This document shows, piece after piece, positions 1 to 64,000 of a DNA stretch of 64,000 bases. Position numbers and translations under genes: made by a program. How positions within the stretch are numbered: the stretch's first letter is position 1; each line of letters opens with the position of its first letter. Source of the DNA: Ruania suaedae (GTDB taxonomy: Bacteria > Actinomycetota > Actinomycetes > Actinomycetales > Beutenbergiaceae); NCBI RefSeq assembly GCF_021049265.1, contig NZ_CP088018.1, positions 1,054,001-1,118,000 of the forward strand, written 5' to 3'. The notes beneath the pieces are model-generated. The model made no database searches. It was given only the letters and a program-made list of their open reading frames with translations, and was not told the origin of the DNA.

Positions 1-738
1 AAGCCCTCGGAGCAGATCGTCGGCAACGCCCAGCTGCTGCCCAGCGAGATCACGCTGAGCAACTATCTCGAGGCGTTCGAGGGCATCGCGGGTGTGCCCT
101 TCTGGAAGTTCTTCCAGAACTCGACCATCCTCGCCGTGCTGTCCGTGGTCGGGACCGTCGCCTCCGCCGCGGTGTCCGCCTACGCATTCGCACGGATCGA
201 GTTCCCCGGGCGCCGGGTGTTCTTCGCGATCATGATCGCGACGTTGCTGCTGCCCTTCCACGTGGTGATCATTCCGCAGTACATCGTCTTCAACACCCTG
301 GGGATGGTGAACACCTTCATCCCGCTGGTGGTCGGAAAGTTCCTGGCCACGGAGGCGTTCTTCGTCTTCCTCATGGTCCAGTTCCTGCGCGGACTTCCCC
401 GCGAGCTGGATGAGGCGGCTCGTATCGACGGGGCCGGGCACATGCGGATCTTCGTCTCGATCATGATGCCGTTGCTCAAGCCGGCCGTCGTGACCAGCGC
501 CATCTTCGCCTTCATCTGGTCGTGGAACGACTTCTTCGGGCCGTTGCTCTACCTCAAGGACCCGCAGCTGTTCACCCTGCCGGTCGCCCTGCGGCTGTTC
601 GTCGATCAGCAGACCGGTCAGAACTACGGTGCGCAGATGGCCATGGCCGTGCTGGCCCTGATTCCGGTGTTCATCTTCTTCCTGATCTTCCAGCGCTACC
701 TCGTCGACGGCGTCGCCACGCAGGGCCTGAAGGGATGA
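1..738 (+). CDS. carbohydrate ABC transporter permease, MalG type (5' partial)
   Basis: Integral-membrane subunit of a CUT1-type sugar ABC importer; it would form the translocation path with a second permease and receive substrate from a lipoprotein binding protein, both expected left of the window. The frame is open from base 1, so the N-terminus is missing; 245 residues are visible. Several hydrophobic segments are present, and the cytoplasmic EAA loop that contacts the ATPase is clear (ELDEAARIDGAG, then PLLKP). The stop overlaps the ATG of the next gene (ATGA at 735-738), so the two are probably translated together. The neighbours (YesL-like and YetA-like) point to an oligosaccharide from pectin or rhamnogalacturonan, but the substrate is inferred. 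The family call is secure. Confidence 0.93.
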   Translation, partial: KPSEQIVGNAQLLPSEITLSNYLEAFEGIAGVPFWKFFQNSTILAVLSVVGTVASAAVSAYAFARIEFPGRRVFFAIMIATLLLPFHVVIIPQYIVFNTLGMVNTFIPLVVGKFLATEAFFVFLMVQFLRGLPRELDEAARIDGAGHMRIFVSIMMPLLKPAVVTSAIFAFIWSWNDFFGPLLYLKDPQLFTLPVALRLFVDQQTGQNYGAQMAMAVLALIPVFIFFLIFQRYLVDGVATQGLKG

Positions 739-1355
739 GTCCGCGCTCGTCGCGTCGATCCCGCCGGGCGGCCCAGCTTCTCACCTCCGAGAAGCTGGGC
801 CTGTTCGGTGAGGTGCTCACGACGAGTCTGTGGGTCGCCGTCCTGGCGATCCCGCTGATCACGGCGCTGCCGGCCCTGGCGCTGGGATGCGCCCACCTCG
901 GCCGGTTCATCCGCGGGGAGCGCGACGATCTCGCCACGCTCGCCCGCGACGGCCTGGACGCGCTGCGCCGGGGCCTGCTGTGGTCCGTGCTGCTGGTGAT
1001 CGTGGCCGTGGGCGGGTACATCGGTGTCGCCAGCCCGGCGGCCGAGCTCGCGCCCGGAAGCGGACCGCTGCGCGGCCTCTCCGTGGTCCTGCTGGTGGGC
1101 ATCGCGGTCGTCGTGCTGCGCGCATGCGCCATGTGGACCCGGGCCGACTCCTGGAAGCGGCTCCTCGAGCGCAGTGTGCGGCGTTGCCTCACGGACCTGC
1201 GGGGCTCGACCCTGCTGCTGCTCGCCGTGGTGCTGGCCGGCGTGGTGGCCTGGATGTTCGCTCCGCTCATCGTGGTGGTGCCGGGCCTGCTCGCCTTCGC
1301 CGCCGTGGCCGTCGAACTCGGATATCGCGAGGAAGGGCCGGCCGGACGTCCATGA
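735..1355 (+). CDS. YesL/DUF624-like membrane protein
   Basis: A 206-residue protein with a basic N-terminus and about five hydrophobic segments, of the size and pattern of the YesL/DUF624 family. That family is commonly encoded beside CUT1 sugar permeases, for example in the Bacillus rhamnogalacturonan cluster; its molecular role is unknown. The ATG overlaps the stop of the permease by four bases, which indicates coupled translation and membership of the transporter operon. An in-frame extension upstream would lie entirely inside the permease and is not credible. The family assignment rests on hydrophobic pattern, length and context more than on a diagnostic motif, so it is moderately certain. 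Confidence 0.7.
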   Translation: MSPRSSRRSRRAAQLLTSEKLGLFGEVLTTSLWVAVLAIPLITALPALALGCAHLGRFIRGERDDLATLARDGLDALRRGLLWSVLLVIVAVGGYIGVASPAAELAPGSGPLRGLSVVLLVGIAVVVLRACAMWTRADSWKRLLERSVRRCLTDLRGSTLLLLAVVLAGVVAWMFAPLIVVVPGLLAFAAVAVELGYREEGPAGRP

Positions 1356-1522
1356 GCGATCGGCTTTGTCCGTTTGCGGCGCTCGCGTCACCGGGGTCCA
1401 TAGATTGCTGTTCTGTCAGATGATGCGGTGCTTTCCCTGGGCGAGGTGGCCCACGTGATCGTCTCCCCGGTGGCATCGCATCGCCACGACACGGCCGGCA
1501 GCGGGTGCGTTGCCGGACCGCA

Positions 1523-1558
1523 CTCACCCGGGGCACCCCCCTAGCGCCACCGGGTGAG
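1523..1558. promoter_or_regulatory. inverted repeat upstream of the YetA-like gene
   Basis: Perfect 9-bp arms CTCACCCGG (1523-1531) and CCGGGTGAG (1550-1558). Pairing can extend by GGC/GCC with a bulged A. The element ends 40 bp before the ATG at 1599. It could be a repressor operator or a leader hairpin. The rest of the 1356-1598 gap shows only a shorter inverted repeat (CCGGCA/TGCCGG). Confidence 0.4.
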
Positions 1559-1598
1559 CACACCCCTCCCGCACGATCGAAGATGAAGGAGTCGTTCG

Positions 1599-4355
1599 AT
1601 GACGAACGTTGAATCAACGCGTGGCGAGGCGATGAGCCGGCCCAGCAGGCGCGTCGTGCTGCAGTCCTCGCTGGTCGCCGGCGCCGCCGCCACGGCATCG
1701 TCGGTGGCCGGCCCGGCCGGTGCTGCGGCGGCCGTCCCGCGCCAGCCCCAGAACGCGCCGGAGGACGTTCCCATCACCTGGCTTGGCGGCGGGACGCCCG
1801 CGGTCACCACCGGCTCGCGCTTCGGTGTGCCGTGGGAGCGCGGCGCGCTCTCCTCGGTCGACCGCCTGGCGTTGAACACCGACGGCGGCGACCAGGTCCC
1901 TGTCCAGAACTGGCCGCTGGCGTTCTGGCCCGACGGATCGGTGAAGTGGAGCGGTCACGCGGTCCCGGCCAACAGCGGACTGGCCGAGAACCTCACGCTC
2001 TCGCGTGGCCGTCCGGCGGCGCCCTCGAGCCGTGCCCGAGCGCGGACCCGCCCGGGTAACCGCCTGCGCAACATCCCGGAGACGGTCGAGGTCAGCACCG
2101 GCGTCATCACCCTCTCGATCCCGACCAGCGGCACCACCGTGCTCTCCTCCCTCAAGCGTGGCAGCCGGGAGCAGGCGGCGAGCGGCAAGCTCGTGCTGCT
2201 GCTGGAGACCCCGGACGAGGGCGAGTACGCCGGCTCCTCGATCGACAGCTACACCGGCGAGGTGAGCGAGGTGACGATCGAGCAGAACGGTCCGGTGCTC
2301 GTCGTCGTCAAGGTGACGGGCAGCTACGTCAACTCCGACGGCCGCAAGACGCTCCCGTTCACCCTCCGGCTGGAACTCACCGCCGGCTCGGATGCCGTGC
2401 AGGCGACGCACTACTTCATCTTCGACGGCGACCAGCACACCGACTTCATCCGCGGCCTCGGACTGCGGTGGAACGTGCCGATGTCGGACGAGATGCACAA
2501 CCGCCACATCCGCTTCGTCGGTGAGGACTCCGGGATCTGGGGCGAGGCCGTACGCCTGCTCTCGCCGCTGCGCCGCGATGTGGGTGGATCCATCAAGCGT
2601 CAGCAGTTCGAGGGCGTCGCCACCGCTCCGGTCTCGCAGTGGCCGAGCAACGTGCGCGGCGGCATTGGCGACATCCCGCTGTGGAGCGACTTCAAGCTGG
2701 TCCAGCTCTCCGCCGACGCCTTCCACATCGGCAAGCGGACCGACGCCGACAGCGCCTGGCTCGAGCACGCCGGTCATGGCCGTCGCGCCAAGGGCGTGGG
2801 CTGGATCGGTGGCGCCACCGGAGGCGGCATCGCCTTCGGGATGAAGGACTTCTGGCAGCGCCACCCCACCCAGCTCGATGTGCGTGGGGCAGCCACCGAC
2901 ACCGCCACGGTCACGGCCTGGTTCTGGTCACCGGAGTCACCGGCGATGGACCTGCGCAACTACTCCGACGAGCGGCACGGTCTGAGCCTGCTCTACGAGG
3001 AGCCCGGTCGTGGGTTCGAGGACGAGGTGGCTACGCCCGAGGGTGTGGCCCGCTCGAACGAGATCACTCTGTGGGCCCTGGCCGAGACCCCCAGCCGTGA
3101 GGCACTGGTCCGGCTGGGCGACATCGTCAGCGAGCCACCGCGGCTCCTGCCCACCCCGGAGTACCTGGCAGCGGTGCAGCCGTTCGGCCGCTGGTCCCTG
3201 CCCAACCGGGACACCCCGGAACGGGCAGCGGTGGAGGATGCGCTGGACGAGTTCATGGAGTTCTTCCACGGTCAGGTGGAGCAGCGACGCTGGTACGGCT
3301 TCTGGCACTACGGCGACATCATGCACACCTACGACGACACCCGGCACGAGTGGCGCTACGACGCGGGCGGCTTCGCGTGGGCGCAGGGCGAGCTGGGCCC
3401 CGACCAGGGCATGTGGTACCAGTTCATGCGCACCGGCCGCGAGGACTACTTCCGCTTCGCGGAGGCGATGACGCTGTGCGTCGCCGAGGGAGCGGTGCAC
3501 CATGACGGGCTCTTCGCGGGGCTCGGATCACGCCACGCCGTGGTCAAGTGGGGCGACGGAGCCAAGGAGACGCGGATCAGCGCCTCCCAGATGAAGCGGT
3601 TCTACTACTACCTCACCGCCGACGAGCGCGTCGGTGACTACATGCGGTACACCCTGCGGGCCGACGAGACCCAGCTCACCGTCCCGCCGTTGCGCGAGGC
3701 GTTCCCGGACCCGTCCGGCGATCGCTACATCGTCCGCTTCGGTCCGGACTGGATCGCGATGGCGAGCAACTGGCTCACCGAGTGGGAGCGCACGGGCAAC
3801 GAGACCTACCGCGACCGGATCCAGCGTGGTCTGGAGGACATGTCGGCGATGGATCTGGGGATGTTCACCGGCAACGGCGGCTCGGTCGCCTTCGACCCGG
3901 CCGACGGCTCCCTCGAGGACGTCGGGATCTCCCAGTCCCCGTCGAACATCTCGCTGCTCTTCGGCGGCCAGCAGATCCTCTACGAGCTCTACGACGTCAT
4001 CGACAGCCCGGAGTTCAAGCAGGAGCTGCTCAACTTCTCCGTAGCTCGTACGGGGACGAGGGAGGAGCGGATCGAGTTCTACGGCCGCGACTTCAACGCC
4101 GGTGCGTTCGAGGGCTCGTACGCCTCGATGATGGCCTTCGCCGGCGCTGAGCTCGACAACGACTCCTACAAGGAGCGTGCCTGGCAGACCTTCGGGCGCG
4201 GCTGGGCGCTGCGCGACCCGATCGAGATCACCGGCCCGGACGTGCTGCGGCCGGTGGAGTACCGCTACTGGGCGAGCTCGAACGACTTCGGGCAACGCCT
4301 GATGGGGATCATCCAGCTGCTGGCCCTGGCACCCGATCAGGTGCGAGCACCGTAG
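1599..4355 (+). CDS. Tat-exported PcRGLX/YetA-like protein, candidate exo-rhamnogalacturonan lyase
   Basis: A 918-residue secreted protein. The N-terminus carries a twin-arginine signal (SRPSRRVVLQSS, a hydrophobic Ala-rich stretch, then cleavage near AAA-AVP), so it is exported folded. The mature start (ITWLGGGTPAV...FGVPWERG) and overall length resemble the YetA / PcRGLX family. Its Penicillium member is an exo-acting rhamnogalacturonan lyase (PL26) that cuts the GalA-Rha backbone by beta-elimination. AAGGAG at 1586-1591, 7 nt before the ATG, fixes the start; a second in-frame ATG (1632) could also serve. It follows the sugar permease and YesL-like genes, as in pectin loci, so it probably releases oligosaccharide for that transporter. 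The domain call comes from memory of the family; lyase activity is inferred and the catalytic residues were not identified. Confidence 0.68.
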   Translation: MTNVESTRGEAMSRPSRRVVLQSSLVAGAAATASSVAGPAGAAAAVPRQPQNAPEDVPITWLGGGTPAVTTGSRFGVPWERGALSSVDRLALNTDGGDQVPVQNWPLAFWPDGSVKWSGHAVPANSGLAENLTLSRGRPAAPSSRARARTRPGNRLRNIPETVEVSTGVITLSIPTSGTTVLSSLKRGSREQAASGKLVLLLETPDEGEYAGSSIDSYTGEVSEVTIEQNGPVLVVVKVTGSYVNSDGRKTLPFTLRLELTAGSDAVQATHYFIFDGDQHTDFIRGLGLRWNVPMSDEMHNRHIRFVGEDSGIWGEAVRLLSPLRRDVGGSIKRQQFEGVATAPVSQWPSNVRGGIGDIPLWSDFKLVQLSADAFHIGKRTDADSAWLEHAGHGRRAKGVGWIGGATGGGIAFGMKDFWQRHPTQLDVRGAATDTATVTAWFWSPESPAMDLRNYSDERHGLSLLYEEPGRGFEDEVATPEGVARSNEITLWALAETPSREALVRLGDIVSEPPRLLPTPEYLAAVQPFGRWSLPNRDTPERAAVEDALDEFMEFFHGQVEQRRWYGFWHYGDIMHTYDDTRHEWRYDAGGFAWAQGELGPDQGMWYQFMRTGREDYFRFAEAMTLCVAEGAVHHDGLFAGLGSRHAVVKWGDGAKETRISASQMKRFYYYLTADERVGDYMRYTLRADETQLTVPPLREAFPDPSGDRYIVRFGPDWIAMASNWLTEWERTGNETYRDRIQRGLEDMSAMDLGMFTGNGGSVAFDPADGSLEDVGISQSPSNISLLFGGQQILYELYDVIDSPEFKQELLNFSVARTGTREERIEFYGRDFNAGAFEGSYASMMAFAGAELDNDSYKERAWQTFGRGWALRDPIEITGPDVLRPVEYRYWASSNDFGQRLMGIIQLLALAPDQVRAP

Positions 4356-4376
4356 GACCGCTGGATCGAGCGACGA

Positions 4377-4415
4377 CGCCGGTGGGCAGCTCCGTCATGG
4401 AGCCGCCCACCGGCG
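4377..4415. terminator. bidirectional hairpin terminator between convergent genes
   Basis: A 17-bp stem with one mismatch (arms 4377-4393 and 4399-4415) and a 5-nt loop GTCAT. It lies between the stop of the YetA-like gene and the stop of ilvA and can serve both directions. There is no U-tract, as is common in such GC-rich genomes. Confidence 0.7.
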
Positions 4416-4430
4416 ACGTCGTGTCACGGG

Positions 4431-4472
4431 ACCGGCCGCCCCAGGTGAAGAACCGGCCGCCTCAGGTGAAGA
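4431..4472. repeat. 21-bp tandem duplication at the 3' end of ilvA
   Basis: Two adjacent 21-bp units (4431-4451 and 4452-4472) differ at a single base, C4441 versus T4462. The unit nearer the gene contains the last codons and TGA stop of ilvA. In the outer unit the same position reads TGG, so only one copy carries the stop. Confidence 0.85.
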
Positions 4473-5736
4473 AGCGGAACAGCGGCGAGTCGGGAGCGAT
4501 CCCCTCGTAGTGGAGCCCGGCGGCGTCCATCCGCTCGCGCAGCGGGTGGTAGCCCTGTGCGGAGCCGAGCGTCAGACCCACGAACGCCGGACCGGTCTCC
4601 CGGTTCGAGCGCTTGGTGTACTCGAACAAGGAGATGTCGTCCTCCGGGCCCAGCACATGATCCAGGAAGCGGCGCAGGGCACCCGGCTCCTGCGGGAAGT
4701 CGATCACGAAGTAGTGGCGCAACCCGGCGTGCACCAGCGCGCGCTCCTCGACCTCCGCATACCGGGAGATGTCGTTGTTGCCGCCGGAGAGCACGCACAC
4801 CACGGTCTGGCCCGGCTGGATCTCGACCGGCGCCCCCGAGCCGGCCGGCCCCACCGCGGCCAGGGACAGCGCCCCCGCGGGCTCGGCGACGATCCCCTCG
4901 GTCTGGTAGAGCGCGAGCATCTCCGCGCACAGGCGCCCCTCGGGCACGCTGGTCATCGCCGGCGCGAGGGCGGAGACGATCTCGAAGGGGAGGTTCCCCA
5001 CCTGACGCACGGCAGCGCCGTCGACGAAGGTGTCGATGTCGGCCAGCCGCACGGGCCGGCCGGCCGCGAGTGCGGCCGCCATGCTCGCGGCTCCGCCCGG
5101 TTCGACCCCGACCACCCGGGTCCGCGGAGTGGCCTCGGCCAGGTAGGTGCCCATCCCGGCGATCAGGCCGCCCCCGCCGACCGGGACGACCACCACGTCC
5201 GGCGAGCGACCCAGCTGATCGTGCAGCTCCTTGGCCACCGTGCCCTGCCCGGCGATCGTGCGGGCGTCGTCGAAGGGGTGCACCTGGACCGCGCCGTCCG
5301 CCTCGGCGAAGTCCCGGGCGGCCGCGGAGGCCTCGTCGAAGGTGGACCCCACCGGCACCAGCGTCACCTGCTCACCACCCAGCCCGGCGATGCGGTCCAG
5401 CTTCTGCCTCGGCGTGGTGCGAGGGACGAAGATCCGCCCGGTGATGGCCAGCTCGTGACAGGCCTTCGCCACCCCCTGGGCGTGGTTCCCGGCGCTCGCG
5501 CACACCACCCCGCGCGCCCGCTCGGCCCCGGTCAGGCGCAGCATCAGGTTGAACGCACCGCGCACCTTGTACGAGCGCACGCTCTGCTGGTCCTCCCGCT
5601 TGAGGAGCACGGTCGCGCCGGTGAGCTCGCTCATCCGCTCCCACCGGGGCATCGGCGTGCGCACCACGGCGTGCTGGATCCGCTGTGCCGCCTCCCGTAC
5701 GGCAGCGGCGGTCACGGTGGCGGCCGGGTCGGACAT
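4462..5736 (-). CDS. ilvA: threonine ammonia-lyase (threonine deaminase)
   Basis: PLP-dependent deamination of L-threonine to 2-oxobutanoate, the first step of isoleucine synthesis; cytoplasmic. The 424-residue product has the fold-type II PLP core: Lys57 in SVRSYKVRGA is the Schiff-base lysine, SAGNHAQG follows, and the glycine-rich phosphate loop is PVGGGGLIAG. The last roughly 90 residues form an ACT-like regulatory region (HYFVIDFPQEPGALRRF), as in the biosynthetic enzyme. The ATG at 5736 lies 7 nt behind a TAGACT box, so the mRNA may be leaderless. The gene stands alone, convergent with the YetA-like gene. The 3' end carries a 21-bp duplication beyond the stop. Serine is a possible side substrate. 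Confidence 0.95.
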   Translation of the reverse strand: MSDPAATVTAAAVREAAQRIQHAVVRTPMPRWERMSELTGATVLLKREDQQSVRSYKVRGAFNLMLRLTGAERARGVVCASAGNHAQGVAKACHELAITGRIFVPRTTPRQKLDRIAGLGGEQVTLVPVGSTFDEASAAARDFAEADGAVQVHPFDDARTIAGQGTVAKELHDQLGRSPDVVVVPVGGGGLIAGMGTYLAEATPRTRVVGVEPGGAASMAAALAAGRPVRLADIDTFVDGAAVRQVGNLPFEIVSALAPAMTSVPEGRLCAEMLALYQTEGIVAEPAGALSLAAVGPAGSGAPVEIQPGQTVVCVLSGGNNDISRYAEVEERALVHAGLRHYFVIDFPQEPGALRRFLDHVLGPEDDISLFEYTKRSNRETGPAFVGLTLGSAQGYHPLRERMDAAGLHYEGIAPDSPLFRFFT

Positions 5737-5743
5737 GCCCCGA

Positions 5744-5749
5744 AGTCTA
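5744..5749 (-). promoter_or_regulatory. probable leaderless -10 box of ilvA
   Basis: TAGACT on the minus strand, 7 nt before the ATG of ilvA. It fits the TAnnnT box that recurs in this window. Confidence 0.5.
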
Positions 5750-5808
5750 GGCGGCTGCCGCTCCCGTCCCGATCGCAGCGCGTCGCAGGTGTGTGTTAGA
5801 GAAGAGCC

Positions 5809-6879
5809 ATGGATCCCTGGCTCTCCACTCTGATCGCGATCGTTGCCGCCGTCGCAGGCGTCGTCCTGCTGCTGCTCATCGCCAACGCGGTGCTGCTGCG
5901 GATCGGCCGGCGGGTGCGGCTGCTGCGCCTTGCCTGGCTGAAGGTGCGCAGGCCGTTGTCCCTGCTGCTGGTCTCGATCGCGCTCCGGATCGCGGTCGCC
6001 CAGAGCCTGCAGGATTCCTCGGTGCGCACCGTGGCCATGCACGTCCTGCTGATCGCCATCCTGCTCTCGGCGGTCTGGCTCGTCGAGCGATTCGTCCTCG
6101 CGTGGCTGACCCACCTCAAGGACCACATGATCAAGCGGATGCGCGATGACGACCGCGCCCGCCGCCGCGTCGAGACGCAGATGCTGCTGATCCGCCGCAT
6201 CGTCGCCGTCGCGTTCACGATCATCGCGATCGCGCTGGTGCTGCTGACCTTCCCCGGGGTCGAGCAGGTGGGCGCCACCGTGCTGGCCTCGGCGGGTCTG
6301 CTGTCGGTGGTCATCGGTGTCGCCGCGCAGGCGACACTGGGCAATGTGTTCGCGGGTCTGCAGCTGGCGTTCACCGACGCGATCCGTATCGGGGACGTGG
6401 TGGAGGTGGATGGCACCTGGAGCACCATCGAGGACATCACGCTCTCCTACGTGGTGGTGAGCATCTGGGACGAGCGCCACAAGGTGCTGCCCTCGACGTA
6501 CTTCACCACCACGCCCTTCATCAACTGGAGCCGTACCGGTGACACGGTGACGGGCGTCATCTACTTCACCCTGGACTGGCGGGTGAACCTCGAGGCGTTG
6601 CGTCGCGAGTTCGAGCGGGTCCTCGAGGCCTCGCAGCTGTGGGATCGCCGGGCGAGCTCGGTCGTGGTCACCGACTCCACCGGGGATCGCCTCACGGTGC
6701 GGGCCCTCGTCACCTCCAAGGACTCCGACTCCGACTGGGCGCTGCGATGCGAGGTGCGCGAGAAGCTCGCGACGTGGCTGCGCGAGCACAACCCGGAGGC
6801 TCTGCCCGTCCAGCGCGTGATCCTGCCCGAGCAGCCAGAACCCGGCGCCCCGGAGCCGGTGGCTCCCGGTCGCGACTGA
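5809..6879 (+). CDS. MscS-family mechanosensitive ion channel
   Basis: Small-conductance mechanosensitive channel homologue of 356 residues that would release solutes under hypo-osmotic shock. Three to four hydrophobic helices fill the first 160 residues. The pore-lining helix and beta-domain junction typical of MscS follow (LSVVIGVAAQATLGNVFAG, then FTDAIRIGDVVEVDGTWSTI), and the last 150 residues form the cytoplasmic alpha/beta vestibule. The tail is Pro/Glu-rich. The ATG at 5809 is preceded by a purine stretch (TTAGAGAAGAGCC). It is divergent from ilvA, and its stop lies one base from the convergent phosphomutase stop, so transcripts from the two strands must end inside each other's genes. 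Family confident, gating unknown. Confidence 0.92.
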   Translation: MDPWLSTLIAIVAAVAGVVLLLLIANAVLLRIGRRVRLLRLAWLKVRRPLSLLLVSIALRIAVAQSLQDSSVRTVAMHVLLIAILLSAVWLVERFVLAWLTHLKDHMIKRMRDDDRARRRVETQMLLIRRIVAVAFTIIAIALVLLTFPGVEQVGATVLASAGLLSVVIGVAAQATLGNVFAGLQLAFTDAIRIGDVVEVDGTWSTIEDITLSYVVVSIWDERHKVLPSTYFTTTPFINWSRTGDTVTGVIYFTLDWRVNLEALRREFERVLEASQLWDRRASSVVVTDSTGDRLTVRALVTSKDSDSDWALRCEVREKLATWLREHNPEALPVQRVILPEQPEPGAPEPVAPGRD

Positions 6880-6880
6880 G

Positions 6881-8668
6881 TCAGAGCCCGGCGGCCGCGG
6901 CCACGTCCTGGCGTAGCCGGACGAGTCTGGCCCCCGCACGCTCACGCGCCTGTGCCACGGGCTCGCCGCCGCTGACCGCTTCGATCACCTCGAGGTAGCA
7001 CTTGAGCTTCGGCTCGGTCCCGCTCGGCCGGACGATCACCCGGTCGCGTGCCTCGGTGAGGTAGAGCAGACCGTCCGTGGCCGGCAGGTCCGGCTCGCCG
7101 GGGGCGCCGCCCTGGTTCAGATCCACGGCCGTCACGACGGCGGAGCCCGCGAGTGCCGTCGGAGGGTCCTTCCGTAGCCGCGCCATCGTCTGCCCGATCC
7201 GGTCGAGGTCGTCCACCCGGACCGTCAGCGGCGCGGTCGCGTGCACCCCGTGGGTGCGGGCCAGGTCGTCGAGGGCGTCCAGGAGGCTCCGCCCTCCGGC
7301 GTGCAGGCGGGCCGCGAGGTCGGCGATGCGCACCGCAGCACTGATCCCGTCCTTGTCCCTCACGAACTCAGGGTCCACGCAGTAGCCGAGCGCCTCCTCG
7401 TAGCCGTAGACCAGACCGGGCACGCGGCTGATCCACTTGAAGCCGGTCAGGGTCGAGCGATGCCCGAGCCCGTGCGCGGCCGCGATCGAGGCCAGCATCC
7501 GGGAGGAGACGATGGAGCTCGCGAGGACGGGAGCGTCGTCACCGTCGCCGGGCGCGGTCCCCGCGGCGAGGATTGCCGCCTGCTCCCCGAGCAGTGCACC
7601 GACCTCGTCACCGGTGAGCTGGCGCCAGCCGCCGTCGGCGGCGGCGTCGGGGACCGCGACCGAGCATCGGTCGGCGTCGGGGTCATTGGCCAGCACGAGC
7701 TGCGCCGCGCTGTCGCGGGCGCGGTCCAGCGCGAGATCGAGGGCACCGGGCTCCTCGGGATTGGGGAAGGCCACCGTCGGGAAGTCCGGGTCCGGCTCGG
7801 CCTGCTCCGCCACGAGCTCGACCTCGGTGAAGCCGGCCGCGGTCAGCACCTCGCGCGCGAGCCCGCCACCCACGCCATGCAGCGGCGTCAGCACGATCCG
7901 TAGCCGCCGGCGTGCCTCCGGCTCCACCGCGGCGTCGGTCAGGCCCGCCGCACGGATGCCGTAGGCCGTCACCACCTCGGCCCCGACGGTCTCGATCGAT
8001 CCGCCGTGCTCGCCCGCGGCCGCCGCCCCCGTCACCTCGGCCACCGACCCGACGGCGGCGATGCACGCGGCGATCTGCTCGTCGGCGGGCGGGATGATCT
8101 GGGCGCCCTGACCGGCTCCCTGCACCACCCGGCCGCCGAGGTAGACCTTGTACCCGTTGTCCTCGGGCGGGTTGTGCGAGGCGGTGACCATCACCCCGGC
8201 ATCGGCCGCCAGCTCCCGCACGGCGTAGGCGAGGACCGGCGTCGGCAGCGCCTGCGGCAGCAGCATCGCGTGACCGCCCGCGGCGGCCACCACCTCCGCG
8301 GTGTCCTCGGCGAATGCCTGCGAGCCGTAGCGGGCGTCGTAACCGATGACCACCCTCGGTGGTGCTCCCGCGAGCGCGTCGTCGAGATAGGCGGCCAGAC
8401 CTGCGGCCGCCCGAATCACCACGGCACGGTTCATCCGGCGGGGCCCGGCGCCGAGGCGCCCCCGCAGCCCTGCCGTACCGAAGGTGAGCGGTCCCGAGAA
8501 CCGGTCCGCGAGCGCGGCCATCGCGTGCTCGCGCTCGGACTCGTCCACGCCCCCGCCCTCGGCGTAGGCGAGCAACTCGCGTAGCTCGTCCACGGTGGCC
8601 GGGTCGGGATCGTCCTCGATCCAGGCACGGACCTGGGCCAGCAGTGCCTCTCGATCGCCGGCGCTCAC
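6881..8668 (-). CDS. alpha-D-phosphohexomutase / phosphopentomutase family enzyme
   Basis: A 595-residue phospho-sugar mutase that moves phosphate between C1 and C6 (or C5) of a sugar through an active-site phosphoserine. The catalytic loop TASHNP lies at residues 162-167 (Ser164 the phosphoserine), the metal loop is DPDADR, and the sugar loop is YGYEEALGY. The C-terminal [10 protein letters not shown] phosphate site is intact. The GTG start overlaps the TGA of the purine nucleoside phosphorylase (8665-8668). That pairing suggests a role in nucleoside salvage, converting ribose-1-phosphate or deoxyribose-1-phosphate to the 5-phosphate, rather than only glucose or mannose metabolism. The specificity is inferred from context; the family is certain. 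Confidence 0.93.
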
Positions 8669-9531
8669 GCGGCGGCCCGGCGCACGATCTGGGCGAGCAG
8701 CTCGGAGATCCGCGGCGCGGCGGCCTGGCCCGCCTCGATCACCTCGGCGTGCGAGAGCGGCTCGGGGGAGATCCCCGCCGCCAGGTTCGTCACGAGCGAG
8801 ATCCCGAGCACCTCCAGGCCCGCGTGACGTGCCGCGATCGCCTCCAGCGCCGTCGACATCCCCACCAGATCACCGCCCAGCCGTCCGGCCATGCGCACCT
8901 CGGCCGGCGTCTCGTAGTGCGGGCCGCGGAACTGGCAGTAGACGCCCTCGGCCAGGCCGGGATCCACGGCGCGGGCGATCTCGCGCAGCCTCGGCGAGTA
9001 CAGATCGGTGAGATCGACGAAGGTCGCTCCCTCCAGCGGCGATGCCGCCGTCAGATTGAGGTGGTCGCTGATGAGCACCGGCGTGCCGGGCGCCCACTCC
9101 GGGCGCAGGCCGCCGCATCCGTTGGTCAGCACCACCACCTGGGCCCCCGCGGCGGCGGCGGTGCGCACCCCGTGCGCCACCCGTCGCACCCCGCGGCCCT
9201 CGTAGAAGTGGGTGCGCGCTCCCAGGACCAGTGCGTGCCGGTCGTGGCCGCCGGCGTCGGTGTACTGGACCGACCGCAGCATCCCGGAGTGACCGGGCAC
9301 GCCCGAGCGGGTGAACCCGGGCACCTCCTCGGCGGGGACCTCGGCGACCGTCCGCCCGAGCATGTCCGCCGCCGGCCCCCAGCCGGAGCCGAGTACGAGC
9401 GCGATGTCGTGCGTGGCGACGCCGGTGCGCTGGGCGATCACCACCGCGGCCTGCCGGGCCGCCTCCATCGGGTCGGTCGCGGGGTCGTCCAGGTCGATCG
9501 CTGCGCCGGAGTCGGCTCGTGTCTCGCTCAC
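8665..9531 (-). CDS. purine-nucleoside phosphorylase
   Basis: Phosphorolysis of (deoxy)guanosine and inosine to the base and (deoxy)ribose-1-phosphate. The 288-residue length and motifs fit the trimeric PNP class: LVLGSGWG phosphate loop, [10 protein letters not shown], the [12 protein letters not shown] region, [16 protein letters not shown] with the catalytic Glu, and [31 protein letters not shown]. The start is taken as GTG 9531, with a TATCTT box 7 nt upstream that would give a leaderless mRNA. Its TGA overlaps the mutase GTG, so both are expected as one salvage operon. The divergent flavoprotein gene begins about 40 bp away. Confidence 0.94.
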
Positions 9532-9538
9532 ACGAGCG

Positions 9539-9544
9539 AAGATA
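9539..9544 (-). promoter_or_regulatory. probable leaderless -10 box of the PNP gene
   Basis: TATCTT on the minus strand, 7 nt before the GTG start. It faces away from the box of the divergent flavoprotein gene (9558-9563). Confidence 0.45.
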
Positions 9545-9557
9545 CCTGCGAAGACGG

Positions 9558-9563
9558 CACAAT
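9558..9563 (+). promoter_or_regulatory. probable leaderless -10 box of the LpdA-like gene
   Basis: CACAAT, 7 nt before GTG 9571. If it is the -10 box, the ATG at 9562 lies within the promoter and cannot be the start. Confidence 0.4.
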
Positions 9564-9570
9564 GGCTCGG

Positions 9571-11028
9571 GTGACGACGACACCTGATGCCCCCGCGACG
9601 TCCGAGCAGAGCAGCGGAGTCGGTCGATCCAGCACGCGGGCGGGCTCCCGCGTCGTGATCGTCGGCGGCGGGCCGGGCGGCTACGAGGCCGCGCTCGTCG
9701 CCCGCCAGCTCGGCGCCGACGTCACTCTCGTCGAGCGCCAGGGCCTGGGCGGCTCCGCCGTGCTGACCGATGTGGTCCCGTCCAAGACCCTCATCGCCAC
9801 CGCCGAGTGGATGACCCTCACCGAGAGCGCCGGCGAGCTGGGGATCCGTCCGCGTGCCGACGGCGAGATCTCCTACGCCGCCGACTTCGGCACGGTCAAC
9901 GCCCGGGTGGTGGCGCTCGCGAACAAGCAGAGCACCGACATCCGCACCCGCCTGGAGCGCGAGGGCGTCCGGGTCGTCGACGGCACCGGGCGCCTGAACG
10001 GCCCGCACGAGGTGGTCGCCACCACCCGGCACGGGCAGATGCAGCTGCCGGCCGATGTGGTCCTGCTCGCCTCCGGCGCGCGCCCCCGTGAACTCGCGAC
10101 GGCGCAGCCCGACGGCGAACGCATCCTCACCTGGACCCAGCTGTACCACCTCACCGAGATTCCCGAGCGCCTCATCGTCGTCGGGTCCGGCGTCACCGGG
10201 GCGGAGTTCGCGGGCGCCTACAACGCCCTCGGCGCCGACGTCGTGCTGGTCTCCAGCCGTGACCGGGTGCTGCCCGGTGAGGACGCCGATGCGGCCGAGC
10301 TGATCGAGCAGGTCTTCAAGCGCCGCGGCATGGAGGTGCTCTCACGCTCGCGCGCCGCCTCGGCGCGGCGCACCGGGGACGGGGTGGAGGTCGAGCTCTC
10401 CGACGGACGAGTGGTCTCCGGCTCGCACTGCCTGATCGCCGTCGGCGGGGTGCCCAACACCGAGGAGCTCGGGCTGGCGGAGTCCGGGGTCGCGGTCAAC
10501 GAGCGCGGGCACATCCAGGTCGACCGGGTCTCACGCACCACGGTGCGCGGCGTCTACGCCGCTGGGGACTGCACCGGCGTCCTCCCGCTGGCCTCGGTGG
10601 CCGCAATGCAGGGGCGGATCGCGATGTGGCACTCGCTCGGGGACGCCGTCGCCCCGCTCGAGCTCGGGCAGGTCTCGGCGAACATCTTCACCGCGCCCGA
10701 GATCGCGACCGTCGGCATCCCGCAGCACCGGATCGACTCCGGAGCCATCGACGGCGCCGTGACGACGCTCCCGCTGGCACGCAACCCGAGAGCGAAGATG
10801 CTCGGGATCTCCGAAGGATTCGTGAAGCTGTTCTCCCGCCGGTCCTCGGGCACGGTCATCGGCGGCGTGGTGGTGGCGCCCCGGGCCAGCGAGCTCATCT
10901 TCCCCATCACGCTGGCGATCTCCAACCGCCTGACGGTGGATCAGGTGGCGGGCGCCTTCACCGTCTACCCGTCCCTGTCGGGCTCGATCGCCGAGGCCGC
11001 ACGCACCCTGCACGACGCGCGGGAGTGA
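9571..11028 (+). CDS. NAD(P)H-quinone dehydrogenase, LpdA-like flavoprotein
   Basis: Two-dinucleotide-binding FAD oxidoreductase of about 485 residues. The FAD site GGGPGG lies near the N-terminus, a second Rossmann motif ([14 protein letters not shown]) binds NAD(P)H, and AAGDCTG closes the FAD site. At the place where lipoamide dehydrogenases carry the redox CxxxxC pair, this protein reads [13 protein letters not shown] with no cysteine. The same loss is known in mycobacterial LpdA (Rv3303c), which acts as a quinone reductase, so a dihydrolipoamide dehydrogenase function is unlikely. The C-terminal dimerisation domain is complete. GTG 9571 is preferred over ATG 9562 because of the CACAAT box 7 nt upstream. 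Physiological role: probably redox or oxidant protection (inferred). Confidence 0.85.
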
Positions 11029-11058
11029 CCGGCCCGGCCCGGCCTCGCGCGCGATGGT

Positions 11059-11064
11059 TAGGCT
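11059..11064 (+). promoter_or_regulatory. probable leaderless -10 box of dapE
   Basis: TAGGCT, 6 nt before the ATG. It is the same hexamer, at the same distance, as upstream of tatB. Confidence 0.55.
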
Positions 11065-11070
11065 CGGACC

Positions 11071-12219
11071 ATGTCTGATGCGCCCGGCGTCCCCGCTGCC
11101 CTGCCCGACCCGCGTGAGGTTGACGCCGTCACCCTCACCCGGGCGATCTGCGACATCGCCAGCGTCAGCGGCGGGGAGGCGCCCCTGGCCAACGCCGTCG
11201 AGGATCTGCTGCTCTCGGCCGACCACCTCGAGGTGCTGCGCGAGGGTGACACGATCGTGGCCCGCACCCACCTGGGCCGCGACCGGAGGGTGGTGATCGC
11301 CGGGCACCTGGACACGGTGCCGATCCAGGACAACCTGCCCACCCGTCTGCTCGAACGGGACGGTGCCCAGGTGCTGTGGGGCCGGGGCGCCGTCGACATG
11401 AAGGGCGGGGTCGCCGTCGCCCTGCACCTGGCCGTGACCCTCACCGAGCCGACGGTCGACGTGACCTGGGTCTTCTACGACAACGAGGAGGTCGAGGCGT
11501 CCCGCAACGGTCTGGGCCGGGTGGTCCGTACCCACCCGGAGTGGCTCGCCGGCGACTTCGCCGTGCTCGGCGAGCCGACGGCGGGCGGGATCGAGGGTGG
11601 CTGCAACGGCACCCTGCGGGTCGAGGTCCGCACCCACGGCACCACCGCCCATTCCGCGCGCGCGTGGAAGGGGCACAACGCCGTCCACGACGCGCACGAG
11701 ATCCTCGCCCGGCTCGCCGGCTACACCCCCGCCGAGGTGGAGGTGGACGGCCTGGTCTACCGGGAGGGACTGAACGCCGTCGGGATCCGTGGCGGGATCG
11801 CGACGAACATGATCCCCGACGAGTGCGTGGTCACGGTGAACTACCGGTTCGCCCCCTCGACCGGCCCGGACCAGGCCTACGCCCACGTGCGCGAGCTCTT
11901 CGAGGGCTTCGAGGTGGAGCTCACCGACTCGGCCGCCGGGGCACGCCCGGGCCTCGAGGCCCCGGCCGCAAGCGACTTCGTCACGGCCGTGACGGCGGTG
12001 ACCGGGGGCCGCGCCGGTCCTAAGTACGGCTGGACCGACGTGGCCCGGTTCACCGAGCTGGGGGTGCCCGCGGTGAACTTCGGACCGGGTGACCCCTCGC
12101 TCGCCCACGCCGACGACGAGCACGTCCCCACCGACCAGATCCACACCTGTGCGGCTGCCCTGGCCGCCTGGCTGACGACACCCGCCCGCGAGAGCGCAGC
12201 GGTGAAGGAGCACCCATGA
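11071..12219 (+). CDS. dapE: succinyl-diaminopimelate desuccinylase
   Basis: Zinc-dependent hydrolysis of N-succinyl-LL-diaminopimelate to LL-diaminopimelate and succinate, in the lysine and peptidoglycan precursor pathway. It is an M20-type enzyme of 382 residues. Metal ligands are visible at His79 (AGHLDTVP) and Asp109 (GRGAVDMKGG), with the Glu139/Glu140 pair (YDNEEVEA) supplying the general base and a ligand. The lid-domain HSARAWKGHNAVH and the C-terminal GPGDPSLAHADDEHV are also present. The length and sequence match actinobacterial DapE. The mRNA is probably leaderless (TAGGCT box 6 nt before ATG). Its stop overlaps the ATG of the LOG-family gene (12216-12219). Confidence 0.95.
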   Translation: MSDAPGVPAALPDPREVDAVTLTRAICDIASVSGGEAPLANAVEDLLLSADHLEVLREGDTIVARTHLGRDRRVVIAGHLDTVPIQDNLPTRLLERDGAQVLWGRGAVDMKGGVAVALHLAVTLTEPTVDVTWVFYDNEEVEASRNGLGRVVRTHPEWLAGDFAVLGEPTAGGIEGGCNGTLRVEVRTHGTTAHSARAWKGHNAVHDAHEILARLAGYTPAEVEVDGLVYREGLNAVGIRGGIATNMIPDECVVTVNYRFAPSTGPDQAYAHVRELFEGFEVELTDSAAGARPGLEAPAASDFVTAVTAVTGGRAGPKYGWTDVARFTELGVPAVNFGPGDPSLAHADDEHVPTDQIHTCAAALAAWLTTPARESAAVKEHP

Positions 12220-13028
12220 CGGAATCGAACCGACCCAGGACCGGCCAGTACTGGAAGGGCCCGGTCCAGCTGCGCGGACGGCAGATCCCGGAGAAGACCA
12301 CGGACGAGCGGTTGCTCGAGCCCAGCGAGGGCGCTGACTGGGTCCACTCCGACCCGTGGCGGGTGCTGCGCATCCAGGCGGAGTTCGTCGAGGGTTTCGG
12401 GGCGCTGGCCGAGCTCGGCCCCGCCGTGAGCGTGTTCGGGTCGGCCCGCACGGGTCCCACCGAGCCCGAGTACGAGCTCGCCGAGGGCATCGCCCGCCGC
12501 ATCGTCGAGGCCGGCTACGCGGTCATCACCGGCGGCGGCCCCGGGGTGATGGAGGCGGCCAACAAGGGCGCCCACGAGGCGGACGGGATCTCCGTCGGAC
12601 TGGGGATCGAGCTGCCCTTCGAGCAGGGGATGAATCGCTACGTCGACCTCGGCGTCAACTTCCGCTACTTCTTCGCCCGCAAGACGATGTTCGTCAAGTA
12701 CTCCGAGGGCTTCATCGTGCTGCCCGGCGGCTTCGGCACCATGGACGAGCTCTTCGAGTCCCTCACCCTGGTCCAGACCAAGAAGGTCAAGCGGTTCCCG
12801 ATCGTGCTGGTCGGCACCGAGTTCTGGGGTGGGCTGATGGACTGGATCCGCGGCACCCTCGCCGAGCGCGGCACCATCTCGGCGCATGATCTCGACCTCA
12901 TCCACCTCACCGATGATCCCGCCGAGGCGGTGGACGTGGTGGTGCGGGCCAATCGCAGCCGGCGTCGTCAGGAGATGGCCGAGGCCGCCGAGGCGGCGGC
13001 ACGAGCCGGCGCGTCCGGGCCGGAGTGA
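12216..13028 (+). CDS. LOG-family protein (TIGR00730), putative nucleoside 5'-monophosphate phosphoribohydrolase
   Basis: A 270-residue Rossmann-fold protein with both family signatures: GGGPGVMEA at residues 106-114 and PGGFGTMDE at 170-178. These build the active site of LOG proteins, which split the N-glycosidic bond of nucleoside or cytokinin monophosphates; in bacteria the physiological substrate is usually unknown. It starts at an ATG overlapping the dapE stop, so it is coupled to lysine synthesis genes, a common actinobacterial arrangement. The long N-terminal part (first 65 residues) and the basic, Ala-rich C-terminus are not part of the catalytic core. The family is secure; the reaction is not. 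Confidence 0.9.
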   Translation: MTESNRPRTGQYWKGPVQLRGRQIPEKTTDERLLEPSEGADWVHSDPWRVLRIQAEFVEGFGALAELGPAVSVFGSARTGPTEPEYELAEGIARRIVEAGYAVITGGGPGVMEAANKGAHEADGISVGLGIELPFEQGMNRYVDLGVNFRYFFARKTMFVKYSEGFIVLPGGFGTMDELFESLTLVQTKKVKRFPIVLVGTEFWGGLMDWIRGTLAERGTISAHDLDLIHLTDDPAEAVDVVVRANRSRRRQEMAEAAEAAARAGASGPE

Positions 13029-13029
13029 C

Positions 13030-13296
13030 ATGTGGGTCACCGGTGTGACGTGGCTGCTCGTGGCTGTCTGCGCGGGCGTGGTGGTGGTGGCCGCCGGTGT
13101 CTCCAGCGGCCGGTGGCCGACCCACCCGGAGCTGCCGTGCCGGCGGGCCGAGCCCGGGCGCGAGCCGGTCGCCGGCCCGATGATGGAGGGCCACGTCACA
13201 CCTGACATAGAATGGGTACCGAAGAGCTCCACAGCGGGTCGCACGGGGGTCGATGAGCCCGCGGCCGGCGCGGGCGCATCACGCGAGGAAGATTAG
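13030..13296 (+). CDS. small single-span membrane protein, unknown function
   Basis: An 88-residue protein with one N-terminal transmembrane helix (WLLVAVCAGVVVVAAGV) followed by a polar, Pro/Glu-rich tail with no recognisable domain. The ATG lies one base after the stop of the LOG-family gene, and the next gene (DUF3117) follows after 11 bases, so it sits inside a tight operon. In related actinobacteria this slot often holds a short membrane protein with a DivIVA-type domain. Here the helix is retained but I find no DivIVA-like segment, so it may be a shortened descendant (inference). Coding is supported by position and frame rather than by a motif. Confidence 0.6.
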   Translation: MWVTGVTWLLVAVCAGVVVVAAGVSSGRWPTHPELPCRRAEPGREPVAGPMMEGHVTPDIEWVPKSSTAGRTGVDEPAAGAGASREED

Positions 13297-13307
13297 GGAG
13301 AATCCCC

Positions 13308-13475
13308 ATGGCTGCCATGAAGCCCAGGACCGGTGACGGACCTCTCGAGGTCACCAAGGAGGGCCGTGGGATCATCATGCGCGTGCCGCTCGAGGGCGGC
13401 GGACGGCTCGTCGTCGAGCTGAAGCCGGACGAGGCGGACGAGCTCAGCGCCGCACTGTCGGCCGTCGCCGGCTGA
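13308..13475 (+). CDS. DUF3117 domain protein
   Basis: A 55-residue protein with the highly conserved DUF3117 sequence: MKPRTGDGPLEV, EGRGIIMRVP, and LEGGGRLVVELKPDEA. The family is almost confined to actinobacteria and has no known function. Acidic and glycine residues dominate and there is no signal or membrane segment, so it should be cytoplasmic. The start is ATG 13308; the purine-rich GATTAGGGAGAA upstream includes a plausible ribosome-binding site. The leucyl aminopeptidase ATG begins 2 bases after its stop, so the two are likely co-translated. Confidence 0.9.
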   Translation: MAAMKPRTGDGPLEVTKEGRGIIMRVPLEGGGRLVVELKPDEADELSAALSAVAG

Positions 13476-13477
13476 GG

Positions 13478-14992
13478 ATGGTCTCGGCCCCGTCAGTCAA
13501 CTCCGGACCGGCTGCCCTCACCCGGCAGCACCTGATCGACTGGGGCGACGAGGCCACCGTGGCCCTCGCCGTCGTCCCGGCAGCAGCGGGCGACTCCCCG
13601 GCGGAGGTGCGGCTCACCGGCCTGCCCGGCTATCCGTTCGACCTGACGGCCTGGGCGGTCGAGGCCGGCGCCACCGGCGCGGCGGGGGAGGCGCTCGCGC
13701 TCACCCTCCCGCCGATGCCTGGCTGGCCCGGGCTGCCGCGCCGGCTGGTGCTCGTCGGGCTCGGTGACGCCTCCCCACGCGCGGCCCGGCGTGCCGGTGC
13801 TGCGCTCGCGCGACGCACCCGCGGCCGCGAGCACGTCGTGCTGGCCGCCGAAGACCTGCTGACCGCCGAGGCGCTCACGGCCCTCGTCGAGGGTCTGCGT
13901 CTGGGCGCGTACGTGCCGCCCTATGCCGGCAGCCGCGAGCAGCCGCAACCGCTCGAGCGGGCCACGATCTGTGCCGCCGACGAGACCGCCACCGAGCAGG
14001 CGATCGACGACGGCCTGCTCGGTAGCGAGACCACGCTCGTCAGCCGCCGGCTGGCGGCGACGCCCGCGAGCGTCAAGACACCGCAATGGCTCGCCGGGCA
14101 GGTGGTCGAGCTCGGGCGAGCCCGCGGCCTGCGGGTGCGGGTGCGCGATGAGCGCTGGCTGGCCGAGCACGGATTGCGAGGCATCCTGGCGGTCGGTGGC
14201 GGCTCGGTCTCACCACCGCGCCTGGTGACCATCGAGCATGCCGGGACCGATCCCGCCCAGGCGCCGGTGGTGCTCGTGGGCAAGGGCATCACCTTCGACT
14301 CCGGGGGCCTGTCGCTGAAGCCGCGCGAGGCCATGATCCCGATGAAAACCGATATGGCGGGCGCCGCGTCGGTGATCGGCGCCGTGCTCGGTGCCGCCCA
14401 GGCGAAGGTCGGTGCGCGCGTGATCGGAGTGCTGCCGCTCGCCGAGAACGCGATCGGCGCCTCCTCCTACCGGCCCGGTGACGTGATCACCATGGTGGAG
14501 GGCACCACGGTCGAGATCGGCAACACCGATGCCGAGGGCCGGATGGTGCTGGCCGACGCGATGGCCTGGGCCCGGTCCGAGTACGGGCCCGCCACGCTGG
14601 TGGACGTGGCCACCCTCACGGGCGCAGCCAGTCTCGGTCTGGGGCGCCGGCACGCCGCCCTCTACGCCACCGACGACGCCCTGCGGGGCGCACTGGAGGT
14701 TGCCGCGCAGCGCTCCGGGGAGCAGGTGTGGGCGATGCCGCTCGTGCCGGAGTACCGGTACGCGCTGGAGTCCACGGTGGCCGACCTCTCCCACATCGCC
14801 ACCGACGCGAAGGTCGGCGGCGGGTCGATCACCGCGGCCCTCTTCCTGCAGCACTTCGCCGGCGATCAGCCCTGGGCACACCTGGACATCGCCGGCCCGG
14901 CGCGGTCCGCCGCCGACGAGCACGAGGTCAGTCAGGGGGCCACCGGATTCGGGGCCCGGCTGCTGCTGCGCTGGTTGCAGGGCCTGGAGTAG
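13478..14992 (+). CDS. pepA: leucyl aminopeptidase (M17 family)
   Basis: Dizinc or dimanganese exopeptidase that removes N-terminal residues from peptides; cytoplasmic and hexameric in characterised members. The 504-residue protein has a variable N-terminal macro-like domain and a C-terminal catalytic domain. All metal and catalytic positions are present: Lys269 and Asp274 in VGKGITFDSGG, Lys281, Asp292 in MKTDMAGAA, and Asp351, Glu353 and Arg355 in NTDAEGRMVLADA. The gene directly follows DUF3117 and is convergent with the MFS transporter; the 32-bp gap between their stops shows no convincing terminator. Confidence 0.96.
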   Translation: MVSAPSVNSGPAALTRQHLIDWGDEATVALAVVPAAAGDSPAEVRLTGLPGYPFDLTAWAVEAGATGAAGEALALTLPPMPGWPGLPRRLVLVGLGDASPRAARRAGAALARRTRGREHVVLAAEDLLTAEALTALVEGLRLGAYVPPYAGSREQPQPLERATICAADETATEQAIDDGLLGSETTLVSRRLAATPASVKTPQWLAGQVVELGRARGLRVRVRDERWLAEHGLRGILAVGGGSVSPPRLVTIEHAGTDPAQAPVVLVGKGITFDSGGLSLKPREAMIPMKTDMAGAASVIGAVLGAAQAKVGARVIGVLPLAENAIGASSYRPGDVITMVEGTTVEIGNTDAEGRMVLADAMAWARSEYGPATLVDVATLTGAASLGLGRRHAALYATDDALRGALEVAAQRSGEQVWAMPLVPEYRYALESTVADLSHIATDAKVGGGSITAALFLQHFAGDQPWAHLDIAGPARSAADEHEVSQGATGFGARLLLRWLQGLE

Positions 14993-15024
14993 GAGCCCGA
15001 CCCGCCCGCCGACCCGCCCGGCGG

Positions 15025-16524
15025 TCAGTGTGCCGCCGGCGCCGGGGCGTCCGACTCCTCGGGCTTGATGACGAAGAAGGCCAGCACCACGGCCACCACC
15101 GCGATGCAGCCGGCGATGAAGAACGCCTGCTGGGCACCGGGTGCCCCGGCCTCGGCGACGGAGAGGCCCTCGGCCTGACCGGCGTGCAGCGAGGAGGAGT
15201 AGACCGAGATGAGCAGGGCCGTCCCGGCGGCCCCGGCGACCTGCTGCAACGTGTTGAGCGCGGCCGAGCCGTGGGAGTAGAGCGTGCGCTCGAGCGAGCC
15301 GAGCGAGGCGGAGAACAGCGGGGTGAACGAGCCGGCCAGTCCCAGCGACATCATGATCTGCGTGCAGACGAGCACCCACACCGGCGTCTGCAGATCGGCG
15401 GTGGAGTACAGGAACATCGCCGCGGCGATCATGATCGTTCCCGGCACCAGCAGGGTGCGGGGCCCGCGCGCGTCATAGACCCGGCCCATGAGCGGACCGA
15501 GCACTCCCATCAGGACCGAGCCGGGCAGGAGCACCAGCCCGGACTGGGTGGCATTGAGCCCGACCACGTTCTGCAGGTACTGCGGCAGCAGCGAGAAGGT
15601 GCCGAACATCGACAGCGCGACGATCGCCATGATGAGCACCGCGATGACGTAGTTGCGCGAACGGAACACGCGCAGGTCGAGCAGCGCGGCGCTACGGCGC
15701 TGCAGCACGAGCTGGCGCCACACGAACACCCCGAGGAACGCGACGCCGGCGACGACTGCCAGCCACGGGGCGGCGTCGGTGCCGGCGCCCGCGGCGCCGT
15801 CGGTCGCCTCGGCGCCGTGCCCGCCACCCAGCTGGCTCAGGCCGAAGACGATGCCGCCGAAGGCGAGCGCGGACAGCGCGATGGAGACCACATCGATCGG
15901 GGCCCGCGTGGTGACTCCGAGATTCGTCAGCCAGCGCGCGCCCAGCGCCATCGCCACCAGCGCGATCGGCAGCACGATGCCGAACAGCCAGCGCCAGCCG
16001 AGGCTGTCGAGCACGACACCCGAGAGGGTGGGGCCGATCGCCGGCGCGAGCGCGATGACCATCCCGACCCGGCCCATCATCCGCCCGCGGGAGCGGGCGG
16101 GGACGACGTTCATGATGGTCGTCATCAGCAGCGGCAGCATGATGCCGGTCCCGGCGGCCTGGACCACGCGGCCCGTCAGCAGGGTGAGGAAGCCCGGCGA
16201 GACGAGGCAGATCGCCGTCCCGAGCGCGAATAAGGTGATCGCGGCGAGGAAGATCTGGCGGGTCGTGAACCGCTGGATGAGGAAGCCGGTGGTCGGGATG
16301 ACCACGGCCATGGTGAGCATGAAGGCGCTGGTGAGCCATTGGCCCTGCTCGGGAGGAATCCCGAGGGTCCGGTTCAGCTCCGGGATGGCGATCGCCATCG
16401 TGGTCTCGTTCAGGATCGCCACGAACGCCGCGGTCAGCAGCAGCCAGATCACCCTCATGCCCGCGGGGTCGATCTCCGCCGCCCGGTCGGGCTGGGCGGA
16501 CGCGGTCGTGGTGTCGGCGTTCAC
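15025..16524 (-). CDS. MFS drug exporter, DHA2 (EmrB/QacA-like) family
   Basis: Proton-driven multidrug efflux protein of 499 residues with about 14 hydrophobic segments, the DHA2 layout. Visible family features are [17 protein letters not shown] in helix 1, [20 protein letters not shown] in helix 2, and the motif-C region ([28 protein letters not shown]). The N-terminus is short and polar. There is no adjacent regulator in the same orientation: the 133-bp gap to the O-methyltransferase stop holds no gene. Substrates cannot be read from the sequence. Confidence 0.9.
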
Positions 16525-16657
16525 AGGGCGGCTCCATCAGCAAGAGGGGGTGGTACTGCCGCTGGCAAGGGAGGGCCCCGCAGGCAGTCCGCTCATCGTA
16601 TCGACGCCGGCACGCGCTTTTCACGACCGGACGCCCCGGGCTCTCGCGCCCCGCGAA

Positions 16658-17290
16658 CTACCGCAGGATCGCGACCAGCAGCCCGTCCCCGACCGGCAGC
16701 AGGCTCGGAAGTACCCGCTCGTCCTCGCGCAGCCGGCGGCCGAGCTCGCGCATGGCCACCGTCTGCTCGTCGCGGCGCGCCGGGTCGGCGACCCGGTCGT
16801 GCCACAGGGCGTCGGTGACGGCGAGCACGCCGCCGGGTCGCAGCATCCGGATCGCCTGGTCGGCGTCGTCCCCGGCCTCGGCCGGATCGCCGTCGACGAC
16901 CACCATGTCGTAGGCGGAGTCGGCCAGCCGGGGGAGGACGTCCAGGGCGCGCCCGGAGATCGTCCGGGTCCGGGTGGACCGCACCTGCGCCGTCGCGAAC
17001 GCCTCCTTGGCGGCGCGCTGGTGCTCGACCTCGACGTCGATCGTGGTCAGGACGCCGTCGGCCACCATCCCCTCCAGCAGCCACAGGCCCGAGACCCCGG
17101 TTCCGGTGCCGACCTCGGCCACGGCGTGTGCCCGGGTGGCGGCGGCGAGCATCCGCAGCGCGGCACCCGTTCCGGCAGACACGGGGGTCACCCCCAGCTC
17201 CTCGGCGCGGCCGCGGGCGAGCTGGATGGACTCGGTCTCCACGAGGTAGTCCTCGGTGTAGGCCCAGCTCTGGGCCTTGTCGGCAGCGAT
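16658..17290 (-). CDS. O-methyltransferase (Rv1220c-like), probable AUC start codon
   Basis: SAM-dependent O-methyltransferase of about 210 residues. The SAM-binding motif is [18 protein letters not shown], followed by DIEVE-type acidic residues ([11 protein letters not shown]) and VVVDGDP; it resembles mycobacterial Rv1220c over its whole length. Homology continues upstream of the first usable GTG (17242) through [12 protein letters not shown] to an ATC at 17290, and a strong GGAGG (17297-17301 on the minus strand) sits 6 nt before that ATC. No ATG, GTG or TTG exists upstream in frame. I therefore place the start at ATC 17290. The conservative alternative is GTG 17242 (194 residues), which has a weaker GAGGA. 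It is divergent from sigE, the order also seen at the mycobacterial sigE locus. Confidence 0.85.
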
Positions 17291-17437
17291 GGTAGGCCTC
17301 CAGGGGTGGCGCGCGATGATGTCCGGCGGGTGGGTGCTGCGATCGTAGCGCCGTCGGGCCGCCGTGCCGGGGAGGCGCTCAGGTGGCCGAGCCCTCCCAG
17401 GAAGTTCTCAGGTTCCCCGCGTAGGATTGCCCTTGCC

Positions 17438-18094
17438 ATGGACACCACCTCGCCGACCGCTTCCGACCGACCGGCCGCCGCTGTGCCCGAGGTGCCTGCT
17501 CGCCCGGAGGGGACGTGGCAGCCACCCACCTGGGAGGCGATCGTGCGTGAGAACACCGACCGGGTCTACCGGCTGGCGTACCGGCTGACGGGCAACCGGG
17601 CCGACGCCGAGGATCTCACCCAGGAGGTCTTCGTGCGGGTGTTCCGCTCGTTGCACTCCTACGCCCCGGGCACGTTCGAGGGGTGGCTGCACCGCATCAC
17701 CACGAACCTCTTCCTGGACGGGCAGCGACGCAAGAAGCGGATCCGCTTCGACGTGCTCGGCCCGGCCGCCGAACGGGTGCCTGCCGCCGGCGACTCCGGC
17801 TCACCCGAGCGGCGCTATGAGCACGACAACCTCGACGCCGACGTCCAGGCAGCGCTGGACGCGATGAAGCCCCAGTACCGGGCCGCCGTCGTGCTGTGCG
17901 ACATCGAAGGCCTCTCCTACGAGGAGATCGCTGCGGTGCTCGACGTCTCGATGGGCACGGTGCGCTCGCGCATCCATCGCGGCCGGGCGCAGCTGCGCAA
18001 GTCCCTGGCCCACCGGGCGCCGGCCTCCCGGGCTGTGCCGGACCTGCCGGACGTGCCGGCCGCCCCCGTCCTGCGACCGGAGGGCGCGCTGTGA
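17438..18094 (+). CDS. sigE: RNA polymerase ECF sigma factor SigE
   Basis: Group IV sigma factor (218 residues) for envelope stress. Region 2 is clear ([30 protein letters not shown], then [19 protein letters not shown]). Region 4 ends with an HTH ([29 protein letters not shown]). The N-terminal extension ([13 protein letters not shown]) is typical of actinobacterial SigE. The GTG of the anti-sigma gene overlaps its TGA. Upstream, GGAAG at 17400-17404 with CGTAG 15 nt further on could be an ECF-type promoter, and TAGGAT (17422-17427) could be a housekeeping -10; neither is certain. Its divergence from the O-methyltransferase and the downstream HtrA protease match the mycobacterial sigE locus. 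Confidence 0.95.
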
Positions 18095-18966
18095 GCCATC
18101 TCGGACCGCTCGTCTCGCCGTTCGTGGACGGTCAGCTTCCGCCGGCGCGGGCGGCACGGTTGCAGCAGCACCTGTCCGACTGCGCGCCCTGCCGCGCGCA
18201 GGTCGAGGCCGAGCGTGCCTGCCGCGACACTGCGCGGGCTGCGCGGGCGGTCCAGGCGAACCCGGACCTGACCGAACGGCTCCTTGCGTTGGGCGTCGTG
18301 GGCGACACGACGGGCGTGCCCGCGAGCGCGGGGGAGGTGGAGCGGGCCGTGCGCGGCACCCGGCTCCGGGTGCTCTCGGGCGCCGTCGCCTCCGTCGGGG
18401 TGTTCGTGGTCGCGCTCTTCGTGCTCGGCGGTCAGCAGCGCTCGGTCGACGACCTCACGGCCATGGTGCCCCAGCTGAAGGAGCCGGCATCGCTGGCCGG
18501 CGGTCACGCCGTCGGATCGGTGGGTGCCACCGAGCCAGGCCGCGAGGATCTCTCGGGAACCGTGCTCGAGTGGATGTCAGCGGCTGGCTGGTCCACGCCG
18601 GACCGCCTGCCCGCGGGGATGCGGGTGGAGCACATCACGGTCATCGACGAGGCCGAGGCGGGTGCGCCGGTGCTGCAGCTCGATCTCGCCGGCGATGCCG
18701 GGGTCGTGCATCTGACCGAGCAACACGGGGTGCTCGACCCGGCGATGACGGCCGCGCTCGAACCCGTGCAGATCAGCGGCTACGAGGTCTATCAGGTCGC
18801 CGAGAACTGGTGGGTGGCCCAGTGCGGGGGGTCGGTCGTGGCGATCTCCTCCGGCGACGACCCGGCCGCGGCTCACGCGCTGCTCGCCCGGATGGGTGAG
18901 GGCACCTCACCCGGGGTCGTGGACCGGCTCACGAACGGTCTCCAGGTCCTGCTGGCCGGATCGTGA
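18091..18966 (+). CDS. SigE-associated zinc-binding anti-sigma factor (RseA-like)
   Basis: A 291-residue membrane-anchored anti-sigma factor that should hold SigE inactive. The N-terminal zinc anti-sigma motif HxxxCxxC is His27, Cys31, Cys34 (HLSDCAPC). One transmembrane helix follows near residues 92-113 ([19 protein letters not shown]), then a 170-residue extracytoplasmic domain that could sense envelope damage. GTG 18091 overlaps the sigE stop by four bases and its own stop overlaps the HtrA GTG, so sigma, anti-sigma and protease are made in one coupled operon. It is longer than mycobacterial RseA because of the outer domain. Release by oxidation or proteolysis is inferred from the family. 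Confidence 0.9.
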
Positions 18967-20201
18967 GCTGGCACCCGCCCGACCCGCCACGGGGCCACGT
19001 CGCATCGACGGGCCCCGCGCTCACGCCTGACCACTCAGGCGGCACGGCCGGTGTCCCGGGCGCGCCCATGACGCCCAGTCTGCCGCTGCGCTCGGAACCG
19101 GCGCGCCGCCGCCGGCGCGGGGTCCCGGGCGGACTGGTCGCGCTGCTGATGCTGCTCAGCCTGCTCGTGGGTCTGATCGCCGGCGCCGTCGGCGGCTCCC
19201 GGCTACTGGACCCGCCGGACGTCAGCCTGCCCGCGCCCAGCCCGGGAGCGCCTGCCCCACCGGACCAGGACCTCGCCGAGGGATCGGTGGCCGGGATCGC
19301 GGCGGACGTGCTGCCCAGCACCGTCTACATCCGTACCCGGACCGGCGGCGCCGGCGGGTCGGGCAGTGGCTTCGTGCTGCGCGAGGACGGGTACATCGTG
19401 ACCAACCACCACGTGATCGCCGGTGCGGAACAGGTGGCGGTCGTCCTGGCCGACGGCAACCAGGTCGAGGCTGAGATCGTCGGGTCCACGGTCGACTACG
19501 ACCTGGCCGTGCTGAAGGTCGACCTCGACGGGTTGGAGCCGCTCGTGCTGGGCGACTCCGACGCGCTCCGGGTGGGCGACCCGGTCGTGGCGATCGGTGC
19601 TCCCCTCGGCCTCGAGGGCACCGTGACATCCGGGATCGTCAGCGCGATGAATCGTCCGGTGAGCGTGCCGGGGGAGGAGGGTGCCTCCTTCCTCAACGCC
19701 ATCCAGACCGACGCCGCGATCAACCCGGGGAACTCCGGCGGGCCGCTGGTCAACACCGCCGGTGAGGTGATCGGAGTCAACTCGGCGATCGCCTCCACCG
19801 CCAGCACCCCGACATCGGCCGGCAGTGTCGGTCTCGGCTTCGCGATCCCGAGCACCCAGGTGCGCCGGACGGCCGAGCAGCTGATCGAGACCGGGACCGC
19901 GACCTACCCGATCATCGGAGCCACCCTGGACGCCCAGTACCAGGGCGAGGGGGTGCAGATCCTCACCGACGAGGCCGACGCCGACCTGCCGCCGCTTGTC
20001 CCCGGCGGGCCGGCCGCACAGGCCGGGCTCGAGCCGGGCGACATCATCCTGGCGATCGACGGGGAGCCCGTAACCTCCGCGGACGAGCTCATCGTGAAGA
20101 TCCGTGCGCACCCACCCGGCGAGGTCATCACCCTGACGGTGCGCGAGGACGGCGACGAGCGCCAGGTGGAGGTCACGCTCGGAGAGCAGGCCAGCGAGTG
20201 A
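18963..20201 (+). CDS. HtrA/DegP-type serine protease with PDZ domain
   Basis: Membrane-anchored quality-control protease (412 residues) acting outside the cytoplasmic membrane. A Pro/Arg-rich cytoplasmic N-terminus precedes one transmembrane helix (residues about 57-77). The trypsin-like domain has the full triad: His150 in VTNHHVIAG, Asp180 in DYDLAVL, and Ser258 in NPGNSGGPL. A single PDZ domain ends the protein (AQAGLEPGDIILAIDGEPV). Its GTG overlaps the anti-sigma stop. The mycobacterial counterpart beside sigE takes part in the envelope-stress response, so a role in SigE signalling or clearing misfolded proteins is likely. Confidence 0.95.
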   Translation: MSWHPPDPPRGHVASTGPALTPDHSGGTAGVPGAPMTPSLPLRSEPARRRRRGVPGGLVALLMLLSLLVGLIAGAVGGSRLLDPPDVSLPAPSPGAPAPPDQDLAEGSVAGIAADVLPSTVYIRTRTGGAGGSGSGFVLREDGYIVTNHHVIAGAEQVAVVLADGNQVEAEIVGSTVDYDLAVLKVDLDGLEPLVLGDSDALRVGDPVVAIGAPLGLEGTVTSGIVSAMNRPVSVPGEEGASFLNAIQTDAAINPGNSGGPLVNTAGEVIGVNSAIASTASTPTSAGSVGLGFAIPSTQVRRTAEQLIETGTATYPIIGATLDAQYQGEGVQILTDEADADLPPLVPGGPAAQAGLEPGDIILAIDGEPVTSADELIVKIRAHPPGEVITLTVREDGDERQVEVTLGEQASE

Positions 20202-20238
20202 GCAGGCACGGATGCGCGAGGCACCGACCCTCGACAGC

Positions 20239-20244
20239 TAGGCT
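20239..20244 (+). promoter_or_regulatory. probable leaderless -10 box of tatB
   Basis: TAGGCT, 6 nt before GTG 20251. It implies that tatB can be transcribed independently of the sigE operon ending at 20201. Confidence 0.5.
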
Positions 20245-20250
20245 GCCCCT

Positions 20251-20763
20251 GTGCAGATGAACATCGAGGAGCTCCTGCTGATCGCGGTGATCGCCGTGGT
20301 CCTGATCGGCCCCCAGCATCTGCCCAAGTACGCCGAGCAGCTCGCCCGCCTCGTGCGCACCCTGCGCGACATGGCCCGGGGGGCGACGGAGTCCATCCGG
20401 GAGGAGCTCGGACCGGACGCGGACCTGGACTTCAGCAAGCTCGACCCGCGTCAGTACGACCCGCGCCGCATCGTGCGCGAGGCCCTGCTGGACGAGGTCA
20501 ACCCGAACGGTGCCCGCACCAAGCCCAGTGGCAGCGGTACGCGCAGGCGATCGGCCGCCGCGGGGACTGCGACTGCGACCGCGACCGCGGCGACGTCGGC
20601 CCGCTCCCGGGCGGCGGAGGACGAGGACGAGCTCGATGATGAGGCCGACGAGGATCAGCGGGCAGCCGCGCCGCACGACACCGAGGACGCGGCCGTGACC
20701 GGGACCGATGCCGTCGAGAACCCGCTGGCGAACGGGGCTCCGTTCGACGACGAGGCGACCTGA
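20251..20763 (+). CDS. tatB: Sec-independent translocase subunit TatB
   Basis: A 170-residue Tat component with one short N-terminal membrane helix (IEELLLIAVIAVVLIGPQHLP, ending in the Gly-Pro hinge), an amphipathic helix (YAEQLARLVRTLRDMARGA), and a long acidic, low-complexity cytoplasmic tail. The D-P-R-Q-YDPRRIVREALLDE segment is typical of actinobacterial TatB. It would receive twin-arginine substrates with TatC, such as the YetA-like protein here. GTG 20251 is preferred over ATG 20257 because of the TAGGCT box. The tail contains a hexanucleotide repeat. It is convergent with mrp. Confidence 0.9.
   Translation: MQMNIEELLLIAVIAVVLIGPQHLPKYAEQLARLVRTLRDMARGATESIREELGPDADLDFSKLDPRQYDPRRIVREALLDEVNPNGARTKPSGSGTRRRSAAAGTATATATAATSARSRAAEDEDELDDEADEDQRAAAPHDTEDAAVTGTDAVENPLANGAPFDDEAT
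20566..20589. repeat. hexanucleotide repeat inside tatB
   Basis: Four copies of ACYGCG in frame, encoding alternating Thr-Ala in the disordered tail of TatB. Changes in copy number would not shift the frame. Confidence 0.8.
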
Positions 20764-20782
20764 GGCCCGGCCGCCGGGGACG

Positions 20783-21925
20783 TCAGCCGATCGGCGAGAT
20801 CGCGAGCTTGCGCCCCGCCAGCCCGCGCTGGCGGGTGCCGAGCGTGCGGGCGATGCTGCGCAGCACGTCCGCAGCGTCGGAGGAGTCGTCCGATGTGACC
20901 AGCGGGGTCCCGGCGTCGCCGCCCTCGCGCAGGGCGACCTCGAGGGGGACCTGACCGAGCAGCGGCACCTCAGCCTCCAGCGTGCGGGAGAGCTGATCGG
21001 CCACGCGCTGGCCGCCACCGGAGCCGAAGACCTCCAGGCGGGAGCCGTCGGGCTGGACCAGCCAGGACATGTTCTCGATGACCCCGGCCACGCGCTGCTT
21101 GGTGGCCTCGGCCATCGCCCCGGCCCGCTCGGCCACCTCGGCCGCCGCCAGCTGCGGGGTGGTGACCACCAGCAGCTCGGCGTGCGGGAGCAGCTGGGCG
21201 ACGGAGATCGCGATGTCGCCGGTGCCCGGGGGCAGGTCCAGCAGCAGCACGTCGAGGTCGCCCCAGAACACGTCGGCGAGGAACTGCTGCAGCGCCCGGT
21301 GCAGCATCGGGCCGCGCCAGACCACCGCACGCCCGGGCTCGGTGAACATCCCGATGGAGATCACCTTCACCTCCCCGGCCACGGGCGGCAGGATCATGTC
21401 GTCGACCTTCGTCGGCGAGTGCTCCACACCGAGCATGCGCGGGATGGAGAAGCCGTACACGTCGGCGTCGATGACGCCCACCTTCAGGCCCTCGGCCGCC
21501 ATCGCGGCCGCGAGGTTCGCGGTCACGGTCGACTTGCCGACGCCGCCCTTACCCGAGGCGACGGCGTAGACCTTGGTGAGGTTGTCCGGCTGGGCGAACG
21601 GGATCACCGGTTCGGCGGTCCCCCCGCGCAGCTTGGTCCGCAGGGCGGTGCGCTCGTCGTCGGTCATCACGGTCATGCTGACCTCGGTGCGCGCCACCCC
21701 GTCGACGGCGTTCGCGGCGTTCGTCACGTCCCGCGTGATCGTGTCGCGCAGCGGGCAGCCCGAGGTGGTCAGGGCGATGGTGACCTGGACTGCGGCGCCG
21801 TCGTCGCCGGTCTCGAGGACGGCGACGTCGCGCACCATGTCGAGCTCGGTGATCGGCCGCCGGATCTCGGGGTCGAGCACGGAGGCCATGGCCTCGTGGA
21901 CGCGGGCGGTGAGCGTGTCAGACAT
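20783..21925 (-). CDS. Mrp/ApbC-type P-loop iron-sulfur carrier ATPase
   Basis: A 380-residue protein made of an N-terminal MIP18/DUF59 domain (residues about 5-90, with conserved TSGCPLR) and a ParA/MinD-like NTPase. The deviant Walker A GKGGVGKST is at residues 125-133, and DLPPGTGD follows. The family moves Fe-S clusters to apoproteins. The CxxC pair that holds the bridging cluster in many ApbC proteins is absent: the region reads ENMSWLVQPDGSR. The mechanism may therefore differ or rely on the DUF59 cysteine (inference). The ATG has a TAGACT box 6 nt upstream. Lying next to the sigE/htrA/tatB block is a common actinobacterial order. Confidence 0.9.
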   Translation of the reverse strand: MSDTLTARVHEAMASVLDPEIRRPITELDMVRDVAVLETGDDGAAVQVTIALTTSGCPLRDTITRDVTNAANAVDGVARTEVSMTVMTDDERTALRTKLRGGTAEPVIPFAQPDNLTKVYAVASGKGGVGKSTVTANLAAAMAAEGLKVGVIDADVYGFSIPRMLGVEHSPTKVDDMILPPVAGEVKVISIGMFTEPGRAVVWRGPMLHRALQQFLADVFWGDLDVLLLDLPPGTGDIAISVAQLLPHAELLVVTTPQLAAAEVAERAGAMAEATKQRVAGVIENMSWLVQPDGSRLEVFGSGGGQRVADQLSRTLEAEVPLLGQVPLEVALREGGDAGTPLVTSDDSSDAADVLRSIARTLGTRQRGLAGRKLAISPIG

Positions 21926-21931
21926 ACATCG

Positions 21932-21937
21932 AGTCTA
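21932..21937 (-). promoter_or_regulatory. probable leaderless -10 box of mrp
   Basis: TAGACT on the minus strand, 6 nt before the ATG; the same hexamer as at ilvA. Confidence 0.55.
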
Positions 21938-21981
21938 GGTGCGCCTGCGGCTTCGACCCGTCCCTGCGGTTGTGGTCCGGA

Positions 21982-22506
21982 CTACACCCCGGCCGAGGGC
22001 CGCTCACCGGCCTCCTGGTCGCGCCCCTCGTCCTCCCGCTCGGCCTGCAGCTCCTCCAGCAGACTGCGCAGCTCGCTGCGCACGAAGTCGCGGGTGGCCA
22101 CGTCGTTGAGGGCCAGCCGCAGCGAGGCCATCTCCCGGGCGAGGAACTCGGTGTCGGCCAGGTTGCGCTCGGCGCGCTGGCGGTCCTGCTCGGCGGTGAC
22201 CCGGTCCCGGTCGGTCTGGCGGTCCTGGGCGAGCAGGATCAGCGGCGCGGCGTAGGAGGCCTGCAGGGAGAGCATCAGGGTGAGGAGGGTGAAGTTCAGC
22301 GCCCGCGGGTCGAACTGGAGCGTTTCCGGCGCGAGGGTGTTCCAGGCCAGCCACGTCCCGGCGAACAGGGTCATGTACAGCAGGAAGCGCGGCGTGCCCA
22401 TGAACGTGGCGATCGCCTCGGCCGCCTTGCCGAAGGCGTCCTTGTTGCGACGCTGGGGGATCAGCCGCCGCCGCTTCGTGCGCGGGGTGTCGAGGCGGTC
22501 AGCCAC
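21982..22506 (-). CDS. DUF1003 family membrane protein
   Basis: A 174-residue protein with the DUF1003 core: an amphipathic start (FGKAAEAIATFMGTPRFLLYMT), two transmembrane helices (FAGTWLAWNTL and LTLMLSLQASYAAPLILLAQ), and the conserved AQDRQTDRDR loop. A charged helical region suitable for coiled-coil formation follows (ERNLADTEFLAREMASLRLAL). Function unknown. The GTG start lies 8 bases inside the end of the MgtE-like gene, so the two are co-translated. Pairing of DUF1003 with a soluble MgtE-N/CBS protein is frequent in actinobacteria and suggests a joint ion-related role, which is inference. Confidence 0.88.
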   Translation of the reverse strand: MADRLDTPRTKRRRLIPQRRNKDAFGKAAEAIATFMGTPRFLLYMTLFAGTWLAWNTLAPETLQFDPRALNFTLLTLMLSLQASYAAPLILLAQDRQTDRDRVTAEQDRQRAERNLADTEFLAREMASLRLALNDVATRDFVRSELRSLLEELQAEREDEGRDQEAGERPSAGV

Positions 22507-23770
22507 CGGTGCCTCCCATCGCGGCGTCGGTCACCTCGTCGTCCGCCTCCCGCCAGTCCTCGGGCAGGAGGTGGTCGAGCAGGTCGTCCACGCTGACGGC
22601 CCCGAGCAGGCGGCGCTGCTCGTCCACCACCGGCAGGGCGGTCAGGTTGTAGGTGGCCAGCAGCCGGGTGATGCGGCCGATGGGGGCGTCGGCGGTGACC
22701 GCTTCGATGTCCTTGTCCAGCAGGCCACCGATCGCCTCGTGCGGTGGCTCACGCAGCATCCGCTGCAGGTGGATGACCCCGAGGAGCCGCCCGGTGGGCG
22801 TCTCCTGCGGCGGCCGGGTCACGAAGATCATCGCGGCCAGGGCGGGCGTGACGTCCTGACGCCGCGCGTGCGCCAGCGCCGTGGCCACGGAGGTCTCGGG
22901 CCCGAGCACGATCGGCTCGGTCGTCATCAGACCACCGGCGGTGTCGTCGTCGTAGGTCAGCAGCCGGCGCACGTCCTCGGCCTCGTCCGGCTCCATCAGA
23001 TCGAGCAGCTCGCTGGCCTTGTCGGTGGGCAGCTCGGCGATCAGGTCGGCTGCGTCGTCGGGCTGCATCTCGTCGAGCACCTGGGCCGCGCGCTGGGCGG
23101 CGAGGGCCGAGAGGATCGCCACCCGGTCGTCGTCGCCGAGCTCCTCGAGCACGTCCGCCAGCCGGCCGTCGGGCAGGGCGGCCGCGACCTCGATCCGGCG
23201 CCGTTCGGGCAGGTCGTGGACGACATCGGCGAGATCGGCGGGTTTGAGGTCGTCCATCGTGGCCAGCAGCGCTGCGGCACCCTGCTGCGCCTCCGACGGC
23301 GCCAGCCCGGTGACGTCGTCGACGTCGATGACCGAGGTGTGACCTCGGCCGAAGACGCTGCGTGAGCCGTGCCGCACGAACAGCTTGGTCACCAGCCAGT
23401 CCCGGTTGCGCTGCTGCTCGAGCCCGACGTCCTGGATCGTCACCTCACCGCCGTCCGCGCGCAGCGCGACCACCCGGTCCAGCAACTGGCCCATCACGAG
23501 CGTCTCGGCGGCGCGCCGCTGGAACCGGCGCAGGTTCAGCAGCCCGCTGGTGATCACGGCGCCCGGGTCGATCGCGGTCACCCGGGACAGGGGCAGGAAG
23601 ACCCGGCGCTTGCCCGGGACCTCCACGACCAGTCCCACCGCCCGCGGCGACTGCCGCACACGCAGCAGCACCACGACGTCGTGCACGCGACCCACCCGGT
23701 CCCCGAGCGGGTCGAACACGCCGATGCCGGCGAGCCGGGCGACGAAGATACGGGTGGTGGTGATGCTCAC
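22499..23770 (-). CDS. MgtE N-domain and CBS-domain protein without transmembrane part
   Basis: A 423-residue cytoplasmic protein. In order it has a PRC-barrel-like N-terminal region (RIFVARLAGIGVFDPLGDRVGRVHDVVVL), an MgtE intracellular N domain of helical repeats (DLADVVHDLP, VLEELGDDD, VLDEMQPDDAADLIAELP), and a pair of CBS motifs (TYDDDTAGGLMTTEP through LLGAVSVDDLLDHLLPEDW). The membrane domain of true MgtE magnesium channels is absent, so it cannot transport by itself; it may sense Mg2+ or nucleotides for a partner, perhaps the coupled DUF1003 protein. The start is taken as GTG 23770 because TAGGGT lies 7 nt upstream; GTG 23779 is an alternative. Confidence 0.88.
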   Translation of the reverse strand: MSITTTRIFVARLAGIGVFDPLGDRVGRVHDVVVLLRVRQSPRAVGLVVEVPGKRRVFLPLSRVTAIDPGAVITSGLLNLRRFQRRAAETLVMGQLLDRVVALRADGGEVTIQDVGLEQQRNRDWLVTKLFVRHGSRSVFGRGHTSVIDVDDVTGLAPSEAQQGAAALLATMDDLKPADLADVVHDLPERRRIEVAAALPDGRLADVLEELGDDDRVAILSALAAQRAAQVLDEMQPDDAADLIAELPTDKASELLDLMEPDEAEDVRRLLTYDDDTAGGLMTTEPIVLGPETSVATALAHARRQDVTPALAAMIFVTRPPQETPTGRLLGVIHLQRMLREPPHEAIGGLLDKDIEAVTADAPIGRITRLLATYNLTALPVVDEQRRLLGAVSVDDLLDHLLPEDWREADDEVTDAAMGGTGG

Positions 23771-23777
23771 GGGGCTC

Positions 23778-23783
23778 ACCCTA
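23778..23783 (-). promoter_or_regulatory. probable leaderless -10 box of the MgtE-like gene
   Basis: TAGGGT on the minus strand, 7 nt before GTG 23770. It supports that start over the upstream GTG 23779. Confidence 0.45.
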
Positions 23784-23798
23784 TGTCAGCAGCACGGG

Positions 23799-23827
23799 TG
23801 ACACCCCGGGTGACGGTGGGGGACAAT
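23799..23827 (+). promoter_or_regulatory. promoter of the general stress protein gene
   Basis: A -35-like TGACAC (23799-23804), a 17-nt spacer, then -10 GACAAT (23822-23827). The ATG follows 6 nt later, so the transcript would be leaderless. This is the most complete promoter among the leaderless set. Confidence 0.55.
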
Positions 23828-23833
23828 GGGCCC

Positions 23834-24340
23834 ATGCCAGCCATGAACCCGACCGATCCGCGCGCCGGGATGCAGCCGCGCGGCGAGGAGATCGCCACCT
23901 ACGCCAGCTACCTCGAGGCCCAGCGTGCGGTCGACTTCCTCGCCGACAGTGAGTTCGAGGTCAACTCCGTCACGATCGTCGGCACCGACCTGACCATGGT
24001 CGAGCGCATCACCGGGCGCCGGACCTACCCGAAGGTCGCCCTGCGCGGCGCCGCCACCGGCGCGTACTTCGGGTTCTTCATCGGCATCCTGCTGTACCTC
24101 TTCGGCGGTGAGCTGCTCACGGCCCTGCTGCCGGCGCTGCTGCTCGGCGCCGGCGCCGGGATGCTGTTCGCGGTGATCGCCTACGCGATGTCCGGTGGCA
24201 AGCGTGACTTCACCTCCACCTCCCAGGTGGTGGCCGGGTCGTTCGCGATCCTCTGCCTGGCGGAGAAGGCGCCCGCCGCACGCCAGCTGCTGGGCACGCT
24301 GGAGCACGAGCGCGAGGGCCAGCCGCCGGCAGGCGCCTGA
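23834..24340 (+). CDS. general stress protein (YflT/GSP17M-like) family membrane protein
   Basis: A 168-residue protein. Residues 15-60 resemble the general stress protein 17M domain (EEIATYASYLEAQRAVDFLADSEFEVNSVTIVG). Two transmembrane segments (YFGFFIGILLYLFGGELL and LLPALLLGAGAGMLFAVIAYAM) and a cytoplasmic tail with a CLAEKAPAAR segment follow. The family is named after stress-induced Bacillus proteins and has no known activity. Transcription probably starts at the ATG itself. The gene is divergent from the MgtE-like gene and convergent with DUF2079, whose stop lies 16 bases away. Confidence 0.85.
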   Translation: MPAMNPTDPRAGMQPRGEEIATYASYLEAQRAVDFLADSEFEVNSVTIVGTDLTMVERITGRRTYPKVALRGAATGAYFGFFIGILLYLFGGELLTALLPALLLGAGAGMLFAVIAYAMSGGKRDFTSTSQVVAGSFAILCLAEKAPAARQLLGTLEHEREGQPPAGA

Positions 24341-24355
24341 GCATCGCCAGGCCCC

Positions 24356-25765
24356 TCAGCCCTCGTTTCGCCCGACCCGTTCGGCCACGAGGAAGCCACC
24401 GGTGTCCAGCACCTCGGTGAACTCCCCCGGATACCTCTCGGTGGCGTAGGCCACGACATCCTGCGGTGGACTGCCCCCGTACACCCCCGACCCGGTGTCC
24501 ACGACGACGAAGTCCACCGGCTCGCCGGCGGCGTCGCGCGAGGCGTTGCCCACCCAGAGCACGGTGGTCCGCGGCGCCAGGTAGGCCATCAGCGTGATGT
24601 CGGTGGCCACACGGGCGCCGTCGGGAACGGCCGCGAGCACCTCCCGGGCGGCGGGGGCCGACACCGGTTCCCGGTGGAACTCCGGCTCGGTCAGGCGCCA
24701 GAGCGGGAACTGGGTGGTGATCGCCACCGCCAGGGTGAGCACCACCGCCCCCACGGCCGTGGCGTGACGGCGCCATCGCAGCAGCAGCAGCGCATCGACG
24801 GTGGCCATCACGGCGATCGGCATGAGGATCGCCGAGTAGTGCCAGTCGGTGCCCCAGTGGAAGGGGACGTCGGAGGTCAGCCGCCACGCGAAGGTGGGCA
24901 GGGTGAGCAGCGCCAGCGGGCTACGCAGGGCCAGGAACGCCGTCGGCAGGAAGACCATCAGCACCAGGCCCGCCTTCGCGCCGGCGCCGGTGAGAAGGGT
25001 CGCCACGGCGGCGCCGGGGTCGGTGAGCACGGTCGCGACGATCGAGTCCTCGGCGTAGTCCCACACGCCGTCGGGGTTGAGCGCCGGGAGGACGAACTGG
25101 GTGATCAGGACGAAGGCACCGGCGCCCCCGAGGGCGGTCGCCGCCCCGAGCACCCGGGAGCCCCGCAGCGCGACGACGACCCCCACCATGGCCACCGTCA
25201 GGCCGAGGTCCTCCTTGATCCCCAGCAACGGGAGCGCCCAGAGCACCGCGGCCCGGTGGTCGCGCCGCACCAGGGCCGCCAGGCTGGCCGTCAGGAACGG
25301 CAGCGCCAGCGCGATCTCGTGGAACTGCGAGGCGACGGCGCTCTGCAGGCCCCAGGACAGTCCGTAGGCCAGGCCGACGAGCGTCCCGGCCCGGGTGCCC
25401 AGGTGCCGGACGGCGCACCCGGTCAGCACTGCCGCCGAGAGACCGATCAGTAGGTCCTGCAGGACCAGCAGCGTCAGGCCGGAGGGGGCGAGCGCGTAGG
25501 CCGGGGCGAGCAGCGCCAGCAGCGGGTGGAAGTGATCCCCGAGCAGCATGAACCCGTCGCCCTTGATCGGGACGACCGGGCTGCGCAGCTCGGCGTAGGC
25601 CCGCAGCAGCTGGGTAAAGATCCCCAGGTCCCACGACGGCGACTCCAGGCGGGCCCACTGCCGCGCGGAGAACAGCACGTACAGGGCGCTGGTGGCGAGC
25701 CCGACGGCAGCGGCCGCCAGCACGCGGGGCCGGCCACGCACGGGGCCGCGGGAAGGGTCGGGCAC
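24356..25765 (-). CDS. DUF2079 family polytopic membrane protein
   Basis: About 469 residues with ten or more hydrophobic segments. Conserved DUF2079 features near the N-terminus are SPSWDLGIFTQLL and GDHFHPLLALLAPAYAL, with FHEIALALPFL in the middle and KEDLGL after it. A C-terminal soluble part with YLAPRTTVLW and VDFVVVDTGSG is outside the membrane. The architecture resembles GT-C glycosyltransferases, but no activity is known. The GTG start is 4 bases after the stop of pepP, so the two are transcribed together. An extension of the reading frame upstream would lie within pepP and was not used. Confidence 0.85.
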   Translation of the reverse strand: MPDPSRGPVRGRPRVLAAAAVGLATSALYVLFSARQWARLESPSWDLGIFTQLLRAYAELRSPVVPIKGDGFMLLGDHFHPLLALLAPAYALAPSGLTLLVLQDLLIGLSAAVLTGCAVRHLGTRAGTLVGLAYGLSWGLQSAVASQFHEIALALPFLTASLAALVRRDHRAAVLWALPLLGIKEDLGLTVAMVGVVVALRGSRVLGAATALGGAGAFVLITQFVLPALNPDGVWDYAEDSIVATVLTDPGAAVATLLTGAGAKAGLVLMVFLPTAFLALRSPLALLTLPTFAWRLTSDVPFHWGTDWHYSAILMPIAVMATVDALLLLRWRRHATAVGAVVLTLAVAITTQFPLWRLTEPEFHREPVSAPAAREVLAAVPDGARVATDITLMAYLAPRTTVLWVGNASRDAAGEPVDFVVVDTGSGVYGGSPPQDVVAYATERYPGEFTEVLDTGGFLVAERVGRNEG

Positions 25766-25769
25766 GCGC

Positions 25770-27278
25770 TCAGTGACGCAGCGAGGCCATCCAGGCCTCC
25801 ACCTCGTCCGGGTGGCGCGGCAGGGCCGCCGAGAGGTTCTCCACGCCGGAGGCGGTGACCACGACGTCGTCCTCGATCCGCACACCGATGCCCCGCAGCT
25901 CCGGGGGCACGCTCAGGTCGTCCGCCTTGAAGTACAGACCGGGCTCGATGGTGAACACCATCCCCGGTTCCAGCTCGGCGTCGAGGTACATCTCCCGGCG
26001 GGCCTGGGCACAGTCGTGCACGTCGAGGCCGAGGTGGTGGCTGGTGCCGTGCGGCATCCAGCGGCGGTGCTGCTGACCCTCCGGCGTGAGCGCCTCCTCC
26101 GCGCCGACCGGCAGCAGCCCCCACTCGGCCAGGCGGTGGGCCAGGACCGTCACCGCAGCGGTGTGGACGTCCCGGAACCTCACCCCCGGCTTGGCGGCGG
26201 CGAAGGCCGCGTCGGCGGCGTCGAGGACGGCCTGGTAGACGCGGCGCTGGACGTCGGTGAAGACCCCGTCCACCGGCAGCGTCCGGGTGACGTCGGCGGT
26301 GTAGAGGGAGTCGACCTCCACCCCGGCATCGACCAGCACCAGCTCGCCGGCCCTGACCCGCCCGTCGTTGCGGATCCAGTGCAGGGTGGTGGCATGGTCA
26401 CCGGCCGCGGCGATGGTGTCGTAGCCGATGCCGTTGCCGTCCTCCCGGGCGCGGGCTCCGAAGGCGCCCTCGATGACACGTTCGCCGCGAGGGTGACCGC
26501 TGGCGCGCTCGAGCTGGCGGACGATCTCGGCGAACCCGGCGATCGTGGCGTCCACCGCCCGGCGCAGCTCGGCCACCTCCCAGTCGTCCTTGACCAGGCG
26601 CAGCTCGGAGAGCGCCTCGGCCAGGGCGGCGTCCTCGGCCTGGCTGGTCTCGGCGTCGACCTCCTGACCGGAGGAGGAGCGGGCGGCGACCACGAGGGCG
26701 GTGATGGCCTCGTCGGCCTCCGGCACCACCCGCAGGTGCACCTGCCCCGCGTCCTTGGCGAGAGCGTCGGGCAGCTCGTCGATGTGGGCGCAGCGGATGC
26801 CGGTGCGCGCCTCGAGTTCGGCCAGCGTCGGGCGGGCCCCGACCCAGAACTCCCCGTACCGGGCGTCGGCGTAGAACTCCTCGGTGTCGCGTCCGGCGAG
26901 GGGGCGGAAGTAGAGCACGGCCTCATGGCCGCCCTGGGCCTGCGGGTGCAGCACGAGCACCGCGTCGGGCTCCTCGTCGGTGCCCAGGCCCGTCAGGTGC
27001 GCGAACGCCGAGTGCGGCCGGAAACGGTAGTCGGTGTCGTTCGAGCGCACTTTGAGCGGCCCGGCGGGCAGCACGAGGCGGTCGCCCTCGAACCGGTCAC
27101 CGAGCCTTCTCCGGCGGGCCTCGGCGTGGTCGGCCGCGGGCAGACGCGCGGGCAGCGCGGACTCGCGGGGTGCCCAGCCGGAGGCGATGAAGGCCCGGAA
27201 GGCGTCGGAGGAGGGCCGCTGGGAGCGATTGGAGCCACGGTCGGCGAGCTGCTGCTGAGTACCGTCGGAGGAGACCAT
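25770..27278 (-). CDS. pepP: Xaa-Pro aminopeptidase (M24B, PepP type)
   Basis: Dinuclear-metal aminopeptidase that removes residues before proline. The 502-residue protein has a creatinase-like N-terminal domain (FRPHSAFAHLTGLG) and a pita-bread catalytic domain. The metal ligands can be followed: VDAGVEVDSLYTADVTRT supplies two Asp, HGTSHHLGLDVHD supplies the His, and TIEPGLYF and GIGVRIEDDVVVT supply the two Glu. The ATG at 27278 is supported by a GATCAT box 6 nt upstream. Divergent from the PHP gene. Confidence 0.93.
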   Translation of the reverse strand: MVSSDGTQQQLADRGSNRSQRPSSDAFRAFIASGWAPRESALPARLPAADHAEARRRRLGDRFEGDRLVLPAGPLKVRSNDTDYRFRPHSAFAHLTGLGTDEEPDAVLVLHPQAQGGHEAVLYFRPLAGRDTEEFYADARYGEFWVGARPTLAELEARTGIRCAHIDELPDALAKDAGQVHLRVVPEADEAITALVVAARSSSGQEVDAETSQAEDAALAEALSELRLVKDDWEVAELRRAVDATIAGFAEIVRQLERASGHPRGERVIEGAFGARAREDGNGIGYDTIAAAGDHATTLHWIRNDGRVRAGELVLVDAGVEVDSLYTADVTRTLPVDGVFTDVQRRVYQAVLDAADAAFAAAKPGVRFRDVHTAAVTVLAHRLAEWGLLPVGAEEALTPEGQQHRRWMPHGTSHHLGLDVHDCAQARREMYLDAELEPGMVFTIEPGLYFKADDLSVPPELRGIGVRIEDDVVVTASGVENLSAALPRHPDEVEAWMASLRH

Positions 27279-27284
27279 GCGCCC

Positions 27285-27290
27285 ATGATC
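27285..27290 (-). promoter_or_regulatory. probable leaderless -10 box of pepP
   Basis: GATCAT on the minus strand, 6 nt before the ATG. It overlaps an in-frame ATG of the divergent PHP gene at 27285, which argues against that ATG being used. Confidence 0.45.
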
Positions 27291-27328
27291 GCAAACCCCG
27301 AGCCGTCTCACCCACCGGACGCGGCGGC

Positions 27329-27334
27329 TACCCT
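27329..27334 (+). promoter_or_regulatory. probable leaderless -10 box of the PHP gene
   Basis: TACCCT, 7 nt before GTG 27342; this supports the shorter start. Confidence 0.5.
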
Positions 27335-27341
27335 GGGCCTC

Positions 27342-28184
27342 GTGCACATCGACCTCCACGCGCACTCACGCGTGTCCGACGGGACCTCCACGCCGACCGA
27401 GCTCATGGTCGAGGCCGCCGCCGCCGGCCTCGACGTGGTGGCACTGACCGACCACGACAGCACCGCCGGCTGGGACGAGGCAGCCGAGGCAGTACCGGGC
27501 ACGAGGGTGGCGTTGCTACGGGGAGCGGAGATCTCCTGCACCGCCGGGGGCATCAGCGTGCACCTGCTCGCCTACCTGCACGACCCCGACCATGCGGGGC
27601 TGACCGCCGAGCTGGAACGGTCCCGGATCTCGCGGGACGGGCGGGCGCGGGCGATGGTGGAGCTTCTCGCCGAGGACTACGACCTGTCCTGGGACGACGT
27701 GGTCGCGCAGGCCGGCTCGGGCGCCACGCTCGGCCGGCCGCACATCGCCGACGCGCTGGTCGCGGCCGGGGTGGTGCCCGACCGGACGGCGGCGTTCGCG
27801 TCCATCCTGGCGCCGTCCAGCCGGTACTACGTGCGCTATCACGCACCGGACGCGGTGGACGCGGTGCGGTTGGTGCGCGAGGCGGGAGGGGTGCCCGTCT
27901 TCGCCCACCCGCGCGCGAGCGCGCGCGGCCGGGTCGTGGCCGACACGGTGGTGCAGCAGATGGCCGACGCCGGTCTGGCCGGCCTGGAGGTCGCGCACCG
28001 GGACCATACCGACGATCAGCGCGAGCAGCTGCGCCGCCTCGCCGGCGATCTCGGGCTCTTCGTCACCGGATCGAGCGACTACCACGGCGTGGGCAAACCG
28101 AACCGACTCGGGGAGGAGACCACCGACCGCGAGGTGCTCGAGACGATCGAGGAGCAGGGGCGGCTCGCCGTGGTTCGTCCGTGA
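27342..28184 (+). CDS. PHP-domain phosphoesterase
   Basis: Metal-dependent phosphoesterase of about 280 residues with the four PHP motifs: HIDLHAHS at the N-terminus, ALTDHDST, HPRA in the second half, and TGSSDYHG. Characterised relatives hydrolyse 3',5'-bisphosphonucleotides (pAp) or act as RNase AM; the substrate here is not known. The family normally begins at the first motif, so GTG 27342 (VHIDLH) is preferred over ATG 27285, which lies in the divergent pepP promoter. MarC follows 16 bases downstream. Confidence 0.9.
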   Translation: MHIDLHAHSRVSDGTSTPTELMVEAAAAGLDVVALTDHDSTAGWDEAAEAVPGTRVALLRGAEISCTAGGISVHLLAYLHDPDHAGLTAELERSRISRDGRARAMVELLAEDYDLSWDDVVAQAGSGATLGRPHIADALVAAGVVPDRTAAFASILAPSSRYYVRYHAPDAVDAVRLVREAGGVPVFAHPRASARGRVVADTVVQQMADAGLAGLEVAHRDHTDDQREQLRRLAGDLGLFVTGSSDYHGVGKPNRLGEETTDREVLETIEEQGRLAVVRP

Positions 28185-28200
28185 GCGCGAGGACCACCCG

Positions 28201-28818
28201 GTGAGCGCCGTTCTCGACGGCACTCTCTTCGCCACGACGTTCCTGACCCTGTTCGTCATCATGGACCCGCCGGGCACCGTGCCGGTGTTCCTGGCGCTGA
28301 CCTCCACCATGACCGCCAAGCAGCGGGCCAGGGCCGCGCTGCAGGCGGTGAGCGTCGCGTTCGGCGTGGTCGTGGCGTTCATGCTGTTCGGCCGGCACCT
28401 GCTGGACTTCCTGAACATTTCGGTACCGGCGCTGCAGGCCTCGGGCGGGTTGTTGCTCCTGCTGGTGGCGTTGGACCTGCTCACGGGCAAGACCGAGGAG
28501 CCCACGCCGTCGGGCAAGGTGAACGTGGCGCTGGTGCCGCTCGGGACGCCGCTGCTCGCGGGCCCCGGTGCCATCGTGGCGGCGATGCTGGCCGTGCAGG
28601 GCTCGGAGGGCAGCGTGCCCGAGTGGGTGGCGATCGTGGCCGCCATCGTGGCGGTGCACCTGTGCCTGTTCCTGGCGATGCGCTTCGCCGGGGTCATCCA
28701 CCGGGTGCTGGGCGAGGGCTGGACGATCCTGGTGACCCGCATCGCCGGCCTGCTGCTTGCCGCCATCGCGGTGCAGCTGATCGCCGATGCGGTGCGGGCC
28801 TTCGTACTCGCCGGCTGA
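28201..28818 (+). CDS. MarC family integral membrane protein
   Basis: A 205-residue protein with six hydrophobic segments and the MarC signatures: TLFVIMDPPGTVPVFLALT in helix 1-2, ASGGLLLLLVALDLL, and the second-half repeat PLGTPLLAGPGAIVAAML. Once thought to confer multiple antibiotic resistance, the family has no proven transport activity. GTG 28201 lies 16 bases after the PHP stop. The convergent DEAD-box helicase ends three bases beyond its stop, leaving no room for a separate terminator. Confidence 0.9.
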   Translation: MSAVLDGTLFATTFLTLFVIMDPPGTVPVFLALTSTMTAKQRARAALQAVSVAFGVVVAFMLFGRHLLDFLNISVPALQASGGLLLLLVALDLLTGKTEEPTPSGKVNVALVPLGTPLLAGPGAIVAAMLAVQGSEGSVPEWVAIVAAIVAVHLCLFLAMRFAGVIHRVLGEGWTILVTRIAGLLLAAIAVQLIADAVRAFVLAG

Positions 28819-28821
28819 GGC

Positions 28822-30450
<1,629 letters not shown>

Positions 30451-30528
30451 GGGGTGGTGAACCTGTTCGCCTCACGGTGAACCGCATCGCTGCCGGTCCG
30501 CCCACGCGGGTGCGCCGGCGACGGGGTC

Positions 30529-30633
30529 TCACCTGATCGTGGTAGCCGATCGCAGAATGTCAGCACCAGCCCTGCTGGCGCGTACCGCGTGATCTACCTG
30601 TTCGGGCGACCGGGCAACCGTGTACGCGTCCAT
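30529..30633 (-). other. 34-codon open frame in the leader of the DEAD-box helicase
   Basis: ATG 30633 opens a 34-codon frame (begins MDAYTVARSPEQ) ending 78 bases before the helicase GTG. No strong ribosome-binding site precedes it, and its ATG overlaps the proposed -10 box. It could be a decayed coding piece or chance. The rest of the 230-bp gap 30451-30680 shows only the proposed promoter. Confidence 0.25.
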
Positions 30634-30659
30634 GCTACCCGGCTGCCCGCCCGCGTCCA
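30632..30659 (-). promoter_or_regulatory. probable promoter of the DEAD-box helicase gene
   Basis: On the minus strand TGGACG (-35, 30659-30654), a 16-nt spacer and TAGCAT (-10, 30637-30632). Transcription would begin near 30626 and give a leader of about 175 nt. Confidence 0.4.
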
Positions 30660-30680
30660 CCACGGGCCCCGTGCGCTCGC

Positions 30681-30923
30681 TCAGATGGCGCCGAAGCCCA
30701 CCGGGCGCGGAGCCGGGGCGCCGATCTCGACGTAGCCGAGGGAACCGACCGGCACGACCACGCGGCGGCCCTTCTCGTCGGTGAGGTCCAGGACGGCGGT
30801 GGAGTCGCCGTCGGCGGACTTGGCAAGAGCCTCGTTGACGGCGGCCACGATGGCCTCGGCGTCGTCCGAGACCTCCAGGCGGACCTCGCGGTTGATGTGC
30901 TTGACGCCGATGGTGATGTCCAC
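30681..30923 (-). CDS. DUF3107 family protein
   Basis: An 80-residue protein beginning VDITIGVKHINREVRLE and ending in VPVGSLGYVEIG, the actinobacterial DUF3107 pattern; no function is known. The GTG at 30923 has GGAGAG upstream. An ATG five codons further upstream (30938) is possible but would place the purine-rich site inside the gene. It lies between the helicase and DUF3152 genes, its usual actinobacterial neighbourhood. Confidence 0.88.
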   Translation of the reverse strand: MDITIGVKHINREVRLEVSDDAEAIVAAVNEALAKSADGDSTAVLDLTDEKGRRVVVPVGSLGYVEIGAPAPRPVGFGAI

Positions 30924-31085
30924 GTGCTCTCTCTCCATGCTCGTTCGGTGGTCTCGCGGTGGGACCAGGCAATCCGCCCGGGACCGCGAGCGTCCGGTGA
31001 CTGCAACGGTGGCGCAGGCTGTGGTTGTTCCCGCGGCCCGTGCGCACCGGTGGTCCGGGCACCATCGTATGTCCCGCGGGGATGA

Positions 31086-31091
31086 GACGAT
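31086..31091 (+). promoter_or_regulatory. probable leaderless -10 box of the DUF3152 gene
   Basis: GACGAT, 6 nt before the ATG at 31098. Confidence 0.45.
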
Positions 31092-31097
31092 GGACCC

Positions 31098-31955
31098 ATG
31101 CGCCGCACGCGTTCTCGTCCACGCGCCTTCGCGGTCCTCGCCGCGGTGGTGCTGACCGCGATCGCCGTGGTGCTGGCCGGTGGACAGCACGCAGCCGGGC
31201 CCCAGCTCAGTGGCGGCGCGGTGGATCGCTCCTCCGAGAGCAGTCGCGGCGCGGCGCGCCCGCCGTCCGTGGGGCCGCCCCGGGTGGCCGACGCCGGTCC
31301 GGAGCTGCTCGCCGACGCCGGAGCGGCGGCGCCCAGCCCCTCACCGACGGCCACGCCGAGCCCGACCCCCACCCTGACGGCACGCGAGGAGGCGGACCTG
31401 GCGGCCGGTGTGCTGGACCGTGAGGTCCCGGCCTCGGCCTCGGGGGAGCTGACCGTCGTCCCGGGTGAGGTCGAGGCCCCACAGGAGGCACAGCGCACGA
31501 TCACCGTGCGGGTGGAGGTCGAGGAGGGGCTCGCGATCGATGGCGAGGTGTTCGGGGAGTTCGTGATCACCACCCTCAACGACCCGCGCGGCTGGGGTCA
31601 CGACGGCTCGGTCACCTTCGCCCGCACCGACGGCGAGGCCGAGATGCGCGTGGTTCTCGCCTCGCCGGACCTGACCGACCGGATGTGCCTGCCGTTGCGC
31701 ACCGTGGGGGAGTACTCGTGCGGTCGCGATGGCCACGCCGTCCTCAATGCCGTCCGGTGGGCCGAGGCGACCGAGGCCTTCCTGGCGGAGGCCTCGATCA
31801 CCGACTACCGCCATTACCTGGTGACCCACGAGGTCGGGCACCTGCTGGGCTATCAGCACCGGGACTGCGCCGGTGCGGGCGAGCGGGCCCACGTGATGCA
31901 GCAGCAGACGATCTCGTTGCAGGGATGCCGGCCGAACGGGTGGGTCGCCCCCTGA
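31098..31955 (+). CDS. DUF3152 secreted zincin-like protein
   Basis: A 285-residue exported protein. An Arg-rich N-terminus and hydrophobic segment (FAVLAAVVLTAIAVVLAGG) form a signal peptide or anchor. A Pro/Thr/Ser-rich linker follows, then the DUF3152 domain with HEVGHLLGYQHRDC, an HExxH zinc site with a third His (HExxHxxxxxH), and conserved cysteines. It therefore looks like a metzincin-type peptidase facing the cell exterior; activity has not been shown for the family as far as I know. It is followed after 9 bases by adnA. Confidence 0.87.
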   Translation: MRRTRSRPRAFAVLAAVVLTAIAVVLAGGQHAAGPQLSGGAVDRSSESSRGAARPPSVGPPRVADAGPELLADAGAAAPSPSPTATPSPTPTLTAREEADLAAGVLDREVPASASGELTVVPGEVEAPQEAQRTITVRVEVEEGLAIDGEVFGEFVITTLNDPRGWGHDGSVTFARTDGEAEMRVVLASPDLTDRMCLPLRTVGEYSCGRDGHAVLNAVRWAEATEAFLAEASITDYRHYLVTHEVGHLLGYQHRDCAGAGERAHVMQQQTISLQGCRPNGWVAP

Positions 31956-31964
31956 TCCGCAGCG

Positions 31965-34900
31965 ATGTCGGTGGGGCGTGATCTGATCGTGGACATGTCC
32001 TCGACCGGTGTGAGCCCCACCCGCGGCCACGACACGGCTGACACGGCCGACACGGCCGACACGGCCGGTGCGGACGACGCCGCCCGCGCGGCCATCCTGG
32101 CCGGCGGGCATCACGTCGTGCGCGGCGGCCCGGGCTCCGGCAAGAGCACGACGGCGGCCCTGACCCTGGTCGACTGGGTCCGCCAGGACCGTGGCCCGTC
32201 GGTCCTGCTGGTGCCCACCCGGCGCCGCGCGGCCCAGGTGCGCGACGAGGTCGCCGCCCGCATCCAGCGCACGTCGGGAACGGTCCTGGTGCGCACACCG
32301 GCCTCGCTCGCCTTCGCGATCCTGCGGCTGCGTGCCAGCCACCTGGGGGAGCCCGCCCCCACCCTGGTGACCGGACCGGAGCAGGACCAGATCCTGGCCG
32401 ACCTGCTCGCCGGGCACGCGGCGGGTGAAGGGGCCCCGATCGACTGGCCGGCCTCCATCGGGCCCGAGACCCTGGTGCTGCCGGCCTTCCGGCACGAGCT
32501 GCGGGATCTGCTCATGCGCGCCGCGGAAGCGGGGCTGGACGGGCCCGGCCTCGCCGCCTGGGGCGAGCGCTACGGACGGCCGCAGTGGCGCGCCGCCGGC
32601 CAGCTGCTGACCGAGTACACCCAGGTGCTGGCCCTGGGGCAGACCACGCCCGACCGCGGGGCGCGCTACGACGCCGCCACGATCGTCGACGAAGCCGTGC
32701 TGGCGCTGCGCAGCTGGGCCGAGGTCGTGCCGGACGTGCCGCGCCCGCAGTGGTCGCTGGTGCTGCACGACGACTACCAGGACGCCACCCTGGCCACGGC
32801 CCGGTTACTCGACACCTTCGCCTCGGACGGCTCGCGCCTGGCGGTCTTCGGCGATCCCGACCTGGCGGTGCAACAGTTCCGGGGTGGTGTGCCCGCCCTC
32901 ATGCACACGGCGACCCTCCCGCCCGGTCAGGACGGCGCCTGGGGGGCCACGACGCACGTGCTGGACCGGATCTGGCGACATCCGGCACCCATCCGCGAGG
33001 CGGTCGCCGCGCTTGCGCAGCCGCTGCCCACGATGGGTCTGCCCGGCCGCCGGCGCGCCCACGCGCAGCAGGAGGAGGCAGGCGAGCACGAGGGGCAGGT
33101 GCGTGCGGTGCTCGTGGCCAGCGAGGCACAGCAGGTGGCCTACATCGCCCGGCACCTGCGGGAGAAGCATGTGCACCAGGGGGTGGCGTGGTCGCAGATG
33201 GCCGTGGTGGTCCGCTCGAGCTCCTTGGTCGGCGCCGTCCGGCGGGGACTGCGGACCGCGGGCGTGCCGCTGGCGATGGCGGCGGCCGACCGGCCGCTGC
33301 GGGAGGAGCCGGCCGTGCGCCCGCTGCTGGTGGCGCTGCGGTGCGCGATCTCCGCCGCGGTGACGGCGCAGGATGCCGCCGCCCTGCTCACCTCCCCGTT
33401 CGGCGGACTCGACGCGGTCGGGATACGTGCGCTGCGCCGCGCACTGCGCCACCGGGAGAGGTCGGGGGGCGGGGAGCGGCACTCCGAGGACCTGCTGGGT
33501 GCGCTGTTCGCCGCCGCGGTCGGCGAGGACGACGGTGTCGGCCCCGTCGGCAGCGTCGGTAGTGTCGCCGGTGACGGCAGTGACGATCCGGATGCGCGGG
33601 ACGGTTCCGCCTCGGTCGCCGGGACCGTCGCCATGCTGCCCGAGCGGCTCGGCCGCGGCACGCGCGCGGTGCTGCACGTGCTCGGTGCAGCCGCCGCCGA
33701 GCTGGGGCGCGACGGTGCCACGGTGGAGACGGTGCTGTGGGAGATCTGGGACGCCACCGGGCTGGCGCCGCTCTGGCAGCGGCGTGCGCTCGCGGGCGGG
33801 TCCGGTGGTGAACGTGCCGACACCGACCTCGACGCCGTGATGGCGCTGTTCCGCGCGGCCGAGCAGTTCGTCGACCGCAGCACGCTCGCCTCGCCGTCGA
33901 AGTTCCTCGAGCACCTGGCGGCCCAGGATTTCCCCGCCGACACCCTGGCCGCGCACGGCGATGCCGGCGATGCCGTGCAGGTGCACACCCCGGCGGGTGC
34001 GGCCGGAGGCGAGTGGGACGTGGTGGTCGTGGCCGGCGTGCAGGACGACGCATGGCCCGATCTGCGGATCCGGGACACGTTGCTCGGGGCAGCCCAGCTG
34101 GCCGACATCGCGACCGAACGGCACGTGCAGACCAGCGACGCCTCGGGGGCGGGCGGGCAGGACGCGTTCCGGCGCGCGCGGCGCGAGGTCTACGAGGGCG
34201 AGCTGCGGACCTTCGTCTCGGCGTGCTCCCGGGCTCGCCGGGACCTGCTCGTCACCGCGGTGCTGAACACCGACGCCAGGCCGTCGGTGTTCGTCGAGGC
34301 GCTGCTGCCGGACGAGGAGGAGCTGCCCGAGGTGACGCCGGTGGCGGCGCCGCTGGACCTGCGTGGCCTCGTGGGCCGCCTGCGCGCAGAGCTGCGGCCG
34401 GCCCTCGGCCGGGCGAGGCCGCCGAGCGAGGTGCTCCTGACCGGGCGGACCCGGGCGGCGGCGGCCCTGCTGAACCACCTCGCAGCGCGCGATGTCCATG
34501 GCGCCGATCCGCGGCAGTGGCCCGTCTTCCGCACGCCGACCACCCTGGCGCCGCTGTGGGAGGAGGGGGAGGTCGTGAGCGTCTCACCGTCCACGCTCGA
34601 GGACGTCACCACCTGCCCGTTGCGGTGGGCGCTGACCCGTCACGGCGGTCGGCCCGGGGACTCCACGGCGCAGAGCCTGGGCAACCTGGTCCACGAGATC
34701 GCGGCCGAGCACCCCCACGGCACCGAGACCGAACTGCTCGCCGCCCTCGACCAGCGCTGGCACGAGCTCGGCCTGGGGGAGGGGTGGGTCGCCCGGCGCG
34801 AGCGGGAGCGCGGTGAGGAGATCGTGCGCAAGCTGGCCCGGTACGTCGCCGAGCGAGCCGGTGCGGCGGTGCAGCCGGAGGTCGAGTTCTCCGTCGACCT

Positions 34901-35339
34901 CGGTGAGGGTGTGCGCCTGCGCGGGCGCGTCGACCGGGTCGAGCAGACCTCCGACGGCCTGCGCATCGTCGACCTCAAGACCGGCAAGACTCCCGTGACC
35001 AAGGCCGAGGCGGAGCGACACCCGCAGCTGGGCAGCTACCAGGTGGCGGTGGAGCGAGGCGCGTTCTCCGAGTCCGCACCGGCGGAAGAGGCGGGTGGTC
35101 ACCGGGCCGGTGGTGCCTCGCTGGTCTACCTCGGTGCTCCCACCGCCAAGGTCGCCCAGCGCGAGCAGCGCCCGCTGCCGGAGGACGTCGAGCCCGGGTG
35201 GGCCGAGGAGACCGTCCGCGCCGGAGCGGCCGCGATGGCCGCGGCCGTGTTCGAGGCGCGTCCCAGCACTCGGTGCCGCATGTGTCCCGTCCAGACCTCG
35301 TGCCCCGCCCAGCCCAACGGCGGGAGGCTGGCGACATGA
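31965..35339 (+). CDS. adnA: AdnA-like helicase-nuclease subunit
   Basis: Subunit of the actinobacterial AdnAB helicase-nuclease, which resects DNA double-strand ends for recombination. The 1124 residues comprise a UvrD-like motor and a C-terminal PD-(D/E)XK nuclease. Walker A is GGPGSGKST (residues 54-62). The Walker B position reads LHDDYQDAT, with Asp where the catalytic Glu normally lies, so this motor may be weak. The nuclease has RGRVDRVE and IVDLKTGKTP. A CPLRW cysteine with a C-terminal CxxCxxxxxC (CRMCPVQTSC) suggests a 4Fe-4S cluster, as in AddB-type nucleases. The stop overlaps the adnB ATG. The N-terminus contains a 9-bp repeat; a later ATG at 31995 is an alternative start. Confidence 0.9.
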   Translation: MSVGRDLIVDMSSTGVSPTRGHDTADTADTADTAGADDAARAAILAGGHHVVRGGPGSGKSTTAALTLVDWVRQDRGPSVLLVPTRRRAAQVRDEVAARIQRTSGTVLVRTPASLAFAILRLRASHLGEPAPTLVTGPEQDQILADLLAGHAAGEGAPIDWPASIGPETLVLPAFRHELRDLLMRAAEAGLDGPGLAAWGERYGRPQWRAAGQLLTEYTQVLALGQTTPDRGARYDAATIVDEAVLALRSWAEVVPDVPRPQWSLVLHDDYQDATLATARLLDTFASDGSRLAVFGDPDLAVQQFRGGVPALMHTATLPPGQDGAWGATTHVLDRIWRHPAPIREAVAALAQPLPTMGLPGRRRAHAQQEEAGEHEGQVRAVLVASEAQQVAYIARHLREKHVHQGVAWSQMAVVVRSSSLVGAVRRGLRTAGVPLAMAAADRPLREEPAVRPLLVALRCAISAAVTAQDAAALLTSPFGGLDAVGIRALRRALRHRERSGGGERHSEDLLGALFAAAVGEDDGVGPVGSVGSVAGDGSDDPDARDGSASVAGTVAMLPERLGRGTRAVLHVLGAAAAELGRDGATVETVLWEIWDATGLAPLWQRRALAGGSGGERADTDLDAVMALFRAAEQFVDRSTLASPSKFLEHLAAQDFPADTLAAHGDAGDAVQVHTPAGAAGGEWDVVVVAGVQDDAWPDLRIRDTLLGAAQLADIATERHVQTSDASGAGGQDAFRRARREVYEGELRTFVSACSRARRDLLVTAVLNTDARPSVFVEALLPDEEELPEVTPVAAPLDLRGLVGRLRAELRPALGRARPPSEVLLTGRTRAAAALLNHLAARDVHGADPRQWPVFRTPTTLAPLWEEGEVVSVSPSTLEDVTTCPLRWALTRHGGRPGDSTAQSLGNLVHEIAAEHPHGTETELLAALDQRWHELGLGEGWVARRERERGEEIVRKLARYVAERAGAAVQPEVEFSVDLGEGVRLRGRVDRVEQTSDGLRIVDLKTGKTPVTKAEAERHPQLGSYQVAVERGAFSESAPAEEAGGHRAGGASLVYLGAPTAKVAQREQRPLPEDVEPGWAEETVRAGAAAMAAAVFEARPSTRCRMCPVQTSCPAQPNGGRLAT
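32031..32066. repeat. 9-bp tandem repeat in the N-terminal codons of adnA
   Basis: Four copies of GACACGGCY (the first ends in T) encode Asp-Thr-Ala four times near residue 23. The unit is a multiple of three, so copy-number change alters length but not frame. Confidence 0.85.
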
Positions 35340-38300
35340 CGATGCCCTGGAGCGCGGAACGCATCGCCGACACGCTCGGGCAGCCCCCGCCCACGCAGGA
35401 GCAGCGGGCGGTCATCGAGGCGGGCCTGGGGCCGATGCTGGTGGTGGCCGGCGCCGGGTCGGGAAAGACCGAGACGATGGCAGCGCGCGTGGTGTATCTC
35501 GTGGCCAACGGCCTCGCCGCGCCCGGGGAGATCCTCGGTCTGACGTTCACGCGCAAGGCAGCGGCCGAGCTCTCGGCCCGCATCCGCTCGCGGCTGCGCC
35601 GTCTTCAGCAGGTGGGGGTGAGCGTGGGGGACACCGTGGCCGACAGGCCGCGGATCGCGACCTACAACTCCTACGCGGCGGCGATCGTCGCCGATCACGC
35701 GCTGCGGATCGGGATCGATCCCGACGCCTCCCTGATCGGCGACGCCGGCCGCTACCAGCTGGCCGAGGCGGTCGTGAACACCTGGGCCGGAGACATCGAG
35801 ACGCCCTCGGCAGTCACCGTCGTGATCGATGCGGTCGCCGCGGTGGCGGCCGAGCTCTCCGAGCACGGACGCACCCCCGCGGAGGCGGCGCAGGAGATGC
35901 GGCGCCTGCTCACCGAGGTGACGGAGAAAGAGGTCGAGGCCGGATCACGCGCCAAGGGACCCCTGGAGGCGGCCCGCAAGTTGGCCACGTCCCTGCGCAC
36001 CCGTATCCAGCTGATGGACCTCGTCGAGGCCTTCGCCGAGCGCAAGCGCGCCGACGGGGTCGTCGACTTCGGCGACCAGGTGCGCATCGCCGCCACCGTG
36101 GCCGGGCAGGTGCCCGACGTGGGCCAGGCCGAGCGGTCCCGGTACCGGGCGGTGCTGCTGGACGAGTACCAGGACACCTCCGTGGCGCAGGTGCAGCTCC
36201 TGCGCGCCGTCTTCGCCGAGGGTCACCCGGTGACCGCGGTCGGCGATCCGAACCAGGCCATCTACGGGTGGCGGGGAGCCGCCGCAGGCACCCTCCTGGC
36301 GTTCCCGGAGACCTTCCGGACCGCGTCGGGGGCAGCGGCCCCCTCCGTGAACCTGTCCACCGCCTGGCGCAACGACCTCTCGGTGCTGCGGGCCGCGAAC
36401 GTGGTGGCCGGACCACTGCGGACCGAGGGTGTGGTCGAGCTGCGGCCGCGGCCGGGCGCGGGCGAGGGAGCGGTGCAGGCCGCCTATCTCGAGACCGCCG
36501 CCGAGGAGGCCGCGAGGGTGGCCGACTTCGTGCGAGAACACTGGGGGCCGGACGCCCCGGCCGCGGTCCTGTGCCGTCGGCGCGCGCAGTTCCCGCTGGT
36601 GGAGGCCGCGCTGCGCGCGCGAGGTCTGCCGTGCCAGGTGGTGGGCCTGGCGGGGCTGCTGTCCACCCCCGAGGTGGCCGATGTGCGTGCCGCCCTGCAG
36701 GTCGCCCACGACCCGGCCCGCGGGGACGCCCTGATGCGGCTGCTGACCGGGCCCAGCGTCAACCTCGGTGCCTCGGACCTGCGCGTCCTGGCCGAGTGGT
36801 CCCGGACCCAGGCACGGTCCTGGCTCGCGGCGGCCGACCCCGCCACCGATCCTGCCCCGGCGCACCTCCAGCCCGGCGAGGCGGCAGGGACTCTGTGGGA
36901 GGCGTCGGCGGTCCCCGGCGGGCCGAGCGAGACCAGCGGTCCCAGCGGTCCCGGCGAGACTTCGGGCGGCGCCGGAGGCACCGGCGGGTCCGGCGCAGGG
37001 CACAGCGCCGACGACCGGCCCGAGGTGCTCGAGCCGGTGGAGCAGGCCAGCCTGGTGGAGGCCATCGACCGGCTGCCACCGCACAGCTGGCGGACGGGGC
37101 AGGGCCGCGGGCTGAGCGGCGTAGCCCGGGACCGGCTGAGCCGGCTCGCCGATCAGGTCCGCCACGTGCGCTCGCTGATGCACCTGGCCATCCCGGAACT
37201 GGTCACGGCCACCGAGCAGATCCTCGACCTGGACATCGAGGTTCTGGCCGCCAGTGGGGGGGCGGCAGGCCACGCGCGTCGCCATCTCGACGCCTTCACT
37301 GCCGCCGCGGCCGACTTCGCCCACGCCACCGACGCGCCCAACCTCGGCGCCTTCCTGACCTACCTGGATGTGGCCGAGGACGAGGAGCGAGGCCTGGAGG
37401 TGGAGGAGGCCGAGCCGGACCCGCAGGCCGTCCAGGTGATGACCGTCCACGCGGCCAAGGGGTTGGAGTGGGACACCGTGGCGGTGGTGGGCATGAACGT
37501 CGGGGACTTCCCCTCCGTGACCCCGATCCCCGGCCCGGACAAGCCCTACACCGGCAGCGGGTGGCTCTCCGGCATCGACTCCCTGCCCTACAGCCTGCGC
37601 GGCGACGAAGCCTCGCTGCCGGTGCTGGATCTGGCCGCGGCGCAGACCCACACGCAGGCGGCGGAGGCGATCACCCAGTTCCGGCTCGACGAGGGCCGTC
37701 GCCTCCTCGACGAGGAGCGACGGCTGGGCTACGTCGCGCTCACCCGCGCCCGCCACCACCTCCTCCTCACCGGCTGCTTCTGGGGCGACCGCAAGACGGT
37801 GAACCGGCCCTCGCCGTTCCTACAGGAGGTGCTGGCAGCCGGCGCGGCCGACACCGGTGGCCCCTGGCCCACGAGCAGTGCGCACGAGAGCAACCCGAAC
37901 GCCGAGGAGGTGCTTGATGCGTCGTGGCCGGTGACATCCGGGGATCACGAGCAGCTCACCGCGCTGCTCGAGGACACCCGTGCCTGGGCCGGTGACTGGG
38001 CCGGCGACGAGCTCGGGGCGCCGCCGTCGGCGGACCCGCAGGTGCAGCAGTGGTGGCGTGATGCCCAGCTGCTGCTCGCCGAGCGGGAGCGCGAGTACGG
38101 CGTGTCGACGGCGCCGCCGGCTCACCTGTCCGCCTCTGCCGTGGTCTCCCTGGCCGAGGATCCCGAGGCGTTCCGACGGGCGCGACGCCGCCCGGTGCCG
38201 CGCCGCCCCAGCGTGCATGCGCGCCGCGGAACGCGTTTCCACGCCTGGGTGGAGCAGTACTTCGGCAGCCGGGCCCTCATCGACTGGGAGTCGTTGCCGG

Positions 38301-38719
38301 GAGCCGACGACGAGTCCGGTGCCTCCGACGATGCGGCGCTGGCGGACCTCCAGCGTGCCTTCCTCGCCAGCGAGTGGGCGGGGCGTTCGCCCGTGGACGT
38401 CGAGGTCGACATCGAGACGCCGGTCGCGGGCGTGATGATCCGGTGCCGGATCGATGCAGTCTTCGCCGAGGGCGATGGCGTGCACATCGTGGACTGGAAG
38501 ACCGGTTCCCCGCCCCGTGACGCGGAGGCGACGCGCGCGCGGCAGATGCAGCTCGCGCTCTACCGGATCGCCTGGGCCCGGTTGCATGAGGTGCCGCTGG
38601 AGCAGGTGCGGGCGTCCTTCTACTACGTGGCCGACGACGTGCGCATCGGAGGCGAGGACCTCACCGAGGACGACGTCACCCGGGTGCTGCAGGCGGTGAC
38701 GCCGGCCGCACCCTCGTGA
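35336..38719 (+). CDS. adnB: AdnB-like helicase-nuclease subunit
   Basis: Partner of AdnA and probably the lead motor of the complex. It has 1127 residues, starting at the ATG that overlaps the adnA stop (35336-35339). A Q-motif PTQEQRAV precedes Walker A AGAGSGKT (residues 38-45). LTFTRKAAAEL is motif Ia, LLDEYQDTS an intact Walker B, GDPNQAIYGWRGA motif III, VMTVHAAKGLEWD motif V, and VALTRAR motif VI. A Gly/Ser/Thr-rich insert occurs near residue 530. The C-terminal nuclease carries RCRIDAVF and IVDWKTGSPP but no cysteine cluster, unlike AdnA. It matches the mycobacterial gene order adnA-adnB followed by nudC, mrx1 and uvrD2. Confidence 0.92.
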   Translation: MTMPWSAERIADTLGQPPPTQEQRAVIEAGLGPMLVVAGAGSGKTETMAARVVYLVANGLAAPGEILGLTFTRKAAAELSARIRSRLRRLQQVGVSVGDTVADRPRIATYNSYAAAIVADHALRIGIDPDASLIGDAGRYQLAEAVVNTWAGDIETPSAVTVVIDAVAAVAAELSEHGRTPAEAAQEMRRLLTEVTEKEVEAGSRAKGPLEAARKLATSLRTRIQLMDLVEAFAERKRADGVVDFGDQVRIAATVAGQVPDVGQAERSRYRAVLLDEYQDTSVAQVQLLRAVFAEGHPVTAVGDPNQAIYGWRGAAAGTLLAFPETFRTASGAAAPSVNLSTAWRNDLSVLRAANVVAGPLRTEGVVELRPRPGAGEGAVQAAYLETAAEEAARVADFVREHWGPDAPAAVLCRRRAQFPLVEAALRARGLPCQVVGLAGLLSTPEVADVRAALQVAHDPARGDALMRLLTGPSVNLGASDLRVLAEWSRTQARSWLAAADPATDPAPAHLQPGEAAGTLWEASAVPGGPSETSGPSGPGETSGGAGGTGGSGAGHSADDRPEVLEPVEQASLVEAIDRLPPHSWRTGQGRGLSGVARDRLSRLADQVRHVRSLMHLAIPELVTATEQILDLDIEVLAASGGAAGHARRHLDAFTAAAADFAHATDAPNLGAFLTYLDVAEDEERGLEVEEAEPDPQAVQVMTVHAAKGLEWDTVAVVGMNVGDFPSVTPIPGPDKPYTGSGWLSGIDSLPYSLRGDEASLPVLDLAAAQTHTQAAEAITQFRLDEGRRLLDEERRLGYVALTRARHHLLLTGCFWGDRKTVNRPSPFLQEVLAAGAADTGGPWPTSSAHESNPNAEEVLDASWPVTSGDHEQLTALLEDTRAWAGDWAGDELGAPPSADPQVQQWWRDAQLLLAEREREYGVSTAPPAHLSASAVVSLAEDPEAFRRARRRPVPRRPSVHARRGTRFHAWVEQYFGSRALIDWESLPGADDESGASDDAALADLQRAFLASEWAGRSPVDVEVDIETPVAGVMIRCRIDAVFAEGDGVHIVDWKTGSPPRDAEATRARQMQLALYRIAWARLHEVPLEQVRASFYYVADDVRIGGEDLTEDDVTRVLQAVTPAAPS

Positions 38720-38775
38720 GCCAGATCACTGGCACGGCCCGGAATCTCCTTGAATCATGAACTGTTTGGCCGGAT

Positions 38776-39402
38776 ATGAGCATCGACACCGCGCCCCCCA
38801 CCGCCGCCCACTTCCGCGTCGAGGCGGACACGGCCGATCTGCTCTTCCGGCAGGCGCGTACGACCCGTGCCTTCACCGATGATGAGGTGCCCGCGGAGCA
38901 GATCCGGGCGGTCTACGACCTGATCAAGTACGGCCCCACGGCGATGAACGCCGTGCCCATGCGCCTGCTCGTGGTGCGCAGCGCCGAGGCGCGAGAGCGC
39001 CTCGCCCAGCACATGGCGGGCGGGAACAAGGACCGCGTCTCGGCGGCGCCGCTGAGCATCGTGGTGGCCTACGACCCGGCCTTCCACGAGTACATGGACC
39101 GGCTCTTCCCGCAGGCTCCGGGAGTGCGGGAGCACTTGGCGGGCCAGGCGGACCAGCGGGCGGCGATGGCCCGTGACAACACCCTGCTCCAGGCCGGCTA
39201 CCTCGTGGTGGGTCTGCGCGCCGCCGGCCTCGGGGTGGGCCCGATGACCGGGATGGATGCCGACGCGATCGACGCCGAGTTCTTCGCCGAGAACGGGTGG
39301 CGCTCCCTCATGGTCGTCAACGTCGGCCGCCCGGCGCAGTCAGACGAGTCCGGTTCCCGCGGTGAACGGCTCGCCTTCGACGAGGTCGCGCACACGATCT
39401 GA
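38776..39402 (+). CDS. nitroreductase family protein (RutE-like)
   Basis: FMN-dependent nitroreductase-fold enzyme of 208 residues. The FMN-phosphate region is TTRAFTDDEVP with GPTAMNAVPMRL, and the C-terminal part has LQAGYLVVGLRAAGLGVGPMTGMD. This pattern resembles RutE and other malonic-semialdehyde or 3-hydroxypropionate-type reductases more than classical NfsA/NfsB. No rut genes are nearby, so its substrate is unknown. Only GGA close to the ATG suggests ribosome binding. It interrupts the AdnAB-NudC order. A pentanucleotide repeat begins at its stop codon. Confidence 0.85.
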   Translation: MSIDTAPPTAAHFRVEADTADLLFRQARTTRAFTDDEVPAEQIRAVYDLIKYGPTAMNAVPMRLLVVRSAEARERLAQHMAGGNKDRVSAAPLSIVVAYDPAFHEYMDRLFPQAPGVREHLAGQADQRAAMARDNTLLQAGYLVVGLRAAGLGVGPMTGMDADAIDAEFFAENGWRSLMVVNVGRPAQSDESGSRGERLAFDEVAHTI

Positions 39403-39426
39403 GGTCAGGTCAGGTCAGGTCAGGTC
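39402..39426. repeat. AGGTC pentanucleotide array across two convergent stop codons
   Basis: Five perfect copies of AGGTC. The array starts at the last base of the nitroreductase TGA and contains the stop codon of the convergent phosphotransferase (39420-39422). Every unit carries TGA on the minus strand, so slippage should change only the last residues of that protein. Confidence 0.9.
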
Positions 39427-40703
39427 AGCGGCGGCAGCTGCACCGTGGGTGTCTCGTCGTCGCCCCGGCGGGGACGCTGCTCCTGTCCTTCGTGGTCCGC
39501 ACGACGTAGTGAACGGAGCTCGCTGAGGTCACCGGTCTCGTTGTCGTCGCCGACGAGCGAGCCCACGCGATGGGAACCCGTTGGGTGGGCGTCGTCGGTG
39601 CCTTCGGACTCGTCGGTGTCCGTGGGCGAGGCCTCCTCGCCGGTCTCGCCGGTCTCGTCGCCCGGATCGGTGTCGCTGCCCTCGACGTCCTCGCCGTCGG
39701 AGTTCCACTCGAGGATCTCGTCCTCGTACTGCTGCGGGTCGGGCTCGCTCAGTACCGGCTCCACGTGCCCGATCGGGGGAGTGTCCGCGACGTCCTCGTC
39801 GAGCTGGCGCAGCATCTCGATCGCCTCGTCGATGACCTGGCCGGCCCGGGTACGCACCCCGTACATCAGCCACCGCACCAGCGCGAGCTCACCGGCGAGC
39901 ACCGCCCGGTCGGCCAGATGGTCGTCACCGCGCTCGGTGCGCGCGAGGGAGTAGGCCTCCAGGATCGAGTCCAGGGCATCCTCCGGCGCACTGGCCAGCA
40001 GCCAGGCGAGGTCGTCGGCCGGATCGGCGACCCGCGCATCGGACCAGTCCAGGATGGCGGTCACCTCGTCCTCGGCCACCAGCACATGCTCGGCGGCCAG
40101 GTCCCCGTGCACCGGCGTCGCACGGAAGCGCCACAGCGTCACGTTCTCCAGGGCGTGCTCCCAGCGCCGCAGCAGGCCAGCCGGCACGTAGCCGGTCCGC
40201 GCGGCCTCGTCCACCTCGGCCAGCCTCCGCCGGCGGTAGGTCTCCGCGTCGTAGACCGGCAGGCCCGCCTCGCCGACGATCGAGGGGTCGAGCTCGTGCA
40301 GGGAGGCGATCGCCCGGGCGACCTGTGCCGCCAGGCCCGGTCCGGGGCGAAGCCGGGACACCTCCAGGGGCGCGCCGCGCAGCTGCGGATAGACCATCGC
40401 CCGGCCCCCCTCGGGCAGCGGAGCGAAGCCTGCGGGCCGCGGCACGTCGAAACTCAGCGCTGCGCCGTCCACGGCGGTGGCGAGCTGGGCGAGCAGTGCC
40501 ACCTCGGCCTCCAGCGCTGCCCCGGCGGAAGCGCGCCGCGGAGCCCGCACGATCCATCGCCGGCGGGAGGCGTCGAGCACCCCGACCACGTCGAAGTCGG
40601 CCCCCGGACTGCGCGGCGGACGGGTGGCGACCACGTCCAGGCCGGGGATCGCGACCGTCGCGAGGGCTGCGAGGGCGAGCGGGGAACGAGGAGTCTCGGA
40701 CAC
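39420..40703 (-). CDS. aminoglycoside/macrolide phosphotransferase-fold kinase with acidic tail
   Basis: A 427-residue protein whose first 300 residues have the APH kinase fold: VHGDLAAEHVLV is the catalytic loop (Brenner motif HGD with the catalytic Asp), ILDWSDARVADPADDLAWLL the metal-binding region, and an LHELDPS helix lies in front. The last 110 residues are very acidic (Asp/Glu/Thr/Ser-rich, with GDETGETGEEAS) and look disordered. The start is GTG 40703, with TACCGT 6 nt upstream. The substrate is unknown; a resistance role is possible because whiB7 is close, but many actinobacterial members are metabolic kinases. The 3' end coincides with the AGGTC array. Confidence 0.85.
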   Translation of the reverse strand: MSETPRSPLALAALATVAIPGLDVVATRPPRSPGADFDVVGVLDASRRRWIVRAPRRASAGAALEAEVALLAQLATAVDGAALSFDVPRPAGFAPLPEGGRAMVYPQLRGAPLEVSRLRPGPGLAAQVARAIASLHELDPSIVGEAGLPVYDAETYRRRRLAEVDEAARTGYVPAGLLRRWEHALENVTLWRFRATPVHGDLAAEHVLVAEDEVTAILDWSDARVADPADDLAWLLASAPEDALDSILEAYSLARTERGDDHLADRAVLAGELALVRWLMYGVRTRAGQVIDEAIEMLRQLDEDVADTPPIGHVEPVLSEPDPQQYEDEILEWNSDGEDVEGSDTDPGDETGETGEEASPTDTDESEGTDDAHPTGSHRVGSLVGDDNETGDLSELRSLRRADHEGQEQRPRRGDDETPTVQLPPLT

Positions 40704-40709
40704 ATGCTC

Positions 40710-40715
40710 ACGGTA
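40710..40715 (-). promoter_or_regulatory. probable leaderless -10 box of the phosphotransferase gene
   Basis: TACCGT on the minus strand, 6 nt before GTG 40703, back to back with the nudC box at 40774. Confidence 0.45.
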
Positions 40716-40773
40716 GGCCAGCACCGGGCCCGGCGCGGGTTGATCGGCGGCGCGTTGCCCGATCGTGGTGTGC

Positions 40774-40779
40774 CAGGCT
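40774..40779 (+). promoter_or_regulatory. probable leaderless -10 box of nudC
   Basis: CAGGCT, 6 nt before ATG 40786, one base off the TAGGCT seen at dapE and tatB. Confidence 0.4.
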
Positions 40780-40785
40780 GAGGCG

Positions 40786-41706
40786 ATGGACTCCGACCTG
40801 CTCCCTCTGGCCCGGCCCGGCATCGATCGTGACGCGCACCGCCGCACCCGCCCGGGGCTGCTCGAGGAGGTGCGGGCCGACGCCTCCACCCGTGTGGTGC
40901 ACGTCCGCGAGGGCCGCGTCGCGGCCCTCGACACCGGCGACGGCGACCCTCGCCTCGTGCTGGAGGCCGGGGCCGACGAGCGGTCGACATGGCTGTATCT
41001 CGGCCGGGACGGGGCCACGTCCTATCTCGCCGCCCTCGAGCCCCCAGCGGAGCAGACGGCGCGTCGCACCGATGATCCCCAGGGTGGCAACGGCCCGGAC
41101 TATCTCAACGTGCGTGACATCGGCTGGCGGCTGTCGGGCCGGGACGCCGCCCTGGCCGGCACGGCGCTCGCGCTCGCCAACTGGCACGCGCGGCACCAGT
41201 TCTGCCCGCGCTGCGGCGCCCGCACCGAGATCGGCGATGCCGGGTGGGTCCGGCGGTGCACGTCGGATTCCTCCCAGCACTTCCCCCGGACCGACCCGGC
41301 GGTGATCATGGCGATCACCGATCCGCAGGACCGTCTTCTGCTGGGCCACGCCACCCACTGGCCGCCGGGGCAGTTCTCGGTCCCCGCCGGATTCGTCGAG
41401 CCGGGGGAGTCCCTCGAGGCAGCCGTGCGGCGGGAGGTGCACGAGGAGACCGCCGTCGTGGTGGACGAGGTGTCCTACCGCGCCAGCCAGCCCTGGCCCT
41501 TCCCGGCCTCGCTCATGCTCGGCTTCCGCGGACGCACGCGCCAGACCGAGGCGGTCCCCGACGGCGTCGAGATGGGATCGGCCCGGTTCTTCACGCGGGA
41601 GGAGGTCACGCAGTCGTGCAGCAGCGGGCAGATCCGCCTGCCGCGCCCGACCTCGATCGCCTGCAGCCTCATCGAGGAGTGGTTCGGCGGGCCGCTGCCG
41701 CGCTGA
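40786..41706 (+). CDS. nudC: NAD(+) diphosphatase / NADH pyrophosphatase
   Basis: Nudix hydrolase of 306 residues that splits NADH to NMNH and AMP, and in E. coli also removes NAD caps from RNA. The Nudix box is complete (GFVEPGESLEAAVRREVHEETAVV). The NudC-specific SQPWPFPASLM follows it, and an array FCPRCGARTEIGDAGWVRRC precedes it. The fourth zinc cysteine is missing (CTSDSSQHFPR), leaving three Cys ligands, as in several actinobacterial homologues. The location between AdnAB and mycoredoxin/UvrD2 matches Mycobacterium (Rv3199c). It is convergent with mrx1. Confidence 0.94.
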   Translation: MDSDLLPLARPGIDRDAHRRTRPGLLEEVRADASTRVVHVREGRVAALDTGDGDPRLVLEAGADERSTWLYLGRDGATSYLAALEPPAEQTARRTDDPQGGNGPDYLNVRDIGWRLSGRDAALAGTALALANWHARHQFCPRCGARTEIGDAGWVRRCTSDSSQHFPRTDPAVIMAITDPQDRLLLGHATHWPPGQFSVPAGFVEPGESLEAAVRREVHEETAVVVDEVSYRASQPWPFPASLMLGFRGRTRQTEAVPDGVEMGSARFFTREEVTQSCSSGQIRLPRPTSIACSLIEEWFGGPLPR

Positions 41707-41738
41707 TCGCGGCGTGCCAGGGGGAGCCGTTCAGCGGG

Positions 41739-41996
41739 TCAGCCGGCCAGGCGTCGCTCGACCTCCGCCAGCGACGGGTTCGTCGCCGATGACCCGTCCG
41801 GGAAGATGACGGTGGGGACGGTCCGGTTGCCGCCGTTGAGCCGCTCGACCTCGGCCACCGCTGCGGGGGTCTGCTCGATGTCGACCTCGGTGAGGTCGAT
41901 CCCGGCGCTACGCAGCCGGCCTTTCAGGCTGGCGCAGTAGCCGCACCAGGCGGTGGTGTACACGAGGACGGTGCCGGGCTCGGGAACGGTGCTCAT
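41739..41996 (-). CDS. mrx1: mycoredoxin-like glutaredoxin
   Basis: An 85-residue thioredoxin-fold protein with the active-site CGYC (Cys18, Cys21 in TTAWCGYCASLK), the cis-Pro loop NGGNRTVPTVIF and the C-terminal SATNPS. These match mycoredoxin-1 (Rv3198A), which reduces mycothiol mixed disulfides in place of glutathione-dependent glutaredoxin. Mycothiol use is therefore expected in this organism (inference). The gene lies divergent from uvrD2 and convergent with nudC. Confidence 0.92.
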   Translation of the reverse strand: MSTVPEPGTVLVYTTAWCGYCASLKGRLRSAGIDLTEVDIEQTPAAVAEVERLNGGNRTVPTVIFPDGSSATNPSLAEVERRLAG

Positions 41997-42071
41997 GCGC
42001 TGGTCAACACCCGCGGCGCACCTGGTTGTTCCACCTGTGGACCGGCCGGGCCCGGTGTCGGCACCGGCTGC

Positions 42072-42077
42072 GACAAT
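42072..42077 (+). promoter_or_regulatory. probable leaderless -10 box of uvrD2
   Basis: GACAAT, 8 nt before ATG 42086; the same hexamer as at the stress-protein promoter. Confidence 0.4.
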
Positions 42078-42085
42078 CGACAGCG

Positions 42086-44143
42086 ATGACAGACCCCGAT
42101 CAGCTCCTCGAGGCGCTCGACCCCGACCAGCGCACCGTGGCCGAACAGCTCACCGGCCCGGTATGCGTGCTCGCGGGCGCCGGGACGGGCAAGACCCGCG
42201 CCGTCACCTACCGGATCGCCCACGGGGTCCGTACCGGTGTGTACAACCCGCAGACGGTGCTGGCGGTGACGTTCACCGCTCGCGCGGCCGGGGAGATGCG
42301 GACCCGGCTGCGTGACCTCGGCGTGCCGGGCGTGCAGGCCCGCACCTTCCATGCCGCAGCGCTGCGGCAGCTGTCCTACTTCTGGCCCAGTGCCATCGGT
42401 GGCGGGGTGCCGCGCATCATGGAGCACAAGGCCCCGTTGATCGGCGAGGCAGCCGGACGCCTGGGCATGTCGGTGGACCGGCTGGCGATCCGCGACCTCG
42501 CGGCCGAGGTGGAGTGGGCGAAGGTCTCGCTCGTGACCGCCGACGACTACCCCCGTGCCGCCGCCGCCTCCGACCGCAGCGGGGTCGCCGGATTCGATCC
42601 CACGACGATCGCCCGGCTGCTCTCGGTCTACGAGGACGCCAAGACCGACCGCAACGTCATCGACTTCGAGGACGTGCTGCTGCTCACCGTGGGCATCCTG
42701 GCCGAGCGGGAGGACGTCGCGGACACGGTTCGCCGGCAGTACCGGCACTTCGTGGTGGATGAGTTCCAGGACGTCTCGCCGCTGCAGCACCGGCTGCTGG
42801 AACTGTGGCTCGGCGGCCGGGACGACCTGTGCGTGGTGGGGGACGCCGCCCAGACCATCTACTCGTTCACCGGAGCCACCGCGCGGTACCTGACGGAGTT
42901 CTCCCGGCGGTACCCGAGCGCGACCGTGGTCCGGCTGGTGCGCGACTACCGATCGACTCCGCAGGTGGTCTCGCTGGCCAACTCCATGCTGGCCGGGGCG
43001 GGCCGGTTCCGCTCCAGCGCCTCCGTCGACCTGCAGGCGCAACGGCCCTCCGGCCCCGCGGTGCGGTTCGTGGCCCACGATGACGACGAGTCCGAGGCCG
43101 GTGCCGTGGCGGCGCGTGCCGCCGAGCTCATCCGCAGCGGCACCCCCGCCGGCGAGATCGCCGTGCTGTACCGCACGAACGCCCAGTCCGAGGCCTACGA
43201 GCAGGCCCTCAGCCGCGCGGGGATCGGGTACCTGGTCCGCGGCGGTGAACGCTTCTTCTCCCGCAAGGAGGTGCGTGACGCCGTCGTGCTCCTGCGCGGT
43301 GCGGTGCGCAGCCAGGGCGAGACACCGCTGCCGGAGGCGGTGCGGGACGTGCTCACGAGCGCCGGATGGGCGCCGGAGCCACCGGCGGCGCGGGGGGCCG
43401 TGCGCGAACGGTGGGAGTCGCTGAACGCCCTGGTGCAGCTGGCCGACGACCTGCACACCACGCGCGGGGCCGACATGGGCGGGCTGGTCGCCGAGCTGAC
43501 GGAGCGGGCCGCGGCCCAGCACGCGCCGATGGTCGACGGCGTCACTCTCGCCTCGCTGCACGCTGCGAAGGGCCTGGAGTGGGATGCCGTCTTCCTGGTC
43601 GGCGTCTCCGACGGACTGCTGCCGATCTCCATGGCCGAGACCGAGGACGCGATCGCCGAGGAGCGGCGCCTGCTGTACGTGGGCATCACCCGTGCCCGGG
43701 AGCACCTCGAGCTCTCCTTCTCGCGCTCCCGCAATGCGGGTGGGCGGGGCAGCCGGCGACCGTCCCGGTTCCTCGACGGCATCTGGCCCAGCGACGAGCG
43801 CCCGCCGCGGCGCCGGCGCGGCAAGGCGGCCCGGGCCGAGGCACTGGCCTCCTCGCTCACCCTGGAGGATGCCGACCCCGAGGTCTTCGAGCGCCTGCGG
43901 GTCTGGCGCGCCGCGACCGCTCAGGAGCTGGACAAACCGGCGTTCACGGTCCTGCATGACAGCACCCTCGTGGCGATCGCCGCCGCGCGGCCCACCCACA
44001 TGCGTCAGCTCGCCATCCTGCGTGGGATCGGGCCGACCAAGCTGGAGGCCTACGGCGCCCAGATCCTCGCCGTCGTGCGCGGCGATGCACCGAGCCAGGC
44101 CACTGCCCAGGGGTCGGTGGCGGGTGCTGAGAAAGAAATCTGA
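42086..44143 (+). CDS. uvrD2: UvrD2-type DNA helicase with HRDC domain
   Basis: Superfamily 1A 3'-5' DNA helicase (685 residues). Walker A is AGAGTGKT (residues 30-37), FTARAAGEM is motif Ia, VVDEFQDVSPLQ Walker B, GDAAQTIYSFTGA motif III, SLHAAKGLEWD motif V, and YVGITRAREHL motif VI. A C-terminal HRDC domain (VFERLRVWR to LEAYGAQILAVV) identifies the UvrD2 branch. Mycobacterial UvrD2 has a tetracysteine motif between the motor and HRDC; the linker here is short, Arg-rich and has no cysteine. The next gene, whiB7, has its promoter starting 11 bases after this stop. Actinobacterial order conserved. Confidence 0.94.
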   Translation: MTDPDQLLEALDPDQRTVAEQLTGPVCVLAGAGTGKTRAVTYRIAHGVRTGVYNPQTVLAVTFTARAAGEMRTRLRDLGVPGVQARTFHAAALRQLSYFWPSAIGGGVPRIMEHKAPLIGEAAGRLGMSVDRLAIRDLAAEVEWAKVSLVTADDYPRAAAASDRSGVAGFDPTTIARLLSVYEDAKTDRNVIDFEDVLLLTVGILAEREDVADTVRRQYRHFVVDEFQDVSPLQHRLLELWLGGRDDLCVVGDAAQTIYSFTGATARYLTEFSRRYPSATVVRLVRDYRSTPQVVSLANSMLAGAGRFRSSASVDLQAQRPSGPAVRFVAHDDDESEAGAVAARAAELIRSGTPAGEIAVLYRTNAQSEAYEQALSRAGIGYLVRGGERFFSRKEVRDAVVLLRGAVRSQGETPLPEAVRDVLTSAGWAPEPPAARGAVRERWESLNALVQLADDLHTTRGADMGGLVAELTERAAAQHAPMVDGVTLASLHAAKGLEWDAVFLVGVSDGLLPISMAETEDAIAEERRLLYVGITRAREHLELSFSRSRNAGGRGSRRPSRFLDGIWPSDERPPRRRRGKAARAEALASSLTLEDADPEVFERLRVWRAATAQELDKPAFTVLHDSTLVAIAAARPTHMRQLAILRGIGPTKLEAYGAQILAVVRGDAPSQATAQGSVAGAEKEI

Positions 44144-44153
44144 AGAAAGTTCG

Positions 44154-44191
44154 AAAAAAGACTTGGGCGGCCGGGGAGGTCGTCGTAGTGT
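44154..44191 (+). promoter_or_regulatory. whiB7 promoter with AT-rich WhiB7 site
   Basis: AAAAAA (44154-44159), three bases, -35 TTGGGC (44163-44168), an exact 17-nt spacer, and -10 TAGTGT (44186-44191). An AT-rich block just upstream of the -35 is the known arrangement at WhiB7-activated, SigA-dependent promoters, so autoregulation is likely. The surrounding AT-rich run (44131-44160) stands out strongly from the local base composition. Confidence 0.75.
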
Positions 44192-44267
44192 GAAGCCCGT
44201 TCGAGACCAACTGAGCCGCCGCCCAGCCAGCGAGAAGCGGTTCCACGAGCCTGAGGAGGTGAACGCA

Positions 44268-44444
44268 GTGGAGATGAAGAACCTGATCTGCACGCCGGCG
44301 ATCGGCGTCCGCATCAGCGGCACCCGCGCGTTCACCATGGCGCGCCTGCGTGCTGTTGCCGGCCCGATCGGAGGGGCTGCCACCGCTGCCGGTGGCACCT
44401 CGACCGGCGTGCCCGCCCCCGGTTCCGCACCAGATCTGACCTGA
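44268..44444 (+). CDS. whiB7 leader peptide (upstream ORF)
   Basis: A 58-codon ORF between the whiB7 promoter and its attenuator. GTG 44268 (or ATG 44274) is preceded by AGGAGG (44254-44259) at 8 nt, one of the best ribosome-binding sites in the window. The peptide is basic in the first half (MKNLICTPAIGVRISGTRA) and Gly/Ala/Pro/Thr-rich in the second; the TGA lies 18 bases before the terminator stem. In other actinobacteria an upstream ORF lets antibiotic-stalled ribosomes prevent terminator formation and switch on whiB7. The same role is inferred here. It is longer than the very short uORFs described in mycobacteria. Confidence 0.75.
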   Translation: MEMKNLICTPAIGVRISGTRAFTMARLRAVAGPIGGAATAAGGTSTGVPAPGSAPDLT

Positions 44445-44465
44445 CACCAGCTGTCACAGATCAGG
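44440..44465 (+). promoter_or_regulatory. hairpin overlapping the uORF stop, possible antiterminator partner
   Basis: Nested inverted repeats: CCTGA (44440-44444) with TCAGG (44461-44465), and TGACA (44442-44446) with TGTCA (44452-44456). The outer right arm overlaps the left arm of the terminator (44463-44472), so the two structures compete. That is the layout expected for ribosome-controlled attenuation. Confidence 0.45.
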
Positions 44466-44494
44466 CCGCGGAGCCCAGCACGGGTCCGCGGCCT
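44463..44494 (+). terminator. whiB7 attenuator terminator
   Basis: A perfect 10-bp GC-rich stem (AGGCCGCGGA 44463-44472 with TCCGCGGCCT 44485-44494) followed by TTGCTCGT. It lies between the uORF stop and whiB7, so transcription should end here unless the leader folds differently. Confidence 0.75.
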
Positions 44495-44574
44495 TGCTCG
44501 TCCCTCGAGGATCTCCTCGGCGAGTGATGCCCGGTCCCATCCCCGGCTCACCCACCATGCCTCAGGAGCATCTC

Positions 44575-44943
44575 GTGCAGTACACCTCAGTTCTCGACCA
44601 TCAATCGCGCGGTGGCTCGGCGACTGCTTGGAGCTTCCCGTCCAGTCCCGTCGATCTGACCACCACCGACGACCAACCCCTGCCCTGCCAGGACACCTCC
44701 ACCCAGGACCTCTGGTTCGCCGAGCGCACCGACGAGGTCGAGCACGCCAAGGCACTGTGCGCCTCCTGCCCGCTGCGGGCCGAGTGCCTCGCGGGTGCCC
44801 TCGAGCGGCGCGAGCCCTGGGGCGTGTGGGGCGGTGAGGTCTTCGTCGACGGTGAGATGGTGGCTCGCAAGCGCGGCCGTGGCCGCCCCCGCAAGAACGA
44901 CCCGTACGCGCCGCCCCCCTCACGCAGTACCTCTGCTGCGTGA
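44575..44943 (+). CDS. whiB7: WhiB7 redox-sensitive transcriptional activator
   Basis: A 122-residue WhiB-family regulator that binds a 4Fe-4S cluster and SigA and activates intrinsic antibiotic-resistance genes. Cluster cysteines are Cys38, Cys62, Cys65 and Cys71 (LCASCPLRAEC). The GVWGGE turn follows, then the AT-hook RGRGRPRK (residues 100-107) that marks WhiB7 among Wbl proteins. GTG 44575 has AGGAG at 6 nt. Longer in-frame starts would run into the attenuator and are rejected. It is controlled by its own AT-rich promoter and by the leader attenuator. A strong hairpin is formed by the last codons of the gene itself. Confidence 0.95.
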   Translation: MQYTSVLDHQSRGGSATAWSFPSSPVDLTTTDDQPLPCQDTSTQDLWFAERTDEVEHAKALCASCPLRAECLAGALERREPWGVWGGEVFVDGEMVARKRGRGRPRKNDPYAPPPSRSTSAA

Positions 44944-44948
44944 GGGGG
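44915..44948 (+). terminator. hairpin terminator overlapping the end of whiB7
   Basis: A perfect 13-bp stem (CCCCCTCACGCAG 44915-44927 with CTGCGTGAGGGGG 44936-44948) and an 8-nt loop. The TGA stop of whiB7 lies in the right arm. It could also stop transcripts from the convergent rhmD side. Confidence 0.7.
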
Positions 44949-44988
44949 TGGTGCCGTCACCGGCTCCGCGTTCGCTCCCGCGGGACGC

Positions 44989-46167
44989 TCAGTGGGTGAA
45001 CGGCCTTGACAGCTCGCACTCGGGGTTCAGCCGCACGCCGAAGCCAGGGCGGTCCGGGACGACGAGACGACCTCGTTCGGGTACCGGCTCGTCCAGCAGC
45101 AGTGGAGTGAACATGGGGACGATCTCGTCCGCGCCTGGAGCCATCATGATGAACTCGGCGAACGGGCTGTTGTGGCGCGTGAGGACGTAGTGGTAGCTGT
45201 ACACGCTGGAGCCGTGCGGGACGACGGGCACGCCGTGCGCGTCGGCGAGCGCACCGATCCGGATCAGTTCCGTCAGGCCACCGCACCAGCCCACGTCCGG
45301 CTGAAGCAGGTCCGCGCACCCCATCTCCAGCAGCATCCGGAACCCGTGCCTGCCGGCCTCGTGCTCGCCCGTGGTGACCATCATCCCCGTCGGGACCCTG
45401 CGTCGTAGCTCGGCGTAGCCCCAGTAGTCGTCCGGCAGGAGCGCCTCCTCGACCCAGCGCAGCCCCAGCTCGCCCGCCCGGTGGGTCAGCCGGGTGGCGT
45501 AGTCCAGATCCAGCGACATCCAGCAGTCCAGCATGAGCCAGAAGTCCTCGCCGACCAGGCTGCGCATGTGCGCGAGGTGCTCGAGCGTGGCGCGCATCCC
45601 CGCCTCACCCTCAGCGGGGCCGTGCTGCAACGGCATCTTCCCGCCGATGAATCCCAGTTCGCGCGCCACGTCCGGCCGGGCTCCGGTCGCGTAGAAGACC
45701 AGCTCGTCGCGCACGGGACCGCCGAGAAGCTGGTAGACAGGCTCCTGCCGAACCTGGCCGAGCAGGTCCCACAGCGCCAGATCCACGCCGCTGATGGCGT
45801 TGAGGACGAGTCCCTTGCGGCCGTAGTACAGCGACGACAGATACATCTGATCCCAGATTCGCTCCAGGTCGGTGACCCGGGCGCCTTCGACGAACCGAGC
45901 GAGATGGTTCTCGATGATCCAGGCCGCCGGCACCCCTCCGGTCGTGACGGCGAACCCGGTGGACCCGTCGGAGGCCTCGACCTCGACCACCAGCGTCCCG
46001 AGGACGTTGAGCCCGAAGCTCTTGCGGCTCTGCCGGTACTGCGGATACTTCGCCATCGGGGTCGCGATGTGGTCATCGATCCAGTGCGGGACGTCCTGAT
46101 CGTGGTAATCGGCGCCGCCGCCTCGCACGGTGGAGGCCGTGATCCGGGTGATCGTGGGTGTGCTCAT
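44989..46167 (-). CDS. rhmD: L-rhamnonate dehydratase
   Basis: Enolase-superfamily enzyme converting L-rhamnonate to 2-keto-3-deoxy-L-rhamnonate in the non-phosphorylated L-rhamnose route. The 392 residues closely follow E. coli RhmD: GADYHDQDVPHWIDDHIATP at the N-terminus, SFGLNVLGTLVVEVEA, FYATGARPD, GFIGGKMPLQHGP, the metal ligands in LMLDCWMSLDLDYA, WVEEALLPDDYWGY and TTGEHE, LLQPDVGWCGGL, and the catalytic His region VPHGSSVYSYH. The ATG overlaps the stop of the dehydrogenase gene upstream. Downstream aldolase and dehydrogenase steps are not encoded in the window. Confidence 0.92.
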   Translation of the reverse strand: MSTPTITRITASTVRGGGADYHDQDVPHWIDDHIATPMAKYPQYRQSRKSFGLNVLGTLVVEVEASDGSTGFAVTTGGVPAAWIIENHLARFVEGARVTDLERIWDQMYLSSLYYGRKGLVLNAISGVDLALWDLLGQVRQEPVYQLLGGPVRDELVFYATGARPDVARELGFIGGKMPLQHGPAEGEAGMRATLEHLAHMRSLVGEDFWLMLDCWMSLDLDYATRLTHRAGELGLRWVEEALLPDDYWGYAELRRRVPTGMMVTTGEHEAGRHGFRMLLEMGCADLLQPDVGWCGGLTELIRIGALADAHGVPVVPHGSSVYSYHYVLTRHNSPFAEFIMMAPGADEIVPMFTPLLLDEPVPERGRLVVPDRPGFGVRLNPECELSRPFTH

Positions 46168-47210
46168 GGGTGCACTCCTGCGTGGTGGGGGACGTCCTCG
46201 AGATGGACGAGAACCTTGCTCGCGCCGGACTCGCCGCGGGCGAGCGAGTCGAACGCCGCCGGCGCTCCGGCGAGGTCGGTGTGAGCGTCGATGAGGGTGG
46301 CCAGCTCGGGCGGGCTCGTCCCCACCCACTCCGCCGTCTCGCGGAAGTGCGCCGCCGAGTAGCAGAAGCTCCCGATCACGCTCCGCTCCCCGGTGCTCAC
46401 GGCGTAGGCGCCGATCTCGACCGTGGGTGCGTTCATCCCGACCAGCACGATCCGGGCCCCGAGAGCCGAGATCGTCAGCGCATCCTCGAGCGTGCGGCTG
46501 GTGCCGACCGCGTCGAGCACGAGGGTGGGCGGACCGCCCAGCGCCGCCACCGCGTCGCTGCTGAGGCGTTCGGGGTGGATGGCTTCCAGGCCCAGGCCCG
46601 CGATCAGGGCCCGGCGAGCCGGCGCGGGTTCGGAGACGACGACGCTGCGCGCCCCGAGCCTACGTGCCGCGAGCGCGGCCGCCTGGCCGATCGGGCCGCC
46701 GCCCAGGACCAGGACCCGGTCCTGCTCCCGGCAGCCGCCGCGCCGGGCGGCGTGATACCCGACCGCCAGGGGTTCGACCAGGGCGCCGTACTGCGCAGGA
46801 ATCGTCTCGGGCAGCACGATGACGTTGCGGGCCGGGGCGCGCAGCAGCTCGGCGAAGGCCGAGGGGTAGTCCCGATCCACGCCGATGACCGTGCGGCTCG
46901 CGCACCACTGTTCGCTGCCCGCCTCGCATACCGGGCAGTCGCCGCAGGCGATCACCGGGTTCACCGTCACCAGCGCGCCGATCTCCATCCCGCTCACGCC
47001 GGAGCCCAGGCCGGCGATCCGGCCGACGGTCTCGTGCCCCATGACTTGACCCGGATGGCGCCGACCGTTCTCACCGGTGTAGCCATGGATGTCCGAGCCG
47101 CAGATCCCGGTCGCCACCACCCGGATGAGCACCTCCTGTGCCCCGGGCTCAGGATCGGCCATGGTCTCGACCGCAAGCGTCCACGGGCCCCGGTAGACCA
47201 ACGCCTTCAT
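46164..47210 (-). CDS. zinc-dependent medium-chain alcohol/sugar dehydrogenase
   Basis: NAD(P)-dependent MDR dehydrogenase of 348 residues. The catalytic zinc ligands are Cys in ATGICGSDIHGY and His-Glu in MGHETVG. A structural zinc site is formed by CGDCPVCEAGSEQWC, and the Rossmann motif is VLGGGPIGQAAAL. Its stop overlaps the rhmD start, so it should act in the same pathway, perhaps oxidising L-rhamnose/L-fucose or a later keto-deoxy intermediate; which step cannot be told from the sequence. ATG 47210 is preceded by GGAG at 4 nt. An IclR-type palindrome lies 28 to 45 bp upstream of the start. Confidence 0.88.
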   Translation of the reverse strand: MKALVYRGPWTLAVETMADPEPGAQEVLIRVVATGICGSDIHGYTGENGRRHPGQVMGHETVGRIAGLGSGVSGMEIGALVTVNPVIACGDCPVCEAGSEQWCASRTVIGVDRDYPSAFAELLRAPARNVIVLPETIPAQYGALVEPLAVGYHAARRGGCREQDRVLVLGGGPIGQAAALAARRLGARSVVVSEPAPARRALIAGLGLEAIHPERLSSDAVAALGGPPTLVLDAVGTSRTLEDALTISALGARIVLVGMNAPTVEIGAYAVSTGERSVIGSFCYSAAHFRETAEWVGTSPPELATLIDAHTDLAGAPAAFDSLARGESGASKVLVHLEDVPHHAGVHP

Positions 47211-47237
47211 CGATCTCCGCCCTCCCTGCTTCATGAA

Positions 47238-47255
47238 TGTGAATGGCAGTTCACA
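47238..47255. promoter_or_regulatory. palindromic operator candidate for the IclR regulator
   Basis: TGTGAA (47238-47243), 6-nt spacer, TTCACA (47250-47255): a perfect 6-bp dyad in the 88-bp gap between the iclR stop and the dehydrogenase start. A second small palindrome, TTCATGAA, lies at 47230-47237. Confidence 0.55.
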
Positions 47256-47298
47256 AGAATGAATCTGACAGACGGGTGGTCAGAGGTCAAGAGAGACG

Positions 47299-48072
47299 TC
47301 AGCCGCCGAGCCGGTCCCTGATCAGCGCCGCACCCCGTCGGAGGGCGAGCAACGGCCGCTCCGGCCAGTCATCCCCGCATCGGAACACCGGCGCGGTGGT
47401 GGACAGCGCGGCGATCGGGTGCCCCAGCGCACCAGAAAGCAGGAGCGGGACGGCCACGCACCGGCAGCCCGGCAGGTACTCCTCGTCGTCGAGAGCGAAA
47501 CCCTGGTCCCGTACCTGCCCGATCAGAGTGCACAGCCGGCCCGGCTCGGTGACCGTGCGCTCGGTGAACTGCGGGAGGACGACGCCCGTCAGCCGCCGGC
47601 GCATCTCGTCGTCGGGGAGCTGGCTGAGCAGCGCCTTGCCGATGCCGGTTCCGTGCGCGTGGAGCTGCATCCCCACCGACGAGGCCAGGCGCATCGGGCG
47701 GGGACCCTCGCTGATTGCGATGTAGACACTTCCTATCCCGTCGAGCCTGGCGAGCTGAACTGTCTCGCCGATCTCCTGGGCGAGGTCATCCATGATCGGC
47801 GCGGCCACCGAGGCGAGGTCGCGGTGGCCCAGGTAGCGCTGTCCGAGCTGCCAGACGCGCAGGCCCAGGGTGTACTCGCGGGTGCGCGGGTCCAGATCCA
47901 GCCACCCTCGGGCGACCAGCGTGCGCAGCAGGCCGTGGGCGCTGGACCGGGGAAGGCCGAGGTCGGCGACGAGGTCGGCGAAGGTGACCGATCTGCGCTC
48001 TCCGATGTGGTCGAGCACGGTCAGCGCGCGGTCGGCGGACTTGACCGGTTCGCTCGTCTGTCCCTGGGTCAT
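47299..48072 (-). CDS. IclR family transcriptional regulator
   Basis: A 257-residue regulator with an N-terminal winged HTH (SADRALTVLDHIGERRSVTFADLVADLGLPRSSAHGLLRTL region) and a C-terminal effector domain (GETVQLARLDG, GTGIGKALLSQL, DDEEYLPGCRCVAVPL). It is followed by the dehydrogenase/rhmD pair and probably responds to a rhamnose-path intermediate by binding the palindrome at 47238-47255. The ATG overlaps the stop of the ThiF/TOMM-like gene (48069-48072), so its synthesis is tied to translation of an apparently unrelated gene. Confidence 0.93.
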   Translation of the reverse strand: MTQGQTSEPVKSADRALTVLDHIGERRSVTFADLVADLGLPRSSAHGLLRTLVARGWLDLDPRTREYTLGLRVWQLGQRYLGHRDLASVAAPIMDDLAQEIGETVQLARLDGIGSVYIAISEGPRPMRLASSVGMQLHAHGTGIGKALLSQLPDDEMRRRLTGVVLPQFTERTVTEPGRLCTLIGQVRDQGFALDDEEYLPGCRCVAVPLLLSGALGHPIAALSTTAPVFRCGDDWPERPLLALRRGAALIRDRLGG

Positions 48073-49130
48073 CTGTGCATTGTCACCCACGGCGCCGCGG
48101 GGGTGCGCACGCCTTCCCGGGTGCCGCGCTCCTGGGGACTGCGCTCCAGGCTGGTCTGCGTGCAGCCGCACTCGGGGTGGGGGTCCCACCGGCGTTCTAC
48201 CGGTACCGCCTGCCAGCCGGTCAGCTCCAGCGTGGCTCCCTCCGCCTGCACCTGCCGGCCGTCCACAGCGGCCAGCAGCATCTGCGCGGCCAGGGCGGCG
48301 CCGGACCAGGCCAGCGAGGTCTCGGGCCCGTGCGGCCTGCGGGCCGCGGCCTGGGTGGCCAGTGCCGGCCACCGCTCGTCCTCATCGCAGCGGTACAGGT
48401 CCAGGCAGCGGGTGCACGCGCTCAGGCCCGGTCGTACCAGCGGCCCGACGGTGACCGCCAGCTCGCCCGTGACCACGCACAGGTGTGGCACGTCCTCCCG
48501 CATCAGGGCCCGGACCGGCACGGGGTCGACGACGTCCGGGCGCACCAGCACCACCAGGTCCGGCCGGACCGACGCCGGGGCGCTCATGCGCACGGACGGC
48601 ACTGCCGCCCGGATGAGACTGACGGCGATGCGCTCGCGGCACCGGCCGACGTCGACCGGGCGGTAGAGGCCGGGGGAGACGTCCTCGGCGCGGACCACCG
48701 TCTCATCGCGCACGAGCACCGTACCGGCGCCGGCCTCCGCGGCAATGAGAGCCAGGCGCAGGCCGAGCCGGTCCAGCCCGCGCACCTCGACCACGGCCTG
48801 GGCCCGGTCCGCCGGCCGGGTGAGCCCACCCGCCGCCGCGCGGTGCCAGTACGCTGCATCCGGATCCTGGTCGCATCCGTGCGGCCGGTCCGTGAGCAGG
48901 TTGGACTCCTGGACGCGCCCGAGCAGCGCCGCCACCCGGCGGCGTGGTACCCCCAGCTGGTTGCCGCGTTGGCGCAGTGTTGCCACATCGAGCACCCGGG
49001 GGATCTCGTCCACGAGGCGCTGCTCGGCATCGCTGAGCCCCTCCAGCCGTAGCGCGCAGCGTGGATCGAGCCCGAGCTGGCTTGCCCCGCGCTCGCGCCA
49101 GAAGACCTCGAAACCTGGTCGTAGTCGCAT
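48069..49130 (-). CDS. ThiF/TOMM leader-binding-like protein, unknown function
   Basis: A 353-residue protein conserved in actinobacteria. The N-terminal part (FEVFWRERGASQLGLDP, ALRLEGLSDAEQRLVD) resembles the peptide-binding winged-helix region of TOMM cyclodehydratase partners. A Rossmann-like stretch (VVEVRGLDRLGLRLALIAAEAGAGTV) recalls ThiF/E1 enzymes but lacks the GxGxxG loop, so ATP-dependent adenylation is doubtful. The C-terminal CTRCLDLYRC and HPECGC would bind zinc. ATG 49130 has AAGGAGG at 6 nt. No YcaO, precursor peptide or dehydrogenase is nearby. Immediately divergent is the YgjP-like metallopeptidase, then a DUF2342 zincin, a recurring neighbourhood. Confidence 0.65.
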   Translation of the reverse strand: MRLRPGFEVFWRERGASQLGLDPRCALRLEGLSDAEQRLVDEIPRVLDVATLRQRGNQLGVPRRRVAALLGRVQESNLLTDRPHGCDQDPDAAYWHRAAAGGLTRPADRAQAVVEVRGLDRLGLRLALIAAEAGAGTVLVRDETVVRAEDVSPGLYRPVDVGRCRERIAVSLIRAAVPSVRMSAPASVRPDLVVLVRPDVVDPVPVRALMREDVPHLCVVTGELAVTVGPLVRPGLSACTRCLDLYRCDEDERWPALATQAAARRPHGPETSLAWSGAALAAQMLLAAVDGRQVQAEGATLELTGWQAVPVERRWDPHPECGCTQTSLERSPQERGTREGVRTPAAPWVTMHR

Positions 49131-49231
49131 TCTCACCCTCCTTGTGGCGAGCCTCGCACAGCAGCGCTCACCCGGGGTCGACGCCGCATGAGCCTGTGGA
49201 TAACCCGGCGCGGCTGTGCCAAGGTGACGAG

Positions 49232-49759
49232 GTGAGAGGTCGTGAGCAGACGCGCGAGATCGACGGCGTCACCGTGCTGGTGCGGCGCAGCAGCCGACGA
49301 CGCAAGACCGTCTCCGCCTTCCGGGAGGGTGGCCGGACGGTGGTGGCCATCCCCGGCCGGTTCAGCCGAGCCGAGGAAGAGGCCTGGGTGCGCCGGATGC
49401 TCGAGCGGCTGGCGGCCGGTGACCGGCGCCGCAGCCCGGATGCCGAGGCGCTGACGGCGCGCGCCCGTGACCTGGTGGAGCGCTACCTCGATCCGAGAGC
49501 CCATCCGGCGTCAGTGGCCTGGGTCGGCAACCAGGGCTCCCGGTGGGGCTCGTGCAGCCCCGACTCGGCGAGCATCCGCATCTCCGAGCGGGTGCGCGGG
49601 ATGCCCGGCTGGGTGCTCGACTACGTGCTCCTGCACGAGCTGGCCCATCTGATCGAACCCGGGCACGACGAGAAGTTCTGGGCGCTGCTGGAGCGCTACC
49701 CGCTGACGGAGCGGGCGCGCGGTTTCCTGCTGGGGGTGACCCACGCCGAGGACGGCTGA
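49232..49759 (+). CDS. YgjP-like M48-type metallopeptidase
   Basis: A 175-residue protein of the YgjP/DUF45 group. It has the zinc site HELAH (135-139) with the third His at 145 (IEPGHDEKFW) and the conserved GSRWGSCSP stretch before it. There is no signal peptide or membrane helix, so it is cytoplasmic, unlike HtpX-type M48 enzymes; substrates are unknown. GTG 49232 has AAGG 7 nt upstream. It is divergent from the ThiF/TOMM-like gene (about 100 bp apart) and convergent with the DUF2342 gene. Confidence 0.88.
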   Translation: MRGREQTREIDGVTVLVRRSSRRRKTVSAFREGGRTVVAIPGRFSRAEEEAWVRRMLERLAAGDRRRSPDAEALTARARDLVERYLDPRAHPASVAWVGNQGSRWGSCSPDSASIRISERVRGMPGWVLDYVLLHELAHLIEPGHDEKFWALLERYPLTERARGFLLGVTHAEDG

Positions 49760-49790
49760 GCAGCGCCGCGCCGGGCGGGCGTGAGCGCGG

Positions 49791-51167
49791 TCAGTCCCGG
49801 CCGGGCTCCTGCCGCCCCGGGTCCTCGCCGTCGAGCATGGCCTCCAGTGCCGCGTCCATCTCGGAGTCGGCGATCGCCTCCGCCGCGCGCCGGGTGAGGA
49901 ACTCGCCCGGCGCGTCGAGGTCGGTGTCGGTGGGGAAGACGTCCGGGTGAGACCACAGGTCGTCGCGCCCCTCGATCCCCTGCTCGCGAGCCACCAGCGC
50001 CCACAACGTCGCGGCGTCGCGGGCCCGCCGCGGGCGCAGCTCCAGACCCACCAACGAGCGGAAGGTGTCCTCCGCCGGGCCGCCGGCGGCCCGGCGGCGG
50101 CGCAGCATCTCCCGCAGGGGGACCGCGTGCGGCAGATGCGGTGCGGTGGCGGCGGCCGTCACCTCCTCGACCCAGCCCTCCACCAGCGCGAGCGTGGTCT
50201 CGAGCCGGAGCAGGGCACGCTCCTGGGCGGGCGTGCGCTGCGGGGAGAAGATGCCCCCGGAGAGCGCCTCCCGGAGCTGCTGCATGTCGGTCGGATCGAT
50301 GCTGCGGACGGCCTCCTCCATCTGCTCCAGGTCGATCTCGATGTTGCGCGCGTACTCCTCCACGGCACCGAACAGGTGCGAGCGCAGCCACGGCACGTGC
50401 GCGAACAGGCGCGCGTGGGCCGCTTCGCGGACCGCCAGGAAATGCCACACCTCGTCCTCGGGTGCGTCCAGCCCCTCGGCGAACGCGCTCACGTTCGCGG
50501 GCACGAGCATCAGACCGGGTTCGGACAGCAGAGGGAGCCCGACGTCCGTGCCGCCGAAGACCTCCCGGGCGAGCGTGCCGGCACCCTGGCCGACCTGCAT
50601 GGCGAAACTGGCAGCGCCGAGCGTGCGCATCATGGCCGAGATGTCGACCCCGGGGATCGGCATCGCCCCGCTGCCCGGGTCCTCACCCTCCAGCGTGGTC
50701 GCGAGCGCCTCCGCCACGGACGAACCGACGGGCTCGGCGACCACCCGCCACGTGGGCAGGGTGCGTTCGACCCAGTCGGCACGCGAGGCGGCGGTGGGCT
50801 TCCCGCCCGACGGCGCCAGCTCCGTCGCAGCGTCCAGCCACAGGTCGGCCACCGACAGCGCCGAGCGCACCCGGGCGGCGTCGGCGGAACTCACGCTCGC
50901 ATCGCCCTGCGCGTGCGCGGCCTGCCGGGCGACGTCCTTGGCCATCCGCCACTGGGCGTCCGGGTCGTTGCCGGAGGTCATCAGCTGCTGCATCTGGGCC
51001 ATCGCGGCCTGCAGCTGGGCCGGATCGGTGGGCATCCCCGCCCCGGCGAGCTGCTCGGGATCGATACCGCTCGCCTCGAAGGCTCGCATCGCCTCCTCCG
51101 CACCGTCGGCACCCAGTACCTGCTCGAGCATCCGTCGCAGCGATTCCCGCGCGTTCTCGTCGGCCAT
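49791..51167 (-). CDS. DUF2342 zinc-dependent metalloprotease-like protein
   Basis: A 458-residue actinobacterial zincin-like protein. The N-terminal 90 residues are polar and Gln/Ala-rich (QLQAAMAQMQQLM). The DUF2342 domain follows with WLDAATEL, MLVPANVSAFAEGLD, and a zinc-site helix reading VREAAHARLF, in which the first His of HExxH is replaced by Arg; this substitution is usual in the family. The C-terminal part includes LVGLELRPRRARDAATLW. Function unknown, probably cytoplasmic. The order ThiF-like, YgjP-like, DUF2342, PDZ-Lon, PPA1309, UPF0182 recurs in related genomes. Confidence 0.87.
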   Translation of the reverse strand: MADENARESLRRMLEQVLGADGAEEAMRAFEASGIDPEQLAGAGMPTDPAQLQAAMAQMQQLMTSGNDPDAQWRMAKDVARQAAHAQGDASVSSADAARVRSALSVADLWLDAATELAPSGGKPTAASRADWVERTLPTWRVVAEPVGSSVAEALATTLEGEDPGSGAMPIPGVDISAMMRTLGAASFAMQVGQGAGTLAREVFGGTDVGLPLLSEPGLMLVPANVSAFAEGLDAPEDEVWHFLAVREAAHARLFAHVPWLRSHLFGAVEEYARNIEIDLEQMEEAVRSIDPTDMQQLREALSGGIFSPQRTPAQERALLRLETTLALVEGWVEEVTAAATAPHLPHAVPLREMLRRRRAAGGPAEDTFRSLVGLELRPRRARDAATLWALVAREQGIEGRDDLWSHPDVFPTDTDLDAPGEFLTRRAAEAIADSEMDAALEAMLDGEDPGRQEPGRD

Positions 51168-51245
51168 GCCTCACGGTAACCACACCGACCCGCCGGGGAC
51201 AGCGCCGCTACGGCACCTTTCGCTCAGGGCGCACCGCAAAGGAGG

Positions 51246-51251
51246 GATGAT
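51246..51251 (+). promoter_or_regulatory. probable leaderless -10 box of the PDZ-Lon protease gene
   Basis: GATGAT, 6 nt before ATG 51258. Confidence 0.45.
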
Positions 51252-51257
51252 GGGGGC

Positions 51258-52358
51258 ATGTCTGAGCTGGGAACGAGTGTGCGGCGGCGCCGCGTGCTGG
51301 ATCGGATCGGCACCCGTTCGATCACGATGACCGTGGCAGGCGCTGCCACGCTGGGCCTGCTCCTGGTGATGCTGCTCTCACCGGTGCCCTATGCGGTCCA
51401 GGGTGCCGGGCCGACCTTCGATGCATTGGGCTCGGTGGAGGACGTCGAGCTCATCAGCGTTTCCGGCACGCAGACCTATCCGACCAGCGGGGAGTTGCTG
51501 CTGACCACCGTCACCACCGCCGGCGGCCCGGGCTTCCCCGTCGACGCCGGCAGTGTGGTGCGGGGCTGGCTCGACCCCGGCCGCCGCGTGCTCCCGGTCG
51601 AGGCCGTCATCGACCCGGACGTCACGGCGCAGGAGCAGGACCGCATCGCCCAGCAGCAGATGACCAGCTCGCAGGAGAACGCGACCGTCGCCGCTCTCAC
51701 CTCCCTGGGCTACGAGGTGCCCGCCGAGCTGACCATCGTCGGCGCCGACCCGTCGATGAGCGCTGACGGCGTGGTCCGCGAGGGCGACGTGATCACCGCG
51801 ATCACGGTCGGCTCGGAGCGCACCGACGTGCCCAGCTACCAGCACCTCGCGGACGTCCTCGCGAGCACGGCCCCCGGGACAGCCGTGACCCTCGAGGTCC
51901 GGCGGGACGGCGAGACCGCCGACCTGGAACTGGTCACCTCCGACAACGGCACCGGGTCCAGTGTCCTCGGGGTCTTCCTCGACGCCGACTTCACCTATCC
52001 GGTGGACGTGCACATCCAGATCGACAACGTCGGCGGACCCAGCGCCGGCACGATGTTCGCGCTCGGCATCGTCGACGAGCTGACCGAGGGGGAGCTGACG
52101 GGCGGGCACGTCGTGGCCGGTACCGGCACGATCGACATCCAGGGCGCGATCGGGCCGATCGGCGGGATCACGCTGAAGATGCATGCTGCCGAGCGCGACG
52201 GCGCCGAGTACTTCCTCGTTCCCGCAGCCAACTGCGCCGAGGCCGTGCAGGACGTGCCGCGCGGGCTCGGGGTCGTGCGGGTGAGCAGCCTGGCCGAGGC
52301 GAGGGACGCCGTCGAGGCCATCGGCCAGGACCGCACGGAGCATCTGCCGACCTGCTGA
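51258..52358 (+). CDS. membrane-anchored PDZ and Lon-type S16 protease (YlbL-like)
   Basis: A 366-residue protein with one N-terminal transmembrane helix (residues about 24-45), a PDZ domain (ADGVVREGDVITAI, APGTAVTLEVRRDGE) and a Lon-type proteolytic domain. The Ser-Lys dyad is Ser262 in GGPSAGTMFALGI and Lys307 in GGITLKMHAA. It has no AAA+ module, so it must recognise substrates through the PDZ domain, and the orientation places the protease outside the cytoplasm. YlbL in Bacillus is a related stress-linked protease. The convergent PPA1309 gene stops 11 bases further on. Confidence 0.92.
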   Translation: MSELGTSVRRRRVLDRIGTRSITMTVAGAATLGLLLVMLLSPVPYAVQGAGPTFDALGSVEDVELISVSGTQTYPTSGELLLTTVTTAGGPGFPVDAGSVVRGWLDPGRRVLPVEAVIDPDVTAQEQDRIAQQQMTSSQENATVAALTSLGYEVPAELTIVGADPSMSADGVVREGDVITAITVGSERTDVPSYQHLADVLASTAPGTAVTLEVRRDGETADLELVTSDNGTGSSVLGVFLDADFTYPVDVHIQIDNVGGPSAGTMFALGIVDELTEGELTGGHVVAGTGTIDIQGAIGPIGGITLKMHAAERDGAEYFLVPAANCAEAVQDVPRGLGVVRVSSLAEARDAVEAIGQDRTEHLPTC

Positions 52359-52368
52359 GCAGGTGCTC

Positions 52369-52905
52369 TCAGGCGAGGGTGGCCGCGAGGGCCTGCGCCA
52401 GGCCGGGCACGGCGTCGGGCCCGCCGCCGATCGCGTCGTCGGAGTCGTTCGCGCGTGAGCGCAGCGCGCACCAGGTCTCACCACTGCGCAACACCCCGAC
52501 GGCGATACGCACGTCCTGGCGGTCGGGGTGGGCGAGGAGGAACTGCAGGCCCTCGTCGGGGTCGGTCGGCATCTGCGCCTCGGCCTCCGGGGGGACGACC
52601 ATGCGCTCGACCACGATGGCCGCGCCGTCCACGGTCTCCGGCCACGCGAGCTGGGCGAGCAGCTCCTCCAGAGCGTCCGCGGCCGGCAACCCGTCCTGCT
52701 CGATCGAGGTCAAGTGCTCGGGATCCTGCCCGGCGCCCTCGGGAAGCTCGTGGGCGAGCTGGGGGCTGGTGGCCAGGATCTCGCTGGTGCGCACCAGCGA
52801 GAACACGGCGATCTCGGCGTCCCAGCCGCGGGCGGCGACGTGCCGTTCGATCTCGGTCGTGGCCACGGCGAGGGCGCGGGAGCGGGCGCTCAGCTCAGAG
52901 GTCAT
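52369..52905 (-). CDS. PPA1309 family protein
   Basis: A 178-residue actinobacterial protein of unknown function. Recognisable stretches are EIERHVAARGWDAEIAVFSLVRT, LTSIEQDGLP, LAWPETVDGAAIVVERMVVPP and RIAVGVLRSGETWCALRSR. There are no membrane segments. ATG 52905 is supported by a GACCAT box 6 nt upstream. It sits between the PDZ-Lon protease and UPF0182 genes, its standard position. Confidence 0.88.
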   Translation of the reverse strand: MTSELSARSRALAVATTEIERHVAARGWDAEIAVFSLVRTSEILATSPQLAHELPEGAGQDPEHLTSIEQDGLPAADALEELLAQLAWPETVDGAAIVVERMVVPPEAEAQMPTDPDEGLQFLLAHPDRQDVRIAVGVLRSGETWCALRSRANDSDDAIGGGPDAVPGLAQALAATLA

Positions 52906-52911
52906 GGGCCC

Positions 52912-52917
52912 ATGGTC
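52912..52917 (-). promoter_or_regulatory. probable leaderless -10 box of the PPA1309 gene
   Basis: GACCAT on the minus strand, 6 nt before the ATG. Confidence 0.45.
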
Positions 52918-53056
52918 GCAGCCGCCCCCGGGTATGGGAAACTTCATGGACGGCTCATGCGTTGGTAGCAGTGAAGGGTCCCCGGGGTGTTCGCGTGCGA
53001 GCACCCGCGACCCTCGTCCCGAGCCGCCCGATCCCGACGACCACGAGGTGTAGTTC

Positions 53057-56050
53057 GTGTCATCCGCCGCAAGTCGACCCACCGCACGCCGCCGTGGGCC
53101 GCTCCTTCCCACCCTGCTGGTCATCGCCGGCATCGTGGTGGCGTTCCTCGTGCTGGCCAGGTTCTGGACCGAGTGGCTCTGGTTCGAGCAGCTCGGGTTC
53201 ACCCAGGTCATCCGGACCGAGTGGCTCGCCCGTGCCGCCATGTTCGCCGCCGCCTTCCTCATCATGGGTGCGGCCCTGTGGGTGAACCTGCGCCTGGCCT
53301 ACCGGAACCGTCCGATGTACGTGCCGACGACGCCGCAGCAGCAGGACCTGGACCGCTATCGCGAGGCCTTTGAGCCGCTGCGCCGGGTGGTGTTCATCGG
53401 CCTGCCGATCGTGGCCGCGTTCTTCGCCGGATCGGCCGCCACCGCGCAGTGGCAGAACGCGCTGCTCGCCGTCAACGGCAACAGCTGGGGGGCGGCGGAC
53501 CCCCAGCACGGGATCGACCTGTCCTTCTACGTCTTCCTGCTGCCGTTCCTGCGGTTCATCGTCTCGTTCCTGATGACGACGGCCATCATCACCGCTGTGG
53601 TCACGGTGTTCACCCACTACCTCTACGGTGCGCTGCAGCCCAGCGGGGACGGTGAGCGCGTCACGCGCGCGGCGCGCATCCACACCGCGGTGCTCGCGGC
53701 GTTCATCGTGCTCATGATCGCGGCCAACTACTGGCTCGACCGCTACTCGATCCTGTCCAACCAGGGCGATCGTTTCGACGGCGCCTCGTTCACCGACATC
53801 AACGCCGTGCTGCCGGCCAAGGCGATCCTCGCCGCGGTCGCGGTCTTCGTCGCTTTGCTCTTCGTCTGGACCGGGGTGCGCGGCAACTGGCGGCTGCCGG
53901 CCGTGGGCGTCGCGCTCATGGTGGTCTCGGGCATCCTGGTCGGCGGGGCCTACCCGGCGATCGTGCAGTCGGTGCGCGTCAACCCGAACGCACAGTCGCT
54001 GGAAGCCGAGTACATCCAGCGCAACATCGAGGCCACCTACGACGCCTACGGGCTGGACTCCGTCGAGGTCGAGCCGTACGAGGCCAACACCGTGGCCGAG
54101 GCCGGTGCGCTGCGGGCGGACGCCGAGTCGACGGCGAGTATCCGTCTGCTCGACCCGAACATCGTCTCCCCCACGTTCCGCCAGTTGCAGCAGAACCGGC
54201 AGTACTACGACTTCCGGGACACGCTCTCGGTGGATCGCTACGACGTCGACGGGGAGAGCACGGACACCGTGATCGCCGTCCGGGAGCTCAACCTCGAAGG
54301 GTCGCAGGAGCGCACCTGGGTCAACGACCACACCGTGTTCACGCACGGCTTCGGCGTGGTGGCTGCGCAGGGCAACACCATCACCTCGGACGGTCGTCCG
54401 GTCTTCCTCGAGAGTGGTATCCCGAGCACCGGTGAGCTCGGCGAGTACGAGCCTCGGATCTACTTCAGCCCCAACGCGCCCGAGTACTCCATCGTCGGCG
54501 CGCCGGAGGGCACCGACCCCTGGGAACTCGACTACCCGGACGACGCGGCGCCGAACGGTCAGGTCAACACCACCTTCACCGGTGACGGCGGGCCGGACAT
54601 CGGCAACTTCCTCACCAAGATGCTCTATGCGGCACGATTCGGCAGCGAGCAGATCCTGTTCTCCGACCGCGTCACCGACGAGTCGCAGATCCTGTACTAC
54701 CGGGACCCGATCGAGCGGGTCTCGCGGGCGGCGCCGTTCCTCACCACCGATGGCACGTCCTATCCCGCCGTGGTGGACACCAACGACGACGGCGAGGGCG
54801 AGGTGGTCTGGGTCGTGGACGCCTACACCACATCCAACGAGTACCCGTACTCGGCCCGTCAGGAGCTGGAATCGGCGATCACCGACTCCCTCACCGAATC
54901 TGAGCAGCTCGCGGCGATCACCCTGCCCGAGTCGATCAACTACATCCGCAACTCTGTCAAGGCTGTGGTCAACGCCTACGACGGCTCGGTGACGCTCTAC
55001 GCGTGGGACGCCGAGGACCCGGTGCTGCAGACCTGGATGGACATCTTCCCCGGCACGATCCAGCCGATGGAGGAGATCAACGGGGACCTGATGAGCCACC
55101 TGCGCTACCCCGAGGACCTGTTCAAGGTCCAGCGCGAGCTGCTCACCGAGTACCACGTGACCGACGCTGCCACCTTCTACACCGGTGGTGACTTCTGGCG
55201 GATCCCGGACGACCCGGCGGAGGCCGGCGTGCCGCAGCCGCCGTACTACCTGACGCTGGCCATGCCGGAGGACGACGAGGCCGACTTCTCGCTCACCTCC
55301 TCGTTCATCATCGACAGCGATGAGCGCAATGTGCTCACCGGCTTCATGGCGGTCAACGCCGAACCCGGGGACACCGCCGGTGAGGTCGCCGAGGACTACG
55401 GAACGATCACACTCCTGGAGCTGCCACGGGACGTGACCGTCCCCGGACCCGGCCAGGTGCAGAACAACTTCGACTCCGACACCGCCGCGGCGAACGAGCT
55501 GAACATCCTCAGCCGGGGCGGGTCCCAGGTGATCCAGGGCAACCTGCTCACGCTGCCCGCCGGTGGCGGTGTGCTGTACGTGCAGCCGGTGTACGTCCAG
55601 TCGACCGGTGGCACGCAGTTCCCGCTGCTACGCCGGGTGCTGGTGGCCTTCGGTGACGAGATCGGGTTCGCCCAGACTCTCGACGAGGCCCTGGACCAGG
55701 TGTTCGAGGGCGACTCCGGCGCGAACGCCGGTGACGCCGAGGTCGATCCGGAGCCCGACGCCGGTGCCGGGGCGGGCTCCGGTGAGGGTGATGACGGCGG
55801 GTCGGCCGAGGTCCCGGCCGATGCCCAGCAGCGCCTGAACGACGCGCTCGCCGACGCCGGTCAGGCCATCGAGGACTCCAACACCGCCCTCACGAACAGC
55901 GACTGGACGGCCTACGGCGAGGCCCAGGACCGGTTGCAGGTGGCGCTGGAGGAGGCGATCGCGGCTGAGGCCGAGATCAGCGGCGGCGAGCCGGCCGACG
56001 CCTCCGAGGAGCCGACCGAGCAGCCGAGCGAAGAGCCCACGGACGGCTGA
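53057..56050 (+). CDS. UPF0182 family large membrane protein
   Basis: A 997-residue actinobacterial protein with seven transmembrane helices in the first 310 residues (for example LLVIAGIVVAFLVLARF and AFIVLMIAANYWLDRYSIL). A roughly 550-residue extracytoplasmic domain with many conserved aromatic and acidic residues follows (GIPSTGELGEYEPRIYF, SINYIRNSVKAVVNAYDGSVTLY). The acidic, Gly/Asp-rich tail ends in Glu-Glu-Pro repeats. Function unknown. GTG 53057 has GAGGTG 6 nt upstream. A 14-bp hairpin follows the stop. Confidence 0.93.
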   Translation: MSSAASRPTARRRGPLLPTLLVIAGIVVAFLVLARFWTEWLWFEQLGFTQVIRTEWLARAAMFAAAFLIMGAALWVNLRLAYRNRPMYVPTTPQQQDLDRYREAFEPLRRVVFIGLPIVAAFFAGSAATAQWQNALLAVNGNSWGAADPQHGIDLSFYVFLLPFLRFIVSFLMTTAIITAVVTVFTHYLYGALQPSGDGERVTRAARIHTAVLAAFIVLMIAANYWLDRYSILSNQGDRFDGASFTDINAVLPAKAILAAVAVFVALLFVWTGVRGNWRLPAVGVALMVVSGILVGGAYPAIVQSVRVNPNAQSLEAEYIQRNIEATYDAYGLDSVEVEPYEANTVAEAGALRADAESTASIRLLDPNIVSPTFRQLQQNRQYYDFRDTLSVDRYDVDGESTDTVIAVRELNLEGSQERTWVNDHTVFTHGFGVVAAQGNTITSDGRPVFLESGIPSTGELGEYEPRIYFSPNAPEYSIVGAPEGTDPWELDYPDDAAPNGQVNTTFTGDGGPDIGNFLTKMLYAARFGSEQILFSDRVTDESQILYYRDPIERVSRAAPFLTTDGTSYPAVVDTNDDGEGEVVWVVDAYTTSNEYPYSARQELESAITDSLTESEQLAAITLPESINYIRNSVKAVVNAYDGSVTLYAWDAEDPVLQTWMDIFPGTIQPMEEINGDLMSHLRYPEDLFKVQRELLTEYHVTDAATFYTGGDFWRIPDDPAEAGVPQPPYYLTLAMPEDDEADFSLTSSFIIDSDERNVLTGFMAVNAEPGDTAGEVAEDYGTITLLELPRDVTVPGPGQVQNNFDSDTAAANELNILSRGGSQVIQGNLLTLPAGGGVLYVQPVYVQSTGGTQFPLLRRVLVAFGDEIGFAQTLDEALDQVFEGDSGANAGDAEVDPEPDAGAGAGSGEGDDGGSAEVPADAQQRLNDALADAGQAIEDSNTALTNSDWTAYGEAQDRLQVALEEAIAAEAEISGGEPADASEEPTEQPSEEPTDG

Positions 56051-56059
56051 GTCGTGGTC

Positions 56060-56090
56060 GGTGTCGGCCCGGTGTGACCGGGCCGACACC
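56060..56090 (+). terminator. hairpin terminator after the UPF0182 gene
   Basis: A perfect 14-bp stem (56060-56073 with 56077-56090) and a 3-nt loop, 10 bases after the stop codon, followed by CGATTTT. Confidence 0.8.
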
Positions 56091-56139
56091 GGCTCGATTT
56101 GATCGGGCTCCCCAGCACCCGTAGAGTGGTGTTCACCGA

Positions 56140-56216
56140 CGCGGGGTGGAGCAGTTCGGTAGCTCGCCGGGCTCATAACCCGGAGGTCGGAGGTTCAAAT
56201 CCTCCCCCCGCCACCA
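56140..56216 (+). tRNA. tRNA-Met(CAT), probably initiator
   Basis: A 77-nt cloverleaf with the CAT anticodon in CTCATAA, a GGTTCAAATCC T-arm and an encoded CCA end (56214-56216). Two initiator traits are visible: the first acceptor pair is mismatched (C1 with C72), and the anticodon stem ends in three consecutive G-C pairs (GGG/CCC next to the loop). It stands between the UPF0182 terminator and its own strong terminator. Confidence 0.93.
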
Positions 56217-56221
56217 AAAAT

Positions 56222-56257
56222 GTCGAAGGCCCCGATCCTCGGATCGGGGCCTTCGAC
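56222..56257. terminator. strong hairpin terminator between the tRNA and the oxidase gene
   Basis: A perfect 16-bp stem (56222-56237 with 56242-56257) closed by a CTCG tetraloop. An A-run on the plus-strand 5' side provides a U-tract for transcripts coming from the right, so it can also end the aldO transcript. Confidence 0.85.
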
Positions 56258-56294
56258 GTGTCCGCTCAGGCCGGCCACACCGGGCGGGATCGGC

Positions 56295-57524
56295 TCACTC
56301 GCCCAGCACCACCCGCTGAAGGAAGGCGTTGGAGAACTTCCCGGCCGGGTCGTACCGGCGCACCAGCGCCCGGAAATCCGCCATCCGCGGGTACATCCCC
56401 GCGATCGCCGCCGCCGGCGTGGTGAACCACTTACCCCAGTGCGGCCGGGCCTCCAGCCCGGCGAGGGCCTCCTCGATCCGGCCCAGCAGCGCCGTCACCT
56501 TGACCGGTTCGGGCGCGAGGGTGAAGTGGATCGCCACGGTGTCGCGCGCGTAGGAGCCGGAGAGCCACAACTCGTCGGCGGCCACGGTCCGGATCTCGCA
56601 GGCCTGCAGCAGCGGCGCGATGATCGGCCCGAGCTCGCGCAGCGCCTCGAAAGCCGCCACGGCGTGGGTGCGCGGCAGCAGGTACTCGGCCTGGATCTCG
56701 CGGCCGCTGCTGGGGGTGAAGCCCATCCGGAAGTGGGGGAGCCGGTCGTACCAGGCCCCGGGCTCGCCCAGCTGGTCGGTGCAGTTGACCGGATCCCGGC
56801 CCCCGGGATGGGCCTTGTGGCGTGCGGGTGTGCCCACCGGAAGACCGGCCTCGCCGTCCCGGCTCTTGAGCCACACCTGGACCGTGGGCGCGTTCCATCG
56901 CGCGAAGATGCTCACGCTGTACGCCGCCGAGGTGAGCGCGTCCAGCTCGGTGAGCACGTACTCCCACGGCACGTCGTCGACGACGTACTGGGCCACCTCG
57001 TAGGTGGGCTCCATCCGGAGGGTCACCTCGGTCAGCACCCCGAGCGCGCCCAGGTGCACGACGGCGCCCGGAAGGTCCGGATCGTCGGCGGCCAGGGTGC
57101 GCAGCTCACCGTCCGGATCGATCAGGGTCAGTCCGGTGACCTCGGCGGCCAGGCTGCCGACCCGGTCACCGGAGCCGTGCGTGCCGGTCCCGATCGCCCC
57201 GGCCACGGCGATGTGCGGCAGGGAGGCCATCGCCCCCAGGGCCCATCCGGCCCGGTGCAGCTCGGTCGCCAGATCCCCGTACAGGGTGCCCGCGCTGACC
57301 GTGACCGTGCGGTTCTCGGTGTCCAGGCGCACGCTGCGGGGCAGCGCCTCCAAGCTGATGAGCTCGCCCGTGCTGTCGGGCAGGTCGTGGAAGGAGTGCC
57401 GCGACCCCAGCGCCCGCACCTTCGGTACCTGCGCCACGATCCGGCGGACCGCGTCCACCGTGTCCGGCCGGTGGATGCTGCGCGCCCGGTAGGTGTAGGA
57501 GCCGGCCCAGTTCTGTTCTGTCAT
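56295..57524 (-). CDS. aldO: alditol oxidase (FAD-dependent, AldO-like)
   Basis: Flavoprotein oxidase of 409 residues similar to Streptomyces AldO, which oxidises the terminal CH2OH of xylitol, sorbitol and similar polyols with O2 and releases H2O2. The N-terminal FAD domain has VRALGSRHSFHDL, where His43 matches the His that binds FAD covalently, and SLPHIAVAGAIGTGTHGSG. The C-terminal substrate domain has VNCTDQLGEPG, GFTPSSGREIQAEY, ACEIRTVAADELWLSGSY and RPHWGKWF, ending in DPAGKFSNAFL. Substrate preference cannot be read from sequence; L-gulonolactone-type oxidases are a less likely alternative. ATG 57524 lies 30 bases after the membrane protein stop. Confidence 0.9.
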   Translation of the reverse strand: MTEQNWAGSYTYRARSIHRPDTVDAVRRIVAQVPKVRALGSRHSFHDLPDSTGELISLEALPRSVRLDTENRTVTVSAGTLYGDLATELHRAGWALGAMASLPHIAVAGAIGTGTHGSGDRVGSLAAEVTGLTLIDPDGELRTLAADDPDLPGAVVHLGALGVLTEVTLRMEPTYEVAQYVVDDVPWEYVLTELDALTSAAYSVSIFARWNAPTVQVWLKSRDGEAGLPVGTPARHKAHPGGRDPVNCTDQLGEPGAWYDRLPHFRMGFTPSSGREIQAEYLLPRTHAVAAFEALRELGPIIAPLLQACEIRTVAADELWLSGSYARDTVAIHFTLAPEPVKVTALLGRIEEALAGLEARPHWGKWFTTPAAAIAGMYPRMADFRALVRRYDPAGKFSNAFLQRVVLGE

Positions 57525-57553
57525 CACACGTCCTCGTCCGCGAACTCTCGCGC

Positions 57554-58222
57554 TCAGTCTTCCAGCCTCGACCAGGTCCACGAGTCCTGCACCGTGGAAC
57601 CGGAGCGCCTGGCCGCCAGCGCGGCCTGGTCGCGCCGGTGCATCCCGCGCCCTGCAGCCACGAGGCACACCAACCCGATCCCCAGCACCGCCACCGCGGG
57701 CCAGGCGGTGCCCTCCTCGAGCCGGCCGGCGGCGACCAGCCCGCACATCTGGGCGACCACCTGTGCCGCCGCCGCCGGGATGGCGCCGCGGCGCAGGGCG
57801 GCGAGCTCGATCGCCGCGCCCGGGGCCAGGTCCGCGGCGCGCCGGCACAGGTGCGCCATCAGGTGCAGGCCGCCGATCACGACGGCGGTGCGCACCATCT
57901 CCGGCGCGCCCACGAGGGTCGCGGCGTCGGGTGCGCGCGTGACCTGGTGCACCACGGCCGCCACCACGACCACGGCGGGGACCGGCCCCTGCGGCGCCGC
58001 GAGCACCGCCACAGCGAGGACACCGGTCAGCACCAGGGTGCCGACGCCGTCGGCGATCACCACCCCGACGAGGAGGAGCGCCATCGCCGCCGCCGCCCGC
58101 ACGGACCACGCCGGTACGGCGCGCCGGGTCCGGACCTGCACCGCCGGGTCGGGCCGCTCGCGGGGATCGCGGGCCGCTGCGAACCACTCGGCGACGGCGC
58201 CGGCACGGGTCTGCTCGCTCAC
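57554..58222 (-). CDS. hydrophobic membrane protein of the MoxR/DUF58 operon
   Basis: A 222-residue protein with about five transmembrane segments in its centre (SVRAAAAMALLLVGVVIADGV onwards) and a basic C-terminal tail. I recognise no family. GTG 58222 overlaps the DUF58 stop by four bases, so it is the last gene of the MoxR-DUF58 run. In comparable operons this slot can hold a transglutaminase-like membrane protein, but no Cys-His-Asp triad is present here. Confidence 0.75.
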   Translation of the reverse strand: MSEQTRAGAVAEWFAAARDPRERPDPAVQVRTRRAVPAWSVRAAAAMALLLVGVVIADGVGTLVLTGVLAVAVLAAPQGPVPAVVVVAAVVHQVTRAPDAATLVGAPEMVRTAVVIGGLHLMAHLCRRAADLAPGAAIELAALRRGAIPAAAAQVVAQMCGLVAAGRLEEGTAWPAVAVLGIGLVCLVAAGRGMHRRDQAALAARRSGSTVQDSWTWSRLED

Positions 58223-59577
58223 CGGCGCCACCGCCTCGGCCGTGCCAGCACGCGCCACCCGGCGGCGATCTGCGCACCCTCAGGCGGGCCGCCGCTCCAG
58301 CGCACCACCTCGACGTCGGAGCGCCGCAGGCGTTCCAGCCGCACCGTGCGCTCCAGCCGGACCAGCCGGTAGGCCGCGAGCGCATTCGGCTCCAGCATGT
58401 CGGTGCGCAGCGCCGGGAGCGTGTCCACCGCGATCACGCGGTGCGCCTGGGCGCGCCACTGCTGGGCCACCCGGGCGGCCTCGTCGTCGAGGAAGGTGGA
58501 GAACAGAACCACCAGCGCCGCCGACGGCACCTGCGGGGCGCGCACCCGCGCGGAGGGGAAGCTCTCCGGGGCGATCCGGGCCAGCCGGTTGGTGATGCGG
58601 TCCAGGTGGCGCCGGCCGCCCGCCGGCGGCACCGGCCGCCGGCGCAGCCCCAGATCGTCCAACCCGACCCGGTCACCGGCCGCCACCACGGCCCGGGCCA
58701 CCGCGGTGGCGGCCTCGCGGGCCACGTCGAGGGAGATCGCCTCGTCGACGGCGGCCACCCGGCCCCCGCCCCACGTGGACACATCGGGCCCGACGGCGTC
58801 CCGGGAGTCGACCACGAGCATCACCGTGGCATCCGCCGTGGCGAACGTGCGCCGAGTGTAGAGGGTGTCCAGGGTGCCGGTACGCGGATCGTAGGAACGG
58901 CGGGCGCTGACCCGCCAGTCGATGCGGCGCAACCGGTCGCCCGGGGCGAAGGGGTGCACGTCGCGCACGTCGTCACCGTCGCCGCCGCGCCGGGACGTGT
59001 GCGGGCCGGTCAGGCCCTGCAGCCGGGGCGGCAGGGGCAGCCCCGCCAGCTCGCGCCGGGCAGGATGGATCACCACGGCGACGGGGCCGGCCTGGCGCAC
59101 CGGGGTGTGCGTGACCGTATCGAAACCGGCGGTCACGTGGTCGACGCGGAAGAGCTGGTTGATGCCCGTGCGGGCTGTGCCGACCTCCAGTGCGACGTCA
59201 CGGGGGCCGTCCACGGCCAGCAGCGCCTGGGTCGCGCGGTGCCCGGGGGAGGAGACGCGGATCCGCACGGTCTCGGCGCCCGCCGGGGGCTCGAGGACGA
59301 GCCGGCCGCCGACGCTGCCCGGCTGGTTCAGCCCGCTCCCGCGCTCGACCCGCACGTGCCCGGCGGCCACCGGACCGGTGAACCAGCCCCACGCGAAGGT
59401 GAGCAGCAGTGGCACGCCGATCGCCGCGACGTCGGGGCGGCCGGCCACCACTCCCAGCACCAGGGCGAGCCCACCCGCGGCGGCGCAGGTGAGCGCGGAG
59501 ATGCCGGTGCTCAGACCCGGCTCGGCGGCACGGCCGACGCTGCCGACCCCGCCGGCGCCGCCGTTGCGCTGGCTCAC
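58219..59577 (-). CDS. DUF58 domain protein (vWA-like)
   Basis: A 452-residue protein with two N-terminal membrane helices (ALTCAAAGGLALVLGVVAG and VPLLLTFAWGWFTGP), a beta-rich middle part, and the DUF58 core containing DVRDVHPFAPGDRLRRIDWRVSAR. That stretch is followed by a von Willebrand A-like fold (VMLVVDSRDAVG). Proteins of this type work with MoxR ATPases as chaperone-like assemblies for envelope or metal-enzyme maturation. GTG 59577 overlaps the moxR stop, and its own stop overlaps the next GTG. The client is unknown. Confidence 0.9.
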   Translation of the reverse strand: MSQRNGGAGGVGSVGRAAEPGLSTGISALTCAAAGGLALVLGVVAGRPDVAAIGVPLLLTFAWGWFTGPVAAGHVRVERGSGLNQPGSVGGRLVLEPPAGAETVRIRVSSPGHRATQALLAVDGPRDVALEVGTARTGINQLFRVDHVTAGFDTVTHTPVRQAGPVAVVIHPARRELAGLPLPPRLQGLTGPHTSRRGGDGDDVRDVHPFAPGDRLRRIDWRVSARRSYDPRTGTLDTLYTRRTFATADATVMLVVDSRDAVGPDVSTWGGGRVAAVDEAISLDVAREAATAVARAVVAAGDRVGLDDLGLRRRPVPPAGGRRHLDRITNRLARIAPESFPSARVRAPQVPSAALVVLFSTFLDDEAARVAQQWRAQAHRVIAVDTLPALRTDMLEPNALAAYRLVRLERTVRLERLRRSDVEVVRWSGGPPEGAQIAAGWRVLARPRRWRR

Positions 59578-60575
59578 GCGCCCGCGGACCGGCCGGCCAC
59601 CGCCGTGGCCGCCGGCCCGGGGACCTCGTCCAGGAGCTCGCGGACCACGTCGGCTCCGGAGGTCGCGGCGGCCCAGGCGGCCGGGGTGAGGGTGAGCCGG
59701 TGTGCCAGCGCAGCCACGGCCACGGCCTTGACGTCCTCCGGCGTCACGAACTCGCGCCCGTCGAGCACCGCCAGCGCGCGGGCCACCAGCACCAGTGCCT
59801 GCGAGCCCCGCGGCGAGGCACCGACCTCCACCGCCGGATGGCTGCGCGTCGCGGCCGCGAGGTCGACGCAGTAGCGCACCACGTCCGGGTCGACGTCGAC
59901 GGCCTCGACGCCCGCCTGCATCGCCAGCACGGTGTCCGACGCGGCCACCTGGGCCACGTCCGCGCGCTCGGTGCGGCGCGCCAGGCGCCGGGTGAGGACG
60001 TCCGCCTCGTCCGGCGCCGGCAGATGACCGACCGCGAGCCGCACCATGAACCGGTCGAGCTGCGCCTCGGGCAGTGGATAGGTGCCCTCGTACTCGACCG
60101 GGTTGGAGGTGGCGAGCACGTGGAAGGGAGCGGGCAGCGGGAAGGTGGTGCCCTCCACCGTCACCTGCCGCTCGGCCATCGCCTCCAGCAGCGCGGACTG
60201 CGTCTTCGGAGCGGTGCGGTTGATCTCGTCCGCCAGGAACAGGCCCGTGAAGACCGGTCCGGCGCGGAACGTGAACGTCGCCTGGCCCGGGTCGTAGGCG
60301 TAGGAGCCGGTGATGTCGGCGGGGAGGAGGTCGGGGGTGCACTGCAGGCGGGAGAAGTCCAGGCCGAGGGCCTGCGAGAGGCACCGGGCCGCGAGGGTCT
60401 TGCCCAGTCCCGGCACGTCCTCGAACAGCACGTGCCCTCCCGCCAGGATCGTGGCCAGCGCGGTGCGCAGGGGGCCGGTCATGCCCACGACGGCGCTGCT
60501 CACCTCCGTGAGCACCTCCTCACCGAGGCGGGCCACCTCGGACACCGGCAGCGGGCTGGTCTCGGTCACGGTCAT
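59574..60575 (-). CDS. MoxR-family AAA+ ATPase
   Basis: AAA+ chaperone ATPase of 333 residues. Walker A is EDVPGLGKT (residues 52-60), Walker B LFLADEINRT, sensor 1 LATSNPVEYEGTYPLPEAQLDRF, and the C-terminal lid has SPRGSQALVLVARALA with sensor 2. It should act with the DUF58 and DUF4129 products encoded beside it. ATG 60575 has GAGAGGGA upstream and overlaps the stop of the preceding membrane protein. Usual MoxR length. Confidence 0.94.
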   Translation of the reverse strand: MTVTETSPLPVSEVARLGEEVLTEVSSAVVGMTGPLRTALATILAGGHVLFEDVPGLGKTLAARCLSQALGLDFSRLQCTPDLLPADITGSYAYDPGQATFTFRAGPVFTGLFLADEINRTAPKTQSALLEAMAERQVTVEGTTFPLPAPFHVLATSNPVEYEGTYPLPEAQLDRFMVRLAVGHLPAPDEADVLTRRLARRTERADVAQVAASDTVLAMQAGVEAVDVDPDVVRYCVDLAAATRSHPAVEVGASPRGSQALVLVARALAVLDGREFVTPEDVKAVAVAALAHRLTLTPAAWAAATSGADVVRELLDEVPGPAATAVAGRSAGA

Positions 60576-61096
60576 CGTGTCCCTCTCGGGTCGGGGTGCA
60601 GTAGCGTCTCGGCCGCGGCGATGGCGGCCTGCGCCCCGGCCCGGGTGGGGGGCGGGGCCTGGTCGGGGCGCTCGAGCCAGTGGGCGATCTCCGGTCCGAA
60701 GATCTCCTGAGCGAGGTCGTGGTGCCGCCGGCCGTGCTGGTCGTGCTGTCTGAACTGCTCGGGCCTCTCCTCGGCGAGGGCGAGCGTCGCGGTGATCGCC
60801 CGGTGCAGCCGGCGGGCCCCCGTCTCGGAGAGCCGTCCGCGGGACTCCATCATCCACGTCAGGCTCGCGACGTCGCGACGGGCACCGTCGCGACGTCCGT
60901 AGGGCAGCACCGGCCAGGGGGAGTGGGTGGCGAAGGCCAGCCACTGCACCAGCAGTGCGGCGGCAGCGATCGCGCCGGTCAGCAGCAGCGCCCGCGCAAG
61001 GTCCAGGCCGATCGCCCAGGCCGCCGCCGTGAAGGCCACGGCGCCGACGCACCACCACAGGCGATGGATCGGGCGGGACCGGCGGTCGGTGCTCAT
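60572..61096 (-). CDS. two-span membrane protein of the MoxR operon
   Basis: A 174-residue protein with two adjacent transmembrane helices (LWWCVGAVAFTAAAWAIGL and ALLLTGAIAAAALLVQWLAF) followed by a cytoplasmic helical, His/Arg-rich domain. The family is not recognised by name. Both ends overlap neighbours by four bases (ATGA with DUF4129 and with moxR), which strongly supports coding and joint expression. Actinobacterial MoxR operons often have such a small protein between DUF4129 and MoxR. Confidence 0.8.
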   Translation of the reverse strand: MSTDRRSRPIHRLWWCVGAVAFTAAAWAIGLDLARALLLTGAIAAAALLVQWLAFATHSPWPVLPYGRRDGARRDVASLTWMMESRGRLSETGARRLHRAITATLALAEERPEQFRQHDQHGRRHHDLAQEIFGPEIAHWLERPDQAPPPTRAGAQAAIAAAETLLHPDPRGTR

Positions 61097-61851
61097 CGAC
61101 CGCTCCGGTCCTGAGCCTGCTCCGGGCCGGCTGGGTCAGCCGCCTCGCTCGGCCAGCTCCTGGTGATGGCCTCGAGGGCCTCGATCGCCGCGGCGACCTC
61201 CGCGGCGCCCGGCTCACGGGTGGAGAAGCGGGCCCCGTGGTAGAGCCGCAGCAACCGCGTCACGCCGTCCGCATCGGTCCCGGTCCGGGTGAGCACGGCG
61301 GCGGTGAACTCGGTCGGGGTCTGCGCCGGCCGTCGTCGGACGCCGGAGGCCTGCGCAGCCTCCTCCAGCGTCAGCCATGCCGCCACGATCGCATCCCTGG
61401 GCGGGCCGATCCGCTCCAGGTGCAGGGCAGCGGCCCGCGCGCCGCGGTGGAGCACCGGGATGTCCGGCTCGGCCTCGGCCGGTCCGGTGCCCGCCAGGGT
61501 GGCCGCGGGGTCCGGCCCTTCCGGTGTCGGGCGGCGCAGCCACAGCACCGCACGCACCAGCAGTGCGAGCACCACCAGGGCAAGCACACCGCCGCCGACC
61601 CACAGCAGCCACCCCAGATCCGGCAGCGTCGTCCCACCCTCGGCCGGTACCGGCGGTTCGGAGGCGGTGGTGGTCGGCAGGTCCGCGGTCGGCAGCGGCG
61701 AGGGCGGGCTCGCAGATTCGGCCGGACCGGGGTCGAATCTCGGTGTGACCTCCCAGGAACCGGCCACGGAGGCCGCCATGACGGCCGCCACCAGGAGCAC
61801 CCCGACCGCGACGATACGGGTGGAGGCGCTGACCGGTCGCTCGAGCCTCAT
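61093..61851 (-). CDS. DUF4129 domain membrane protein
   Basis: A 252-residue protein: an N-terminal transmembrane segment or signal anchor (IVAVGVLLVAAVMAASVAGSW), a Pro/Thr/Ser-rich outer linker, a second helix (LGWLLWVGGGVLALVVLALLVRAVLWL), and a cytoplasmic C-terminal DUF4129 domain with AWLTLEEAA, RRPAQTPTEF and LLRLYHGARFS. DUF4129 is often fused to or encoded beside transglutaminase-like proteins. No transglutaminase gene is present here. The ATG begins one base after the folA stop, so the MoxR cluster is attached to thymidylate synthesis genes. Confidence 0.85.
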   Translation of the reverse strand: MRLERPVSASTRIVAVGVLLVAAVMAASVAGSWEVTPRFDPGPAESASPPSPLPTADLPTTTASEPPVPAEGGTTLPDLGWLLWVGGGVLALVVLALLVRAVLWLRRPTPEGPDPAATLAGTGPAEAEPDIPVLHRGARAAALHLERIGPPRDAIVAAWLTLEEAAQASGVRRRPAQTPTEFTAAVLTRTGTDADGVTRLLRLYHGARFSTREPGAAEVAAAIEALEAITRSWPSEAADPAGPEQAQDRSGR

Positions 61852-61852
61852 G

Positions 61853-62356
61853 TCAGCGGCGGTAGCTGACGATGCGGAACCGGATCCCGGTGCGGCTGGT
61901 GCGCCACGGGCCGGGCTGAGGGACCCACGAGGGCCCGATCACCGGCGCGTACGTGTCGCCGGCGACGGCCAGGTCGATCTCGGTCACCACGAGCAGATCG
62001 GCACACTCGATCGCCTGTGTGTACACCTGCCCGCCACCGCAGATCCAGGCGTCCTCGGCGGCGACGAGGGCGAGGGCGTCGTCGAGCCCGCCGACCACCT
62101 CGGCGCCGGGCGCTTCGTAGCCCGGCGTGCGGGTCAGGACGATGTTGCGACGCCCGGGCAGCGGGCGAAACCTCGCCGGCAGGGACTCCCACTGGCCGCG
62201 GCCCATGATCACCGCCTGCCCGGCCGTGGACTCACGGAAGTGGCGCAGGTCCTCGGGCAGGTGCCAGGGCAGGTCGCCGTCGGCGCCGATCACCCGGTCG
62301 TGAGCCTGCGCCCAGATCATGCCCAGCCTGGCCGGGGCCGATGCGGGCTGGCTCAC
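61853..62356 (-). CDS. folA: dihydrofolate reductase
   Basis: NADPH-dependent reduction of dihydrofolate to tetrahydrofolate, needed to recycle the folate oxidised by ThyA. The 167 residues include the start [26 protein letters not shown] with the catalytic acid (Glu35 in LPEDLRHF), [20 protein letters not shown], the ICGGGQVY glycine pair, and the final [11 protein letters not shown] 62356 overlaps the thyA stop. Probably trimethoprim-sensitive as judged by class, which is inference. Confidence 0.95.
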
Positions 62357-63168
62357 ACGGCCACCGGCGCCTTGATGGCGGGGTGATGGGCGTAGTCCAG
62401 GATCTCGACGTTCTCGTAGGAGTAGGAGTACAGGTCCTCGGCGCGCTGCAGACGCAGCTGCGGGAACGGGTACGGTGTGCGGCCGAGCTGCTCGCCGACC
62501 TGCTCGACGTGGTTGTCGTAGATGTGGCAGTCACCCCCGGTCCAGATGAACTCACCCGGCTCCAGCCCGCTCTGCTGGGCCACCATGTGGGTCAGCAGAG
62601 CGTAGGAGGCGATGTTGAACGGCACCCCGAGGAACAGATCCGCGCTGCGTTGGTAGAGCTGGCAGGACAGGCGCCCGTCGGCCACGTAGAACTGGAACAG
62701 CGCATGGCAGGGGGCCAGGGCCATCGTGTCCAGCTCGGCCACGTTCCAGGCGGAGACGACCATGCGGCGCGAGTGCGGCTGCTCGCGGAGCTGGGCCATC
62801 ACCCCGGCGAGCTGGTCGATGTGCCCGCCGCCGGGGGTCGGCCACGATCGCCACTGCACCCCGTAGACCGGGCCGAGCTCGCCATCGGCGTCCGCCCACT
62901 CGTCCCAGATGCGCACGCCGTGCTCGCGCAGGTAGGCGACGTTGGACTCCCCGCGCAGGAACCACAGCAGCTCGTGCACCACCGAGCGCAGGTGCACCCG
63001 CTTGGTGGTCACCAGCGGGAAACCCGCACCGAGGTCGTAGCGCAGCTGGCGCGCGAACACGGAGCGGGTCCCGGTCCCGGTCCGGTCCGGCTTCGCGGTG
63101 CCGTGGGTGAGCACCTCGGCGAGCAGGTCCTCGTACTGGCGGTCTGGGGGGTGGAGCGTGCTGGTCAT
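62353..63168 (-). CDS. thyA: thymidylate synthase (ThyA)
   Basis: Methylation of dUMP to dTMP with methylene-tetrahydrofolate, generating dihydrofolate for FolA. It has 271 residues. The catalytic Cys154 is in [23 protein letters not shown] is the phosphate-binding start, [13 protein letters not shown] precedes the Cys, and [12 protein letters not shown] and [13 protein letters not shown] bind nucleotide and folate. ATG 63168 has GAGGAGG upstream. Its stop overlaps the folA GTG. Confidence 0.97.
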
Positions 63169-63187
63169 CGGGCGCCTCCTCGCAGGC

Positions 63188-63940
63188 TCAGTCTAGGTTG
63201 CCGTCGGAGTGGGGCCGTTCCCGCTCGGCGAGCCTGGCGGCGTCGGCGAACAGGTCCTCCTGCGTGCCCTGGAGGGCCGGCGCGGAGTGCTCGACCGAGC
63301 GCAGGAAGTGCGCCGGCGCCGGGCCGAACGCCGCGTCGAGGCCCTCGATGAGGCTCTTGCCCATCACCCGCCCGCCGACGAAACCGATCGCCGCACCGAT
63401 GCCGAAGGGCATCAGCCGGCCGAGCATGACCGTGCTGCCCTTGGTCACCACCGCCTTGGCCATCCGCCCCCGCAGCGTCTTGTTCACCGTCTTCACGGTC
63501 GCCACCGGCAGCCTGGTGAGCAGCACCTGTGCCCAGGTCGCGGTGGACAGGCCCAGCTGGGCCTCGAGCAGCTCCGGTCCGTTCTCACCCAGCAGCGTGG
63601 TGAGCAGCAGCGCGCGACGGCGGGCGACGTCGTCCGTGGCGATCCCGTGCACGTCCGCCACGGCCAGGCAGAGGGCGGCCGAGGCGCCGACGAACGTGGC
63701 GACCTGACCGGCGGTGAGGGCCAGGGCCACCCCGGTGCCGACCACCGGGAAGGCAGCGACCGCCCCCACGGCACCGCCGGAGGTGCTCACGGCGAACAGG
63801 TACCGCCGCTTCATCAGCGCGATCAGTTCCTGGGGCCCGGCGTCCGGGTGGGAGGCGCGCAGGCCGTCGACATACCGGCGCACCTGGGCCGAGGGCAGCG
63901 TGGCGACCGCATCGATGAACGAGTCGAGCTGGAGGGCCAT
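63188..63940 (-). CDS. EcsC-like hypothetical protein
   Basis: A 250-residue protein with two glycine-rich hydrophobic stretches ([34 protein letters not shown] and [20 protein letters not shown] regions), resembling the EcsC-like family of actinobacteria, in which the hydrophobic parts may be amphipathic rather than true spans. The tail is charged. Function unknown. ATG 63940 has AAGGAGAG 4 nt upstream. It precedes thyA by 19 bases and may be in its operon. The family call is tentative. Confidence 0.6.
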
Positions 63941-63949
63941 GGTCTCTCC

Positions 63950-64000
63950 TTAGGGTGCGTCCGGCTGGTGGCCGATGCTCATCCGGTGGGGCAGTCCGGC
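63950..64000 (-). CDS. possible 3' end of a leftward gene (partial)
   Basis: On the minus strand a frame is open from the window edge to TAA (63952-63950), 16 codons ending in SIGHQPDAP. The stop overlaps the ribosome-binding site of the EcsC-like gene, the spacing expected for a co-transcribed upstream gene. Too short to identify, and it may be chance. Confidence 0.3.
   Translation of the reverse strand, partial: AGLPHRMSIGHQPDAP

Follow-up and report, generated by a model that had tools for sequence, protein, structure and literature searches.

The window, a 64,000-nt stretch of Ruania suaedae DNA (contig NZ_CP088018.1, positions 1,054,001 to 1,118,000), carries on its minus strand a gene for a predicted O-methyltransferase, next to which a sigE-type ECF sigma factor gene is transcribed divergently and leads into genes for an anti-sigma-type zinc-finger protein and an HtrA-like protease (Table 1). 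The methyltransferase matches the Pfam profile PF01596 with E 2.2e-25 (89.6 bits against a cut-off of 22) and M. tuberculosis Rv1220c (PDB 5x7f) with E 5.1e-54 over residues 8-208, and is by this similarity an Rv1220c orthologue and a predicted O-methyltransferase. We rejected the tRNA wobble methyltransferase TrmR/YrrM as its function, as the matches to 5zw3 (3e-8) and 8k1f (1.3e-10) are far weaker than that to Rv1220c (7.8e-72). A divergent ECF gene likewise lies beside 163 of 181 full-length orthologous loci, counting the one in the window.

Table 1. Features at the methyltransferase locus, in window positions, and orthologous loci with two candidate start sites
Feature	Position	Strand	Basis or remark
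O-methyltransferase gene, predicted AUC to stop (Methyltransf_3, Rv1220c orthologue)	16658..17290	-	Pfam PF01596; PDB 5x7f
First in-frame canonical start codon, GTG	17240..17242	-	within conserved region, itself not conserved; judged not to be the start
Predicted AUC start codon of the O-methyltransferase gene	17288..17290	-	sequence; ATC conserved, aligned with ATG/GTG of relatives
Shine-Dalgarno core GGAGG	17297..17301	-	6 nt before AUC; duplex energy -9.3 kcal/mol
Putative -10 element TACGAT	17342..17347	-	sequence
In-frame stop TGA closing the methyltransferase frame upstream	17408..17410	-	
sigE-type ECF sigma factor, divergent neighbour	17438..18094	+	Sigma70_r2, Sigma70_r4_2
Anti-sigma-type zinc-finger protein (zf-HC2)	18091..18966	+	
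HtrA-like protease (Trypsin_2, PDZ)	18963..20201	+	
Streptomyces-like loci with two candidate sites			L151, L153, L307, L308, L309, L311, L315, L322, L325, L327, L328, L329, L371, L378

The earlier note had placed the probable start of this gene at an ATC, 6 nt after a strong GGAGG, in a frame devoid of ATG, GTG and TTG upstream of GTG 17242, and with a conserved N-terminal segment ahead of that GTG. All of these details hold: the spacer between GGAGG and ATC spans 17296-17291 on the minus strand, no ATG, GTG or TTG lies in the frame from the upstream TGA (17410-17408) to GTG 17242, and the segment just ahead of the GTG is conserved among orthologues, with residues 8 onward of the window's protein aligning to the solved Rv1220c chain. 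The putative -10 element would give the methyltransferase mRNA a leader of about 45 nt, and orthologous loci that pair a Shine-Dalgarno (SD) sequence with AUC or AUU (together AUH) usually have a TANNNT about 25-60 nt upstream. Initiation at GTG 17242, the earliest standard start of the frame, would shorten the protein by 16 residues and remove conserved residues, some of which the Rv1220c chain also contains; orthologues do not begin at this position, where aligned relatives read GTC or ACC, and a coding signal (score 11.9 in the window start scan) precedes the codon, making this start scarcely credible. Among 50 candidate genes in the window, the methyltransferase was the only one with coding signal ahead of its first canonical codon as well as an SD-led AUC. 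Two others had a coding signal above 4 in that position, at 10-735, which runs off the window edge, and at 28174-28815, where it was weak (score 4.6), and neither had an SD-led AUH.

We observed ATC at the start position in all 8 genomes of the window's genus and, following an SD, in 17 of 24 genomes of its family (f1, which includes Serinibacter, as the named locus L240 and L028 have the same start context), with the remaining seven, all of other genera, carrying ATG either there or up to four codons farther upstream. Of the 46 family codes sampled in the class, 26 include AUH loci, as do 51 of the 115 genus codes, in agreement with the AUC start first proposed from the window alone. The alternative offered with that proposal, an error in sequencing or an ATG mutated to ATC not long ago, would need just one base change, but is refuted by this conservation and retains a negligible probability.

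The codons found at the aligned position are those expected of a start, and this comparison does not presuppose initiation there; the same independence holds for the ATT preference of a Streptomyces-like genus and for the upstream frames free of canonical codons, both given below. In 96 order-level loci, the column seven codons before a conserved SW (column -7) contains ATC 55 times, ATG 16 times, GTG five times and other codons 20 times, and in none of them GTC, CTC, GTT, CTT, GTA, CTA or CTG, codons that do turn up at 10 of the 11 remaining positions between -12 and -1. Drift of an internal isoleucine codon would lead to valine and leucine codons and not to methionine and GTG, so that the exchange of ATC for ATG or GTG, and never for the listed valine and leucine codons, forms a start-codon signature. 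Ahead of the SD, the orthologues show no sequence conservation. In the window's family, the SD, the AUC and codons 9-12 (17250-17330, minus strand) are able to fold into a stem, with no covariation; we rejected a start-site hairpin, which single folds of family leaders had hinted at around the AUC, as the alignment of its 9 pairs held no compensatory change.

To classify start sites more widely, we combined these genus and family genomes with an order survey that had matches in 310 of 396 genomes (60 further upstream regions and 12 automatic loci read), a class survey with matches in 367 of 394 (40 fetched regions and 28 automatic loci read), 80 loci of a named collection, a distant-family set of 20 genomes, and a Streptomyces-like genus in which all 31 genomes matched, 30 of them with the N-terminus. 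The latter genus (family f37, genus g126) is probably Streptomyces. Fetched loci came mostly from the top of score rankings and are thus a non-random sample. Of the 309 loci entered for classification, 286 were kept; the other 23 were too short or duplicated another locus over 120 nt. An SD was called where the duplex energy was at or below -7 kcal/mol with an SD core 5-14 nt upstream, and a leaderless start where a TANNNT ended 5-10 nt before a canonical codon. The SD rule also flags 81 of 1127 internal isoleucine codons of orthologues (7%), which means that isolated AUH calls in distant families probably include false ones, and the leaderless rule flags 4 of 2290 internal ATG, GTG or TTG codons and 20 of 1335 that lie farther upstream, whatever their frame.

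Under these fixed rules, the 286 loci comprised 152 SD-AUH, 66 leaderless, 28 SD-canonical, 19 mixed and 21 unclear starts, which, once mixed loci were resolved in favour of the stronger SD, became 169 SD-led AUC/AUU, 66 leaderless AUG/GUG, 30 SD-led AUG/GUG and 21 unclear. GGAGG or AGGAG lies 5-6 nt before the AUH in 144 of the 152 SD-AUH loci, and 139 of them have no canonical codon at all from -21 to -3. These data bear on the possibility that the isoleucine codon is internal and the true start lies farther upstream, whether it is canonical, unrecognised or linked to this frame through a frameshift. Some orthologues do have in-frame upstream canonical codons, such as the TTG or GTG near a -10 element at 14 mixed Streptomyces-like loci, but half of the AUH loci with a known upstream stop (79 of 158) hold no ATG, GTG or TTG between the in-frame stop and the AUH, the window has no canonical start upstream of 17290, the region before the SD lacks conservation as described above, and other clades have ATG or GTG in the same column. 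We therefore consider an internal isoleucine highly improbable, and the AUC well supported as the start codon by comparison of sequences.

The start type has been exchanged repeatedly, the AUC alternating with AUU, AUG and GUG. A FastTree tree of 163 of the 286 loci, of which 154 were labelled (98 AUH, 42 leaderless and 14 SD-canonical) and from which 22 Streptomyces-like loci and all short stretches were left out, needs 17 or more switches, in whichever direction, between AUH and the other states; its supports are low. The AUH is not indispensable, given the 30 SD-led AUG/GUG and 66 leaderless-looking loci among the 286. In the Streptomyces-like genus the start codon is ATT in 28 and ATC in 2 of 30 genomes, as against 1 ATT, 92 ATC and 6 ATA among 99 internal isoleucine codons (Fisher 2.7e-23 for ATT enrichment over 29 distinct labelled loci, species not being independent). 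In most ATG/GTG orthologues, scored as leaderless (L063, L064, L067, L087, L126, L145, L265 and 59 others), a TANNNT precedes the start by 7-9 nt, and inside Nocardioides the AUC/AUU and leaderless types alternate. A phylum search matched 35 of 198 genomes, 17 inside this class and 18 outside it; since the latter are distant and each of 13 outgroup loci inspected has ATG or GTG in the stretch compared, we claim the AUH trait for the class only.

Control genes scored in the same genomes set the methyltransferase start beside a familiar case. The start of infC was ATC after an SD in every one of 24 family genomes and 30 class genomes (54 of 54 jointly; L280-L303 and L334-L363). At these 54 loci, rpmI starts with ATG in all 52 cases found and rplT with GTG in 40, ATG in 12 and TTG in 1 of 53 found, and neither ever starts with AUC or AUU. 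The median SD duplex energy was -10.3 kcal/mol at AUH methyltransferase loci (n=170, selected at or below -7 kcal/mol), compared with -6.35 for rpmI, -7.8 for rplT and -8.25 kcal/mol for infC. At 14 other PF01596 loci of the same family, which are paralogues, the 60 codons ahead of the matched region contain no SD-led AUH, and canonical codons are present upstream.

To our knowledge, very few bacterial genes keep a non-canonical start by selection, infC being the standard one. infC, which encodes IF3, starts with AUU, AUC or AUA and is autoregulated by IF3. The methyltransferase resembles it in having a conserved AUH start behind an SD, in the very genomes where infC itself has AUC, making a link to initiation control, as the earlier note suggested by analogy with infC, plausible. 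It differs in that its product has no known role in initiation through which a feedback loop could close, and in that its codon has been exchanged repeatedly, whereas the infC codon is kept in all genomes tested. A second parallel is S. coelicolor sigR, for which excerpts of one study (PMC5472188) describe a GTC start behind AGGAGGTG, an ATC start for Streptomyces infC, a lowering of SigR by IF3 overproduction and a raising of SigR by IF3 fidelity mutants, along with misannotated starts for sigR in all and infC in most Streptomyces species. Like the methyltransferase, sigR is an actinomycete gene with a non-canonical start behind an extensive SD; unlike it, the codon is GTC and, according to that study, is not evidenced outside Streptomyces, and the IF3 effect is experimental where ours is inferred (PMC5472188). 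According to excerpts of PMC13009471, initiation and yield in S. aureus are lowered at conserved AUU and AUA starts that follow an extended SD; there, ccpN (AUA, in S. aureus and B. subtilis) and cvfC1 (AUU, in S. aureus) share a conserved non-canonical start and strong SD with the methyltransferase but belong to Firmicutes and were measured by initiation profiling and reporters, whereas the methyltransferase start is predicted from sequence. Rv1220c is the orthologous enzyme (E 5.1e-54), yet orthologues of its probable genus (family f22, genus g111, probably Mycobacterium) were scored as leaderless ATG or unclear and not AUH. PMC9094748 offers general remarks on rare start codons, and Rv1220c is named in four papers, PMC3993263 among them; of the papers listed by full-text searches that leave subscription journals mostly outside, none reported a non-canonical start for this methyltransferase gene in its title or abstract opening.

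Taken together, we favour a model, to which we give a probability of about three in four, in which translation of the methyltransferase begins at AUC 17290 and the conserved pairing of a weak codon with a strong SD acts as a brake, keeping synthesis low and dependent on IF3. Ordinary initiator tRNA would decode the AUC, placing formyl-methionine at position 1, with the strong SD holding the initiation complex at the site and the weak codon keeping the yield low. As IF3 rejects AUC and AUU, synthesis would depend on IF3 as for infC and Streptomyces sigR, an analogy drawn from the codon class, and the enzyme would presumably need such control. The non-canonical start is thus probably a deliberate translational brake that ordinary gene-finding rules miss, and the methyltransferase would be a class-wide addition to the infC and sigR kind, with a non-canonical start, a strong SD, low translation and probable sensitivity to IF3.

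The AUC might instead do nothing but fix a low, constant amount of enzyme, as in E. coli pcnB, with IF3 varying too little to regulate. The AUU of pcnB is called translationally limited in a title cited in PMC13009471, and repeated switching of the start type would suit a mild need for low expression, but an AUG with a weak SD would cut the yield as easily, yet the SDs at AUH loci are strong; such a dosage limit is possible, though we think it distinctly less than an even bet. Beyond the brake itself, we tentatively entertain a wider reading, in which selection maintains not AUC as such but an initiation site that IF3 disfavours, reached either through an SD-led AUC/AUU or through a leaderless AUG/GUG, with SD-led AUG/GUG as the state selected against. 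On that view the methyltransferase would, across the class, share with infC an IF3 regulon of actinomycetes whose expression goes up as IF3 or free 30S subunits become scarce, one conceivable trigger being stress relayed by the neighbouring sigE. Leaderless translation is reported to be inhibited by IF3, although low IF3 was stimulating or required in some in vitro work (excerpts of PMC9031893 and PMC4633059), and leaderless transcripts are put at 21% in S. coelicolor (PMC4895711) and nearly one-quarter in mycobacteria (PMC4633059), and leaderless genes at more than 20% in Actinobacteria (PMC3160421). Our 66 of 286 (23%) is near this usual fifth to quarter, so that the leaderless share by itself proves nothing, and the striking point is only the scarcity of ordinary SD-led AUG/GUG starts (30) beside SD-led AUH (169).

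Start callers restricted to ATG, GTG and TTG are bound to put the N-terminus of this methyltransferase in the wrong place, and its retention of AUC or AUU in 26 of 46 sampled family codes makes it a natural case for asking whether IF3 control extends beyond infC. More such genes could be sought by the same sequence test, namely a strong SD, an AUH and its alignment with AUG or GUG in sister clades. The 14 two-site loci of the Streptomyces-like genus (Table 1) combine a TTG or GTG 6 nt after a TANNNT with a second site ten codons farther on, an SD-led ATT. Other members of the genus lack the first of these two codons, so the pair may represent either a dual start or an annotation trap.

Follow-up and report, generated by a model that had tools for sequence, protein, structure and literature searches.

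The window (the whole stretch of 64,000 nt of Ruania suaedae DNA that was analysed, to which all positions refer) contains the whiB7 locus of a single-contig genome of 3.56 Mb. whiB7 is a master antibiotic-resistance gene and a basis of the intrinsic drug tolerance of mycobacteria and other actinomycetes. Here it is the next gene downstream of uvrD2, coding for a UvrD-type helicase, which ends at 44143; UvrD2-like tails 5′ of whiB7 are also seen in other actinomycetes. The features of the leader and the gene are collected in Table 1. The promoter, the Shine-Dalgarno (SD) sites, the uORF, the hairpin over its stop codon, the 10-bp terminator and the whiB7 start had all been placed by an earlier sequence-only reading, and every one of these coordinates was confirmed letter by letter.

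Table 1. Features of the whiB7 leader and gene in the window.
Feature	Position	Strand	Evidence
WhiB7-type promoter, putatively autoregulated (A-rich box GAAAAAA, -35 TTGGGC, -10 TAGTGT)	44153..44191	+	sequence; related leaders arranged alike
uORF Shine-Dalgarno AGGAGG, 8 nt before GTG	44254..44259	+	sequence; SD precedes the uORF in all Ruania
uORF, 58 codons, start GTG 44268 (alternative ATG 44274)	44268..44444	+	start, stop and frame kept in eight Ruania
Arg26-Leu27-Arg28, +X+ tripeptide upstream of the antiterminator arm; proposed macrolide/ketolide stall with Leu27 in the P site	44343..44351	+	motif enrichment; RLR arrest in ErmDL
Hairpin P1, 8 bp, inside the uORF downstream of the RLR codons and upstream of arm A	44378..44397	+	-14.1 kcal/mol, z -2.8
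Arm A of the antiterminator, GGUUCCGC, within the uORF codons PGSA	44421..44428	+	fold; conserved, with C-G replaced by U-A
Hairpin over the uORF stop codon, inside A:B	44433..44462	+	-11.2 kcal/mol
Terminator, 10-bp stem with inner CCC/GGG; 5′ side includes arm B	44463..44494	+	97% of cells paired (14 leaders)
Antiterminator arm B, GCGGAGCC	44468..44475	+	pairs with arm A, 44421-44428
whiB7 Shine-Dalgarno AGGAG, 6 nt before GTG 44575	44564..44568	+	sequence
whiB7, 122 aa	44575..44943	+	Pfam Whib; orthologues in 247/297 genomes of the class

The -35 (44163-44168) and -10 (44186-44191) elements are 17 nt apart. The A-rich box at 44153-44159, 4 nt upstream of TTGGGC, resembles, as an inexact match, the GAAAWY of the WblC box, which was described 3 nt upstream of the -35 (PMC7157823). 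The pattern GAAAAANNNNTTGG-N18..20-TANNNT occurs a single time in the genome, at the whiB7 promoter.

Orthologues of whiB7 within Ruania reach identities of up to 87%, and the first codon of the uORF is GTG or ATG across the eight Ruania. NCBIfam gave no name to either WhiB7 or the uORF, and Rfam covariance models gave no match over the leader at E ≤ 1. A second WhiB7-like gene was found in some relatives, two Ruania species among them (G002:C2:201172-201399, G007:C246:4271-4501 and G009:C1:2108748-2108975). Across the whiB7 stop codon, at 44914-44948, lies a strong hairpin, CCCCCCTCACGCAG-TACCT-CTGCTGCGTGAGGGGG, probably the 3′ terminator of whiB7; other Ruania have a comparable inverted repeat.

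Antiterminator and terminator

The arms of the terminator stem, AGGCCGCGGA at 44463-44472 and UCCGCGGCCU at 44485-44494, share positions 44468-44472 with the antiterminator, which makes the two structures mutually exclusive, and arm A of the antiterminator lies inside the uORF. These folds exceed chance: z = -5.2 was obtained for the whole leader, -6.0 for A:B together with the stop hairpin (-29.1 kcal/mol) and -2.0 for the terminator core (-18.4 kcal/mol). With one leader per genus from 84 genera, both terminator strength (p = 1e-14) and A:B complementarity (p = 5e-9) were greater than in shuffled controls.

Both stems are kept in relatives. In 14 aligned leaders of Ruania and sister genera, three pairs of the terminator stem have undergone compensatory changes on both sides. 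The core of the antiterminator is nearly invariant, one C-G pair being replaced by U-A in three species and by U-G in one. Arm B is evidently tied to both of its partners, since arm A compensates for the C-G to U-A change in B, and arm C for a G to A change at another site of B (three species). The attenuation reading of this leader had been staked on the uORF and the pairing recurring in close relatives; they do recur, and the reading, which is the established one for whiB7/wblC, holds.

The U-tract after the terminator stem (UUGCUCGUC) is weak, as would be expected if the hairpins did not form an intrinsic terminator and instead gated the whiB7 ribosome site (translation attenuation) or the access of Rho. 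We consider this very improbable, as the conserved, covarying stem and its overlap with the antiterminator agree with the intrinsic terminator described for whiB7 (PMC4128351, PMC10727445), and the SD of whiB7 lies 70 nt beyond it.

The switch was also followed by folding the leader length by length. With RNA polymerase at 44475-44490 and the ribosome stalled at RLR or absent, the predicted probability of the antiterminator exceeds 0.98, while a ribosome on the stop codon excludes it and leaves the terminator at 0.94-0.96. Once the full stem has been transcribed (44494), the equilibrium favours the terminator; folded at equilibrium up to 44500, the leader prefers it despite a ribosome stalled upstream. 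Only the length-by-length series reveals the interval of antiterminator dominance, and the choice between the two stems must therefore be kinetic.

Hairpin P1 may serve as a pause hairpin. Several of its pairs have changed on both sides in relatives, yet only ~61% of cells are paired across the family; it is attractive in several Ruania and inconsistent in the family at large.

The uORF peptide and the +X+ tripeptide

uORFs were called in 162 leaders by one rule, using only the SD and position. Their median length is 65 codons (range 29-119) and the eight Ruania uORFs have 56-59, so the 58 codons of R. suaedae, thought unusually long from its sequence, fall below the class median, and length was rejected as a special feature. 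The peptide and the stems had also been called distinct. This is true of the peptide, which drifts: NG86 dN and dS are similar in four Ruania species, with dN/dS about 0.8-1.6. It is not true of the stems, which are common to the family. The conservation of the peptide end (PGS.P.L) is expected from RNA pairing because of its overlap with arm A; the Gly/Ala/Pro/Thr-rich end is probably constrained as RNA. The suggestion that the leader may respond to particular ribosome inhibitors draws no support from this end; it does draw concrete support from the central Arg-Leu-Arg.

Arg26-Leu27-Arg28 is a case of +X+ (Arg/Lys-X-Arg/Lys). The motif was counted in a single uORF from each genus, excluding the start and the final five codons, and was present in 69 of 84 genera against 39.1 ± 4.1 expected when residues were shuffled within peptides (0/1000), genera of one family being not fully independent. 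By the same shuffling, the residue spacings 0 and 2 to 5 gave no excess in the 84 genera. In 50 random redraws of the genus representatives, 69-74 genera carried +X+. RLR alone was found in 19 genera (2.6 expected), RPR in 9 (2.7) and RER in 7 (0.9), and Leu, Val and Glu are over-represented at X. The unchanged rule was then applied to a hold-out set drawn from 60 further leaders: +X+ occurred in 33 of 37 unseen genera against 16.5 ± 2.7 (0/2000), the other spacings again being without enrichment.

Within Ruania, all eight species have +X+, at two positions of the peptide, as RLR or RPR around codon 26 (five species) and as RVR, RLR or RER around codon 15 (three species). The median position in the class is 25 codons before the stop. 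Kribbella (loci L054-L108) has +X+ in only 3 of 22 uORFs, and Lys/Arg-Pro in 21 of 22.

The drift of the peptide, together with the lack of +X+ in roughly one of every eight to ten genera and the response of whiB7 to many inhibitors as well as to starvation for amino acids (PMC11550727, PMC12121999), would also suit a sequence-neutral speed sensor, that is, an attenuator opened by any slow or absent ribosome, in which +X+ has no special part. This would leave unexplained the spacing- and phase-specific excess of +X+ in both the discovery and the hold-out sets and the retention of the motif despite its moving within the peptide, and we regard it as unlikely, though deserving of serious consideration.

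Control sequences temper the +X+ enrichment. For pieces of upstream coding sequence the gap-1 ratio was 1.07, and short ORFs with an SD from other parts of these loci (6-15% Arg+Lys) had a mild gap-1 excess of their own (ratio 1.28), with RLR at expectation. The uORFs exceeded these matched control ORFs: +X+ was found in 102/121 uORFs vs 89/152 (p = 5e-6) and RLR in 23/121 vs 5/152 (p = 3e-5).

It was also considered whether Arg-X-Arg only reflects a motif at the nucleotide or RNA level, CG-N4-CG, the peptide being irrelevant. R.R does drive most of the discovery signal, mixed R.K/K.R being not in excess there, and a weaker gap-1 excess appears in antisense frame 1. Nevertheless, the latter is expected, CG being self-complementary, and many RxK/KxR occur in the hold-out set. 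A spacing-specific CG-N4-CG excess exists in codon phase 0 alone (z 8.2); phase 1 is flat and phase 2 is raised equally at all spacings. Several Arg codons as well as AAG are used, and the enrichment of Leu and Glu at X also argues against such a by-product, to which we attach hardly any credence.

Two other motifs were seen. X+P ([RK]P), listed among the erythromycin arrest motifs (PMC8298421), was enriched in the discovery set (48 vs 33.7 expected) and was not enriched in the hold-out (17 vs 13.9 expected), so it remains weak. PW is enriched in both sets, many instances belonging to a PWSPP stretch close to the stop, and this enrichment may be RNA-driven.

Proposed stall and known leaders

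The locus is an ordinary member of the known whiB7/wblC class of uORF attenuators, whose architecture and mechanism are established (PMC11550727, PMC10727445, PMC4128351); what appears to be new here is the class-wide +X+ motif. The attenuators of Mycobacterium and Streptomyces (Burian & Thompson 2018; Lee, Lee & Roe 2022; via PMC11550727, PMC10727445, PMC4128351) share with it the gene, the long leader with an SD-led uORF, the WhiB7-type promoter, and a terminator and antiterminator using overlapping uORF/terminator sequence, whereas the peptide and stem sequences differ. Their uORFs also carry +X+. No report of a +X+ constraint in whiB7 uORFs was found in the papers searched, Lee et al. 2022 not being among them. 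Antibiotic stalling inside a whiB7 uORF was stated in 2025 to be not yet tested (PMC12121999).

We put at roughly 0.7 the probability that the leader is a ribosome-mediated transcription attenuator of whiB7 with a partly programmed stall at +X+. During unhindered translation, a ribosome at the uORF stop would cover arm A and leave B free to pair with C, with termination near 44495-44505. When the ribosome is stalled further upstream or has never started, A:B would form first and RNA polymerase would read through into whiB7, whose product is expected to activate the whiB7 promoter as well. Macrolide- or ketolide-bound ribosomes are predicted to arrest at Arg26-Leu27-Arg28 with Leu27 (44346-44348) in the P site, ~75 nt upstream of arm A, which would be left free; as the downstream edge of the stalled ribosome would be at ~44361 (assumed footprint), 60 nt before arm A, A:B could form. 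Other inhibitors and starvation would stall ribosomes elsewhere in the uORF, anywhere upstream of A, which fits the broad induction of whiB7. The sequences show the anatomy, its conservation, the covariation of the terminator and the enrichment of +X+; from these we infer drug-dependent stalling, readthrough and autoactivation for R. suaedae.

The biochemistry of +X+ is consistent with this proposition. The motif makes up most of the strongest ketolide arrest sites, erythromycin also arrests there, and in ErmDL the P site of the halted ribosome holds the Leu of RLR (PMC8298421). RLR has been described as a signature of the leader peptides of macrolide resistance and is present in the Listeria hflXr attenuator (PMC6310831). 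The uORF of R. suaedae would therefore be a general sensor of slow translation that probably also has a programmed stall site for macrolides/ketolides. For the Actinomycetes as a whole, it seems likely that whiB7 uORFs have been selected for a +X+ arrest site, often RLR, acting as a dedicated macrolide/ketolide detector that is mobile in a drifting peptide. The conserved +X+ would then name a candidate codon for drug recognition and predict that macrolides and ketolides act differently from other inhibitors, and the sensor peptide would be one in which a mobile tripeptide is the only evident coding constraint.

Three known leaders invite comparison. ErmDL-type macrolide leader peptides (PMC8298421) share an Arg-Leu-Arg in a regulatory leader peptide and the stall with Leu in the P site, which is predicted here; ErmDL, however, is a short peptide that regulates the translation of a methyltransferase, whereas the RLR of R. 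suaedae is found far inside a uORF of 58 codons, and the response would be transcription readthrough of a regulator. The hflXr (lmo0762/rli80) attenuator of Listeria (PMC6310831) likewise combines an RLR uORF with a terminator/antiterminator switch, but its uORF has 14 aa, belongs to Firmicutes, controls a resistance effector and is unrelated in sequence. The toiL uORF of E. coli topAI (PMC12121999) is a single uORF that senses several classes of ribosome inhibitors through stalls at different codons, as proposed here, but it works through Rho and translation control in a toxin-antitoxin operon.

In one genus, inferred to be mycobacteria (g41, family f22; loci L198-L200 and L203), the uORFs stand out for their high alanine content and have QRKRR or a similar sequence at the end, a feature of possible relevance to the response to alanine starvation reported for whiB7 of mycobacteria.
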